This document shows, one piece after another, positions 1-33,154 of a stretch of 33,154 nucleotides of DNA (within the stretch, counting starts at the first letter, position 1; each line of letters begins with the position of its first letter). Source of the stretch: a virus; IMG/VR virus record IMGVR_UViG_3300043787_000178, positions 1 through 33,154 of that record, one strand, 5' to 3'. The notes under the pieces were generated by a model. It was given only the letters and a program-made list of their open reading frames with translations, did not search any database and was not told the origin of the DNA. The position numbers and the translations under genes were made by a program.

Positions 1-1356
1 CCCCACCCCGCCCTCCGCCAACGACTCAAACCTCGTACTATTCTTCAAAAACGCCATCCGCACTTTCCCAATCGGCCCATTGCGCTGTTTAGCAATAATG
101 ATCTCCGCCTTCCCCTGCAACTCCGCATCGTCCGGCTTATAAATTTCCTCGCGAAAAATAAACATCACCAAATCCGCATCCTGCTCAATCGATCCCGACT
201 CGCGCAAATCCGCCAGCTGCGGACGATGATCCCCACCCCGGCTCTCCGGAGCCCGGCTCAACTGCGACAAAGCAATCACCGGCACTTGTAGTTCCTTGGC
301 CAACGCCTTCAACCCGCGCGAAATCGCCGACACTTCCTGCGTCCGATTCTCAAACCGCTTCCCCCCGCCCGACATCAATTGCAAATAATCCACAATAATC
401 AGATCGAGCTTCCCACCCTGCGCCTGCTTCAACCGCCGCGCCTTGGCCCGCATCTCGCTCAAAGAAATCCCCGGCGTATCGTCAATAAATATCGGAGCAT
501 GCGCCAGCTGCTCCATCGCCCGCACCACCTTGCGAGTATCGTCCTGCCACAACGACCCAGTCCGCATCTTGTGCGCATCCACCCGCGCCTGCGAACACAG
601 CAACCTCATCAGCAGCGCCTCCCGCGACATTTCCAGCGAAAACACGCCCACCACCTGGCTGTCTTCGATCGCCGCATTCTCCGCAATGTTCATCACGAAC
701 GCCGTCTTCCCCATCGAAGGCCGCGCCGCGATGATCACCAGATCCGACCGCTGCAAACCCGAAGTCATCTCATCCAAGTCGGTATAGTGCGTCGCCAGCC
801 CCGTAATCCGCTGCCCGCGCTGCAGCAGCGCATCCACCGACCCAAACGACTCCTTAACAATCTCCTGGATCCCCATGAACCCGCGCCCAATGCGCTTTTC
901 CGACAACTGAAAAATGGCCGCTTCCGCATCGCTAAGCACATCCTCCGCCAAATCCGACTGATCCGAAGCCCGCGCAATCGCCGTGCTGGCCGCCGAAATC
1001 AACCCGCGCAGCATCGCCTTGTCGCGCACAATCTTGACGTAGTGCTCAATGCTAGGCCGGTCCGGCACTCCATCCACCAGGCTCGAAACATAAGCCACAT
1101 CCCCAATCGGCTGCAGATCCTTGTGCCGGTCGAGCTCCTCGATCAGCGTAATCATGTCAATCGGCCGCGACGACTCCGCCAGATCAACCATCCGCGAGTA
1201 AATCCGCCGATGCGAATCCAGAGAAAAATCCTCGATCCGCAAATGCTCCGCCGCCTGGTTATAAGCAAAGTTGTCGAGCAGGATCGCGCCCAATATCGAG
1301 CGCTCCGCCTCCACATTCGCCGGAAGTGTACTAATGCTGTAATCAGTAGTCGCCAT
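1..1356 (-). CDS. dnaB: Replicative DNA helicase DnaB (3' end cut by window edge)
   Basis: This is the hexameric 5'-3' replicative helicase that unwinds DNA at the fork and works with the DnaG primase. Read on the minus strand from the ATG at 1356, the frame stays open for 452 codons to base 1. The N-terminal primase-interacting helical domain covers roughly residues 10-160. The RecA-like domain then shows Walker A (ARPSMGKT, K217), the FSLEMS motif, Walker B (IIVDYLQLM), the QLSRA motif and the arginine-finger region (LRESGSIEQDADLVMFIFRE). The last visible residues, AKQRNGPIGKVRMAFLKN and following, are the usual DnaB C-terminus, so only a few codons are missing. The start is chosen because ATTDYSISTLPANVEAERSIL matches a typical DnaB N-terminus. 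The gene stands alone here, with no rplI directly upstream. Confidence 0.97.
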   Translation of the reverse strand, partial: MATTDYSISTLPANVEAERSILGAILLDNFAYNQAAEHLRIEDFSLDSHRRIYSRMVDLAESSRPIDMITLIEELDRHKDLQPIGDVAYVSSLVDGVPDRPSIEHYVKIVRDKAMLRGLISAASTAIARASDQSDLAEDVLSDAEAAIFQLSEKRIGRGFMGIQEIVKESFGSVDALLQRGQRITGLATHYTDLDEMTSGLQRSDLVIIAARPSMGKTAFVMNIAENAAIEDSQVVGVFSLEMSREALLMRLLCSQARVDAHKMRTGSLWQDDTRKVVRAMEQLAHAPIFIDDTPGISLSEMRAKARRLKQAQGGKLDLIIVDYLQLMSGGGKRFENRTQEVSAISRGLKALAKELQVPVIALSQLSRAPESRGGDHRPQLADLRESGSIEQDADLVMFIFREEIYKPDDAELQGKAEIIIAKQRNGPIGKVRMAFLKNSTRFESLAEGGVG

Positions 1357-1420
1357 AATCTGTATAGAACTCTGTCCCGTTCGCCAGCATAAGCGAATAG
1401 AAAGCGAATCGCAAAATGAA

Positions 1421-1472
1421 TTGTGCAGAAGCTGTGAAGGCCTCCACAATCCTGTGGAAGCCCCGCGAAAAC
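1421..1472 (+). repeat. 52-bp direct repeat, copy 1 (TGTGGA-rich)
   Basis: It begins TTGTGCA and ends with CCTGTGGAAGCCCC followed by a GAAAAC end. It shares spacing and most bases with the segment at 2076-2127. Its TGTGGA words resemble the core of reversed DnaA boxes (TGTGGATAA), but none is a perfect box. It lies about 65 bp upstream of the dnaB start. Confidence 0.5.
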
Positions 1473-2075
1473 TGGACTTAAACAGAAGTTCGCGCGTTCG
1501 TATAAGTGAATTAAGAAGTCGGGTTATCCGCGTCGATCCGCGCAAATCCGCGGCGAAAATTCTTCGGGGGTTAGTTCTTGAGGTTGAAATTCCTTCGGCA
1601 AAAACAAATGCGGCCAAGGCCAGCCACCTCGACCGCATTGTTCGTGGATTCCTGCGCTGCCTTGTCACCGCATGGTGGCGGATGACCGCTTCAGCCCGAC
1701 AGCGCTCCCGCTCTCACGAGCAAGCAGCGCCGCATTTGCCAAAGCCAGTTGCCCATTCATGATCTTAAGATCAACCGATCTTGCGACCGCCCGATCTCGC
1801 CATCACAAACCGGCAACCCCTGCGGTGGCCAGCGGTCCTTTCCCGCTCCCTGCTCCAAAGAGTCAGGAGCGGGATGGGGGAGGAGGCCGCAATGCCCGGG
1901 CAACCAGTCGCGCTCGCGCGCGTTTTCTGGAATGTCCCCCGGCAATTCACCCTCGAGAATCGCCGGCTGCCGCTGGCTCTGCCGCAATCATCCGGCAAGC
2001 TCAGGAACTCTCACGTTTCGCTGAACCCACTCTCATCCACTTTGTTGCGCCCCGCAATACAAAAACCTCCCCCCC

Positions 2076-2127
2076 TTGTGCACAACCTGTGGACGATGTG
2101 TCTTCCCTGTGGAAGCCCGAGGAAAAC
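2076..2127 (+). repeat. 52-bp direct repeat, copy 2 (TGTGGA-rich)
   Basis: This is the second copy of the repeat at 1421-1472, with the same 52-bp length. It starts with the palindrome TTGTGCACAA and contains CCTGTGGACG and CCCTGTGGAAGCCCG. A DnaA-box-like role is possible from the TGTGGA words but is only inferred. Confidence 0.5.
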
Positions 2128-2205
2128 CTAGAATAAATCGTGCTCCTTCAGTTTTTCATTTTGTGTTTTCAGTAGCTTGCACGCCGTGAAAGGAATCGCA
2201 TCGGC

Positions 2206-2284
2206 CACGTGGAACGGAAATGTGGAATGGATATGTCGAATGGACATGTGCACTGACCATGTGGAATAAGAATGTGGAGCGGAC
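2206..2284. repeat. Degenerate tandem repeat of ATGTGGAAT-like units
   Basis: About six imperfect units of 12-14 bp follow one another (ACGTGGAACGG, ATGTGGAATGG, ATGTCGAATGG, ATGTGCACTG, ATGTGGAATAAG, ATGTGGAGCGG). They run straight into the 33-bp palindromic repeat that starts at 2274. No coding role is apparent. Confidence 0.45.
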
Positions 2285-2306
2285 ACTCCTGTCCGCTGCC
2301 TTTGAC
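2274..2306. repeat. 33-bp palindromic repeat, copy 1
   Basis: This element contains the hairpin GCGGACA-CTCC-TGTCCGC and is identical over 33 bp to the copy at 3175-3207. The two copies lie in the same orientation on either side of the PD-(D/E)XK gene at 2354-2983. Confidence 0.75.
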
Positions 2307-2353
2307 CTTTCTCCAACCCAGAAAGGTCCGCGCATGCTGCGAAGCGCAAACTC

Positions 2354-2983
2354 CTAGCCGTCCTCGCTGCGTTTCCGCGTATCGGCGCTTCGATCGACGT
2401 TTCGCTCGTCGCTTCGATCAATGTTCCGATCAATGTCTCGCCCCTCCATCTGCCGCCGCACAAAATCAGCCGCCGCCTCCATCCGCCCCAACGCCGTCGT
2501 TGGAAACCGCCCCGCTTCCGCCACCGCAGCAGTCTCCTCAGCGCAACTCTCGCCCTCCCCACCCAATTCCGCAGCCTCCCGCAACAGATGCCACGCCTCG
2601 CGATACTTCTCGTACTTCCCTCCCTGCGTCAACAATGAGATCGACTTCATTCCCCGAATTGCTTTCGCCGCAATGATGTACCACGCATCTTCCGGAACCA
2701 CATATGCCGCCAGAAAATCGAACGATCCCGCCCGATACGGCTTCCCACTGCTGCAGGTCGAGCAGGCATAGCCTTGGCCATTCCTCAGCTCCGAAATCGT
2801 GCACTTCACCTGCACCGCCAAAAACTTTCCCGGCCGCCCCACCACACAATCGAAACTCTCCGAGTCGCCCCAAGGCTTGCTCACGGGCAGCCCGTGCTCG
2901 CTCGCCCGCCCCATAAACACCGACTCGGCCCACTCCCCGCGCATCTTCTTGTCCTTAATAATTCTCGGCTTCCGCTTCTTCAT
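2354..2983 (-). CDS. PD-(D/E)XK endonuclease-like protein (PDDEXK_5-type)
   Basis: This 209-residue protein resembles the small group-I-intron-endonuclease-like PD-(D/E)XK family. The N-terminal part reads RGEWAESVFMGRASEHG, then SESFDCVVGRPGKFLAVQVKCT at about residues 42-62, which gives the E...D...QVK arrangement of that nuclease fold. A CSTC pair follows near residue 75. The first 130 or so residues look like the domain. The last 30 are a low-complexity Arg/Asp tail (RDIDRNIDRSDERNVDRS) made by short repeats in the DNA, so the true domain end is earlier. The start at 2983 (KKRKPRIIKDKKMRG) has only a weak G-rich stretch before it. The gene sits alone between two direct copies of a 33-bp palindrome. 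Its substrate is unknown, and it could be a defence or homing-type nuclease remnant. Confidence 0.7.
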   Translation of the reverse strand: MKKRKPRIIKDKKMRGEWAESVFMGRASEHGLPVSKPWGDSESFDCVVGRPGKFLAVQVKCTISELRNGQGYACSTCSSGKPYRAGSFDFLAAYVVPEDAWYIIAAKAIRGMKSISLLTQGGKYEKYREAWHLLREAAELGGEGESCAEETAAVAEAGRFPTTALGRMEAAADFVRRQMEGRDIDRNIDRSDERNVDRSADTRKRSEDG

Positions 2984-3132
2984 TCCCCAACCCCAAAACT
3001 AAAAAGTCAGCATCCGGGAAAAACTCGCGAATGCCCCCTTATGTTTCAATTCGACAGGAATGAAAAGTCAGGAGGCAAGGGAATTGAAGAGAAAAGTGGA
3101 AACGATTCCCGAAATAGGAACGCAAACGGGTG

Positions 3133-3169
3133 CCCCATTTCTCGCGCGCACCTTGCGCGAGAAGTGGGG
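3133..3169. repeat. Long REP-like hairpin (15-bp stem)
   Basis: The arms CCCCATTTCTCGCGC (3133-3147) and GCGCGAGAAGTGGGG (3155-3169) pair with a single G-T and a 7-nt loop. A run of five T follows on the plus strand, but no plus-strand gene ends upstream, so I read it as a dispersed palindrome and not a gene terminator. Confidence 0.7.
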
Positions 3170-3174
3170 TTTTT

Positions 3175-3207
3175 GTGGAGCGGACACTCCTGTCCGCTGC
3201 CTTTGAC
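3175..3207. repeat. 33-bp palindromic repeat, copy 2
   Basis: It is identical to 2274-2306 and contains GCGGACA-CTCC-TGTCCGC. With copy 1 it flanks the PD-(D/E)XK gene. Confidence 0.75.
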
Positions 3208-3260
3208 GTTGACTTTTGTTAGCGACGCCACGAAAGATGCGCCGGAGCACGAACGGGAAG

Positions 3261-3281
3261 GGCACGACTTCCAGTCGTGCC
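3261..3281. repeat. Perfect 9-bp-stem hairpin
   Basis: The arms GGCACGACT and AGTCGTGCC are separated by TCC. It is one of a cluster of distinct intergenic palindromes between 3133 and 3483. Confidence 0.65.
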
Positions 3282-3334
3282 ACAAAAACCCCACTCAAAA
3301 CACCCGGCTTCAGCCGCTGAGGCTCCGTGGAAGA

Positions 3335-3352
3335 GCGGCGCTTCAGCGCCGC
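3335..3352. repeat. REP-like hairpin with TTCA loop
   Basis: GCGGCGC-TTCA-GCGCCGC forms a perfect 7-bp stem with a tetranucleotide loop. It has the same loop as the hairpin at 3464-3483, which suggests one family. Confidence 0.65.
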
Positions 3353-3463
3353 GTGAGCCGCCTATGAAATACTGGCTCCAGAGTGTGCGAGAACCAGCTT
3401 TCCAAAAATTCGGTGGAACGGAATGCCTCTGGAATTTTGCCCCGGAGGGGCTAACTAACTTAG

Positions 3464-3483
3464 CCCAGCGCTTCAGCGCTGGG
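3464..3483. repeat. REP-like hairpin with TTCA loop
   Basis: CCCAGCGC-TTCA-GCGCTGGG forms a perfect 8-bp stem with the same TTCA loop as 3335-3352. Confidence 0.65.
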
Positions 3484-3591
3484 TAAAGCGGGAGGATGGC
3501 ACAAGTCCCGGAGGGACGGCATAGGTCCTCACGCGGCCTCTAAAACCCCGGCCCCCACCCTTACTCTTTCAAACTTGCCGACACCACCCCA

Positions 3592-3630
3592 CCGAGGGTG
3601 CCCCATCCTTGCGCCCTTTGCAAGGGTGGG
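3592..3630 (+). repeat. GGGTGCCCCATCCTT palindromic element, copy 1
   Basis: The unit reads CCGAGGGTGCCCCATCCTT, then an inner stem CCTTGC...GCAAGG, then GGGTGGG. Similarity to the copy at 5808-5848 extends about 20 bp further left (AACTTGCCGAC against AACTCGCCGAC). The pair flanks the DUF4365 gene in direct orientation, and an inverted copy lies at 3697-3732. Confidence 0.7.
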
Positions 3631-3696
3631 CAGCAATGCCGTCGACAGAACCTCTGTGCGTTCCGCAAAACCCAATCACGCACGCCTTCGTGGTTC

Positions 3697-3732
3697 CCAC
3701 CCTTCGCAAAGCGCGCGAAGAGTGGGGCACCC
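3697..3732 (-). repeat. GGGTGCCCCATCCTT element, inverted copy
   Basis: CCCACCCTTCGCAAAGCGCG followed by GAAGAGTGGGGCACCC is close to the reverse complement of the element at 5808-5848. Confidence 0.65.
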
Positions 3733-3826
3733 ACCGCGTCATCGGGCACCAGCAAGACCAAGCGTGGGCCAGCCGCCAATGGTCGGGTCGAAACTCGAAA
3801 CATTGACTAGCCGAGCACAGCGACGC

Positions 3827-5725
3827 ATGATGAACAGAAGACTCCAGAAAACATCATCCAAAATGATCGAAAAGAGCGAACAGCAGGACATTGACCGGGA
3901 AGGAAAGCGCCTAATAAGGGAGGCGTTGGAACGCCTCGGCTGGGTGATGATTGAGATCCACGAGGACTATGGGGTCGACTACGATGTCCAAATCTTCGTG
4001 GACGGCAACCCGAATGGCCTCTGGTTCAAGATTCAGCTGAAAAGCTCAGCGTCGAACGAACGATCCGCGGACGGGAAGTTTATATCCGTTCAACTTGATC
4101 TCGATCACGCTAGGCACTACGCGATCGAACTGCGTGACCCGATTTTCCTGGTGCACGTAGACGTTCAAACCAAGGATGTCTTTTGGGTCGCTCCGCAACT
4201 GGACAACGAGCTGATCCGAAAGCTGAACAGTGGGGAGAACTCGTCGACCATCACGGTCAGAGTACCAACATCGAACCTCCTTCCGACTACAGCCGAACAA
4301 GTCCTGAAAACGGTCGAGGGGCTTTACGTCGTGCTTGGGCAGAGAACACTAGCCAGTTCGTCGATCGCCTCATTTGCGGACTCGCTCAAATACCAGCCCG
4401 GAGAGCAAAAGCTTCGCGACGAAATCTACCGCAAGAGCAATCTACTAAGGCTACGCAGAATTCGCGAACTATTTGTGCAGAGGCAGTATGCCGAAGCCCG
4501 TGAACGTGCTCGGCTCATCATCTCAGATCCCGACTCGCTGGTAGAGGACAGATTCTGGGCGCAAGAGATGATAGGGTCGATAGATTGGGGGGACGCGGTC
4601 AGCCAAAATCGGCCCCAGGCGGAGCTGCCTCTGATCTATCTGGAAAACGCAAACGCTCTCCAGCGTATGAGCGCAAGCGGGCCGTCGCCCTTGAAAATGT
4701 TTGCGCTCATTGCAAGGAAGGCCGCAGAGCTGGACCAGCTTGCGGTCGAGAATTGGGGTTTGACGATCCTCCTACATCAACACCGCACGCCAGCGGGTAA
4801 TCCGTTTATGGCCCTGAATGTGTTCGCGGCCCACGCGCTCAGCACCAGAGCCGTGATCAAGAAATACAACCAGTGTCTGCGCCTCGTGAGGTATGCAGCC
4901 AATTTTCGCGGGCGTTGGTTTCTGCCTCGTGCTCTCGCTAAGATTCCCATGGCGGCAGCGTCTTTTATCGCTCGAATAGGGCGCATGGAAGAGGCGCAAC
5001 TCGGCGACGGCGGCGCGCAATTTCGCTCGTCGATTCTCTCGATTGCAAAATTGATAGCCCAGATTGGTGAAGAGTCATGCGATCAAGAGGCAATTTCTCT
5101 TGCAATCGGATCAGCGCTCATCACCACAAGATCTGCCGATACAGACACGTTCAAGTGGGTAGGCAGTGCACTTGATCGCATTACAGATCCGGAAGTGAGA
5201 GCAGAGTCGATAGGCACGGTCGAGCGCCAGATGATGCGGTGGAAGGGCCAACGGGCGGAAGGCGACTACAATCCAGATCCCTACGTGCAGCTGCTAGAGA
5301 ATGCTGCCGCATCGCTCGGAATAGATGTCTCCGACAAGAGCTCGCCGCTATACCAAGCTCTGCTTATCGCAGCCAAAGACAACTCTCCCGAGAGAGTTTT
5401 GCGGACCTGCGAACATATAATGACCAGCCTCGGAGCGACAGGGCCCGTGGCTCGTCAGGTAACAGCGCTGTTAGGTACCCAGATGGCAGGGTCGAAGATG
5501 GTCCACTGCTCTCTGCATGACTACCACCTTGAGGGAAGGGATTTTGACTCTGCACTAGCCGCATTTAAATTGCGGCACTGTGACTCCTGCCCCGATAAAG
5601 CTCCCCGTTCGCCTGCCTGGGAATTCACGGATTCAGTTAGAGACGAACTTCAGACCAAGCACGAGGAATTCGTCAGGAAGTTCAATGCAACCGGGGCGGG
5701 ATTTCGATTCACTTCTTCCGACTGA
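3827..5725 (+). CDS. DUF4365-domain protein, PD-(D/E)XK-like N-terminus
   Basis: The protein has about 633 residues from the ATG at 3827. The first 120 resemble DUF4365, a nuclease-fold domain common in genomic islands: DIDREGKRLIREALERLGWV, then DYGVDYDVQIFVDGN, then WFKIQLKSS, giving the D...(E/Q)xK pattern. A hydrophobic strand region ending VFWVAPQLDN completes the fold. The remaining 500 or so residues are helix-rich and TPR-like, with a CDSC pair near the C-terminus, and I do not recognise them. The frame is open back to 3575, but that part lies in the palindromic repeats, so I start at 3827. The ATG at 3863 (MIEKSEQQDIDREG) is an equally good start, and neither has a strong ribosome site. 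Single gene, probably defence-related by domain type. The molecular target is unknown. Confidence 0.75.
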   Translation: MMNRRLQKTSSKMIEKSEQQDIDREGKRLIREALERLGWVMIEIHEDYGVDYDVQIFVDGNPNGLWFKIQLKSSASNERSADGKFISVQLDLDHARHYAIELRDPIFLVHVDVQTKDVFWVAPQLDNELIRKLNSGENSSTITVRVPTSNLLPTTAEQVLKTVEGLYVVLGQRTLASSSIASFADSLKYQPGEQKLRDEIYRKSNLLRLRRIRELFVQRQYAEARERARLIISDPDSLVEDRFWAQEMIGSIDWGDAVSQNRPQAELPLIYLENANALQRMSASGPSPLKMFALIARKAAELDQLAVENWGLTILLHQHRTPAGNPFMALNVFAAHALSTRAVIKKYNQCLRLVRYAANFRGRWFLPRALAKIPMAAASFIARIGRMEEAQLGDGGAQFRSSILSIAKLIAQIGEESCDQEAISLAIGSALITTRSADTDTFKWVGSALDRITDPEVRAESIGTVERQMMRWKGQRAEGDYNPDPYVQLLENAAASLGIDVSDKSSPLYQALLIAAKDNSPERVLRTCEHIMTSLGATGPVARQVTALLGTQMAGSKMVHCSLHDYHLEGRDFDSALAAFKLRHCDSCPDKAPRSPAWEFTDSVRDELQTKHEEFVRKFNATGAGFRFTSSD

Positions 5726-5807
5726 ATAGCTCGGCGATTCGGCGACTTGGAATCGCAGAGGGCGGGTGGCCCACGCTTACCGCTCTGAACTCGCCGACGC
5801 TACCCAA

Positions 5808-5848
5808 CCGAGGGTGCCCCATCCTTCGCGTTCTTTGCGAAGGGTGGG
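5808..5848 (+). repeat. GGGTGCCCCATCCTT palindromic element, copy 2
   Basis: CCGAGGGTGCCCCATCCTT, then CGCGTTCTTTGCG, then AAGGGTGGG. It is the right-hand member of the direct pair (3592-3630) around the DUF4365 gene. Its inner stem is CCTTCGC...GCGAAGG. Confidence 0.7.
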
Positions 5849-5885
5849 TAACGCTACACTCAAACGCCTAACATGCGCCCGATGG

Positions 5886-5891
5886 TATGAT
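5886..5891 (+). promoter_or_regulatory. Possible extended -10 for the DUF433/DUF5615 operon
   Basis: TATGAT is preceded by TGG, an extended -10, 20 bp before the antitoxin start. I see no clear -35. A GGAGGAA ribosome site lies just downstream. Confidence 0.3.
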
Positions 5892-5911
5892 CGTCCGGAG
5901 GAAGTCCAGCG

Positions 5912-6148
5912 ATGAACCATGAGGACAAGATCGTAAGGGACCCGCAGATTTGCGGTGGAGAGCCGGTTTTCCAAGGCACCCGGGTTACTCTTCGCACTGT
6001 GCTGGCAACCCTGGCCGCTGGAGATTCCATCGAACAAATCCTAGCCGACTTTCCTGCCCTGAAGGCTGAGCATGTGCAGGCCGCGATTGCGTTCGCGGCG
6101 GCTTCCGCGGAAGAAGACTTGCCCGTGCCAGCCACGCCGCGCTTCTGA
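5912..6148 (+). CDS. DUF433 (VapB-like) antitoxin
   Basis: This 78-residue protein has the DUF433 layout: IVRDPQICGGEPVFQGTRVTLRTVLATLAAGDSIEQILADFPALKAEHVQAAIAFAAA. In this family the N-terminal strand and helices form a DNA-binding antitoxin that neutralises a PIN-like DUF5615 partner. The start at 5912 follows a strong GGAGGAA ribosome site. The stop overlaps the start of the next gene by one base (TGATG), the usual toxin-antitoxin coupling. The partner is frameshifted, so the antitoxin may now be an orphan. Confidence 0.88.
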   Translation: MNHEDKIVRDPQICGGEPVFQGTRVTLRTVLATLAAGDSIEQILADFPALKAEHVQAAIAFAAASAEEDLPVPATPRF

Positions 6149-6509
6149 TGAAGATCAAACTCGACGAGAACCTTCCCGTGAGTCTGACCGTAATCCTGTC
6201 GAGTCTCCGGCATGACGTTCACACGGTTGCGGAAGAGAATCTGAGTGGCCCAGCGACCGCGAGGTTTGGGAAGCGGCGCAGCGAGATGCGCGATTCTTGA
6301 TTACGCAGGATTTGGATTTTTCCGACCTTCGACAATTCGCTCCCGGAACGCATTGCGGCATCCTGCTCGTTCGACTCCGTTCGCCGGATCGCCGGAGCCT
6401 CATCCGGCGGGTTCGGGAGGTATTCGAGCAGGAGGAAGTTAGTCGCTGGGCTGAGTGTTTCGTAGTAGCGACGGACCGCAAGGTGAGAGTCGTGCGAGCT
6501 CCCGGCTAA
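6148..6509 (+). pseudogene. DUF5615 PIN-like toxin, frameshifted
   Basis: The start reads MKIKLDENLPVSLTVILSSL then RHDVHTVAEENLSG, the N-terminus of DUF5615 PIN-like toxins. After codon 34 (base 6249) the frame goes out of register and stops at about 6300. The expected continuation (SDREVWEAAQRDARFLITQDLDFSDLR through RVVRAPG) is intact in another frame up to 6509. One missing base in the CCC run at 6249-6251 explains it. The acidic residues of the PIN core (DEN, EE, TQDLDF) are all present on one side or the other. The gene is either truly inactivated or a single-base sequencing or assembly error. It is translationally coupled to the DUF433 antitoxin. Confidence 0.8.
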
Positions 6510-6529
6510 GCCATCTATGCCGAAAAGCC

Positions 6530-6558
6530 AAAAGCCCCGAGGGTTATTCGGGGCTTTT
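6530..6558. terminator. Rho-independent terminator after the toxin-antitoxin pair
   Basis: AAAAGCCCCGA and TTCGGGGCTTTT form a perfect long stem with a short loop. It has A and T runs on the two sides, so it can act for both the plus-strand toxin and the minus-strand rpoD transcript. Confidence 0.85.
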
Positions 6559-6682
6559 GTTACTGAACGACGTTCGCCAAACATTCTTGATACTGGACGG
6601 CGTCTGCGAGGTTCAATCGTACCAGTCAGGGCGACTATTTCAACAGCATTCGCCCTATCACGCGAAAAGCAGGTTCCTCATC

Positions 6683-6695
6683 GGGCCTTCGGCCC
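6683..6695. repeat. Small hairpin downstream of rpoD
   Basis: GGGCC-TTC-GGCCC lies 34 bp beyond the rpoD stop inside a GTCATTCCGAATTGG-type sequence. It resembles the dispersed GTCATCCCGAGCG element that is found inside dnaG. Confidence 0.45.
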
Positions 6696-6728
6696 AATTC
6701 GGAATGACAAGCGTGTGCAGACGGTCGG

Positions 6729-8420
<1,692 letters not shown>

Positions 8421-8758
8421 AAGGTGTCCTCAAACTGTTCAATTCCGCTCCCACGGAGCGTGTGGTAAAGTTCTAAAAAGGTGGGAATCTGGGGTCTTGC
8501 GGGATGTGCAATCGCACAAACTTTCAGAGTTTAGCACATAAGTGCTGTACCGTCTATTGCTTGCCCCGCTTTAGAATCCCAGTGCCCGCCGTTATGTTGC
8601 CGCTATCCCTAACTCCCTTAAATACTTAGATGGTGGGAGAGGCTTTTTTGTTTCACGCTGTTTTCTTGCTTCCGGTGGTCTTGAATTTGGATCTGAAACC
8701 GTCTGGTCCGCCGCTCCGCTCTCTCGGAACGGGGATCACGAGGGCCCGGCGGATTCGC
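8421..8758. other. dnaG-rpoD intergenic region
   Basis: This 338-bp gap contains a candidate rpoD promoter (8528-8556, minus strand) with a small palindrome in its spacer. I see no gene, and no convincing minus-strand terminator for dnaG. Confidence 0.55.
8528..8556 (-). promoter_or_regulatory. Candidate rpoD promoter with palindromic spacer
   Basis: On the minus strand TAGACG (8556-8551) is separated by exactly 17 bp from TAAACT (8533-8528). A TG one base before the -10 gives an extended -10. The spacer holds the inverted repeat AGCAC-TTAT-GTGCT (8533-8546), which could be an operator. The hexamers match the consensus at 4 of 6 positions each. Confidence 0.45.
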
Positions 8759-10861
8759 TCATTTCGTTTCTTGCTCAGAGACTTCTGTTTGTGGCGGGGG
8801 CTCCAATTGGGACCCCGGGGAGCGCCTCGCCAATTTCATCTTTAGTCGCTCTTGCGCCAACACGGCTTGCTGCTTAAGATCCATGCCGGGACTTTGGTGG
8901 CCGCGGCTCATTTCCTGACGACGACGGTCAATAACCTTCTTGCGCAAGGCGCGGACTGCCGCTTCGAGAACATCGGCCGTGAGTTCCTCGTCTTCCTTAA
9001 ACAGAATCAGAGCTAGCATCCGGCGATCCGTCTCCGTGGCGGGCACTTCAAGAACATCGGCAAATTCGCGTCTCGCATTTACCGACGACTCGTTGAGCAG
9101 CGATTCGGCTAGCGACTCTGTCGCCAAACCGCGGTGCAGGCCTTCGTTCTTCAGCACAAGCCGGGCTTGACGGGCTGGATCGAACTCTTCTTCTGTATTC
9201 GCCCACGCTCCATCGCGGGCGGAAAGATGTTCCTCGCCGGGCTGGATCTGGCGCGCCGAGGCCAGAGCGCGGATCAGGATCTTTTCTGCGTCCGTGACCT
9301 GCGCCTGCGCCGAGGCTTTGACGGCGGAGGTTGCGCGCGTTCCGGCTGCGTACCGCAGCTCCTGACGGAGAACGGCGGAGTCGATGCCGAGTTTTTGCGC
9401 TATTTCCTGTGCGAGTTCGTCACGGACAATGCGGCTGGGCACGCGCTGAACGTGAGGCAGCAAATAATTCACAGCGTTCTTCTTGCCCTCTGCGCTGCGA
9501 ATGGGAAATTGCGCGCGGGCGCGTTCGATCAGGTAGTCGAAATATTTTTGCGAAGTTTTCAGCGCGGCGCCGTAGGCTTCTTTGCCTTTGCGGCGGATGT
9601 AGAGATCGGGATCGAAACCTTGTTCGAGGGTGAGGACTTTGATTTGAAATTCTTCTTCGACCAGCAGACCTAGCGTGCGTTCCGTGGCTTTCGCTCCGGC
9701 GGTGTCGGGATCGAAATTAACGACTACGTTTTTGCTGAAACGGCCCAGCAGCTTGGCCTGCAGTTCGGTGAAGGCTGTGCCGGAGCTGGCGATGACGTTA
9801 TGGAATCCGGCGGCGTAGACGGAGATGCAATCCATCTGGCCTTCGACCAGGATGGCGTAGTCGAACTTCTTGATCCACTCCTTGGCGACGTTCAGATTGA
9901 AGAGGACTTTGCTTTTGGAGTAGATGGGGGTCTCGGGGGAGTTCAGATACTTGGGCCCGGATTTTTCGTCGGTGGCGAGAGTGCGGCCGGTGAAGGCGAT
10001 TACTTTTCCGGCCTCGCTGGCGATGGGGAACATTACGCGGTTGCGGAACTTGGAGTACATGGCTAGTTGCGAGTCCCGAGTCCCGAGTCCCGAGCGGGTC
10101 GCTTGTCGTTGGTCGTTGGTCGTTGGCTCTTTCGAAACGACATTCCTATTCTCAGGCGCGACAGAGTCAGAATCCCCATCCGCGCTTCGGGGCGACATAG
10201 CAGCAGGTCCCTCGACTGTGGTGGATCGCTCGCTGGCTCGCGATCCACCTTCGCTCGGGATGACAGAAGAAGATGGATTGGCGGCTTCTTGTTTCCAGGA
10301 AAATAGGCCACTTTCGCGGAGGGCTTCTTCGGTGAATTCTTGTTTCAGGCGGTCGCGGAGGAGGAAACCGGAATCGGGGGCGTAGCCGATGCGGAAGCGG
10401 GCGATCATTTCTTCATTCAGGCCGCGGCCGGTTAGATATTCGCGGGCCCGGGAGCCTTCAGGACGGCGGAGGCATTCCTGGAAGAACGCGACGGCGCGCT
10501 CGTGCACGTCGAGAAGTTGGCCGCGGAGGCGGGCTTCTTTGGCTTCGCCTTCGGTGGCGTAGCTGGCTTTCGGCAAGGGGATGCCCAGCTTCTGCGCCAC
10601 CATGCGGACGGATTCCGGGAAGGTGATGTTTTCGATTTTCTGGATGAAGCTGAATACGTCGCCGGAGAGGCCGCAGCCAAAGCAGTGATAGAACTGGCGC
10701 GTGGCGTGGACGGAGAATGACGGGGTTTTTTCGCCGTGAAACGGGCAAAGGCCGGAATAGTTTTGGGCTCCGGCTTTTTTTAGTTTGATGTAGTCGCCGA
10801 TGATGCGGACGATGTCCGCCTGCTGCTTTACGGTGTATGCGAAATCGCCGGGGTTGGACAT
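8759..10861 (-). CDS. dnaG: DNA primase DnaG with repeat-derived internal insert
   Basis: The primase synthesises RNA primers at the replication fork and docks on DnaB. The 700 residues are about 100 longer than usual. The N-terminal zinc domain is intact (CPFH at 39-42, CFGC at 60-63). The catalytic N-subdomain includes YLTGRGLNEEMIARFRIGYAP. The core YSKFRNRVMFPI begins at about 269. The TOPRIM domain contains AILVEGQMDCISVYAAG, the acidic NFDPDTAG and DPDLYIRR. A helical DnaB-binding region follows, with the TDAEKILIRALAS and RRMLALILF helices. Between FSWKQE (about 191) and YSKFRN (about 269) lies an insert of about 77 residues, rich in Ser, Arg and Thr, with no counterpart in DnaG. It is made of repeat DNA (10058-10288). 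The frame is unbroken, so the gene is probably functional. Start at MSNPGDFAYTVKQQADIVRI. Confidence 0.97.
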   Translation of the reverse strand: MSNPGDFAYTVKQQADIVRIIGDYIKLKKAGAQNYSGLCPFHGEKTPSFSVHATRQFYHCFGCGLSGDVFSFIQKIENITFPESVRMVAQKLGIPLPKASYATEGEAKEARLRGQLLDVHERAVAFFQECLRRPEGSRAREYLTGRGLNEEMIARFRIGYAPDSGFLLRDRLKQEFTEEALRESGLFSWKQEAANPSSSVIPSEGGSRASERSTTVEGPAAMSPRSADGDSDSVAPENRNVVSKEPTTNDQRQATRSGLGTRDSQLAMYSKFRNRVMFPIASEAGKVIAFTGRTLATDEKSGPKYLNSPETPIYSKSKVLFNLNVAKEWIKKFDYAILVEGQMDCISVYAAGFHNVIASSGTAFTELQAKLLGRFSKNVVVNFDPDTAGAKATERTLGLLVEEEFQIKVLTLEQGFDPDLYIRRKGKEAYGAALKTSQKYFDYLIERARAQFPIRSAEGKKNAVNYLLPHVQRVPSRIVRDELAQEIAQKLGIDSAVLRQELRYAAGTRATSAVKASAQAQVTDAEKILIRALASARQIQPGEEHLSARDGAWANTEEEFDPARQARLVLKNEGLHRGLATESLAESLLNESSVNARREFADVLEVPATETDRRMLALILFKEDEELTADVLEAAVRALRKKVIDRRRQEMSRGHQSPGMDLKQQAVLAQERLKMKLARRSPGSQLEPPPQTEVSEQETK
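10058..10288 (-). repeat. Repeat-derived in-frame insert inside dnaG
   Basis: About 231 bp with no DnaG homology interrupt the gene. The segment holds a perfect hairpin GGTGGATCGC-10 nt-GCGATCCACC (10220-10249) within a GTCATCCCGAGCG-type element, three tandem copies of TCGTTGG (10106-10126) and three tandem copies of GAGTCCC (10071-10091). Each heptamer triplet is 21 bp and keeps the reading frame. Confidence 0.75.
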
Positions 10862-11659
10862 TGAGGGTCTACGGGTATTGTCGGGGAAATGGGGAAGGAT
10901 TGAAATATGTCGGGATGGGATTGTTGTGGAGAAGTTGTGGGAATCGAGGGTTGGCGGTTGAAAGGGAGGGAAAACGCAGGACGGATGTTACGTATACCGC
11001 CGTGCCGTCATTAAAAACAGTTCGTTTTCCTTACGATGAGCACCGCGATTATCGTGTTAATTTCATCTTCGGTGATCACTTGGTTGACACGTGAACGATT
11101 GATTACTTTGGTTAGATTTAGCACGGTGATGGTAGCGCGTCTAATAGCCACAACTTCTTGTTACCACGCAAATGCTAGTGAATCTGCTTGCGGTTTCACT
11201 TGAGGTGCCCTATTATTATGCAAGCGAGCATTACGCGCAATACGCTGTGCGCGTGTTACATATGTGATGCTTGTGAACGGTTGTACTGCTCAAACGAGCA
11301 GATGACACGCCTTAACGAGAGGTTGTGTTGTGAGAACGGCACGTGGACGGCAAGCGAACGTTGTCGTGTGCAAGGGCACACAATCCCACCTGTTCGTCTC
11401 CCATTCCTTCTCTTGACGGCGTGAATGCAAAGAGCGTTCCGCCAATGGCATGGCGGGGGACGTGAGTATAGTAGGGCAAGTGGAATGCCTCGTGATGCCC
11501 AGAGTGCACCCGCCTGCTTTACTCTTCCCACATCTCAGCTTCGGTCGATCTAGTCAATCAGGGTCCCGTTTTGGACCTCAAACAGGAGCAAGGCCAGAAT
11601 CTTTATCAAAAATAAATGGCCGTCAGTCTTCTAGACCGACAGCCATTTTCAACGTGCAC
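10862..11659. other. Gene-poor region between dnaG and the tRNA fragment
   Basis: I see no supported gene in about 800 bases. The stretch carries three perfect small hairpins: ACGCGCA/TGCGCGT at 11233-11254, CTGCTC-AAAC-GAGCAG at 11286-11301, and GTGTGC-AAGG-GCACAC at 11366-11381. It ends in a terminator-like hairpin at 11614-11648. TGTGGAGAAGTTGTGGG at about 10925 resembles the TGTGGA words upstream of dnaB. A structured RNA is possible but not shown. Confidence 0.5.
11614..11648. terminator. Hairpin terminator beside the tRNA fragment
   Basis: AAATGGC (11614-11620) pairs with GCCATTT (11642-11648), with an inner GTC/GAC extension. A and T runs on both sides make it usable in either direction. 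It lies 11 bp beyond the 3' end of the minus-strand tRNA remnant, as expected for the original tRNA terminator. Confidence 0.6.
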
Positions 11660-11712
11660 TGTAGCGGCGGCAGGAGTCGGACCTACGATCCTCCGGATTA
11701 GAATCCGGTGCT
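11660..11712 (-). tRNA. Degenerate 3' half of tRNA-Arg(TCT), probable attachment-site remnant
   Basis: On the minus strand the anticodon arm reads CCGGA-TTCTAA-TCCGG with TCT at 11702-11700, followed by a T arm GTAGG-TCCGACT-CCTGC and a 3' acceptor-like CGCCGCTACA. The anticodon loop has six nucleotides instead of seven, and the T loop has TCCGACT instead of the TTCGA form. I find no D arm or 5' acceptor strand upstream. A 3' tRNA half at the edge between host-like and phage-like DNA is what integration into a tRNA gene leaves behind. It is unlikely to be a working tRNA. Confidence 0.55.
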
Positions 11713-11923
11713 GGTCGGCAACGGGGGCCTCGCGAAAGGTAATTCACCCAATGCGCTCCGCTCAGCTTTCCGCAGTCTCCGGAGCGTAAGGGAAAAGGCT
11801 GAGCACCCGCAAAAGTACACGGCCTGCGTCCCTCACAGAACTGACAAGTAATCTTTCGCTGGCGGGCTGTATACAGGGAAGTCACCCCTCTCTAAGTCAT
11901 TGAAAACAAAGAGAAAAAATCCC

Positions 11924-11952
11924 TTGACTACAGTTCCGTCTACCGATAGACT
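11924..11952 (+). promoter_or_regulatory. Sigma70-type promoter of the phage left operon
   Basis: TTGACT (11924-11929) and TAGACT (11947-11952) are spaced by exactly 17 bp, about 90 bp upstream of the first phage gene. It is the best promoter in the region and reads into the left operon. Confidence 0.6.
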
Positions 11953-11965
11953 AGAGTCCTACCCA

Positions 11966-12015
11966 CAGTTTCCCATTACAATAAAATTAACCTCTCGTAA
12001 ACGTAATGGAAACTG
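11966..12015 (+). promoter_or_regulatory. Long inverted repeat in the left-operon leader
   Basis: CAGTTTCCCATTAC (11966-11979) and GTAATGGAAACTG (12003-12015) pair over 13 bp with one bulged base and a 23-nt loop. It begins 14 bp after the -10, so it lies at or just after the likely transcription start. It may be an operator or a 5' RNA hairpin. No T run follows, so it is not a simple terminator. Confidence 0.5.
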
Positions 12016-12043
12016 AGTTATTATTGATCCTAGAGATACCATT

Positions 12044-12223
12044 ATGGCAAAGCAACCAGCGAAGAAATCCGGTTGGACAGTAGTCTCTGCCCGCGTCCCG
12101 CCGGACCTGAAAGATTGGATTTTACAAGAGTATAAAAAACCAGGTTGTATTAATGATGTTATTCTTCTACTATTACAAAGATTAAGAAATGGAAGAATAC
12201 TTGGAATTAAGTTAGAATCATAA
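12044..12223 (+). CDS. Small RHH-like protein (59 residues)
   Basis: The 59-residue frame starts MAKQPAKKSGWTVVSARVPPDLKDWILQ and ends with LLLLQRLRNGRILGIKLES. A short strand (VSARVP) followed by two helices recalls ribbon-helix-helix or Arc-like DNA-binding proteins, but the match is by eye only. It is the first gene after the leader promoter and inverted repeat, a fitting place for an early regulator that acts on them. Confidence 0.55.
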   Translation: MAKQPAKKSGWTVVSARVPPDLKDWILQEYKKPGCINDVILLLLQRLRNGRILGIKLES

Positions 12224-12247
12224 CAACCACCACCCGGAGTCTACCCT

Positions 12248-12829
12248 ATGCCAAGTCCTAATGAAACAGACACATTACCCACGTCTGAATCAATAATAAT
12301 CTGTGCCTTTAACTGCACAGAACAAAATATAAAACATTGTCGTAAGTGTCAACGACCATTTTGTATAATGCACTGCAATACATTCTCTCCAAACTTCTGC
12401 AAAGAATGCTTTAAAGACCTAGCAGTAATCTCAGATAAATTTAAACGAACATTCGATTATATAGGTGATAATGGCCAACTATATATCCGAACAGAAGAAC
12501 GTGTTCGTTATTATCTTGATGGCATGGACTGGCCATTCGTTACACCGTGGATACATGATCTAAGTGATGATGAGCTTAAGAGTCTGTGGGTTTTTCATCA
12601 TTACATAATGAAACTTATTGAAACAGAGAATGACACTCGTAATATAGAAAAAGCCCGCAAATTACGTGAAAGCCCGGTTCCTCGTCTTATAAGCAGTACT
12701 ACGGTGAAAAGTACTAGAGTAACGAAGCCTTCTGTACCAGAGACACCGGAGAGTATGCGTGCAAGGCTTAAGAAATTAGGTATTCCGGATGTTACTATAG
12801 ATGCGATGATAAAGGCGATGATACCATGA
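12248..12829 (+). CDS. Hypothetical protein with B-box-like zinc finger
   Basis: Of the 193 residues, positions 19-57 are rich in metal ligands: CAFNC, HCRKCQRPFC, MHC and FCKEC, resembling a B-box/RING-type double zinc site. The C-terminal part is helical, ending with a small motif MRARLKKLGIPDVTIDAMIKA that could be an interaction helix pair. No enzymatic motif is visible. Its stop overlaps the next start (ATGA at 12826). It is an early-region gene of unknown function, possibly acting on host transcription or proteins. Confidence 0.7.
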   Translation: MPSPNETDTLPTSESIIICAFNCTEQNIKHCRKCQRPFCIMHCNTFSPNFCKECFKDLAVISDKFKRTFDYIGDNGQLYIRTEERVRYYLDGMDWPFVTPWIHDLSDDELKSLWVFHHYIMKLIETENDTRNIEKARKLRESPVPRLISSTTVKSTRVTKPSVPETPESMRARLKKLGIPDVTIDAMIKAMIP

Positions 12830-13011
12830 ATGGGAAATTCTTGGTTTTAATAGAAGATAAAAAATATGGTTCTTCTGCTGAAGAACATTATACAGTAAAA
12901 CAAGTATTAAAATATCTTGAAAATGTTGTAGAAGAATTAGATATTATAGATGTTCAAGAAATAGATTCAGTTCATACAACTATAAAGAGTTTTTTAGGTG
13001 ATTATATATGA
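12826..13011 (+). CDS. Hypothetical protein (61 residues)
   Basis: This small acidic protein (MNGKFLVLIEDKKYGS...) overlaps the genes on both sides by ATGA-type junctions (12826 and 13008), which supports translation. I recognise no family. Four of its six leucines are TTA codons, showing the codon bias of the region. Confidence 0.6.
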   Translation: MNGKFLVLIEDKKYGSSAEEHYTVKQVLKYLENVVEELDIIDVQEIDSVHTTIKSFLGDYI

Positions 13012-14237
13012 CCCCCGAAGAAGCAAGTAATCGTTATCACTGGTGCAAATACGACAAGGCCACTAACACAGTAGAATTGTATCTTGATCACTATATGTTA
13101 AGTGGCCTACGTCTATGCGAAGCACGTTTTGCTTTTGAACATTTATTGTGGGTAAAACAACGATCAGCGTTACAGGAAGATACGACATTAAGATTCCGGA
13201 AACCTTGGTTTTTAGATTTCGGAGAATATATCCACTGGTGTTTAGAACAATTTTATAATCATTTTAAGCACAACAAACAAGCCCCATCTGTGGATTTCTG
13301 GATGCAGCAGTGTAAGACGAAGTGGGAATTAATGAAGATGGATGAGTATAAAGATTATCATGTAAAGGCAGACGCAAAGAAGTATGATGAAGTACATGGC
13401 TGGGATGGAGTAGCGACACTTCTTATTCAATATTATGTTTTCTATATGGATATGCGACTCCGAGTAATTGATACGGAGATTACGTTTGGGCATAATAAAG
13501 AAGTTTTTATAGGTAACACATTGTTAGATTACGGTAACGGTTGTTTTGATTGTTATTATTGTGAACAACCATTAAGTGTAAATTGTTATCTAACTGGCCG
13601 CATAGACCTACTAGTAGACAACGGCTATAAAATTGGTCCCATAGATCACAAAACAACCCATCGTTTTGATGGTTTCGAGCATCAGGATTTCAATCCACAG
13701 GATGCTATGACAGGGTATATTTATGCTACACATGAAATACTTAGAAAATACTATGGTATGAATAATAGTATTGATGGTAGTAGAGTATTCACTAAAGATG
13801 GTGGTTTAATGGCTGCACCAGAGTGTAAAGGTGGTTGGATATTCCATATATCCTCCTGTACTCCATCCGTGCCAAGAGATAAGACACAAAAACAAGGTCC
13901 ACGTTTTAAGACGACGCCAATAGACAAAACATTATCCCAACTAGAGGATTTTAAGAAACGTCAACTATCCTCTTTTAAGAGAGTAGCAGAACTATTATTT
14001 AACGACAAAATGCCAGAATGGAACACGACGGCTTGTAATAATATTTTCTTCCGTCAATGTGAATACAAGCCAATCCACGAACAACCAAGTGAGCAATGGC
14101 CGGATATGATTAATAGATTTTATCAAATAAGTAACCCTAAAGATGTCTGGGATACTCGTAATATGGCAAAGAAAGACAACAATGAAAAACTATCTACCAC
14201 CACAACTATCCAAACAACGAAAGAAACGAACGTCTAA
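13008..14237 (+). CDS. PD-(D/E)XK exonuclease, RecB/Cas4-like
   Basis: The 409 residues match the phage RecB/Cas4-type nuclease plan. A helix with LSGLRLCEARFAFEHLLW is followed by FGEYIHWCLEQF, the conserved His of the domain. The active site is LTGRIDLLVDNGYKIGPIDHKTTH, where GRIDL supplies the Asp and IDHKT the D-x-K. Another helix with the Q-x6-Y motif follows (FNPQDAMTGYIYATHEIL). Cysteines near residue 345 and after (CNNIFFRQCEYKP) could be the partner cysteines of a Fe-S cluster, but the four-Cys set is not clear. In phages such enzymes resect DNA for recombination. Here it lies four genes upstream of a ssDNA-binding protein and next to a Sak4-like ATPase, so a recombination module is likely. 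Confidence 0.85.
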   Translation: MTPEEASNRYHWCKYDKATNTVELYLDHYMLSGLRLCEARFAFEHLLWVKQRSALQEDTTLRFRKPWFLDFGEYIHWCLEQFYNHFKHNKQAPSVDFWMQQCKTKWELMKMDEYKDYHVKADAKKYDEVHGWDGVATLLIQYYVFYMDMRLRVIDTEITFGHNKEVFIGNTLLDYGNGCFDCYYCEQPLSVNCYLTGRIDLLVDNGYKIGPIDHKTTHRFDGFEHQDFNPQDAMTGYIYATHEILRKYYGMNNSIDGSRVFTKDGGLMAAPECKGGWIFHISSCTPSVPRDKTQKQGPRFKTTPIDKTLSQLEDFKKRQLSSFKRVAELLFNDKMPEWNTTACNNIFFRQCEYKPIHEQPSEQWPDMINRFYQISNPKDVWDTRNMAKKDNNEKLSTTTTIQTTKETNV

Positions 14238-14439
14238 TAAAGGATTTTTAACACAACAAGATTGGCTTTACCATTGTTATCATCTTGCAGACAATAATCC
14301 CGTAATGAAAGATTGTAAGGTATGTGATTGGCATGATGGTTTAAGTGATAAGACAAAATATAATTTATTACCAGCAGCGATGTTAAAGGAGATAAGTAAT
14401 GTCAAAAAAGAAAATAGTAAAAAATTCGTGGAAGTCTAG
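14182..14439 (+). CDS. Small hypothetical protein with CxxC motif
   Basis: The 85-residue frame MKNYLPPQLSKQRKKRTSNK... begins inside the end of the nuclease gene (56-bp overlap). It contains DCKVCDWHDG, a possible zinc knuckle, and ends 41 bp into the next gene. The long overlap makes the start uncertain; ATG 14182 is used because the part upstream reads as the shadow of the nuclease frame. Confidence 0.45.
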   Translation: MKNYLPPQLSKQRKKRTSNKGFLTQQDWLYHCYHLADNNPVMKDCKVCDWHDGLSDKTKYNLLPAAMLKEISNVKKENSKKFVEV

Positions 14440-14689
14440 GACATGTGTTAACTGTAATAAAAGATTTTCAACTATAAATAAATTTATTGAACATGCTAAA
14501 AGACATGATATAAATACAAACAGTTTATCAAATCTAGTAGCTACTCCTAATTATGAAGAATTATACAGAAATTTAAAGAATGATAATAGTAGAAAGCGTT
14601 ATGAAATAATCAACGACTGGATGAAATCTGTTGCTACTATTAATGATGCTATTGCTCATGCTATTGGTGATATTGGTGGGGGTAGATAA
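14399..14689 (+). CDS. Small C2H2 zinc-finger protein
   Basis: The 96-residue protein contains CVNCNKRFSTINKFIEHAKRH at about residues 16-36, a classic C2H2 zinc-finger spacing. The rest is helical. The ribosome site AGGAG is well placed before ATG 14399. Its last base overlaps the first base of the following gene (14689). Probably a DNA- or protein-binding accessory of the replication module. Confidence 0.65.
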   Translation: MSKKKIVKNSWKSRTCVNCNKRFSTINKFIEHAKRHDINTNSLSNLVATPNYEELYRNLKNDNSRKRYEIINDWMKSVATINDAIAHAIGDIGGGR

Positions 14690-15492
14690 TGCCAGAAAAT
14701 GACCTACTAAAAGCCGCACTACAAACCCTAACAGGTTGTGTTGATGCTGCTACAGTGACCAACGTGGATAGGTTAAAAGTTGCTATCTGCGGTGATCCAA
14801 AGACAGGAAAATCCTCCGTAATAGCCCGTACCGCACGTAAACCAGTAATATTTTATGATTTTGACGATCGGAAGGAAAGTATAGCAGGGATAGATGGAGT
14901 AATAATTAAAACATTATTCGACAAGAATGACACAACTCCTACAGCATGGAGTGCTTTTGAGAGTGATTTGGGGACATTAGAATACTTAAAAGAGAAAAAC
15001 GAACTCCCCTTTAAAAGCATAGCTGTGGATAGTATTACTTTTCTTCGTAAATATGCAGAACATCAATTATTAAAAGATTCATCCGCATCTAGAGCAAAGT
15101 TTAAGATTGGAAGTACGGAATATTTAGTCCCGAAGGACTGGGATGCTGTTACTGGTGTACAACATATGTTGGAAACGATGTTCAATAGATTATTTAGTCT
15201 GAACATTGACGTATATGCCACTTTCCACACCCGGCTTGAGAAAGATCAAAATAAATCAACAAAGACGGACATAGTATATAAGGACACTCTTACTATCGAC
15301 CCGCCTAATTTGAAGATGCTTCTTCCAAAATTTAATGATTGTTGGCGTTCCTATGTAGATGGTGGAGTGTATCGAGTACAGGTTAAACCGGATTGGCAAT
15401 TTAATGCCGCGACTGTGTTAAAGAATCAAGGTGAAAACGAAGTTGCGGATATACAGAAGATGTTGGAGAAACATAATGGAAAAAAATCATAA
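14689..15492 (+). CDS. RecA-like ATPase, Sak4/AAA_24 type
   Basis: A P-loop ATPase of 267 residues. Walker A is GDPKTGKSS (near residue 35), the strand-end VIFYDFDDRKES follows, and Walker B is in FKSIAVDSITFLRKYAEHQLL. The overall pattern is that of phage AAA_24 proteins, many of which belong to the Sak4 family of single-strand-annealing recombinases. In those families the ATPase cooperates with a ssDNA-binding protein. Here the DUF669-like protein follows 0.6 kb downstream, and the RecB-like nuclease lies just before, so the set looks like a phage homologous-recombination and replication unit. The stop overlaps the next small gene by 17 bp. Confidence 0.85.
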   Translation: MPENDLLKAALQTLTGCVDAATVTNVDRLKVAICGDPKTGKSSVIARTARKPVIFYDFDDRKESIAGIDGVIIKTLFDKNDTTPTAWSAFESDLGTLEYLKEKNELPFKSIAVDSITFLRKYAEHQLLKDSSASRAKFKIGSTEYLVPKDWDAVTGVQHMLETMFNRLFSLNIDVYATFHTRLEKDQNKSTKTDIVYKDTLTIDPPNLKMLLPKFNDCWRSYVDGGVYRVQVKPDWQFNAATVLKNQGENEVADIQKMLEKHNGKKS

Positions 15493-15676
15493 AAGATGTA
15501 GAGCTTCTGTAATTAGAAAACTTGAAAGAATCTCTTATCTTATTTGTGAGATAGCATGTATAGATTGTCCTGAATCAAATACAGCAATAATAGAACAAGA
15601 CTTAGCTACATTAAAACATTATACAGATATTATAAGGAGAAAATATAAATATAATGACACCCGAACAACTACGTAA
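15476..15676 (+). CDS. Small hypothetical protein (66 residues)
   Basis: MEKNHKRCRASVIRKLERIS... is a basic, helical small protein with ICEIACIDC near the middle. It overlaps both neighbours slightly, as is typical of this packed operon. No family recognised. Confidence 0.5.
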   Translation: MEKNHKRCRASVIRKLERISYLICEIACIDCPESNTAIIEQDLATLKHYTDIIRRKYKYNDTRTTT

Positions 15677-15818
15677 CTTAGTAAAGGAAGTTTGTAAGCG
15701 AGATATCTCTACGAAACAAGCAGAGGCTTTTATGGATATCTTTAAAAATGAATATGATTTAGGACTAGCAAAGTTTAATCGTTCGTTTGTTGTATATCAT
15801 TTTGGGAGTGAAAAATAA
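15654..15818 (+). CDS. Small hypothetical protein (54 residues)
   Basis: MTPEQLRNLVKEVCKRDIST... ends GSEK. The frame starts at ATG 15654 after an AAGGAG stretch (about 15634) and overlaps the preceding gene by 23 bp. Function unknown. Confidence 0.5.
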   Translation: MTPEQLRNLVKEVCKRDISTKQAEAFMDIFKNEYDLGLAKFNRSFVVYHFGSEK

Positions 15819-15819
15819 C

Positions 15820-16014
15820 GTGAAGATAACCATAGAAGAACAAATGCCTGATAGATATATAATTACAGGTGATAAAAATATTACTTTAAATTCTTTTAAA
15901 GAATTTGAAGATTTTATAAGTAAAGAATATGGTTCTTTAACTCTATTTAAAGATTTACAAAATAGTATTTCTGATTTAGAAGATAGAATGCAGCAAATAA
16001 GAGAATTATTATAA
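15820..16014 (+). CDS. Small hypothetical protein (64 residues), GTG start
   Basis: KITIEEQMPDRYIITGDKN with a helical C-terminus (DLEDRMQQIRELL). GTG 15820 follows the previous stop by one base, so it is the most economical start. Confidence 0.5.
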   Translation: MKITIEEQMPDRYIITGDKNITLNSFKEFEDFISKEYGSLTLFKDLQNSISDLEDRMQQIRELL

Positions 16015-16079
16015 GTTCTGCCTCGGCAGATAATTGCATGGAATAGCATAAAAATCCAAGAAACAAAAAAGGACCAACA

Positions 16080-16580
16080 ATGCCTAAGATGTCAGTGAAT
16101 GCAGAAACACTCGAAGCACCGAAACCAGTAGCAGGTGGTTGGTATGATCTTCGTCTTAAGGGGATGACTATTAAGAAATCCCCTAAAGGACATAATATCG
16201 AAGCATACTTCACCACAGTTAACCAACCGACTGATACTAATGATAAGTTTGTTCTTTATCGAATGAATAATGGTTTTAGTCAGGGAACTGCTATGCAGGA
16301 ATTGTGTCATGCTTTGGGTTTCCCGATGGAAATTGACGCTCAAGGACAAGCTAGTTTTCCTGGTGATTGGACATTAAAAGACCCAGCACAGCCGGATAAT
16401 TGGGATTTGGCTCAGTATACAGGAGTATTACTCGGCAAGACCGGAAGTGCTGAGTTAGTAGTGGATAATTATCAGGGAAATGAAAAGAACGTAGTGAAAC
16501 AATGGAAGTGTAAGGTTCCTGATTGTCCTACTCGTTTCCCGAAAATTCGTCATCAAACGGATTTGATTGGGAAGAAGTAA
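16080..16580 (+). CDS. DUF669-type ssDNA-binding protein
   Basis: The 166 residues resemble phage DUF669 proteins, many of which bind single-stranded DNA. The N-terminal part, AETLEAPKPVAGGWYDLRLK, is followed by GHNIEAYFTTV, then a helical segment, then NWDLAQYTGVLLGKTGSAEL, a predicted OB-like beta region. Two cysteines, CKVPDC, are near the C-terminus. Lying between a Sak4-like ATPase and the polymerase genes, it probably coats single strands in replication or recombination. The ribosome site is GGACCAACA-poor, so the ATG at 16080 is set by the protein match. Confidence 0.75.
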   Translation: MPKMSVNAETLEAPKPVAGGWYDLRLKGMTIKKSPKGHNIEAYFTTVNQPTDTNDKFVLYRMNNGFSQGTAMQELCHALGFPMEIDAQGQASFPGDWTLKDPAQPDNWDLAQYTGVLLGKTGSAELVVDNYQGNEKNVVKQWKCKVPDCPTRFPKIRHQTDLIGKK

Positions 16581-16588
16581 TTAACTTT

Positions 16589-16673
16589 GCCGTTATGGTG
16601 GAATTGGTATACACAAGGGACTTAAAATCCCTCGGCTTTGGCCATATGGGTTCGAGTCCCATTAACGGCACCA
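16589..16673 (+). tRNA. tRNA-Leu (anticodon TAA), CCA encoded
   Basis: A complete cloverleaf of 85 nt: acceptor GCCGTTA/TAACGGC, anticodon arm AGGGA-CTTAAAA-TCCCT (TAA), a long variable arm with GGCTTTGGCC, T loop TTCGAGT and an encoded CCA. Phage-encoded tRNA-Leu(UAA) fits the many TTA leucine codons in this AT-rich operon, against a GC-rich host. Confidence 0.95.
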
Positions 16674-16749
16674 ACATTACCATAATGTAAGATATTTATG
16701 GTAAGTATCCCCCACACACGTCGGCATAACGTGCTCCATAGATATTAAT

Positions 16750-16788
16750 AACCACTCTTATCATTGTGGGGAGGGTGGTTGTTTTTCT
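16750..16788 (+). terminator. Terminator after the tRNA
   Basis: AACCAC (16750-16755) and GTGGTT (16775-16780) pair, flanked by GTTTTTC. It lies 76 bp after the tRNA and just before the ribosome site (AAAAAGGAG) of the next gene, so it may limit read-through. Confidence 0.55.
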
Positions 16789-16803
16789 TATAAAAAGGAG
16801 ATT

Positions 16804-17019
16804 ATGGCACATAATTTAGAGGAAATTAATTTTATTCATGGAAGAAATAGTTTAGTGCAAGGTTGTACAATACGTAAAAGTAATATATTAAATAATGCTA
16901 ATTATTATGAATTAACATGTTTAACTTGTAATCAAACAGGATATTATGAAAGTGAATATCATCAAGGTAAAGCAGCAGGTATGCATTTTGCTGATAAAGA
17001 TAAATATCCAATAGAATGA
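16804..17019 (+). CDS. Small hypothetical protein with CxxC
   Basis: The 71 residues MAHNLEEINFIHGRN... include CLTCNQTG at about 40-47, a zinc-knuckle-like pair. A good AAAAAGGAG ribosome site precedes ATG 16804. Its stop overlaps the next start (17016). Function unknown. Confidence 0.6.
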   Translation: MAHNLEEINFIHGRNSLVQGCTIRKSNILNNANYYELTCLTCNQTGYYESEYHQGKAAGMHFADKDKYPIE

Positions 17020-17204
17020 AAAGAAAACGTAAGTTTGGAGAAACTCTTACTAGAATTTTAGCTAATCCACTTATACAACCATTAGCTAAAATTGTATTAA
17101 GAAATGAATTAGAAAGAGAAATAAAACGAAGTAAGGGAGGTTGTCCAAAAGGATATAAACATGACACAAGAACAATATCTAAAACGTTTTCAAGAAATAA
17201 TTGA
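17016..17204 (+). CDS. Small basic hypothetical protein
   Basis: The 62 residues start MKRKRKFGETLTRILANPLIQPLAKIV and are rich in Lys and Arg, ending in a basic tail. The frame starts with an ATGA overlap at 17016 and runs 44 bp into the next gene. It may bind nucleic acid, but nothing recognisable supports that. Confidence 0.5.
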   Translation: MKRKRKFGETLTRILANPLIQPLAKIVLRNELEREIKRSKGGCPKGYKHDTRTISKTFSRNN

Positions 17205-17469
17205 TGAGATGTATAGTGTTACAAAAGCTAAAAATTCAGATTATGCAACACCAAAAGAGGCACTACGTAATTTTAAGATGTTCGGTGCTTTTGGTGTTCT
17301 TGTTAGAATATCAGATAAAATATCAAGACTTAGAACAGTATTAGAAGATAAACGTGAATTTGCTGTAAAAGAAACTGCTTTTGATACCGTGACAGATATG
17401 GCAGTATATAGTGTAATTCTTAGAATTATAATGGAAGAAGAAGCTAAAGAAAATGAGTTTAATAAATAA
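17161..17469 (+). CDS. Nmad1/DUF1599-domain protein
   Basis: The 102 residues carry the DUF1599 (nucleotide-modification-associated domain 1) signature: AKNSDYATPKEALRNFKMFG, then GVLVRISDKISRLRTVL, then AFDTVTDMAVYSVILRIIM. The family is named for its occurrence near phage base-modification genes; its biochemical role is not settled. Here it overlaps the exonuclease/UDG-like gene by 17 bp, next to polymerase, SLOG and MazG-type genes, so a link to nucleotide-pool or DNA modification is plausible. Start ATG 17161. Confidence 0.8.
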   Translation: MTQEQYLKRFQEIIDEMYSVTKAKNSDYATPKEALRNFKMFGAFGVLVRISDKISRLRTVLEDKREFAVKETAFDTVTDMAVYSVILRIIMEEEAKENEFNK

Positions 17470-18580
17470 CTTCGGTCCCGAAACAAGTCCTATTTGGGTC
17501 ATACTTGATTCTCCTTATGACGGAGATTCGGATATTGACCCAGTTACACAAATTGATAAATTAGGAATAATATTGAGTGGTGGTTATGGATATAATTTTA
17601 AAAAGATTTGGAAGATGGGTGGTCTTTCTCTTAGTGATGTTCACATTCGATCTAATCGCCCTTGTATCGGAGCATCGTATGTTAAAGAGAATGTACTTAG
17701 CAATCTTCTTGGTGATATTGACAAATATCATCCTACTTTTATTGTTCCACTTTCTGATGAAGTTTTGAATTATTTAATCCCACACACAACACAAGCCAAA
17801 GAAAAGAATTCATCCCTTGGAAAGTGGGCTGGTTCCTTATTAACATCTAAATATATTTCATATCCACATTATATAATAGGGAGCCAGCCACCAGATTGGG
17901 TTACGAAGAATTGGGCCTATAATGAAATCCAAGCCTTCATAGATTTTGGACATGTCCGTGAGGAATTTGAATACTGGACAAAATATGGAACTCTTAATCC
18001 ACTACCTAGACGTAATCTTATTACCCAACCATCTTATTCCGATCTTGTTGGTTATTTGCATGACTGTCTTAATGTTAGTATGGTGTCAGTCGATATTGAG
18101 ACTATCCGACCTAAGAAGGGTAGTACTTATTATAATATTAATTGCGGGTATCCTTACACTATTGCTCTTGCTAAGTCTCCCAAAGATGCAATAAGTTTCT
18201 CTTTCTGGGATTATACACCAGAACAATGTGTACAGATTTGGAGAATGTTAAATGAGATTCTTAGTAAAGTGCCTCAGATTGGGCAAAACTATTTTCTCTT
18301 TGATAGTCATTATCTTGAAGCATTGGGATTTAGAATTTGTTTATCTTCGTGTTTCGACACCCTTATACGACACCATATATTATGGCCATCCCTTAAGCAC
18401 GCACTTCATTTTCAGACAAGACAATACACAAGAGAACCGTACTACAAAGATGAGGGACGAAACTTCAATGTAAAACGTAAAACACAGTTCATGCTATACA
18501 ATGCCAAAGATGCAGCCGTTACTTTTGAAATTTATGAAGAACAAGAAAAAGAGTTTAAAGAACGTCCACATATTAGGTAA
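17453..18580 (+). CDS. UDG-like domain fused to DEDDy 3'-5' exonuclease (polymerase proofreading half)
   Basis: The 375 residues combine two domains. Residues about 10-150 resemble the uracil-DNA-glycosylase (family 4-like) domain known at the N-terminus of SPO1-type DNA polymerases: IWVILDSPYDGDSD, GGYGYNFKKIWKMGGLSLSD, HPTFIVPLSDEVLN. Residues 205-375 are a DEDDy exonuclease: SVDIET (D214, E216), GQNYFLFD (D284), YNAKDAA (Y349, D353). In known phages this pair continues directly into the polymerase, but here the gene ends after the exonuclease and the polymerase is a separate gene at 19579. The UDG-like part lacks an obvious catalytic GEAPG motif, so it is probably structural. The start overlaps the previous gene by 17 bp. 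Confidence 0.78.
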   Translation: MSLINNFGPETSPIWVILDSPYDGDSDIDPVTQIDKLGIILSGGYGYNFKKIWKMGGLSLSDVHIRSNRPCIGASYVKENVLSNLLGDIDKYHPTFIVPLSDEVLNYLIPHTTQAKEKNSSLGKWAGSLLTSKYISYPHYIIGSQPPDWVTKNWAYNEIQAFIDFGHVREEFEYWTKYGTLNPLPRRNLITQPSYSDLVGYLHDCLNVSMVSVDIETIRPKKGSTYYNINCGYPYTIALAKSPKDAISFSFWDYTPEQCVQIWRMLNEILSKVPQIGQNYFLFDSHYLEALGFRICLSSCFDTLIRHHILWPSLKHALHFQTRQYTREPYYKDEGRNFNVKRKTQFMLYNAKDAAVTFEIYEEQEKEFKERPHIR

Positions 18581-18746
18581 AATATTACAACATCAAGCAC
18601 AAGGTCCGGATACTTATATAGAAGATTACATCCAACCACCCGGCATACGCGCAACATGTCACGGTCATTTAGAACCACTTGGTTTTAAAAGTATAGAAGA
18701 TTTACAAAAACACTGGCGGGAAGAACATGAAGGGAGACAGAAATGA
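18534..18746 (+). CDS. Small zinc-finger-like protein
   Basis: The 70-residue frame from ATG 18534 reads MKNKKKSLKNVHILGK and ends with TCHGHLEPLGF...LQKHWREEHEGR, an arrangement of Cys and His ligands that could bind zinc (C, H, then two H). It begins inside the exonuclease gene. The function is unknown, and the start could be up to 11 codons earlier. Confidence 0.45.
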   Translation: MKNKKKSLKNVHILGKILQHQAQGPDTYIEDYIQPPGIRATCHGHLEPLGFKSIEDLQKHWREEHEGRQK

Positions 18747-19198
18747 TTGTTGGTATAGTTGGAAGTGAAGAAGTTAAATTTACTGAACTAGGTAAACAAA
18801 ATGCCCTTCATTATATTAGACAAATAGTAGCTGATCCAGAAGTTACTGAAGTTGTCAGTGGTGGTTGTCATCTTGGCGGTATAGATATATGGGCAGAGGA
18901 AATAGCCAAAGAATATAACAAAAAGATGACAGTATTTTTACCAACAGGACATTATTGGTCTACAGGATTTAAGCCACGAAATGAAAAAATTGCAAATAAA
19001 AGTGATATTGTATATTGTATCACTGTAGATAAATTACCTGAAAATTATAATGGTATGAAATTTGATTTATGTTATCATTGTGAAAGAAATTCAGTTATAT
19101 CTTATCCAGATCATGTAAAATCTGGTGGTTGCTGGACGATGTATTATGCTATAGATCATGGTAAAAAAGGTAAATTAATTGTAGTACATAATTATTAA
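18743..19198 (+). CDS. SLOG/DprA-like Rossmann-fold protein
   Basis: The 151 residues resemble SLOG-superfamily nucleotide-binding domains: IVGIVGSEEVKFTELG, then EVVSGGCHLGGIDIWAEEIAKEY, where SGG...GxD gives the phosphate-binding turn. FLPTG and GFKPRNEKIANKSDIVYCI complete the fold. SLOG domains bind nucleotide ligands or DNA (DprA). The middle Cys/His stretch (CYHCERNS) is unusual for the family. The start overlaps the previous stop (ATGA). Confidence 0.7.
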   Translation: MIVGIVGSEEVKFTELGKQNALHYIRQIVADPEVTEVVSGGCHLGGIDIWAEEIAKEYNKKMTVFLPTGHYWSTGFKPRNEKIANKSDIVYCITVDKLPENYNGMKFDLCYHCERNSVISYPDHVKSGGCWTMYYAIDHGKKGKLIVVHNY

Positions 19199-19207
19199 AG
19201 GAGTTAT

Positions 19208-19495
19208 ATGGCTAAGGACATTCTCGGAAACGAACTTAAAGTAGGTGATTACGTACATTTTACTTTACCATCCAATCAAGTACTAGCTAAAATAACTGAA
19301 TTATCAGAAGGCGGCTTACTTGGTGCTAGTGCTATTGTACAGAACAAGGCACAAGGTATAGTACTACCCGGTACAGTTACATTTACAATAGAAGCTAACG
19401 CACAGTTTGACCCGAATAACAAAGTTATTATGGTAAACAAAGCCGTCATTCCACCTGATTCGCCGTTATTGACGAAGGAAGGGAAGCCAAATTGA
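19208..19495 (+). CDS. Hypothetical beta-rich protein
   Basis: The 95 residues begin AKDILGNELKVGDYVHFTLP and continue with alternating beta pattern, like a small SH3/KOW-type barrel. The end is a Pro-rich tail. A good AAAGGAG lies before ATG 19208. Function unknown. Confidence 0.6.
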   Translation: MAKDILGNELKVGDYVHFTLPSNQVLAKITELSEGGLLGASAIVQNKAQGIVLPGTVTFTIEANAQFDPNNKVIMVNKAVIPPDSPLLTKEGKPN

Positions 19496-19496
19496 T

Positions 19497-19613
19497 ATGT
19501 CCGGCGTTAGAAAACCTATAGAAGAACGTTTTGCCGTTAAGTATAAAATAGAAGATAAAGGATATTTAACTCCATTAAGTGAGTATAAAATTGCAAAACT
19601 TAATAACAAGTAA
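19497..19613 (+). CDS. Very short ORF upstream of polymerase
   Basis: A 38-residue frame (MSGVRKPIEERFAVKYK...), starting at ATG 19497 just after the previous stop and overlapping the polymerase start by 35 bp. It may be a small protein or a coupling ORF for the polymerase. Evidence is limited to its position and compatible composition. Confidence 0.35.
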   Translation: MSGVRKPIEERFAVKYKIEDKGYLTPLSEYKIAKLNNK

Positions 19614-21117
19614 TTATGAACATAGATTAGCATTTCATTTCCATAATATAGATCGGAGAGGTCTACTTATCCATCCTGACCTAAAAGAACAAGCTCGTCT
19701 TAAATGTGAAGAAGAACTAACAAACAACTGTGCTTATCTTAGTAACTTCTGGAATACAGAAGTCTATATTGGCAGTGAAAATGCTCCAGAAAATCCAACA
19801 CGTCCGACAATGAATCTGAATGCAAATTCAGGGAACAATACTGTTCTGATAAATCTTACTCGTCTTGGATATAACGTCCCTAAGATTCGTAAGAAAAATA
19901 TCGAAACAGACTCCTATGAACTAGAAGAAAGTGCGGGAGAGTTAGCATTAGTAAAATTATTAGCCGACCCATCCCGATGGCCCTCTCCTTCTGCTGGAGA
20001 GGGCATTAAAAAGTTATTGGAAACGAGAGAAGTAATCACTTTTAGGAATAGGTATATCAATGCGCGACTTTATCATAACATATATTTTGCCAATCATAAT
20101 GTGGCAGCTACGGTTACTGGGCGTAGAGGAAGTAAAAAGACTATCTTTGGATTCGGAGGAAATGACCAGAATTTCCCGTCCAGAGGAAGATTATCTGATA
20201 TATGGAAAGAATGTGTTGTGGTACGTCCGGGTAAACTCTTCTTCTTTGTTGACCAAGTAAGTGCCGAGGATTGGCCAGTACAAGCATTGTCGGAGAATCA
20301 CACAGCTTTAGCACAAATGATTGCTGGTGTTAATAGACATTATATTTTTGCTAGTCAGATTTTTGGTTTATCCGTAGATGAGTTAAAAAAGAAACGTTCT
20401 AATAAAGACGGTTCTTACACAAAAGAACAACAAGACGAAGCAGAGATGCAGTATTATATGGGAAAGAAGGCCCGACATAGCAACAATTATGGTATGCAAC
20501 CAACTACTTTCTCCGAAGCACTTGCAAAAGAAGGCGGTTTTACTGTTCCAATAGAAGCTTGTAAAAACATTCTTAGTATCGTAGACAGGATCGACCCAAA
20601 TGTTAAACGAATCTTTCATAAGTATATCCAAGATAAACTTGCCAACTCCGCACATATGCTTCAAACACCATTGGGACGGGAAAGAGCCTTCCTTGGATTA
20701 CGTAGTGGTGAAAAGAATTACTCGATTCTTAATGAAGCATATTCTTACGTCCCCCAAAGTACAGTCGGTGATAATACGGGACTTGCAGTTTGCGAACTCG
20801 AAGCATGTCACAATTATATACTCCAAGATGGACATGACAGTTTATGTCAAGAAATACCTGATAACGAACAGACACTCAGAACGGTATTTAAAAACACTGC
20901 AAATGCGTTTAAGAGAAGGATTACGTTTCATAACGGAGTAGAGATAGAGATTCCGATAGAAGGTCAAATTGGGTTTAATTGGAAAGATAAGATTAAGTTA
21001 GAAGAGTATAGCGAAGATTGTTTAATGAATGCATATAAGGAACTAAAGGAGAAATATGGAAATAGCAGAACTACAACAAGTAGCATTCAACAATGCCAAG
21101 AAATTGGGATGGTGTGA
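19579..21117 (+). CDS. Family A DNA polymerase, polymerase domain only
   Basis: The 512 residues have the polymerase part of family A enzymes. TGRRGSKK and NDQNFP (179-200) are the conserved TGR and N-Q-F/IP region. Motif A is VDQVSAEDWPV (D225). Motif B is KKARHSNNYGM (R299 to Y304), with the variant RHSNNYG as in SPO1-like polymerases. YVPQSTVGD (390-398) precedes motif C, GHDS (H419, D420). There is no exonuclease domain; that function sits in the separate gene at 17453. The start is a GTG at 19579 that overlaps the small ORF upstream. The C-terminal end overlaps the MazG-like gene by 62 bp. This is the phage replicase, copying its own genome with the upstream exonuclease as a probable partner. 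Confidence 0.93.
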   Translation: MSIKLQNLITSNYEHRLAFHFHNIDRRGLLIHPDLKEQARLKCEEELTNNCAYLSNFWNTEVYIGSENAPENPTRPTMNLNANSGNNTVLINLTRLGYNVPKIRKKNIETDSYELEESAGELALVKLLADPSRWPSPSAGEGIKKLLETREVITFRNRYINARLYHNIYFANHNVAATVTGRRGSKKTIFGFGGNDQNFPSRGRLSDIWKECVVVRPGKLFFFVDQVSAEDWPVQALSENHTALAQMIAGVNRHYIFASQIFGLSVDELKKKRSNKDGSYTKEQQDEAEMQYYMGKKARHSNNYGMQPTTFSEALAKEGGFTVPIEACKNILSIVDRIDPNVKRIFHKYIQDKLANSAHMLQTPLGRERAFLGLRSGEKNYSILNEAYSYVPQSTVGDNTGLAVCELEACHNYILQDGHDSLCQEIPDNEQTLRTVFKNTANAFKRRITFHNGVEIEIPIEGQIGFNWKDKIKLEEYSEDCLMNAYKELKEKYGNSRTTTSSIQQCQEIGMV

Positions 21118-21379
21118 CAAGCCCGTACCCGTGCCAGAAATGATAGCACTTATTCACAGTGAAGCAAGTGAGGCACTTGAGGAATACAGGAATGGTAAAC
21201 CATTGTATTATAAGGGACCAAATGGAAAACCAGAAGGAATTGCTAGTGAGTTTGCGGATATTATGATACGTATAGGGCATTACTCAGAACTACTTGGGAT
21301 TAATTTAGAAGAAGCTATTAATGAAAAACTAGATTATAATCTAACTCGTGGTCATCGTCATGGTGGGAAATTAGCATAA
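21056..21379 (+). CDS. MazG-like NTP pyrophosphohydrolase
   Basis: The 107 residues show the all-alpha NTP-pyrophosphatase pattern: EMIALIHSEASEALEEYR supplies the EExxE-like acidic helix, and IASEFADIMIRI the ExxD helix. The last part is a basic HRHGGK tail. The protein may clean modified or excess nucleotides or lower ppGpp. It overlaps the polymerase gene and is followed after 13 bp by the helicase-like gene. Confidence 0.8.
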   Translation: MEIAELQQVAFNNAKKLGWCDKPVPVPEMIALIHSEASEALEEYRNGKPLYYKGPNGKPEGIASEFADIMIRIGHYSELLGINLEEAINEKLDYNLTRGHRHGGKLA

Positions 21380-21392
21380 AGAAAGTTGCTCC

Positions 21393-22619
21393 GTGCCCCG
21401 TATACTTAAGAAACCTTGGTTAGATGCGTTTAGTGATTATTGTCAAGGAATGGAAACGCCACGGGAGTATATTAATTGGGTAGGGATATCAGTTCTATCA
21501 TCAGCATTGAAACGACGATGTTACATCTGGTATAGAGGAATAAAGTTTTATCCTAATCAATATATAATCCTAGTCGGCCCACCCGGTATTGGAAAAGGGG
21601 AGAGTATAAATGCTGCGACGAAAATAGCGAATGAAGTAAAAGCAATTAATTATATTAAGGACTGGGTTACTCCACAGGAAATTATAGAAGAGTTAAGCGC
21701 GGGCTTTCAGCATATCAATTTAAAGCCCGGACAGGTGATAACAACTAATGTTGTACAAGATCACACATGTTGTATCATGGCTCCGGAATTGGCAGTATTT
21801 TTACAGCAGTATGATAATTTGCACAGCCTTATGTGCGCTTGGTGGGATCAAAATAAGTTCGATTACAAGACTAAGAACAAAGGAAAACATGTTATTGAGG
21901 ATATGTCAGTTTCTCTTCTTGGTGGCTGCGTCCCTGACTACGTTCGGAGTCTTAGTAAAGATCGACTCGCTCCCATTACTGGTGGCTTTACTGCTCGTAC
22001 TATATTTGTTTATGCTACTGAAAAGTTTCAACTTATAGATAATAGTTTTGGTGCTCCAAACGGTAGTAAAACAAAAATCCATGATGACTTAGTAAATGAT
22101 TTACGACATATCACTACTCTAACGGGCGAATTAAGGATAAGCAAAGATGCCGAAACACTCTGGCAACAAGTCTACCAAGAACACAACAAACGGGGAGCTA
22201 TTGATTCTGACGCTAGTGCGAACTTTAAAAGCAGAATCTCCAGTCATATTATCAAAACGGCAGTTACAATCAGTATTTCTGACTCCGATAACCTCGTCAT
22301 CACAAGAGATCACCTTGACACAGCTATACGACTTATTGAAGGGATCAGAGATAAAGTTGATATTGTGTTTAGATCCATCGGTGAAAGTCCTCTTGCCGTG
22401 ACGATGGATAAGGTGATTAAGTTGGTGGATATGAAGGGAATAGTACTTTATAAGGAGTTGTTAAAATATGTAATGAGAGACGCTACACAGGATCAGTTAA
22501 ATGGTATATTACAAGTTCTCGTAAAAACCGGAATGATTGTGGAAAAGATTAATGTAAATAGCCAAGTAGAATATTGGAGTACAAATTTTATCAAAACACA
22601 AGGAGCAGGGAATCCATGA
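21393..22619 (+). CDS. DUF3987-type helicase/ATPase
   Basis: The 408 residues carry Walker A, GPPGIGKG (about residue 57), after a YINWVGISVLSSALKRR entry helix, and a Walker-B-like segment in CCIMAPELAVF. Then come MSVSLLGGCVPDYVRSL and LAPITGGFTARTIFVYA, all as in phage DUF3987 proteins that act as replicative helicase or primase-helicase modules. A C-terminal winged-helix-like end (VTMDKVIKLVDMKGIVLYKELL) may bind DNA. The start is GTG 21393, with the stop overlapping the next start (ATGA at 22616). With the polymerase, exonuclease and DUF669 protein it completes a replication set. Confidence 0.82.
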   Translation: MPRILKKPWLDAFSDYCQGMETPREYINWVGISVLSSALKRRCYIWYRGIKFYPNQYIILVGPPGIGKGESINAATKIANEVKAINYIKDWVTPQEIIEELSAGFQHINLKPGQVITTNVVQDHTCCIMAPELAVFLQQYDNLHSLMCAWWDQNKFDYKTKNKGKHVIEDMSVSLLGGCVPDYVRSLSKDRLAPITGGFTARTIFVYATEKFQLIDNSFGAPNGSKTKIHDDLVNDLRHITTLTGELRISKDAETLWQQVYQEHNKRGAIDSDASANFKSRISSHIIKTAVTISISDSDNLVITRDHLDTAIRLIEGIRDKVDIVFRSIGESPLAVTMDKVIKLVDMKGIVLYKELLKYVMRDATQDQLNGILQVLVKTGMIVEKINVNSQVEYWSTNFIKTQGAGNP

Positions 22620-23209
22620 GTAAGAAAGTGAATATTGTTTTAGAAGAAATTGATCCACAATGGGCCAACATTAAGGGCCAATATCTTATTTCCCCCATCT
22701 ACGGTGGCAGTGGACGTGTTCTAGTACAAGAAGATCCATACAAATCAAAGTATGAATGTTCCAAATGTCATGGAGTAGGCCACTTAGGAGAAGTTTGTAA
22801 ATGGTGCCTTGGAACTAAATTTGAAAAGGGCAAAGAAGAAAATGGTTACTGTCGTGATTGCACCGTTGGCGCAGATAATAACGCGGCAGGAAAAACATTA
22901 GGTCATGTAGCATGTGACTTATGTCATGGTACAGGCGGTTCAATTGTAGTACCGGATGAAAATCAACGAAATACTACTACTGGAGATATTCTTGCTATAA
23001 GTAATAGAGATATATTAGAAGTCAGGGTTGGTGATAAAGTAATGTTTACAAACTATTCAGGTAGTCCCTTTAAATTCATGGATATAGATCTTCGTATAAT
23101 TATAGAACGTGATTTATTAGGTAAAGTAAAACAACTTAAACATAACGTAGAAGGTCTTAATGAAGGGAATTTTGCTGATTTAGAAAATACTGGAGTACCG
23201 AGGGAATAA
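22616..23209 (+). CDS. GroES-fold protein with DnaJ-type zinc finger inserted
   Basis: The 197 residues look like a GroES (Cpn10) barrel split by a DnaJ zinc finger. The N-terminal piece SGRVLVQED (32-40) matches the start of GroES (DRVLVK-like). The C-terminal piece IVVPDENQ, GDILAISNRDILE, VRVGDKVMFTNYSG, LRIIIERDLLGKV (110-171) follows GroES strand for strand, including the VGD turn and the DIL end. Between them, where GroES carries its mobile GroEL-binding loop, are four CxxC motifs: C48-C51, C61-C64, C79-C82, C100-C103. Two carry the DnaJ CxxCxGxG form (CHGVG, CHGTG), the others a degenerate one. A chaperonin co-factor is the most likely role; phage T4 gp31 is the known precedent for the GroES part. 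The start overlaps the helicase stop (ATGA). GroEL itself is not in the window. Confidence 0.75.
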   Translation: MSKKVNIVLEEIDPQWANIKGQYLISPIYGGSGRVLVQEDPYKSKYECSKCHGVGHLGEVCKWCLGTKFEKGKEENGYCRDCTVGADNNAAGKTLGHVACDLCHGTGGSIVVPDENQRNTTTGDILAISNRDILEVRVGDKVMFTNYSGSPFKFMDIDLRIIIERDLLGKVKQLKHNVEGLNEGNFADLENTGVPRE

Positions 23210-23211
23210 TT

Positions 23212-23634
23212 ATGCCTATGAACCCAATAGAAGCACTAGCAGATTGTATCTTTCAATTTGAAGGCTATTTCCGTCCCGGTAGTTCTGTTGGTGGAGTAAA
23301 GGGAAGTACATCATGGAGGAATAGGAATCCGGGGAATCTTCGGCCAACATCAACAGCACAATTAGCAGATGAGAAAGGTTATAGAATATTTATTTCTCTT
23401 GCTGAAGGTTGGAATGCTTTGTTAAATGATATTCAGGCAAAAGTAATCTTCGGCACACATGGTATAACCCCGGCCAGTACTCTTACTGATTTCTTTAACA
23501 TCTACGCACCTGCATTGGACAAGAATGACCCAGAACAATACAGCCGTCAAGTTGCTCTTTGGCTTACGAAAATATATAATGCCCAAGTAATGCCAACGAC
23601 GACATTGAAGGAAATTATGGAGTTGGGAAAATAA
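23212..23634 (+). CDS. Lysozyme-like/virion-associated RNNPGN-type protein
   Basis: The 140 residues carry SWRNRNPGNLRPTS at about 34-47, then GYRIFISLAEGWNALLNDI, a motif pair common in phage proteins annotated as lysis or tail-associated muramidases. A catalytic glutamate may be the FEGYF near residue 17. No signal peptide is seen. It lies at the end of the early operon before the LuxR-type gene and terminator, so a lysis role is reasonable though not certain; a structural role is also possible. Confidence 0.6.
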   Translation: MPMNPIEALADCIFQFEGYFRPGSSVGGVKGSTSWRNRNPGNLRPTSTAQLADEKGYRIFISLAEGWNALLNDIQAKVIFGTHGITPASTLTDFFNIYAPALDKNDPEQYSRQVALWLTKIYNAQVMPTTTLKEIMELGK

Positions 23635-23635
23635 C

Positions 23636-23851
23636 ATGCACAAACTATCTCCTAAACAATTAGAACAAGCATCTTTAGTGTCTAAAGGTCTAACAGATAA
23701 AGAAATAGCCAATATTATGCATCTATGCCTTGGAACAATAAAAAATAATAATAAATTAATGTATAGAAAAATGGATCTTAAAGCTGGTGATGGTAATAGA
23801 GTAAAACTGGCTAGATGGTACTGGGAAACATATGAAAAAGGCCCCAAATAA
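23636..23851 (+). CDS. LuxR/GerE-type HTH protein
   Basis: The 71 residues are almost only a helix-turn-helix: LSPKQLEQASLVSKGLTDKE, IANIMHLCLGTIKNNNKLMYRKM, as in LuxR/GerE C-terminal domains. No receiver or ligand domain is present. It is the last gene before the bidirectional terminator. A DNA-binding regulator of the late genes is a fair guess. Confidence 0.75.
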   Translation: MHKLSPKQLEQASLVSKGLTDKEIANIMHLCLGTIKNNNKLMYRKMDLKAGDGNRVKLARWYWETYEKGPK

Positions 23852-23865
23852 AACTGGGGCCTTTT
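23836..23865. terminator. Bidirectional terminator between the two phage operons
   Basis: AAAAGGCCCCA (23836-23846) pairs perfectly with TGGGGCCTTTT (23855-23865). It has A and T runs at both edges and lies at the meeting point of the plus-strand left operon and the minus-strand right operon. Confidence 0.9.
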
Positions 23866-23890
23866 GTTTTGTGTTAAATATTTTAAAAAT

Positions 23891-26140
23891 TTAATGCGCA
23901 GTCCAGCTACTACCATTACATAAAGCCTCTACGGTATTACTACCACTTCCTACGATATTAGCATTATATGTTACTGTAGTAGAATCTGTAACAATAGCTG
24001 TCTGTCCCTTTAAATTTCCTACGCATGATGGTAAATTAGCAAATACTTGTGGTACACTTCCTATTAATGATATTGCTGTACTTCCAAGTGATGAACTTGG
24101 AAATAATGTCGGCCCTCCAGCATTTGTCCCTGCCCCAGCAGCACCATACCATGAAGCTACTACATATTGAGTAACACCATTACGATTTCCAATAGTTACT
24201 TGTATTTGAGGAATAGAGGAACTATTTAGTTTTATAGTAGGACTGGTAAATACTGGTTGGTTGTTATAAAAATAATTTACTGGCACATCTAAAGTACAGG
24301 ACACAGGTTCAAAGACTGCACAAGAAACATCTAGAATCATAGTAGCCATTCTATTAGTATTATTAGGCCAGCTAAGAATTAAACGTCCTTGTAAATCTCC
24401 TGATTGTCCTGTTCCTGGTATGGCTTGTGCTATAACATAAGTTCCATCTGCTGAAATATTTTTATAACCTGTAACAATCATCGGTGGTTGTTTCTGTAGA
24501 TTAGAAGCTGTAGTTCCAGGATAATCTAAAGCTAACCAAGGTTCAACAGAATAAGTTCCTCCAGATGTTATATTTGGTATAGCGATACCATATAATCCTG
24601 CTCCTCCAGTTATCTGAATATTTCCTTCAGCTTGTACATTTCCAGTAGAACCTACTGCTATAGCATTAGGATTCGATCCTACAAACTCACCAAAAACATG
24701 AAGTTGACTTTCTACTATTTGCCCATTAATTGTAAGAAAAGAAGATGGAGCTACGTCCATATTACCTTTTAAATTAATCGTTCCATGATAAATAGTAGCT
24801 ACATTATCTATAAGTAGTCCGATTTGATTTGCTTCAATATTAAACCATAAATCAAAATCACTATATCCAAAACTAAAAGTTCCTCCATTTATAGTTAAAT
24901 GTAACTCATTTGTATTTCCAGTTATTGTTCCTCCTATACCATAACCAAAATGGACATTATGCATATACGTCCGCTCTGTCCATCCACCGGAAATATTTTC
25001 TAGTAGTACTCCATTAGCTCCTGTTCCCCAAGTATTTACCGCTGTTCCAGTACATCCTGATATTGTAAGATCCTCCCATGTAGAACCTTGAAGTGTCCCA
25101 GAATGGATACAATTTATAGCTGACGATGTTCCTACTAAGGAAAATCCACGTAATACTCCAGCTTTTTCTAATGTAAATGGCACCATTTGCCATCTAATAC
25201 CATCACCTGAACCAGTATAATTTAATACAGTTAATAAACTTCCTGCACCTATTAAAGATTGTGAAGGATTTAACATATTTATTGTTGTAGTATATGTATA
25301 TGTCCCTGCGGGTATTTGTACTATACATATATTATTACAATTTGAAAAAGCAGCATTTACCCAAGCACCTAGATCACTCCCTGAACACCAAGTAGGTGCT
25401 ATAGAGGTACTACATATTGTTGGATTATATATACCATTATCTGTTCCATTTACACTATTGGATGTAAATAATGTATTAGATGTATTATTCCATGCAAAAT
25501 AAGGACTAGCACTAAATCCTCCACTACCATTATTATAAGGTATTTGAGTACTATTTCCTGGAACTCCAAGATTTCCAAGTGCCTGCCATGAATTAGCAGG
25601 ACATGGACCTACATAACATCCTTTAAATAATCCAGAAGTAGTATTCCAATAAATACTCCCTGTACCACCATTAGCTTCATTATCTGAATAAGCTCTTTGC
25701 AAAGTAGGACCTGTGTTCACTACAGGTACTGTGAGATAACTACTAAGACTTGCACTAAGATTTTGCGATGTTCCTGTTACAAATATTAGTCCAGTACTAC
25801 AGTTTGCTGTTGTGGCATTAGGGCATATAATAAAGTTCCAACGGGAACCAGCGGGTGTTAATTTGGCATTATCATCGAGAGATATAGTGAAGGTTCCTAA
25901 ACTGTTTGTAGTAATAACATTATTTGGACTTGCTATAGGAACACCACTATTAAGCAAAGTTGCCGGATTACCAAAAGGGGGAACTATATTAATAGTAACC
26001 GTAGCATTACTCCATACCTGTATACTAGAATCAGTAAGGGTAGCAGTAACACTAGTACAGTTTCCGACACACTGACTATAAAGATTAGATGAAATAGAGA
26101 ATAGTATAAAAAGAAAAGTAATCCTTATAATATTTTTCAT
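23891..26140 (-). CDS. Secreted beta-helix/tail-spike-like protein
   Basis: About 749 residues from the ATG at 26140. It opens with a signal peptide, KNIIRITFLFILFSISSNL. A beta-domain then reads SVTATLTDSSIQVWSNATV and GTFTISLDDNAKLTPAGSRW, followed by SDNEANGGTGSIYWNTTSG. A right-handed beta-helix/pectate-lyase-like part follows (IPAGTYTYTTTINMLNPSQS, GSGDGIRW, and many short Gly-rich strands), the usual fold of phage tail spikes that bind or cut polysaccharide. The C-terminal end is rich in Thr, Ser and Cys. The frame is open to 26179, but the earlier Met lies in the preceding gene; the stop of that gene (26142) and this ATG are one base apart. A Sec signal on a tail-spike-like protein is unexpected. 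Confidence 0.75.
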   Translation of the reverse strand: MKNIIRITFLFILFSISSNLYSQCVGNCTSVTATLTDSSIQVWSNATVTINIVPPFGNPATLLNSGVPIASPNNVITTNSLGTFTISLDDNAKLTPAGSRWNFIICPNATTANCSTGLIFVTGTSQNLSASLSSYLTVPVVNTGPTLQRAYSDNEANGGTGSIYWNTTSGLFKGCYVGPCPANSWQALGNLGVPGNSTQIPYNNGSGGFSASPYFAWNNTSNTLFTSNSVNGTDNGIYNPTICSTSIAPTWCSGSDLGAWVNAAFSNCNNICIVQIPAGTYTYTTTINMLNPSQSLIGAGSLLTVLNYTGSGDGIRWQMVPFTLEKAGVLRGFSLVGTSSAINCIHSGTLQGSTWEDLTISGCTGTAVNTWGTGANGVLLENISGGWTERTYMHNVHFGYGIGGTITGNTNELHLTINGGTFSFGYSDFDLWFNIEANQIGLLIDNVATIYHGTINLKGNMDVAPSSFLTINGQIVESQLHVFGEFVGSNPNAIAVGSTGNVQAEGNIQITGGAGLYGIAIPNITSGGTYSVEPWLALDYPGTTASNLQKQPPMIVTGYKNISADGTYVIAQAIPGTGQSGDLQGRLILSWPNNTNRMATMILDVSCAVFEPVSCTLDVPVNYFYNNQPVFTSPTIKLNSSSIPQIQVTIGNRNGVTQYVVASWYGAAGAGTNAGGPTLFPSSSLGSTAISLIGSVPQVFANLPSCVGNLKGQTAIVTDSTTVTYNANIVGSGSNTVEALCNGSSWTAH

Positions 26141-26141
26141 A

Positions 26142-28706
26142 TTAGAATCCATCACATCCAAATACAATAGTATCTCCACTAGTTGCAGTCATCTTAAGAT
26201 TTACACCAGTCGTTGTAGTGGCTGATTGCCTAATAGCTACAGTAGGAACATTTGTTAAATCTGAATACCAACAAACAAATCCATTAGCTGGGGAAAATGG
26301 CAAAGAACTAAAATTAAGGCTAATAGTACAAGCAGAACTAGTTCCTATTACAAAAGAACCATAAGTAGGACCACCCTTCAAAGTTGTTTCAGAACAGCCA
26401 TTATTAGAAGTAAATAATGTCCCTACAGATGTGTATAATGCTGAAGAATTTATAGCAAGAACTGGTCCACTCATTCCAGAGCCATCGGTATTTATACATG
26501 TATTCTCAATTATAGGATGTGTTAAATTCCCATGCTCATACGTAATCATAGCATCTGAGCATTTGGCTCCGGTGATATTATCTATTAATGCATTCCCAGA
26601 CCCTATACCGAAATCAACACTATCAAGTCTTATATTAGTACAAGTAGAACCAAAACCAGCAGTTCCTATAGTAATTCCTACTCCTCCCGTATTAAAAGCA
26701 TGAAAACCAGTATTAAATGTTCCCGATGTATTATAGGTATTATAAGCCTCTTGAAATGAAGCCTGTCTAGAAACATCACCACATACATCTATATCAGTAG
26801 CAAAATATTCTGCATGTAAATGATCAAATTGAAAAGTAGAACCGGCAATACAAAAGGCACATCCTTGTGTAGCTCCACTACCTACCATCTGTGGAATACC
26901 TGAACCACCACCTACAGACTTATCGGCTATACTTATTGTTATATGTCCTTTAAATCTTCCTGGTCCTTGATTATTAGCAATACCTGTAACAAGTAACCCC
27001 ATAAAATTATTATTTTGACATGGATCAGGTGATATTGTGGCTACAGAAGTACCACCACCACAGGACATAAGTGTATTAATAGGAACTGTCCCTGTAGAAC
27101 ATCCTGCACTTCCAATATTACAAGAACATCCACCTGTCTTAGTACAATATTCAGGATTTATATTTCCACTAAAAGGCCCAGAACCCATAGAATTAGTATC
27201 CCCACTAGCTGTTCCTCCGTAAGCTCCTGATTGGTCCCAACGAGCATAATAGTCCATACAATTAGCAATATGCATACCACCTGGACCAAAGCCCGTTTCT
27301 TCTTCTCCTTGTGCTTGAACAAAACCTCCAGAGGCAGGAAAGAAGTGGCAGTTAATTACATAACCATCCATATAAGCATCATATGCTCCGCCTCCGCCTC
27401 CTGTTCCTAAAGCTACTACTGGAGTTTCTAAATTAGCAGTTCCAGTACATCCTGAGTTACATGATCCTGTGACACCACTTACAACCCATAATGTAAATAT
27501 TTGTGGAGAAGTTGTTTGTGTTACCGCCTTTACAAACCAAGCATTATTCTCAGATACTACATTACTTCCATATATGTGTATAATGCGATTTGTTTGTAAA
27601 GCATTTAAATCTGTTGTAGTAACATCAAAAGGTGTACCTGAAACTGTTACAGTAGCTACATTACCTGAGACAACAAAACTTGTTAATGTCCCTACCTGTG
27701 CTTGAAATCCACCATTAAAACAAATATCTAAAGCTGGATTACAAGGACCAATAAAAGAATTTGATGGATTTTGTAAATTTGAATTCCCTCCCATTCCTAC
27801 CATATGGACAGTATTAGGAATTTCAAAAGTACTCATACCATCTAACTTCATCCAATGATATCCTAAATGACTATCTTCAAATATCCCACTCATTCCAGTA
27901 AGGGGCTGTCTGGAGCATGTTTGTATTCCGGTCATATCATCTATAATATGAAGAGACACACCACCAGCACCGAAAGTACTAACAATATTGTGTATTGCCA
28001 CACATTCATCAGTATATAATGAACATACTGTACTAGACCCACACCATGAGGAAACGGCTATGGAATAATTAAGTGGATCTAAAGATGTAGCTAATAGTCC
28101 TCCCCCCACCGGTTGTCCTTGTGCCATATTATTAACAGCAGTTCCACTTGTACTAATCCAATTAGTATTAGTAGAACAAGGATTAGCTATACAAAGGTGA
28201 ATAGTATTATCAGTAAGATTATAATAAGCACTCCCTAACCCAGACACAGCCGCTTCTGGATTGGCAAAGAGTCTTGGATATTGAAAAGCACTTGCTGCGA
28301 TAGTAGGGAGAGTATTATTTATTTGAGTTGATAAATTAATAGTTGATCCATATACATCCTGTAATGATGTACTACATGAATTATTCGCCTGAGCACAGAC
28401 AGTAAAAGCCCATAAGGAACCAGTAGGAAAAATAGTGTGATCATCAGTGAGAGTAATTGTAAATGTCCCTGAGCCACTCATTGTACTCTGTACAACACAA
28501 GGAAGTGAACTACCTCCCATATTTACACCATTTACTTTATACTGATTACATGCAATAGTTCCAGTAATAGGTGTAAGAGTAGCTATTACTGTCCCATTAG
28601 CGTAAGGAAAACCATCTGGACTTACAATGGTGGCAGTAACAGATGTACCGAAAGAAAAACCACTTAAAAAAAGTAATAAACTACAAAGAGTAAACAGTTT
28701 TCTCAT
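26142..28706 (-). CDS. Secreted paralogue of the tail-spike-like protein
   Basis: The 854 residues start with a signal peptide, MRKLFTLCSLLLFLSGFSFG, then SVTATIVSPDGFPYANGTV and GTFTITLTDDHTIFPTGSLW. This is the same N-terminal domain as in the next protein downstream, including a repeated pattern with AYYNLTDNTIHLCIANPCS (compare SIYWNTTSGLFKGCYVGPCP). The rest is Gly, Ser and Thr rich with many cysteines (CGGGTS, CSCNIGSAGC), a long beta-rich receptor-binding or adhesin-like body. Paired cysteines suit an exported, oxidised protein. The 5' end overlaps the preceding gene by 26 bp. Confidence 0.75.
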   Translation of the reverse strand: MRKLFTLCSLLLFLSGFSFGTSVTATIVSPDGFPYANGTVIATLTPITGTIACNQYKVNGVNMGGSSLPCVVQSTMSGSGTFTITLTDDHTIFPTGSLWAFTVCAQANNSCSTSLQDVYGSTINLSTQINNTLPTIAASAFQYPRLFANPEAAVSGLGSAYYNLTDNTIHLCIANPCSTNTNWISTSGTAVNNMAQGQPVGGGLLATSLDPLNYSIAVSSWCGSSTVCSLYTDECVAIHNIVSTFGAGGVSLHIIDDMTGIQTCSRQPLTGMSGIFEDSHLGYHWMKLDGMSTFEIPNTVHMVGMGGNSNLQNPSNSFIGPCNPALDICFNGGFQAQVGTLTSFVVSGNVATVTVSGTPFDVTTTDLNALQTNRIIHIYGSNVVSENNAWFVKAVTQTTSPQIFTLWVVSGVTGSCNSGCTGTANLETPVVALGTGGGGGAYDAYMDGYVINCHFFPASGGFVQAQGEEETGFGPGGMHIANCMDYYARWDQSGAYGGTASGDTNSMGSGPFSGNINPEYCTKTGGCSCNIGSAGCSTGTVPINTLMSCGGGTSVATISPDPCQNNNFMGLLVTGIANNQGPGRFKGHITISIADKSVGGGSGIPQMVGSGATQGCAFCIAGSTFQFDHLHAEYFATDIDVCGDVSRQASFQEAYNTYNTSGTFNTGFHAFNTGGVGITIGTAGFGSTCTNIRLDSVDFGIGSGNALIDNITGAKCSDAMITYEHGNLTHPIIENTCINTDGSGMSGPVLAINSSALYTSVGTLFTSNNGCSETTLKGGPTYGSFVIGTSSACTISLNFSSLPFSPANGFVCWYSDLTNVPTVAIRQSATTTTGVNLKMTATSGDTIVFGCDGF

Positions 28707-29064
28707 ACTCTCCCCAATCTAATCCTAGTTCGTGACATAGTTGACGTTCGATATTTTCTGCAAATCGGTGTTCTCGTCGGTAAGGTGCTTTAGAATCGTC
28801 ACCTGGTTCACTAGTAAGATCGTCCTCAGCACGGTTGGCTTCGTATTGTTTATCAAAGGCTGCAATATCCGGTTCTTCTATACCACGGATACGACAAACA
28901 TAATATTCACATAGTTCATGAACAGCGACAAGTAGTTCTTTATATGTGTCGCCCATATCCGAAACGGTTACGAGCAGTTTGTTGTTAGGCAGTTCTTGAT
29001 AGTCTCCAACTGTTTCATAACGTTGTTCGTTATGGGGAATAGTTTTAATAGTTATATTTAACAT
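28681..29064 (-). CDS. Hypothetical protein with HELCE motif
   Basis: The 127 residues include VAVHELCEYYVC at about 46-57, reminiscent of the HExxx core of small zinc proteins, and a later PYRREHRFAENIERQL helix. The HExxH signature of zincins is not present. The gene lies in the late operon between the ATP-grasp-hypothetical pair and the secreted proteins, so a virion-assembly or processing role is possible but unproven. Confidence 0.55.
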   Translation of the reverse strand: MLNITIKTIPHNEQRYETVGDYQELPNNKLLVTVSDMGDTYKELLVAVHELCEYYVCRIRGIEEPDIAAFDKQYEANRAEDDLTSEPGDDSKAPYRREHRFAENIERQLCHELGLDWGEYEKTVYSL

Positions 29065-29066
29065 AG

Positions 29067-29726
29067 TTATGTAAGAATAATATTAGATTTTGGAGTTACA
29101 CCACCACCTGCTGTTATTTGATCGAAGATATTCTGTGTTTGTATTGTATAAACACCATCAGACATTACCCAATTCTCCCACTGTACCATACTTAGCCCTA
29201 AACCATAAAAATGTTTTTCTAAAGTATTCCCCCAGAAATAATCTAACTCTACAACTAAAATTTCACCTAGATTACCAATCTTCATTAATGTAGGTAATTT
29301 AACCTGTGTAATAACATCTCCACCTAAATTTTCTGGTTTATTATTTATTTGTTTTCCACCTTGAAAAGTATTATATGTTGATATAGATTGCAATGGTCCA
29401 GGAGGATTTTCTGTATCTAAATAACGATAAGACCATCCTATACCACCTTTTCCATTAGGAAATGTGGGGCTATTAAATTGTTTATAACTAGTAAAATCCG
29501 TCCAGCCATTTGGACCTTCAGTATAATTTTGATATATATACTTAGAATCATAAGCATCAATATCCCAAGGAAATCCACCAATTCCCTTGATTAACCATAA
29601 CCAACCTTGTTGCCAATAATTATAAACTGGATTAACTCCAGCTTGTTTGCTTGCTATATGATTAATACTATTAAACTGTGGTCCTGTTGACATAAAATTT
29701 AACATATCATAAATCATCTCAACCAC
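29067..29726 (-). CDS. Hypothetical late protein (219 residues)
   Basis: The residues are rich in aromatic and Gly, Asn and Pro, with WQQGWLWLIKGIGGFPWDID and GWSYRYLDTENPPGP. It resembles a small extracellular or virion-associated beta protein, but I recognise no family. The frame starts inside the ATP-grasp stop region (overlap 13 bp). The alternative start is MIYDMLNFMS, three codons later. Confidence 0.55.
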   Translation of the reverse strand: MVEMIYDMLNFMSTGPQFNSINHIASKQAGVNPVYNYWQQGWLWLIKGIGGFPWDIDAYDSKYIYQNYTEGPNGWTDFTSYKQFNSPTFPNGKGGIGWSYRYLDTENPPGPLQSISTYNTFQGGKQINNKPENLGGDVITQVKLPTLMKIGNLGEILVVELDYFWGNTLEKHFYGLGLSMVQWENWVMSDGVYTIQTQNIFDQITAGGGVTPKSNIILT

Positions 29727-30991
29727 CCCTGACTATCAAGAATACGATATCTCTCCGTAATACTCTTCTCTAAGTCCGTCCTATACTGCGCATCCGGTAT
29801 TTGTATCTTCTTCACCATCTCCGTCATTTTCCCAAACACCCCTTGTAATGAACTACTGGACTGTATAGGAACGCACACAAACCCTGACACACCAGCAGTA
29901 ACAAGAGAATCATGTTTATCAAGGCAACAATCATATAGAAAACAATTTTTAATACAATCATCTTCTTCTAGTCCTTCTATCGGCACTCCATCTGGATGGT
30001 GGTTCTTAATCTCCGATGGATACGGAGGAATAGAGATACGAGTTCCGGCAGCATACGTATTAGATAAACGATATTCAGGCATACCACCAGTTGCGATACT
30101 ACCAAGAAAATCTCCCAAGCCACCTTCAAATAACGAAAATAACGTTGAAGTACAATCATAACCAAATCTAGGTGTCCATTCGAGGCCATATAATTTACTG
30201 TCACTAACAATAGAATTTAGGTCTATATACCCACGAAATCCATATTCTTGTAAAAATTCTTTAGTCTTTCCTAGCCCCTCCCGAAATACAAATGGTGGAT
30301 TGTCATTATCATAAATGAACTCCAAATTCCCAGCACATCCAGTATTCGGGCCTCTATTATCATTCATCAACTTCTTCTCTTCCAATGTCCCACTAATCAA
30401 GAAGAACTCTTCCCCATTAAACCATGCTTCGGTGCTAATCTCGGTCCCCTGAACAACTTCCTGTAAAATGAACTCTGCCCCTTTGGAGATTCCACCGAGC
30501 TTATCGAGATAGAGCAACATGTCCTCGGGAGACTTACTAACATACGTCGAAGCTGTGTCCTGATCCTGCCCACCATTAGGTTTGAACACAAATGTTTTAT
30601 TAGTTTTCTTGATAAACCGTTTGGCAGTTCCAAGGTCATTAAATGTTTCATAAAAAGGAACTCCTATGTCACACTGTTCCATTACTTCAATACCAAGAAG
30701 TCTATTATCCTCTAGTTCACTATGTATATCTCCATCCCCAAGACAAGGGACTCCGAGTTTACAAACTTCTTCTGCAATATGCGGACGGCCAGTGAGATCA
30801 AATAGTACAAGATCATATTTCTTAAAATCAGGTTTTGCCCTGAGTGGCGCTTTTATTATGCCACTCAGGACATTGCTGTAATCATCATAGTGTGATTGTA
30901 ACCATATATCAACCTGATGGCCTTCTTCTTGTAATTGAAGAGAAAACCAGCTTCCGTACATTGTATAAGTTACAATTAATATTTTCGCCAT
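29714..30991 (-). CDS. ATP-grasp enzyme, GARS/PurD-like
   Basis: The 425 residues have the ATP-grasp plan of the phosphoribosylglycinamide-synthetase type. The N-terminal domain is Rossmann-like (AKILIVTYTMYGSWFSLQLQ, YDLVLFDLTGRPHIAEEV). The ATP-binding part has TFVFKPNGGQDQDTAST and ILQEVVQGTEISTEAWFNGE. The catalytic site shows NDNRGPNTGCAGNLEF, like the GPNTGGMG of PurD, and YGLEWTPRFGYD supplies the acidic metal ligands. Such enzymes ligate a carboxylate to an amine. Lying among virion-protein genes in a phage is unusual. The substrate cannot be told, and no purine genes are nearby. Start ATG 30991. Confidence 0.85.
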   Translation of the reverse strand: MAKILIVTYTMYGSWFSLQLQEEGHQVDIWLQSHYDDYSNVLSGIIKAPLRAKPDFKKYDLVLFDLTGRPHIAEEVCKLGVPCLGDGDIHSELEDNRLLGIEVMEQCDIGVPFYETFNDLGTAKRFIKKTNKTFVFKPNGGQDQDTASTYVSKSPEDMLLYLDKLGGISKGAEFILQEVVQGTEISTEAWFNGEEFFLISGTLEEKKLMNDNRGPNTGCAGNLEFIYDNDNPPFVFREGLGKTKEFLQEYGFRGYIDLNSIVSDSKLYGLEWTPRFGYDCTSTLFSLFEGGLGDFLGSIATGGMPEYRLSNTYAAGTRISIPPYPSEIKNHHPDGVPIEGLEEDDCIKNCFLYDCCLDKHDSLVTAGVSGFVCVPIQSSSSLQGVFGKMTEMVKKIQIPDAQYRTDLEKSITERYRILDSQGWLR

Positions 30992-31012
30992 GATGTTTAT
31001 AAGGATAACTTA

Positions 31013-31216
31013 CTATACAGGCCGTTTGTTAACAACATCTCCATCAGTATGCGCAGGCTCGACATTCTTTGTACTAGTTGTCATATTCGCACCTGAATTA
31101 CTACCGTGTGCATGGATCCCAACAGGCCCGCCATTGTCACCGCAGCCTGTGTTATGTGAGATGCGTTTGATATTTGCCTTAACTTCGTCTGTCGTGTGTT
31201 CGTGAGGGGCAGTCAT
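31013..31216 (-). CDS. Small His/Thr-rich protein
   Basis: The 67 residues contain APHEHTTDEV and VGIHAHGSNSGANMTTST with several histidines. A GGAGAAG ribosome site sits before ATG 31216. Function unknown; it could be a small virion or metal-binding component. Confidence 0.5.
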   Translation of the reverse strand: MTAPHEHTTDEVKANIKRISHNTGCGDNGGPVGIHAHGSNSGANMTTSTKNVEPAHTDGDVVNKRPV

Positions 31217-31222
31217 GATTTA

Positions 31223-32821
31223 TTACTTCTCCTGTGTTTTATTTTGTTGCCGATACTTTACTTCATCTGGGTGTTGTTTATAATATTCATCCTCTACGGC
31301 TTTTTGTTCTTCTACAATTTCCTTGTCTTGTTTCTCAATATAAACTTTTAATTCATCTCTAGTAGCACTGATACCTTTCACAGTTCCTAATGTGCCAGCA
31401 CGGATATAATTCTCATATAATCTCATACCTTCCGTACTGGTCATTACCTTTGCAAGACGATTTAATACCAATGCTGAGCCAGATAACTTCATGGCTGCAT
31501 TAAGTGTTATTCCATTACGAAAAGGTACAATAAACCCAAGATTAAGAAATCGACCAACACCACTCTGTTGTCCACCTGTCTTATCGACTAATTGAGCAAA
31601 CTCTTCGATTTTCTTAAAACGTTCTTCTCCGTACAATGCTTTAAGTTTATCTTCACCTATATCATTAAAAGCATCTGTAAGTTTCTTACCTACAAACTGT
31701 GTGGTCTGTTTCTGAGTTCCCTTAGAAATAGGATCAGTTTTTCCAGTAAGAGTCTCCTGTAATACATCCCGCATTACTCTAGTCCTAGTAGAACTAAGAG
31801 TCTTAGGGGCATGTTCTTCAAGAGTACTTACCATCTTACGAACATCCTCAATAGGAGCATCAGAACGTATATACCCACCTATAAGTTCAGGTTTATTAGT
31901 TTTAATAATCTGATTCGCTAATTGGGTCTTAAACTCTGCCTCATATGCCGCCACAGCAGCATTAGCAGCTTTCTTTTCTGCTACAGTCTTTGCTAAGGCT
32001 TGTCTTTCATATATGGCCCCATCACCACTGGCAACCTTAGATATTGACCTATAAGTATCTTGTAATAACTTCCCCATCTCCTCAGTAGTACCACTGAAAC
32101 GACTAAAACCTTTTGCTAGTTTTTCAGTAGCACCAATAAGTTGAGAGTTTTGTTGTAACTTAGCTTTATTCCATATTCCAGCAGAAGGGGCAAGGTTAGC
32201 AAGAATATCTTCTACATATTTAGTAATCTTTCCACCATTTAATTCTGATGGAAAGAATTTAATCCCATTAATAATTTCAGCATGTGGGATTTTGTTTAAT
32301 AATTTAAAAAATAACCCTCCACCATATCTCCCAGCACCTTCTAACCCAGCTTGTTTAATACCCTCTCCTAAAATATATTTAACTGTATTATAATTGGTAT
32401 CTGCTTTATCACCAGTAGGAATATTATCCCCACTACGATTAAATACTAACCGTTGTATAATCTCATTCCCACTAGCACCAGCCATGCCACCCAAGGCTGA
32501 CATACCAACACCAACAGGATTCGTTTTCTTACCCGCAGCCGCTCCAAATCCTGCACCACCTGCTGCTGGTAATCCCTTACTAACAGCATCCACAGCATTA
32601 AGACCCATGCTTTTATTAGCATCTACCATACTATGTTGCATAGCAGAGGCTTGTGGTTGATAGGGCTGGAATGTACTAGTAGGCTTACTATCTTTGGGCG
32701 CACCTATACCTTTCTTCTTAAAGTACGCAACAGCCTTGTCTTTAGTTGTCCCAGCAGGAAACTTATATGTTTTCTTATCTGGTCCAACTACAGTAACTTG
32801 TTGTTCTTGTGTCTCAGGCAT
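31223..32821 (-). CDS. Probable internal virion/ejection protein
   Basis: The 532 residues start with the small domain TVVGPDKKTYKFPAGTTKDKAVAYFKKKGIG, common at the N-terminus of large internal virion proteins of podovirus-type phages. A Gly/Ala-rich membrane-compatible segment follows (GAGFGAAAGKKTNPVGVGMS, about residues 88-118), then long amphipathic helices and an acidic coiled C-terminus. The family role is ejection into the host with the genome. No lysozyme motif is evident. It lies just 5 bp downstream of the partial coiled-coil gene. Confidence 0.6.
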   Translation of the reverse strand: MPETQEQQVTVVGPDKKTYKFPAGTTKDKAVAYFKKKGIGAPKDSKPTSTFQPYQPQASAMQHSMVDANKSMGLNAVDAVSKGLPAAGGAGFGAAAGKKTNPVGVGMSALGGMAGASGNEIIQRLVFNRSGDNIPTGDKADTNYNTVKYILGEGIKQAGLEGAGRYGGGLFFKLLNKIPHAEIINGIKFFPSELNGGKITKYVEDILANLAPSAGIWNKAKLQQNSQLIGATEKLAKGFSRFSGTTEEMGKLLQDTYRSISKVASGDGAIYERQALAKTVAEKKAANAAVAAYEAEFKTQLANQIIKTNKPELIGGYIRSDAPIEDVRKMVSTLEEHAPKTLSSTRTRVMRDVLQETLTGKTDPISKGTQKQTTQFVGKKLTDAFNDIGEDKLKALYGEERFKKIEEFAQLVDKTGGQQSGVGRFLNLGFIVPFRNGITLNAAMKLSGSALVLNRLAKVMTSTEGMRLYENYIRAGTLGTVKGISATRDELKVYIEKQDKEIVEEQKAVEDEYYKQHPDEVKYRQQNKTQEK

Positions 32822-32826
32822 ATATT

Positions 32827-33154
32827 CTATTTCATATCATCATCAGTGACAGTAATAGGCTCAGAGGAATCATTCTGTGGGGTATCATTAGGAGTATTAG
32901 CATCTGGTGTAGGTGCAAGTAATCCCATTTGATTTAAATTTACCATTTTCTGTCTAGTCTCATTCAACTGTCCTTGTAATGATTGAATTCTAAGATTATT
33001 AATATCAATCTTATTTCTCATCATCTTAGCATCAGTATCAGAAGCAGCTTTTGCGCCGAAGATACTTCCCATGAAACCTTGGCGCTTTTTATCTAGTTCA
33101 GTTTGATTCTTTTCATTTTCGGTAGCTAACGTTTTAATTTCGGTGTTAAGTGAA
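32827..33154 (-). CDS. Coiled-coil virion-type protein, 5' end beyond the window
   Basis: The open frame enters from the right edge with SLNTEIKTLATENEKNQTEL, then KKRQGFMGSIFGAKAASDTD, then an N-heptad helix (NLRIQSLQGQLNETRQKMV). It ends with a Pro/Asp/Thr-rich acidic tail. About 108 residues are visible. The Met at 33072 is internal, because the same frame stays open to the edge. Small coiled-coil proteins of this kind often lie beside ejection proteins in podovirus-like late operons. Confidence 0.55.
   Translation of the reverse strand, partial: SLNTEIKTLATENEKNQTELDKKRQGFMGSIFGAKAASDTDAKMMRNKIDINNLRIQSLQGQLNETRQKMVNLNQMGLLAPTPDANTPNDTPQNDSSEPITVTDDDMK

Follow-up and report, generated by a model that had tools for sequence, protein, structure and literature searches.

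The open reading frame at positions 22616–23209 of the DNA analyzed here was confirmed to encode a Cpn10/GroES protein that is interrupted by a module with four CxxC motifs. A GroES lid with a zinc-finger-like loop insert appears to be an undescribed combination: a search of the open-access literature retrieved no paper that seemed to report a GroES mobile loop with a folded, metal-binding domain placed within it, in line with the first-pass annotation of this DNA, which knew of no such fusion. The window, i.e., the whole stretch analyzed, is a 33 kb virus record of 33,154 nucleotides. Its first 11.6 kb are bacterial (about 57% G+C), with genes for a replicative helicase, a sigma factor and a primase recognized by eye, and the remainder is phage DNA of about 36% G+C. 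A second viral contig, G001, is 99.2% identical to the window from base 11618 onward, and this homology begins in a tRNA-like 3' half; we therefore regard the phage part as a prophage with one boundary inside the window; ARAGORN calls no tRNA at 11618–11720. The co-chaperonin gene lies within the homologous part, which bears out its earlier assignment to a phage. The features referred to in the text are listed by position, strand and content.

11618–11720, no strand assigned: prophage boundary, where the G001 homology begins, in a tRNA-like 3' half with anticodon arm TCT (by eye).
21393–22619, + strand: upstream gene, DUF3987 / phage primase-helicase-like (phrog_14296, 1.9e-42; Pfam DUF3987, 4.3e-16).
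22600–22605, + strand: Shine-Dalgarno-like AAGGAG, read from the sequence.
22616–23209, + strand: putative zinc-finger co-chaperonin gene, 197 aa plus stop; 23/23 family members match Cpn10.
22706–22741, + strand: barrel strand 1 and beginning of the mobile loop, residues 31–42, GSGRVLVQEDPY (predicted strand 34–39; Cpn10-aligned from model residue 32).
22745–22933, + strand: inserted cysteine-rich module, about residues 44–106, missing at the same place from fingerless sister phages; BSD2/DnaJ profile matches.
22757–22768, + strand: CxxC 1, CSKC, residues 48–51, with GxG; conserved.
22796–22807, + strand: CxxC 2, CKWC, residues 61–64; conserved.
22850–22861, + strand: CxxC 3, CRDC, residues 79–82; conserved.
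22913–22924, + strand: CxxC 4, CDLC, residues 100–103, with GxG; conserved.
22934–22975, + strand: mobile loop of GroES, retained tip plus C-terminal limb, residues 107–120, GGSIVVPDENQRNT, from alignment with typical GroES and fingerless relatives.
22976–23131, + strand: rest of the GroES barrel, residues 121–172 (Pfam Cpn10 106–171; pLDDT about 90; match to Cpn10 structure).

The co-chaperonin gene starts four bases before the end of the DUF3987 gene, with which it overlaps, and shows zero base differences between the window and G001. As already read in the first pass, its four CxxC motifs begin at residues 48, 61, 79 and 100, the first and the last with GxG. Comparison of the window protein with that of L045, one of its two nearest relatives, gave a pN of 0.22 and a pS of 0.73, with silent sites near saturation.

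Relatives were sought in viral contigs by several routes. A scan with the protein and a two-row alignment returned two, namely G001 (99.9% DNA identity to the window over the 10.6 kb compared) and a protein 48% identical, while a degenerate pattern composed of the last CxxCxGxG and the loop tip yielded 10 stretches, six of them true, and a six-row alignment 10 loci. With a relaxed pattern, which required the last CxxCxGxG and the tip and placed no demand on CxxC 1–3 or on the N-terminal strand, 30 out of 30 stretches encoded the fusion, one being cut by a contig end; because the pattern demanded both elements, their invariance in these hits is by construction. Removal of six with identical cores left 24 distinct sequences, and omission of the cut one (L033) left the 23 of alignment A4, in which identity to the window protein ranges from 22 to 66%. 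Six further fingered relatives were found independently, via the capsid gene (see below). The survey of phage homologues proposed in the first pass thus recovered the same insert in all 30 pattern stretches and in six relatives outside them.

Other collections were searched as well. In genome_contigs, where each of 84,980 species is represented by a single genome, the relaxed pattern hit 0 stretches and a scan with alignment A3 produced 12 candidates and 0 relatives. Among INPHARED phages, query P0001 returned nine weak records, none covering 80% of the query, and queries L011, L030, L026 and L042 likewise no record covering 80%; of the records examined, L047, L048 and L049 are GroES without a finger, and L050, from a huge phage, is rich in CxxC but lacks the GroES part. 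A plasmid search retrieved two proteins annotated as GroES, with 34% of the query aligned. Exactly one Cpn10 match is present in each of the 30 finger records; a second Cpn10 in the same record was looked for and found in none. Nor was a phage GroEL partner detected in any of these 30 records or in the 21 of a second check, 14 of them new; the records may be fragments. Since the records searched contain no GroEL, host GroEL would be needed.

The outer pieces of the protein, read as GroES in the first pass, are predicted with confidence to make a GroES-type barrel. Pfam Cpn10 matched residues 106–171 of the window protein with 37.3 bits (cut-off 21.1; E 2.8e-9), and further matches were obtained with PHROG 3188 (co-chaperonin GroES, 8.3e-7) and with the chaperonin-10 structure 3nx6 (5.4e-6). 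Cpn10 is matched at E 0.01 or better by all 23 members of A4, among them the window protein. The AlphaFold2 model computed on A4 had a mean pLDDT of 70 and a whole-model pTM of 0.48, with pLDDT around 90 in the barrel blocks, about 57–81 in the finger blocks and below 50 at residues 109–118, as would be expected of a mobile loop. When the predicted fold was compared with solved structures, rows 1–15 were all Cpn10 chains. It superimposed on 1p3h_A with Z 9.4 and rmsd 1.7 (67 aligned, model 32–173); this alignment begins at residue 32, so the barrel includes the segment that precedes the finger. T4 gp31 was also among the Cpn10 matches (Z 7.5, rmsd 2.7, 69 aligned). Foldseek with the whole model against viral proteins found none at 0.001 or less, the best being an 87-aa GroES at 1.1e-3. 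Long viral Cpn10 models of 174, 183, 200 and 304 aa may share the finger architecture, as may phrog_13932 (200 positions); phrog_37414, of unknown function and with 204 positions, matches 4 of the 23 A4 members, at best with 7e-6.

The place of the insert was read from an alignment (A8) of two plain phage GroES, six fingerless relatives and seven fingered sequences, whose rows align on both sides of it. Across this site, a fingerless sister reads EDGFK-YGGQILIPETAKRRPTTG, a fingered relative EDEFKSGYEC...CNGKGGILVVPDVSQRRPSTG and the window protein EDPYKSKYEC...CHGTGGSIVVPDENQRNTTTG. Accordingly placed by the alignment, the insert lies after the N-terminal limb and before the hydrophobic tip of the mobile loop, and the window tip GGSIVVPD aligns with GIVLP of typical GroES. 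The tip is hydrophobic in all 30 distinct fingered sequences; 24 of these came from the pattern search, which demanded the tip, and the six found via the capsid gene did not. The first-pass annotation had put the finger in place of the mobile loop; judged by A8, the loop is instead interrupted in its N-terminal limb, and the hydrophobic tip is intact after the finger. In GroES this tip binds GroEL, and the docking of a co-chaperonin on GroEL is governed by its mobile loop.

With regard to the module itself, all four CxxC are present in 27 of the 30 distinct fingered sequences, window included; fewer are found in L024 (two), L033 (two, truncated at a contig end) and L162 (three). The spacing between CxxC 2 and CxxC 3 varies from 13 to 58 among the 27, and in A4 CxxC 1 and CxxC 4 are invariant and the middle two nearly so. 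Family searches scored below threshold: PF00684 (DnaJ_CXXCXGXG) reached 15.3 bits with the window protein (cut-off 32.7; E 0.024) and exceeded the cut-off in 0 of 8 relatives scanned and in 0 of 15 records scanned, where the best value was 29.9. At E up to 0.01, A4 members match the DnaJ domain (12/23) and BSD2_CRD (9/23), and also other zinc families, such as GRXCR1-2_C (8/23), zf-AtTam37 (6/23) and Anti-TRAP (5/23). A profile of 22 fingers matched BSD2 best (E 4.2e-6, as two half matches), followed by E. coli DnaJ 1exk (E 2.9e-5, spanning all four motifs); its specificity is limited, as Embryo defective 2737, a CxxC protein (1.1e-4), and Anti-TRAP (0.0026) match too. The single-sequence finger search of the PDB gave a best E of 2.5. 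A finger-only model had a mean pLDDT of 74; in a comparison with 37 chains, the five structural rows listed with Z 2 or more were all DnaJ or BSD2, the best one being weak (Z 3.6, rmsd 5.3, 53 aligned), and Foldseek returned nothing under E 0.95. No J-domain family was found among the Pfam matches of the window protein up to E 10. From these sub-cut-off, structurally weak and non-exclusive matches, we describe the finger as resembling DnaJ/BSD2 in sequence and as putatively zinc-binding, and do not claim membership of the DnaJ family. Of the DnaJ-type finger proposed in the first pass, the profile likeness to BSD2 and DnaJ 1exk therefore stood, while PF00684 membership was not established, the scores listed all being below the cut-off. 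In DnaJ, zinc is held by the CxxC pairs 1 + 4 and 2 + 3. In L024 the middle pair is missing and CxxC 1 and CxxC 4 remain, which fits this pairing as two separate predicted zinc sites.

The gene neighbourhoods of 27 finger records were compared by BLAST clustering of mechanical ORFs of at least 50 aa; near-copies among the 27 are L024, L028 and L034, and also L026 and L037. A gene of the terminase large subunit cluster lies within five genes downstream, on the same strand, in 21/27. In another five, window included, the co-chaperonin gene stands one or two places after a DUF3987-type gene, and the neighbourhood of L024 is too short for placement. Family searches identified the terminase large subunit (phrog_38, 6.9e-61) and, as the next cluster, an SU10-type portal (1.1e-19) in L030, and the major head protein in L027 (phrog_371, 1.2e-12). 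G001, G003, G011 and G027 comprise both gene placements and have a common terminase, portal and capsid set, so the co-chaperonin gene keeps one virion gene set while its position shifts.

The major capsid protein, of only about 316 aa in this phage group, served as a further query. Its alignment (A7) gave 258 related stretches, the best 80 of which were kept. Among these best 80, 44 records reach 10 kb or more, and 19 of these have a Cpn10 match (above the Pfam cut-off in 18); the 36 shorter records have none. In records of at least 34 kb, a limit picked after the table was seen, one Cpn10 match was present in 16/16 (15 over the cut-off) and GroEL in 0/16; the match of G052 was sub-cut-off, with 14.6 bits. 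The 19 Cpn10 records split into 11 fingered, G052 having only three CxxC, and eight fingerless (G042, G045–G049, G057 and G063). Six of the 11 had been missed by the pattern and provide independent support for the fusion. In four of the eight fingerless Cpn10, the match begins at profile position 2 or 3 and ends at 92 or 93; in a fifth it covers 2 to 78. A tree built from the capsid proteins of 24 records groups the fingerless ones in a single clade (100/99), whose capsid protein is 53–57% identical to that of G001 and which midpoint rooting nests among fingered records. Three finger states are explained on this tree by two changes, the minimum, with G052 (three CxxC) and G030 (finger cut by a contig end) counted as four-CxxC; whether the finger was gained or lost depends on the root. 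Together with the L024 group, four records with identical cores and only the first and last CxxC, one phage group contains related Cpn10 barrels in which the finger is absent, has two CxxC or has four.

The protein was compared with known systems. GroES/Cpn10, as exemplified by M. tuberculosis 1p3h, has the barrel fold, the Pfam family and the hydrophobic mobile loop tip in common with it, but a loop without a zinc module, whereas here about 63 residues with eight cysteines are found in the N-terminal limb. The fingerless sister Cpn10 belong to the same capsid group and have similar flanks, mostly EDxFK...IxIPxxxxRRxTTG, with no insert. Phage DSL-LC05 (L049) encodes a GroES near terminase and portal, without a finger, and Bacteroides phage DAC19 (L047) a fingerless GroES with a GroEL-like protein in the next gene (by eye). 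The cysteine-rich domain of DnaJ (Hsp40; PF00684) likewise has four CxxC, in the same order and with the CxxCxGxG pattern; in the window protein, by contrast, no J-domain was found, most spacings are shorter and the score is below the Pfam cut-off. BSD2 of the chloroplast (6ekb) is a stand-alone DnaJ-type module that is not fused to a chaperonin lid, and it acts in Rubisco assembly after chaperonin folding. T4 gp31 is only 10% identical to the window protein over the shared fold, and we know of no zinc module in its 22-residue loop. Like the window protein, gp31 and RB49 CocO are phage-encoded and of Cpn10 fold; they are described as having a longer loop and being used with host GroEL (PMC3012670, PMC6318259). 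On host GroEL, gp31 takes the place of GroES when the major capsid protein is folded (PMC3012670). Its loop is longer than that of GroES and its chamber larger or wider (PMC3012670, PMC6318259), and chamber size alone may not explain its specificity (PMC3012670). The capsid client of gp31 is given as about 56 kDa (PMC6318259), vs. a capsid protein of about 316 aa here. Helicobacter pylori HspA is also a GroES with an added metal-binding part, but this is described as C-terminal histidines and nickel rather than a loop insert.

By analogy with T4 gp31, with which both fold and gene context agree, we consider it probable that the protein caps host GroEL as a phage-specific lid and works in virion morphogenesis, where the finger would contact a client or alter docking. 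The first-pass suggestion that it could bring clients to the host chaperonin, or reprogram it, is likewise conjectural. We infer that seven copies would form a GroES-like dome, which would dock on host GroEL via the retained hydrophobic loop tip and displace host GroES, and that this lid would fold one or more phage proteins, most likely virion proteins. The N-terminal limb of each mobile loop would carry a two-zinc DnaJ/BSD2-type module; since there is one per loop, the opening of the folding chamber would be surrounded by seven fingers, which might there touch the client or the emerging product and adjust the seating of the lid on GroEL. The computed Cpn10 barrel, the place of the insert, the kept tip, the conservation, the single Cpn10 of each long record, the lack of GroEL in the records searched and the downstream terminase-cluster gene of most neighbourhoods are the observations on which this reading builds. 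Against it, the window and four relatives have the gene behind a primase/helicase-like gene and not beside capsid genes. Further, because a sister clade with the same capsid family is fingerless, that type of client does not strictly require the finger, and a capsid protein this small would hardly need an enlarged chamber, which has been proposed as the reason for gp31. The sub-cut-off and non-exclusive likeness of the finger to DnaJ and the whole-model pTM of 0.48 also weigh against it.

Within this picture, the finger could be a rigid zinc-stapled spacer that makes the mobile loop longer or stiffer and thereby tunes GroEL affinity or lid height without touching clients, which we hold to be possible but rather unlikely. 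The longer loop of T4 gp31 is believed to act in this way; it has 22 residues vs. 16 in GroES, with a larger or wider chamber (PMC6318259, PMC3012670). The variable finger length, reflected in the CxxC 2–3 spacing, as well as the lineage of L024 with only the first and last CxxC, would suit a spacer. The finger is also less conserved than loop and barrel between the window and its two nearest relatives, L045 (52% vs. 75% identity) and L014 (35% vs. 54%); it is, however, not less conserved with respect to G036, the third relative compared (41% vs. 34%). Moreover, retention of four CxxC in 27/30 is more than a plain spacer needs, and the sequence likeness is to client-binding or assembly-chaperone modules, DnaJ and BSD2. 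On balance, client contact seems to us somewhat more probable than pure spacing.

A GroEL-independent role, in which the GroES dome would be a scaffold for seven BSD2-like fingers and the ring a holdase or assembly chaperone for phage structural proteins, is improbable. It would agree with BSD2 being the best match of the finger profile, with the BSD2 structure solved in complex with Rubisco large subunits, and with the lack of a GroEL gene in the records searched, but the loop tip, which in GroES binds GroEL, is kept and hydrophobic, and the fingerless sisters resemble ordinary Cpn10. Still less credible is counter-defence by mimicry of host DnaJ, whereby the finger would block chaperone-based phage sensing or divert DnaK/DnaJ clients: the bacterial NLR-like bNACHT25 is reported to need host DnaJ to sense a phage coat protein (PMC12169576), yet the window protein has no J-domain match, its finger is fused to a working-looking co-chaperonin, and a terminase-like gene lies downstream in 21 of the neighbourhoods. 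The protein might also be an ordinary phage Cpn10 whose CxxC motifs are fortuitous or whose frame was wrongly read; the weakness of the single-sequence matches (DnaJ in Pfam, 0.024; finger-only best PDB E 2.5) speaks for such an artefact. The insert is nevertheless in one frame in all 30 pattern hits and in the six pattern-independent relatives, its cysteines are conserved despite low overall identity, and pN is below pS; this conservation rules the artefact out for practical purposes.

Beyond the phage-specific lid, a further-reaching version can be put forward tentatively, as possible rather than probable: the lid would come with a built-in client-binding module of Hsp40/BSD2 type, and one small phage protein would thus select the client, encapsulate it and pass it on to virion assembly, and the finger would have been gained or lost as a unit within one phage group. 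If this were true, seven zinc fingers at the mouth of GroEL would catch or receive one phage protein. What a lid adds to client choice is a question that T4 gp31 leaves open (PMC3012670), and because a natural finger series exists in one phage group, this contribution is directly testable here. A finger-bearing lid could show how viruses retune host protein folding.

One boundary of the phage part and three minus-strand ORFs of the window were noted (window coordinates; c11 and c16 are clusters from BLAST similarity clustering of ORFs of at least 50 aa).

11618-11720, no strand: prophage boundary, start of homology to the related phage record G001
23891-26179, minus strand: large ORF, cluster c16
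26142-28706, minus strand: large ORF adjacent to the preceding one, also cluster c16
29714-30991, minus strand: 425-aa ORF, cluster c11, conserved in the relatives' stretches L014, L045 and L038

The start of homology to G001 lies within a tRNA-like 3' half, and next to this boundary is bacterial DNA of high G+C content, about 11.6 kb in length. On the minus strand, each of the two c16 ORFs has a hydrophobic, signal-like start, and no Pfam match was obtained for the ORF at 23891-26179 at E values up to 0.01.

Regarding tRNA genes, the phage part carries a tRNA-Leu (anticodon taa, 16589-16673), and tRNA-Gln and tRNA-Pro were detected in G003 and G011, further records of the same phage group.

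CxxC and GroES variants were also observed in other records. The protein L050:559-1986, from the huge uncultured phage LR745206, has a lengthy series of CxxC repeats at its end and no GroES part. Phage DSL-LC05 encodes a short GroES with an unusual loop region immediately before its portal gene (L049:1474-1722). In the finger-protein homologue L045:804-1529, an extra CxxC pair (CIQC...CILC) occurs upstream in the open frame, possibly forming a further N-terminal zinc ribbon.

Finally, the ORFs at 17453-18580 and 19579-21117 matched parts 552-831 and 838-1242, respectively, of the DNA polymerase family phrog_17. As separate ORFs cover consecutive parts of this family, the polymerase gene of the window looks as if it were split in two.
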